A stretch of 8,825 nucleotides of DNA from Myxococcales bacterium (GTDB lineage Bacteria; UBA10199; 2-02-FULL-44-16; JAAZCA01), in assembly GCA_012513515.1 (NCBI GenBank), contig JAAZCA010000027.1, forward strand, positions 1 to 8,825, given 5' to 3'. Both the position numbers and the translations under genes were made by a program. The notes under the pieces were generated by a model that saw only the letters and a list, made by a program, of their open reading frames with translations, did not search any database and was not told the DNA's origin. Positions 1-8,825 of this stretch are shown here, in pieces. Every line of letters begins with the position of its first letter. Positions within the stretch are counted from its first letter, which is position 1.

Positions 1-2
1 CT

Positions 3-68
3 TTGGATTACAACTACCCCGCAGAGATCTATTTCAAGGAAATCGAACTGGAGAAGAAGGCGGCTTAA
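3..68 (+). CDS. C-terminal end of an unidentified protein (partial)
   Basis: An open frame enters from the left edge and ends at TAA 66-68, giving the tail LDYNYPAEIYFKEIELEKKAA. The end is acidic/basic and probably helical, with no motif I recognise. No terminator hairpin follows directly, so transcription may run into the Cys-rich frame beyond it; the first good terminator is at 442-480. An ATG at 71 sits just after an AGAAGGCGG stretch in this tail but opens only a 22-codon frame. Coding status is likely from the clean residue composition, but function cannot be assigned from 21 residues. Confidence 0.5.
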   Translation: MDYNYPAEIYFKEIELEKKAA

Positions 69-167
69 CAATGAACCGGTCCACTTATAAAACTCTCAAT
101 GACTGTTTGACAAAGTCGACCACCTTACTGTGTAACTAAGGATCTCTTTGAGTGTATCTCCAACGAC

Positions 168-191
168 GATGATGGTCACGATGATGGTCAC
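168..191 (+). repeat. 12-bp tandem duplication (GATGATGGTCAC x2)
   Basis: Two perfect adjacent copies of GATGATGGTCAC, followed by CATGAT. In the frame of the Cys-rich ORF they encode Asp-Asp-Gly-His twice, giving an Asp/His-rich stretch (DDDGHDDGHHD). This would be a flexible, possibly metal-binding linker if translated. Confidence 0.75.
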
Positions 192-203
192 CATGATCCT
201 GGA

Positions 204-401
204 ATGTGCAACGATCATCAGGTTGAAAGTTGTCACGCCCTGTCGGATGAGGCGGAGTGCATAACTTCCTATTATGTTTCGGGTATCAATGATCTTAAGT
301 ATAACTGTCACTGGGGCATCCCAGGAGGCGAAGAAGGGCCAGAAGGTTGTTTTGTACATGGTCGATCGGATGATCCAGATGATGCTTGCATCGGACAGTA
401 G
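204..401 (+). CDS. Small Cys-rich protein or 3' remnant of an exported Cys-rich protein
   Basis: From ATG 204 the frame gives 65 residues with six cysteines (C2, C10, C19, C35, C49, C62). The pattern C-x8-C-x15-CxW with later single Cys resembles the disulfide-rich modules of secreted proteins in deltaproteobacteria and similar bacteria. The same frame is open back to 111 and adds an Asp/His-rich stretch (DDDGHDDGHHD) and two more Cys, but has no start codon before 204. No Shine-Dalgarno fits ATG 204, and no signal peptide is present. The simplest reading is the intact C-terminus of a gene whose 5' part is lost or frameshifted; an unrecognised small peptide is the alternative. The terminator at 442-480 suits it as a genuine gene end. 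Family membership is inference from spacing only. Confidence 0.4.
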   Translation: MCNDHQVESCHALSDEAECITSYYVSGINDLKYNCHWGIPGGEEGPEGCFVHGRSDDPDDACIGQ

Positions 402-441
402 CTGAGGGTGCGGTTTTTGTGTTGGCACGCGTCGATATTCG

Positions 442-480
442 TCGCCCGGCTCGCGTCTTGTGAGTCGGGCGATTTCCTTT
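442..480 (+). terminator. Rho-independent terminator
   Basis: A 13-bp stem (442-454 with 460-472, including two G-T wobbles) closes a GTCTT loop and is followed by TTTCCTTT. It ends transcription of whatever precedes it, the partial gene at the left edge and/or the Cys-rich frame, and insulates the dksA promoter 46 bp downstream. Confidence 0.85.
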
Positions 481-525
481 GCATGTGGGGCCCGCCCCGT
501 CTTGGAGATGTTCCCCCAAATGGTG

Positions 526-554
526 TTGACAGGTGTGGATATTTCGGGGATAGT
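526..554 (+). promoter_or_regulatory. Sigma70-type promoter for dksA
   Basis: Perfect -35 TTGACA (526-531), 17-bp spacer, -10 GATAGT (549-554, 4 of 6 consensus). A transcript starting near 561 would have a leader of only about 24 nt before ATG 585, containing the AGGGGG ribosome site. This placement also argues against upstream start codons for the DksA frame. Confidence 0.75.
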
Positions 555-584
555 CGCCCGCCACTTGGTAAGGGGGTGAAAACA

Positions 585-953
585 ATGAGGAAAAGAGATC
601 TCGACCGTTTCAAGAAGATTCTGCAGGAACGCAGGAAGGCAATTACTGATACGGCATTACAGATCAAAGAGGAAGGGGTGGCTGGTTTCGAACAGGCCAA
701 TCTCCCCGATGAAATAGATCTTGCCTCCACGGAGACCGAGCAGGCGATGAACCTTAGACTTCACGATAGGGAGCTCATCCTCTTAAGAAAAATCGACAAA
801 ACCCTCAAGAAGATCGAAGAGGGTGAATTTGGCATATGTGAATCCTGCGGCGAGGAAATTTCGATAAAGCGCCTCGAAGCTAGGCCGGTGGCCGAGGTTT
901 GTATCTCATGCAAGGAAGAGATGGAAAAGAAGGAAAGGGGATACGCCGAATAG
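585..953 (+). CDS. dksA: DksA/TraR-family RNA polymerase-binding transcription regulator
   Basis: 122-residue protein. The N-terminal half (about 1-80) is a charged helical hairpin whose tip carries D42-E-I-D45-L-A47, the DxxDxA motif that DksA inserts into the RNA polymerase secondary channel. The C-terminal half holds a C4 zinc finger, C85-x2-C88-x17-C106-x2-C109, followed by a basic/acidic helix. In the family this protein works with ppGpp to tune initiation, especially at stable-RNA promoters; that role here is by homology. It is shorter than E. coli DksA (151 aa), as in many non-gammaproteobacterial members, so a TraR/YbiI-like paralogue is possible, although the intact tip motif favours DksA function. 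Start chosen at ATG 585 because AGGGGG (571-576) lies 8 nt upstream and the promoter at 526-554 sits inside the longer frame, which stays open back to 408. Monocistronic, bounded by terminators on both sides. Confidence 0.93.
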   Translation: MRKRDLDRFKKILQERRKAITDTALQIKEEGVAGFEQANLPDEIDLASTETEQAMNLRLHDRELILLRKIDKTLKKIEEGEFGICESCGEEISIKRLEARPVAEVCISCKEEMEKKERGYAE

Positions 954-962
954 GTTTTTAGT

Positions 963-1091
963 AACCTCTGAAAAATCATCAAATTCAGGGCACCTCTAAA
1001 AGCTATGCGCTTGTCATCCCGCAACGACCGTGACTGGTGAACGGTCGGAACCCCGCGGTAGCGGCGGCTTACCGCTAGTTTTTCAGAGGTT
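963..1091. mobile_element. MITE-like element with 13-bp terminal inverted repeats
   Basis: The left end AACCTCTGAAAAA (963-975) is the exact reverse complement of the right end TTTTTCAGAGGTT (1079-1091). No coding frame lies between them. The interior contains a subterminal ACCTCTAAAAG resembling the ends, plus short hairpins. The left 75 bp (963-1037) recur in inverted orientation at 8576-8650 with four substitutions by eye, so this is a dispersed family and not a chance palindrome. The right end continues into CTTAAG (1093-1098), as does the other copy (8652-8657 side), so the true boundary may lie a few bases further out. No clear target duplication is visible. A non-autonomous element moved by a transposase elsewhere is inferred. 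Confidence 0.75.
1059..1083 (+). terminator. Hairpin plus T-run inside the repeat, likely dksA terminator
   Basis: TAGCGG (1059-1064) pairs with CCGCTA (1072-1077) around a 7-nt loop, and G then T5 follow. An alternative stem GCGGTA/TACCGC (1055-1060 with 1070-1075) competes. It lies 106 bp after the dksA stop and no better terminator is present, so the right end of the element has probably been co-opted to end dksA transcription. Confidence 0.5.
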
Positions 1092-1190
1092 CCTTAAGTC
1101 GATTACAAGAAAGTTGCATTTCGTCCCTATAAAACGAGAGCCCCACTTCGTGTTGTTGACGTAATCGTCGATTAAGTTTACTTGTCGTGC

Positions 1191-1670
1191 ATGGATGAGA
1201 AAGAACGCTTGGAGCGGCAGGCGCTTGCCTATTTTCTTCGGCTTTATAATCGGAAGTTCAACACCAAGTATCGTCTTCAGCACAAAAGGGAACGCCCCGA
1301 CTTTTCGGTAAGGAATCTGTATAACGGAGATATTCTAGGCGTTGAAATTTCCCATATATTTCATGACAAAAAAGAGGCGATGATGATGCTCGGACGCGAT
1401 CAGAGCCATATTCATGGAATCATCAGCGCCGATGATCATGTAAGGGTTTTGGAGAGGATACTTAGACAGAAGGCCGAAAAGTATTATGGCTACGAGATCG
1501 ATGCGCCGATAATACTCGTTCTTAGGGACTTTAACCCCATATTCGATGCCAAGACGATCTTTGATCCAAGGCTTCATTTTCGCATGCCGGCTTCGGAATT
1601 TAAGGAGGTCTGGTATATGACGAGGACCAGCCCAGCCAGGAAATGGGACAAACTGGTTCGTCTCAAGTAG
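1191..1670 (+). CDS. Uncharacterised protein, possible PD-(D/E)XK nuclease fold
   Basis: 159 residues from ATG 1191; an in-frame TTG at 1182 would add three. After an N-terminal helix (KERLERQALAYFLRLYNRKF) comes RPDF (D37) and then, after a strand-like gap, GVEIS (E52-x-S54). This resembles the D...E-x-K core of restriction-endonuclease-like proteins, with Ser in place of the usual Lys. A Lys-rich helix and a hydrophobic strand (APIILVLRD) follow, as in that fold. Activity is therefore uncertain. No partner methylase, antitoxin or helicase gene is adjacent in the same direction. There is no good Shine-Dalgarno before either start, so initiation is unresolved. The gene begins 100 bp after the MITE-like element and its 3' end overlaps that of addA by 8 bp in convergent orientation. 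The fold assignment is inference; coding status is well supported by length and composition. Confidence 0.7.
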   Translation: MDEKERLERQALAYFLRLYNRKFNTKYRLQHKRERPDFSVRNLYNGDILGVEISHIFHDKKEAMMMLGRDQSHIHGIISADDHVRVLERILRQKAEKYYGYEIDAPIILVLRDFNPIFDAKTIFDPRLHFRMPASEFKEVWYMTRTSPARKWDKLVRLK

Positions 1671-4629
1671 CCATCCAGCAGATCCTGTTGTGTTTGTAGG
1701 GGCACCTCGCGCATGGAGCGTCTGTATTTTTTCCGAATCTGCCATTTTCGATTTTAGATATTATATCGAGGATCTGACCGGTTCCGAGATTTCTTCTTTC
1801 ATCGGTGACCGGAGTGATGTGAACTTCTCCCGGGTCGAGAAATATTAGTGAAGTAGATTCGATCTTTTTTCCTGTGGCCGACTCGGAGGCCAGAGCATAA
1901 ATTATCATCTGTAATTCATACATCTTAGCGCGCTCGTTTATTTCGTTCTTATTCAGTCGATCGGTTTTAAAATCTATAATTCTGAGGTTTTTATTGTCGT
2001 CGAGCAGCCAGTCGATCGATCCTATTATTAAGTTCCCGTCGATCTCCCACTCAAATGGGAGCTCCCTTTTTCCTCGGCCGAGGTTTTTTGCGAAATCAGT
2101 TTTTAGAAATGGATCGATCACTTTGTGAACGGCAGTGAGCGCTTTTTCGCTCGCCCCCACTCCATTGGCCAAGCATGCCCTCCGCACCAAAGATTCCAGG
2201 TTGCTATCCGTGTTCGAAGGTATTTTTTCCAAGACGCTATGGACGATAGATCCGACGACGTTCGCTGGAATCTCATCGCGTTTTTCCGCTATGAACGAGT
2301 CTGACGGCATTCCTATGACGTGGCGGAGGTTGTATTCCTGAGGGCATCTGTCGTAGCATTCTATCTGTGATGCAGTATATATATCCTCCGTATTCTTTTT
2401 GATACCAGGAAGCAGGGATTGCGGTATCGGAGAATAATTTTTATCCAGTTTGATTTGAAGCTGTGCATTGGCACGTTCTTTTTCGGATGGCGACCAAGGC
2501 GTTGCGATTCCAGAGGTGATGGCTTCGTCGATGGCTGGGATCATCCATTCGTTCCAAAGAGCTCTTCTCTTCATGTTTCGATGAACGGGTATGACGAGCT
2601 GCTCCATGGCTCTAGTCATTGCGACATAGAGCAGCCTCATCGATTCGAGTTCCTGGTTTTTTGCTTCGTGTTCTTTGATTTCTATGAGACGGGCGGTCTC
2701 CTCGCGCTCGGAAAGGGGAGTCTCTTTTTGTTTGAGTTTAAAAGCGACGCCGCGTTCGCGCGTGAACTGCCATTTGCCGCCGCTGTTTTTTTTCAGCCTG
2801 AACAACTCAGGAAGTATTACGATTGGAAATTCAAGTCCCTTTGCTGCGTGTACGCTCATAAATCTTACGGCATCGGCGGTGCTTCCGGCCGCAGGCGGAT
2901 CACCGATGCGGGCGCTTCGATCCTTTAATTCCTTTATGAATGATGTAAAATCGCGAAGCGGTGTGGGACCCTGTTTTTCAACCGATGCCGCAAGAGAAAT
3001 AAATCTATCGATATTCGCTGTCATCCCTCCGGATGGGTCGAGTGACTGACAGATCTGTTCGTAACCGGTCATGGATATCACGCGCGTAAGAATTTCGGAT
3101 GGGCGCATGTGCTCCGCCATTTCCTCTATCTCGGTTATAAGAGAACATCTTTCGTCGAGCCTTGTATTTGTGACCAAAGATTTTCCCTCATCGCCGGAAA
3201 GGAGCACGAGGTCGTCGTCTGATAGTCCAATGAGCGGTGATCTAAGAAGGCCGAGAAGGGCGGTGGTATCCTCCCTGTTTGAGGCATATGAAAGAACGAA
3301 TAAAAGGTCGGTTATCTCCTGCCGTCCCAGTAGTCCTCTGCCGCCGAAGATCAGATATGGAACGCCCGCTATGCGAAAAGCCTTCTCGTATGGCGCTATG
3401 GATGTCAGGGCTTGAAAAAGGCAGACTATTTCGCCGTATCCGGCCTTCCCCGAGTCGCACAGTTCGGTGACGTAGGATGCTATAGCTCTTCCTTCCGCTT
3501 GTCGTCTTTGTTCCGATGAACTTTCTGCGGGCAGCTCCATGTTCAAGGTGACTAAAGAAGGGAGAGCCGTATTTTCATCCCTGAAGGCGGTCATCTCTTC
3601 GCCGACGGCCGATATATCATCCCTCTGGAGGCTGCCGAAGAGACCCTCGGAGAGAGTTTTTTGGCAGATGTTAACGAAGTCTATTATCTTCGGGCGGGAT
3701 CTGAAATTTTCAAGCAGATGCGCGCATTTGCCGCCTTTGCCCCGTATCATCTCCAGAATTCGGGTGAAACAATCTATATTTGCGCCCCTGAACCTGTAGA
3801 TAGACTGACGCGGATCTCCGACGATGCAGAGCTTGTTGGTTTTTTCGTCGAAGAGTTTGAGGATCAATTCGGTCTGTGCGTCATTGGTGTCCTGAAATTC
3901 GTCGACGAGTATATGATCAAATTTCTTTCTGTAGTGGTCGAGCGCTTCTGGACTTGAATCGAGAAGTTCCAAGACTTTTATTTCCAAACCCTGAAAGTCA
4001 AGAGCTCCTATGCGCTCGAGCTGCCTTTCTAATGATGCGGTAACTTTTTTAAAGACGCTGCGAAGCGCCAGCAAAATTTCACGCTCCTGCGCGTCCGCTA
4101 TTTTTTCGTCGGTAAGAGATTTTGCTGCGTGCCAGCGAAAGGAGGAGAGGTCCTCGAGCGCTCCTATCGCCGTTCCGAAGTCCACCGAGTCAACCATGAA
4201 TGAGGCATCGGGATCATTCTTTTGAAGAAGGGAGAGGAGGGTGTTTTTTACCGCCTGTCCTGCCATCAGATTTGCGGCGTTTTCATCGATGATAAAGAAA
4301 GCCGGATCGATGGCTATCAGCGGAGCGTGCTGACGAAGTATTCTGGCGCAGCAGGAATCGAACGTGCCTATCCATGAGTTTTCTATTTTGTAGTGATACT
4401 TGCCCGGCGCCCTTTTCCGAAGTCTGGATTTTAGCTCTCCCGCGGCTTTTTCGGTGAATGTTATTGCCAAAACGCGATCGATTTTGTTCCAGTCGCCTTC
4501 AAGGATATTTAGAAAACGCTCGATCAGAACGGTCGTTTTTCCGGAGCCTGCGCCGGCGACTATGGCGAGGGATCCATCTATTGAAGTAGCCGCATAATCT
4601 TGTGATTTAGTCAGTTTCTTTTCCGACAT
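1663..4629 (-). CDS. addA: AddA-type UvrD/Rep-family helicase-nuclease subunit
   Basis: 988 residues from ATG 4629. Superfamily 1 helicase motifs appear in order: Walker A AGAGSGKT (25-32), Ia LAITFTEKAAGEL (about 54-66), II VDEFQDT (242-248), III VGDPRQSIYRFRGA, IV ENFRSRPK, V VHAAKGLEF (593-601), VI LLYVAMTRA (666-674). A RecB-family nuclease domain follows: GSIVH (H797), GSIDW (D873), IIDFKTD (D886, K888) and QMIIY (Q907, Y911). Cys C762, C973, C976 and C984 could bind an Fe-S cluster. With AddB it should unwind and degrade double-strand DNA ends and load RecA. ATG 4629 is preferred over the in-frame GTG 4641 because AGAGGTG lies 9 nt upstream of it. It overlaps the addB stop by 23 bp, indicating translational coupling. 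The length is shorter than B. subtilis AddA (about 1230 aa). Confidence 0.93.
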   Translation of the reverse strand: MSEKKLTKSQDYAATSIDGSLAIVAGAGSGKTTVLIERFLNILEGDWNKIDRVLAITFTEKAAGELKSRLRKRAPGKYHYKIENSWIGTFDSCCARILRQHAPLIAIDPAFFIIDENAANLMAGQAVKNTLLSLLQKNDPDASFMVDSVDFGTAIGALEDLSSFRWHAAKSLTDEKIADAQEREILLALRSVFKKVTASLERQLERIGALDFQGLEIKVLELLDSSPEALDHYRKKFDHILVDEFQDTNDAQTELILKLFDEKTNKLCIVGDPRQSIYRFRGANIDCFTRILEMIRGKGGKCAHLLENFRSRPKIIDFVNICQKTLSEGLFGSLQRDDISAVGEEMTAFRDENTALPSLVTLNMELPAESSSEQRRQAEGRAIASYVTELCDSGKAGYGEIVCLFQALTSIAPYEKAFRIAGVPYLIFGGRGLLGRQEITDLLFVLSYASNREDTTALLGLLRSPLIGLSDDDLVLLSGDEGKSLVTNTRLDERCSLITEIEEMAEHMRPSEILTRVISMTGYEQICQSLDPSGGMTANIDRFISLAASVEKQGPTPLRDFTSFIKELKDRSARIGDPPAAGSTADAVRFMSVHAAKGLEFPIVILPELFRLKKNSGGKWQFTRERGVAFKLKQKETPLSEREETARLIEIKEHEAKNQELESMRLLYVAMTRAMEQLVIPVHRNMKRRALWNEWMIPAIDEAITSGIATPWSPSEKERANAQLQIKLDKNYSPIPQSLLPGIKKNTEDIYTASQIECYDRCPQEYNLRHVIGMPSDSFIAEKRDEIPANVVGSIVHSVLEKIPSNTDSNLESLVRRACLANGVGASEKALTAVHKVIDPFLKTDFAKNLGRGKRELPFEWEIDGNLIIGSIDWLLDDNKNLRIIDFKTDRLNKNEINERAKMYELQMIIYALASESATGKKIESTSLIFLDPGEVHITPVTDERRNLGTGQILDIISKIENGRFGKNTDAPCARCPYKHNRICWMAT

Positions 4630-7360
4630 ATCTGCATACACCTCTATAGTCGCAATATTTTTCGCACTTTCCGTCGGCCGGAGAGACGTCGAATTCGCCG
4701 TTTCTTATCCGGGCTATATAGTCGCAGCAGGCTGATAGTGCGGAATCGATGCACTGGTTCCACTTTTTTTCATCTACCGCAGAGTGGGCTCGCCCTACGT
4801 CATAGTTTATCTTGTTGGCATCCTTGCGGACGAAGCCATGGCACTTTTTTGCCGAGAGTACGTCGACAAAAAGACCTCCCAGCGGCGCAGCGGCGGGAAA
4901 GAGAAGCTTCTTTACGGCGTATGAATAAACGGGCAGCTGAAGCTTTCTTCCTTTTAGAATTTCCGATATCACCGCCTTCGCCTGACTCCTTGTTTTGTAG
5001 TCTATTATTAAAAATTTCGTCGTTGCAATATCGCTATCTATTCTGTCGACGAATCCGTGAAGATAGGCGGGCTTGTCGTTCTTGATCTGTATGGGCAATT
5101 CGTTTTCCTTAACTTTTCCGAACTCCCATTCAAATGCCAGCGGGGAGAGAGGCTCTTCGAGGGATGATGCTTCCGCAGCCTCCAGGCATATTACCTGCAT
5201 CGCCATGATTTTAATGAGCTGTCGCTGCATGGGACGAAGGCCGTCTGCGACTCGGGAGAGGACATCGGAATATTTATTGAATACTTGTTCTATTATCTCA
5301 TCGATCAGATCTGAAAGTTGCGCCGATGTAATTTTGGACCTTGAAAAATTACGAAAATCTTCAAGATGCTCTCTGTAGAAAATTTCAAGAACTTCATGGA
5401 TTATTTTTCCTCTATCTTTGGGTTGCAGCTCCGGAATTTCATCCTCAAGAGGCTTCAGGTTTAAAACTTTTTCGGCGAAAAATACGAATGGGCACTGCGC
5501 GAATCTTTCCAGGCTTGTAGCGCTGTAAGCCTTCCGCGTGAAGCGATCGCGCACAAGTCTGAGTGCATTGTCATCCGAGATTCTGCCGCGGCGGTTTGGA
5601 TGTTCGTCCGAGCCCTGCGATCTACTCTTCTCTATTTTTACGAGTTCACTTATTTGAGAAGGAGAGCGTTTGTTTTCAGGGCAGCATCTGCTGATTCCGC
5701 ATGGAGGTAACACTTCTTCTTCCGGCATTCCGTCCAAGAATGGAGACTTTGATGTTTCAGCGCCGGAATCGTTTATTACGGAATAGGTGAGGAACAGATC
5801 GCTGGTGCACTTCATACGAAATGTGTCGAATAGGTAGCTTTCTTCCGCGAGAAGAGTTTCTTCTCCAGGAAATATTTTTTCGAGCGACCGATCCGGATTT
5901 TTTGCTAAAAAATCTCCTTCGGAAAAAAATATTTTGTCCGGTTTGGATTTTGGGATGTTCCCTCCGAGCATCGACGGAATGAAAACTCGCGACGCGGGTA
6001 TGGGTAGCCCGGATTCAAATTCCACATTCAGAAACGGAAATATTCTCATAGCCGCCACTCTGTGGTGAGATGAGGCGAGTCCTGACATGAGTAGCTGGAT
6101 GAATTCGTCCTTGCACATTTCCCCTATGGAGAAGAGGCGGCATGTTGCGCACAAATCGTCCAATTCGCGCCCCAAGGCAGCTATTGCGGAAAGGCTTCTG
6201 CCGATATAGCGCTTTTGGCTGAGCGGATCGCTCAGCGCCTCTCTCCAATTTTCGACGAACATCATCGATGATATAAAATCCCTGCATCTCGCTGCGTAAT
6301 TTTCAGGAGCATCCGACTCCTGCCATGAGGCGATATTCTCCGGAGATAGCAGGGAGTGTATTGCGGGAACTGAGAGGGCGTTTCCGTTCACCGGGACATT
6401 TCGGTCATCAATTATTTCCGATGCTTCCTGCATGAGATCGTCTGTGAAGGAGTCGGAACGGCGGGTGCAGAGAACCGTATCGCTTCTTTTTGTATCTTCA
6501 TGGGGGTTTTCCATCATGATTCTGGCAAGGGACCTGCATTCCTGTTTTGTTGATCTTGCCGCCATGATGCGTATTCGAGGTTCGTCGAAGTTTTTTGGGA
6601 AGAGTTCGACTTCGTCGTCAGCAATTTTTTCTATTTCGGAGAGCTCTCTCTTGATAACGTCATCATATATTTTTTCTTGTTTTGAGCAGGAGGGGGCCGA
6701 CACCAAAATTTCAATGGAAGGGTAGCTCTCCTTCATTGCGGATATTATAGAGCTTTGTCCGGGGAGAAACCGAAAGAATTCATCGAATGCGACGAGATTT
6801 TTATGGCCTATGGGTGCGTCGGCTCTTCGTATGCGTTCAAGGGCTGCGAGAAATGTGTCGCCCTCATCCAATATTTCGAGGGACTTCTTTCTTTCCTCGT
6901 AGGCTTCGAAGGAGCGAAGTAGATCGTTCTCTTTCACTCCACCTCTCGTATCAAGAATATTTCTGAGCTTCACAGCGTCGATGCCGTTGGATTTCAGGCG
7001 AATTACGGTGTCGGCGAACTGCCTCGCTGTTCCGAGTGATGGCCTCTTGGATTTAAAATATTCGAGCCCAACTTCAGGCAGTATAGAATGAAAGAGGAGG
7101 GCGGGTTGCGTACGCGTCATTGTGTACTTTTGCGGGGAGGCTATCTCCTGGAGAAATCTTTGCCAGGAAAGAATCTCGCTGCCGAATATCGCTTTTCTCT
7201 TTGATGATCCGGTCAGCCTCCCGAAGATCGCCGCCCGTCTCAGCATGGAAGCTGAGCCCTCGGATGGCACCACGATTACGGCATCGCGCGTCGCCGCTTT
7301 CCCCAGGATGAATGAGGTTTTCCCGGAGTTTATAGGACCCTTTATCAGAGTGACAGGCAT
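4607..7360 (-). CDS. addB: AddB-type helicase-nuclease subunit
   Basis: 917 residues. The N-terminus has a Walker A loop GPINSGKT (8-15), followed by the diverged helicase-like scaffold typical of AddB; VFIPSMLGGNIP resembles the family's degenerate motif V. The other canonical SF1 motifs are not recognisable, so the helicase half is probably not a motor. The C-terminal third is a RecB-family nuclease: ATSLERFAQCP (C623), RGKIIHEVLE (H655), GFVDRID (D772, D775), IIDYKT (D787, K789), QLPVY (Q808, Y812). The Fe-S cluster set C623 with C899-x3-C903-x5-C909 is the AddB signature arrangement. Partner of AddA in end resection. First gene of the addB-addA operon, with a promoter at 7459-7487. ATG 7360 places seven residues before the Walker loop, as expected; the ribosome site before it is weak. 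Its final cysteine codons overlap the addA ribosome site. Confidence 0.9.
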   Translation of the reverse strand: MPVTLIKGPINSGKTSFILGKAATRDAVIVVPSEGSASMLRRAAIFGRLTGSSKRKAIFGSEILSWQRFLQEIASPQKYTMTRTQPALLFHSILPEVGLEYFKSKRPSLGTARQFADTVIRLKSNGIDAVKLRNILDTRGGVKENDLLRSFEAYEERKKSLEILDEGDTFLAALERIRRADAPIGHKNLVAFDEFFRFLPGQSSIISAMKESYPSIEILVSAPSCSKQEKIYDDVIKRELSEIEKIADDEVELFPKNFDEPRIRIMAARSTKQECRSLARIMMENPHEDTKRSDTVLCTRRSDSFTDDLMQEASEIIDDRNVPVNGNALSVPAIHSLLSPENIASWQESDAPENYAARCRDFISSMMFVENWREALSDPLSQKRYIGRSLSAIAALGRELDDLCATCRLFSIGEMCKDEFIQLLMSGLASSHHRVAAMRIFPFLNVEFESGLPIPASRVFIPSMLGGNIPKSKPDKIFFSEGDFLAKNPDRSLEKIFPGEETLLAEESYLFDTFRMKCTSDLFLTYSVINDSGAETSKSPFLDGMPEEEVLPPCGISRCCPENKRSPSQISELVKIEKSRSQGSDEHPNRRGRISDDNALRLVRDRFTRKAYSATSLERFAQCPFVFFAEKVLNLKPLEDEIPELQPKDRGKIIHEVLEIFYREHLEDFRNFSRSKITSAQLSDLIDEIIEQVFNKYSDVLSRVADGLRPMQRQLIKIMAMQVICLEAAEASSLEEPLSPLAFEWEFGKVKENELPIQIKNDKPAYLHGFVDRIDSDIATTKFLIIDYKTRSQAKAVISEILKGRKLQLPVYSYAVKKLLFPAAAPLGGLFVDVLSAKKCHGFVRKDANKINYDVGRAHSAVDEKKWNQCIDSALSACCDYIARIRNGEFDVSPADGKCEKYCDYRGVCRYVGKETD
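4639..4645 (-). promoter_or_regulatory. Shine-Dalgarno site for addA inside addB
   Basis: AGAGGTG on the - strand, 9 nt before ATG 4629. It lies within the last addB codons (around the Fe-S cysteine segment), so addA translation is likely coupled to ribosomes finishing addB. This decides the addA start against the GTG at 4641, which lies inside the site itself. Confidence 0.7.
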
Positions 7361-7458
7361 CTGCCATTCATCTCAGGCTGTTGCCTCGCGGTCAAGAAGG
7401 AGCACGCTCCCTTCGTCAATTTTACGACGGTGCTATCCTTTGGGGAATGGCCGAGTTT

Positions 7459-7487
7459 AGAATATTCCATATAAAACAGCATGTTAA
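7459..7487 (-). promoter_or_regulatory. Predicted promoter of the addB-addA operon
   Basis: Read on the - strand: -35 TTAACA (7487-7482, 5 of 6), 17-bp spacer, -10 TATTCT (7464-7459, 4 of 6). The transcript would start near 7452, giving a leader of about 90 nt before addB. The leader can form a small hairpin (GAAGG...CCTTC, about 7403-7424) of unknown meaning. Confidence 0.55.
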
Positions 7488-7557
7488 GCTTGAAAGGTTT
7501 TGGCGTGCGGATTGCTGTGGAAAGGGCTCGTCACGAAGTTTTTGAAAGGAGGGGGAT

Positions 7558-7836
7558 GTGAAAAAGGCAATCGCAACGGGTGTTTTGTTGATAATCCTGC
7601 TGGCGACCTCGATTTTTCTGGCACGTGTGAGCTCCGGAGCCGAAGGGAAGGATCGTGGGAGTACCGGCAGAAGCAATGTCGAAGCCAGGCTCAATCGTGA
7701 AAGCGGTCATGGATCCAGCACTCGAGTCGAACTCGGGAGAAGCTCCCCTGCTGACAGGATGAACAGGTCCTCCGGAAATGTTGATGGTGGCAGGGAGTTC
7801 GAGAGGATCCAGCGCGACAGAATAAGGGACAGATAA
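7558..7836 (+). CDS. Small exported basic protein, unknown function
   Basis: 92 residues from GTG 7558, chosen because AAAGGAGGGGG (7545-7555) sits directly upstream; the ATG at 7556 is out of frame. A two-Lys start and a hydrophobic core (about residues 7-21, GVLLIILLATSIFLA) form a Sec signal peptide or membrane anchor. A possible cleavage site follows SSGA (about residue 28). There is no lipobox Cys. The remaining roughly 63 residues are strongly hydrophilic, rich in Arg, Ser, Gly and acidic residues, with no Cys or aromatic residues except one Phe, and are probably disordered. The protein ends in a basic RIQRDRIRDR tail. Divergent from addB, with a 197-bp shared upstream region; no convincing + strand promoter or downstream terminator was found. 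I do not recognise the family. Confidence 0.75.
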   Translation: MKKAIATGVLLIILLATSIFLARVSSGAEGKDRGSTGRSNVEARLNRESGHGSSTRVELGRSSPADRMNRSSGNVDGGREFERIQRDRIRDR

Positions 7837-8172
7837 GATGTATTAGCTGAACTAGCCGCAATCTGCCCCCGGCATTTCGCATTTCTACTCGCAATCTAAT
7901 CTTGCAACTGCCGTGACTGGGAAAAACAGAAGCTAGAAGCGAGAGGCTAGAAGCTAGAAAAATCTCGCCTGTAGAAATCTCGTTTCTCACTTCTAGATTC
8001 TGGCTTCTTGATTTTCCCGTCGCGGCGGAAGGGGAGGCGATGCGCTTCTTCTTTTGGATTATTGACTTGGGAAGTTCAGTGTAATACCCTGATTTTTAAG
8101 TCGAAAAAACACAAAATACCACACAACTTTTTTCTGTTTGTGCCGATTGAAAGGCAAAAATAGGAGGGTTTT
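7837..8172. other. Non-coding stretch before the FGE-like small gene
   Basis: This 336-bp stretch holds no credible gene. Positions 7837-7903 are unremarkable. Positions 7904-8012 are the left arm of the inverted repeat. Positions 8013-8172 are the upstream region of the small gene at 8173. They contain TTGACT (8062-8067) and TAATAC (8082-8087), separated by only 14 bp and so a poor promoter, and an imperfect hairpin TTTGTGCC/GGCAAAAA (8137-8144 with 8153-8160) ending just before the ribosome site. Confidence 0.6.
7904..8012 (+). repeat. Left arm of a roughly 110-bp inverted repeat (TAGAAGC-rich)
   Basis: It starts with GCAACTGCCGTGACTGGG and continues through overlapping CTAGAAGC-like units. 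The arm also partly pairs with itself: AGAAGC-AGAA units near 7928 with TTCT-GCTTCT near 8008. Compared with the reverse complement of 8483-8592 I count five substitutions and one 1-bp gap. The first 17 bases also match 1021-1037 in the MITE-like element (GCAAC-CCGTGACTGG), showing that the repeat is modular. Confidence 0.85.
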
Positions 8173-8349
8173 ATGATCGGTATAGGCGAGTTAGTTTGTC
8201 CGGCAGGGATGGTGCTTCAAAAGCCAGATGGTGCTGTTCATCCCCGCTACTTGAGACATCCCGACTATCACGGCGACTATCACGGCTACGATATCGGTTT
8301 CCGTTGTGTTGCTCCACCCAGGGACTCCAAGAAGTGGCGCAGTCTTTGA
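8173..8349 (+). CDS. 58-aa protein resembling an internally deleted formylglycine-generating enzyme (SUMF1) domain
   Basis: AGGAGGG (8162-8168) lies 4-5 nt before ATG 8173, a near-perfect ribosome site, and a strong terminator follows the stop by 18 bp. The protein opens with MIGIGELVCPAGMVLQ, where CPxGMVL is how many FGE/SUMF1 domains begin. It closes with YDIGFRCVAPP, where GFRCV is the usual end of that domain. The 200 or so residues normally between them, including the catalytic Cys pair, are absent. Between lie about 20 residues with a short DYHG-DYHG repeat. It therefore cannot be an active FGE. It may be a decayed gene retaining expression signals, or a small protein of new function. 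It lies between the two arms of an inverted repeat (7904-8012, 8483-8592). Family link is by motif recognition only. Confidence 0.55.
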   Translation: MIGIGELVCPAGMVLQKPDGAVHPRYLRHPDYHGDYHGYDIGFRCVAPPRDSKKWRSL

Positions 8350-8367
8350 TTCTTTTGTTTTTTACCC

Positions 8368-8402
8368 TTGGTCCGTTCATTTAACCGAACGGACCAATTT
8401 TT
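8368..8402 (+). terminator. Rho-independent terminator of the FGE-like small gene
   Basis: A perfect 11-bp stem TTGGTCCGTTC (8368-8378) / GAACGGACCAA (8387-8397) with an 8-nt loop, followed by T5. It is AT-closed with T runs on both sides, so it could act on both strands, including transcription arriving from the - strand gene at the right edge. Confidence 0.9.
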
Positions 8403-8482
8403 ATGACCAACGCGCCACAAATGGTCACATTGCCGTTCCAACAAATAACTTCGACCATGGAGAATTGAGCATCGACCAAAAC

Positions 8483-8592
8483 ATCAAGAAGCTAGAATCT
8501 AGAAGTGAGAAGCGAGATTTCTACAGGCGAGATTTTTCTAGCTTCTAGCCTCTCGCTTCTAGCTTCTGTTTTTCCCCGGTCACGGTCGTTGC
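8483..8592 (-). repeat. Right arm of the roughly 110-bp inverted repeat
   Basis: Reverse complement of 7904-8012 at about 95% identity by eye. It is contiguous on its outer side with the MITE-like segment 8576-8650, sharing the GCAACGACCGTGACCGG junction. The 470 bp between the arms hold the small FGE-like gene and its terminator; positions 8403-8482 show nothing recognisable. Confidence 0.85.
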
Positions 8593-8650
8593 GGGATGAC
8601 AAGCGCATAGCTTTTAGAGGTGCCCTGAATTTGCTGATTTTTCAGAGATC
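8576..8650 (-). mobile_element. Second, partial copy of the MITE-like element
   Basis: Reverse complement of 963-1037 with four substitutions in 75 positions by eye. It keeps the outer end (GATCTCTGAAAAA on the - strand, against AACCTCTGAAAAA in the first copy) but lacks the hairpin half and second terminal repeat of that copy. TAGAAGC-type sequence follows instead. The outer end runs into CTTAAG (8652-8657), matching the right flank of the first copy (1093-1098). Confidence 0.8.
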
Positions 8651-8825
8651 ACTTAAGATAGACATCCACAGGTATCGCCGGGGGCGTATCGGGGGAATGC
8701 AACTGCTGCATTTTTATTATCGACTTCACCTGCGAGTATTGCCTTCCTCCGGCGTGGGAGATCCCCGGCAGGGATGTTATCCCTTCATCATAGCCAAGCT
8801 CTACATATCTCATCCCGTCCGGGGC
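8649..8825 (-). CDS. C-terminal part of an unidentified protein (partial)
   Basis: A - strand frame enters from the right edge and gives 58 residues ending VDVYLK before TGA (8651-8649). Composition is protein-like (GMRYVELGYDEGITSLPGIS, then a Lys/Gln helix and a Pro-rich tail PDTPPAIPVDVYLK), but I recognise no family. The final codons CTT AAG TGA coincide with the outer end of the repeat element, so the element probably lies at, or has replaced, the original gene end. No separate terminator lies between it and the repeats; the hairpin at 8368-8402 is the next one in its direction. Confidence 0.6.
   Translation of the reverse strand, partial: APDGMRYVELGYDEGITSLPGISHAGGRQYSQVKSIIKMQQLHSPDTPPAIPVDVYLK

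Follow-up and report, generated by a model that had tools for sequence, protein, structure and literature searches.

A 58-codon open reading frame as a probable relic of a diversity-generating retroelement in a Myxococcales genome

The 58-aa open reading frame (ORF) described here is very probably what is left of a diversity-generating retroelement (DGR). Such systems of bacteria mutate a gene of their own on purpose, and the ORF would represent the decayed target gene of one of them. It is most likely an ordinary relic of this kind and not a new small protein. The window, i.e., the whole stretch of 8,825 bp that was analysed, is a complete contig (C27) of a 1.79 Mb genome (G000; 42 contigs, 99.3% complete) and contains the following features:

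408-953, + strand: DksA-like protein, an ordinary neighbour
1663-7360, - strand: AddA/AddB-like helicase-nuclease pair (UvrD, PDDEXK_1, ADDB_N), likewise ordinary neighbours
7919-8022: inverted second copy of the 104-nt centre of the dispersed repeat, located across the remnant from its partner at 8473-8576 (94%)
8162-8167, + strand: Shine-Dalgarno AGGAGG of the remnant gene, with a similar context (aaaaataggagg...tttatg) 5' of the full-length variable protein (VP) of genome G042
8173-8349, + strand: ORF of 58 aa with ATG start, read as an internally deleted DGR VP gene
8197-8244, + strand: N-terminal part (CPAGMVLQKPDGAVHP), with homology to the beginning of the VP of G042
8245-8328, + strand: DGR variable-region remnant (R-YLRH-P-DYHG(DYHG)YD-IGFRCVAPPRDS)
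8263-8286, + strand: 12-nt tandem duplication (GACTATCACGGC x2) within the variable region
8296-8328, + strand: sequence similar to the invariant 3' end that DGR variable regions share (GGTTTCCGTTGTG...CCCAGGGACTCC); it belongs to the variable-region (VR) type (GACTCC), not the template-repeat (TR) type (CACTYCC)
8352-8422, + strand: synteny with the interval between VP and avd of G001, a genome of the same family (alignment score 60 vs at most 30 in 1,000 shuffles)
8368-8397, + strand: hairpin between VP and avd with an 11-bp stem and an 8-nt loop, followed by TTTTT
8403-8422, + strand: truncated avd (accessory variability determinant), first 20 nt (ATGACCAACGCGCCACAAAT), encoding MTNAPQ, which is identical in G001
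8433-8660: dispersed genomic repeat with dozens of partial copies, its start some 10 nt 3' of the avd stump

Homology and synteny of the remnant

The first-pass annotation had described the ORF as a single FGE domain whose core is deleted and whose ends are joined in frame, and both ends bear this out. Residues 7-24 (L-CPAGMVLQKPDGAVHP) align without gaps to the N-terminus (LKCPEGMVLINAGGAVHP) of the best full-length likeness, an FGE-like frame of 247 aa in G042 (243 aa from its ATG; start MSLKCPEGMVLINAGGAVHP, end YRGDNGPDNRFSFIGFRCVAQPEDSSK), with a score of 60 that was reached by none of 20,000 shuffles. Differences to this gene fall 3, 3, and 9 times on codon positions 1, 2, and 3, respectively, as expected with descent from a protein-coding ancestor. 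Residues 25-53 match a profile made from nine FGE-like proteins at the end of their variable regions, with an E-value of 7.5e-5 (best of 20,000 shuffles, 0.12), or of 4.2e-7 when the 12-nt duplication is taken out. Residues 25-58 fit the pattern with which DGR variable regions end (R-x4-P-x6-[I/V]GFRC...DSK), the spacing R-x4-P-x6-IGFRC appearing after removal of the tandem duplication. The protein has the layout ...LVCPAGMVLQKPDGAVHP|RYLRHPDYHGDYHGYDIGFRCVAPPRDSKKWRSL. Judging from the alignment to G042, about 197 residues appear to be absent between the two parts. Sequence searches of Pfam, NCBIfam, and PDB with the 58 aa returned nothing useful; a weak AraC match at an E-value of 0.22 was dismissed as chance.

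DGRs of the active type occur in relatives of the organism, including the same-family G001 and the same-order G005, and DGR-type RT is present in 9 of 46 species of the phylum. Seven TR/VR pairs from six relatives of the same class (G023, G005, G001, G021, G045, and G043 with two cassettes) differ by 13-21 mismatches per 70 nt, every one of which lies at a TR adenine and none elsewhere. In Pfam searches, the components of these cassettes were assigned to bAvd (PF22296; E 2.8e-19 for avd of G001), RVT_1 (RT), and FGE-sulfatase (PF03781; VPs), and a C-type-lectin fold of VR-containing regions is established for DGR targets (PMC8144416, PMC5006420). The VP ends of the relatives have R-x4-P-x6-[I/V]GFR in common; their variable regions end in CCCAGGACT-type and their templates in CCCAGCACT-type sequence. 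The window has a C-terminal variable region of the FGE/C-type-lectin type and, at 8296-8328, an IMH-like invariant 3' end with the GACTCC of variable regions. Recombination between VR and TR was considered as cause of the deletion and rejected, given that the 3' end is a VR-type one and that the hairpin between VP and avd has been kept.

The origin of the ORF is very probably settled by the synteny of its 3' flank. Downstream of the VP gene, the relatives have a short stretch rich in T, in most cases a hairpin, and next the start codon of avd; the window shows, in this order, TTTTGTTTTTTACCCTTGG, the hairpin, TTTTT, and the avd start. Altogether 71 nt 3' of the ORF align with the VP-avd intergenic region of the G001 cassette (C12: VP, avd, RT, TR), including TTTTGTTTTTTACCCTTGG, a hairpin, TTTTTATGACCAA, and the MTNAPQ start of avd. 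The likeness to avd ends after 20 nt. Among the features of DGR targets is an inverted repeat 3' of the VR; it is found in the window at 8368-8397 and has counterparts at the equivalent place in most relatives. On these sequence grounds, the parent of the ORF is a DGR variable protein and not a formylglycine enzyme; parent VPs of this type are regarded as display proteins, and no enzyme role is assigned to them.

Two details of the variable region deserve mention. Firstly, the codons TTG and AGA in YLR cannot be derived from AAC by simple A-to-N changes, which counts against the relic and renders the exact deletion joint ambiguous. R-YLRH-P fits the spacing of variable regions, but YLR may alternatively represent an upstream N-L-R, which would imply a second small deletion. 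YLRH and DYHGYD may have an adenine-directed origin, but the genome's own template repeat is absent, which is a further point against the relic. Secondly, the two copies of the 12-nt duplication share identical non-adenine letters. The duplication therefore probably arose after mutagenesis, and RT slippage on the template was judged a less likely source.

Missing machinery, dispersed repeats, and the course of decay

Neither the RVT_1 model nor DGR RT sequences used as queries detected any RT in the window's genome. This absence is informative, because the RVT_1 model does detect the RT type of the relatives. Likewise, no avd was found elsewhere in the genome, no template repeat or TR-type end in the genome or the window, and hence no TR differing from a VR at adenines. 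An Rfam search of 7400-8825 gave no match. The machinery has presumably been lost and is not simply hidden in an assembly gap; such a gap could conceal an RT elsewhere, which is a point against the relic, but the truncated avd at the locus stands even in that case.

VR-type ends occur at only two places in the genome, the remnant (8296-8328) and a full-length FGE-like gene at C2:478-1200 (L001, L086), whose 248-aa FGE-fold product, in a genome lacking avd, RT, and TR, suggests that this gene is an orphan target of a DGR. Downstream of it lie a hairpin and an apparent, frame-broken ORF6N-like gene (recognised by eye). The first-pass annotation had suggested looking for a parent of the ORF among the full-length SUMF1-domain proteins of the same genome. 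C2:478-1200 is the sole other such gene, and it is not a likely parent since the match of its N-terminus does not exceed chance (2,452 of 20,000 shuffles reach the score).

The dispersed repeat beside the avd stump also occurs at 957-1041 of the window and in dozens of places in the genome, and many contigs end in it. It combines a core of 104 nt (AGAAGCTAGAAGCGAGAGG...) with a 5' segment (CCGTTCCAACAA(A)TAACTTCGACCATGG) and with a 3' segment (GGATGACAAGCGCATAGC...); these are found separately too, and the repeat has no match in Rfam.

The locus would once have carried a complete DGR cassette in the order VP, hairpin, avd, RT, and TR, as in the relatives. Its VP would have been a display protein with FGE/C-type-lectin fold, the C-terminal variable region of which was rewritten from the template repeat. 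A deletion in the lineage of the window would then have removed approximately 197 residues, from after the first strand to the last third of the variable region, and avd would have lost everything beyond codon 6-7, where the dispersed repeat now lies. What would remain is an in-frame fusion of 58 codons with the original ribosome site and hairpin, in a genome devoid of RT and template. If translated at all, the product is probably a peptide that does not fold and has no function.

A further DGR that is decayed or rearranged was observed in G023 (L073, 4034-5120 of C70), where a stop codon breaks the VP frame ahead of the variable region, avd is cut after 18 codons and fused to the middle of RT, and Ns precede the TR.

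Competing readings of the 58-codon frame

The expression signals had been taken as a sign that the gene is not decaying. They are indeed present, with AGGAGG at 8162-8167 and a "terminator" stem followed by five Ts at 8368-8397, but they are explained as inherited parts of the DGR, since the Shine-Dalgarno context is similar in G042 and the hairpin is the one between VP and avd. An in-frame deletion was also thought unusual for a decaying gene; by chance, however, one deletion in three is in frame, and an open frame of 58 codons needs no selection. As the rest of the cassette is gone, a relic is the simplest account, although the frame is still open across its whole length and a same-genus genome that might show the undeleted parent is lacking.

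It is improbable that the ORF is a small protein derived from a DGR target gene and selected for a new function, be it as partner, decoy, or minimal display peptide. The open frame with its good Shine-Dalgarno, ATG, and hairpin would suit such a protein, as would the fact that neither the large deletion nor the 12-nt duplication shifts the frame. All of these signals are accounted for by DGR inheritance, however, and the adjoining avd is truncated. A single-sequence structure model of the 58 aa contains some strands, but its low confidence (mean pLDDT 62, pTM 0.46) makes it uninformative, and the core of the fold is absent. Nor was a second case found: the similar mini-proteins that had been anticipated elsewhere did not turn up in 46 genomes of the phylum, in a scan of GTDB contigs, or in viral contigs, and a phage search with the DNA of the element yielded no match. 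The proposal that a full FGE-like protein has the peptide as its partner or decoy finds no support at a locus whose cassette is truncated 3' to 20 nt of avd, in a genome without RT.

Very improbable, in our view, is a variant of this idea in which a deletion during DGR retrohoming would have created a minimal display peptide, consisting of the first strand and the variable-region tail, that was translated and kept after loss of the retroelement. We give similarly little credence to an assembly artefact, i.e., a chimeric contig that joins two VP ends or cuts the cassette at the dispersed repeat. Repeat-mediated misjoins are conceivable where so many contigs end in this repeat, but the joint within the VP lies outside it, and the avd stump ends before the repeat starts, so that the repeat adjoins the stump even if its far side were misjoined. 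Hardly credible, finally, is a degraded ordinary SUMF1/FGE gene unrelated to any DGR, which would match the FGE-fold character of both ends but is contradicted by the variable-region likeness, the VR-type 3' end, and the hairpin and avd start that follow directly in DGR order.

The DGR relic as preferred here illustrates that decay can reduce a DGR to a short open frame whose start signals are intact. Such a frame is easily over-read as a novel small protein and can be recognised only when it is compared with cassettes that are intact. The relic also provides an example of one genome without RT, avd, and template in a DGR-rich lineage, while a full-length VP gene (C2) persists.

Repeat tracts in related RT genes and comparison with known systems

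An observation on the relatives is possibly of greater interest than the 58-aa relic. The DGR RT genes of the phylum carry tetranucleotide (in one case 8-nt) repeat tracts of 16-48 bp at one fixed site just 5' of RT motif 4 (GIPIGNLTSQ), at the following loci:

L078, L080, L151, L079 (L174), L087 (L067), L083, L075 (L150), L077: repeat-bearing RT loci, tract just upstream of RT motif 4

The units are CAGC in G001, G021, and G036, CAAT and CACT in the two cassettes of G043, CATC in G023 (C36), an 8-nt unit in G005, and a short ACAG run in G030. In seven of the nine readable cases the N- and C-terminal halves of RT lie in different frames, one of the seven (G024) having a tract of 9 bp only. No repeats of more than 10 bp preceded motif 4 among the DGR-like RTs read outside the phylum. 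From their sequence, these tracts look like candidates for phase variation of DGR activity; no report of phase-variable repeats in DGR RT was found in the literature searched, which was covered in part.

Among intact systems, the cassette of G001 has a full-length VP, avd, TR, and an RT split in frame by the CAGC repeat, whereas in the window the fused ends of the VP and 20 nt of avd are all that is left. The VP of G042 (C158; MAG AlinenLipids_bin-3264, "uncultured delta proteobacterium") has the N-terminus CPxGMVLxxxxGAVHP and the C-terminus IGFRCVAxPxDSxK in common with the ORF, as well as a similar Shine-Dalgarno context, but keeps the roughly 197 middle residues that the ORF lacks; RT was likewise not detected in its genome. 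The prototype DGR of a phage requires a hairpin 3' of the VR as target element (PMC3240598). The hairpin of the window differs from this type in its loop (8 nt) and distance (39 nt), and it may act as terminator, in homing, or in both roles. With SUMF1/FGE proteins (PF03781) the parent of the ORF would share the fold family; however, these possess the full FGE-sulfatase domain with its catalytic core, whereas the 58-aa product is without nearly all of the domain and has no Pfam match.
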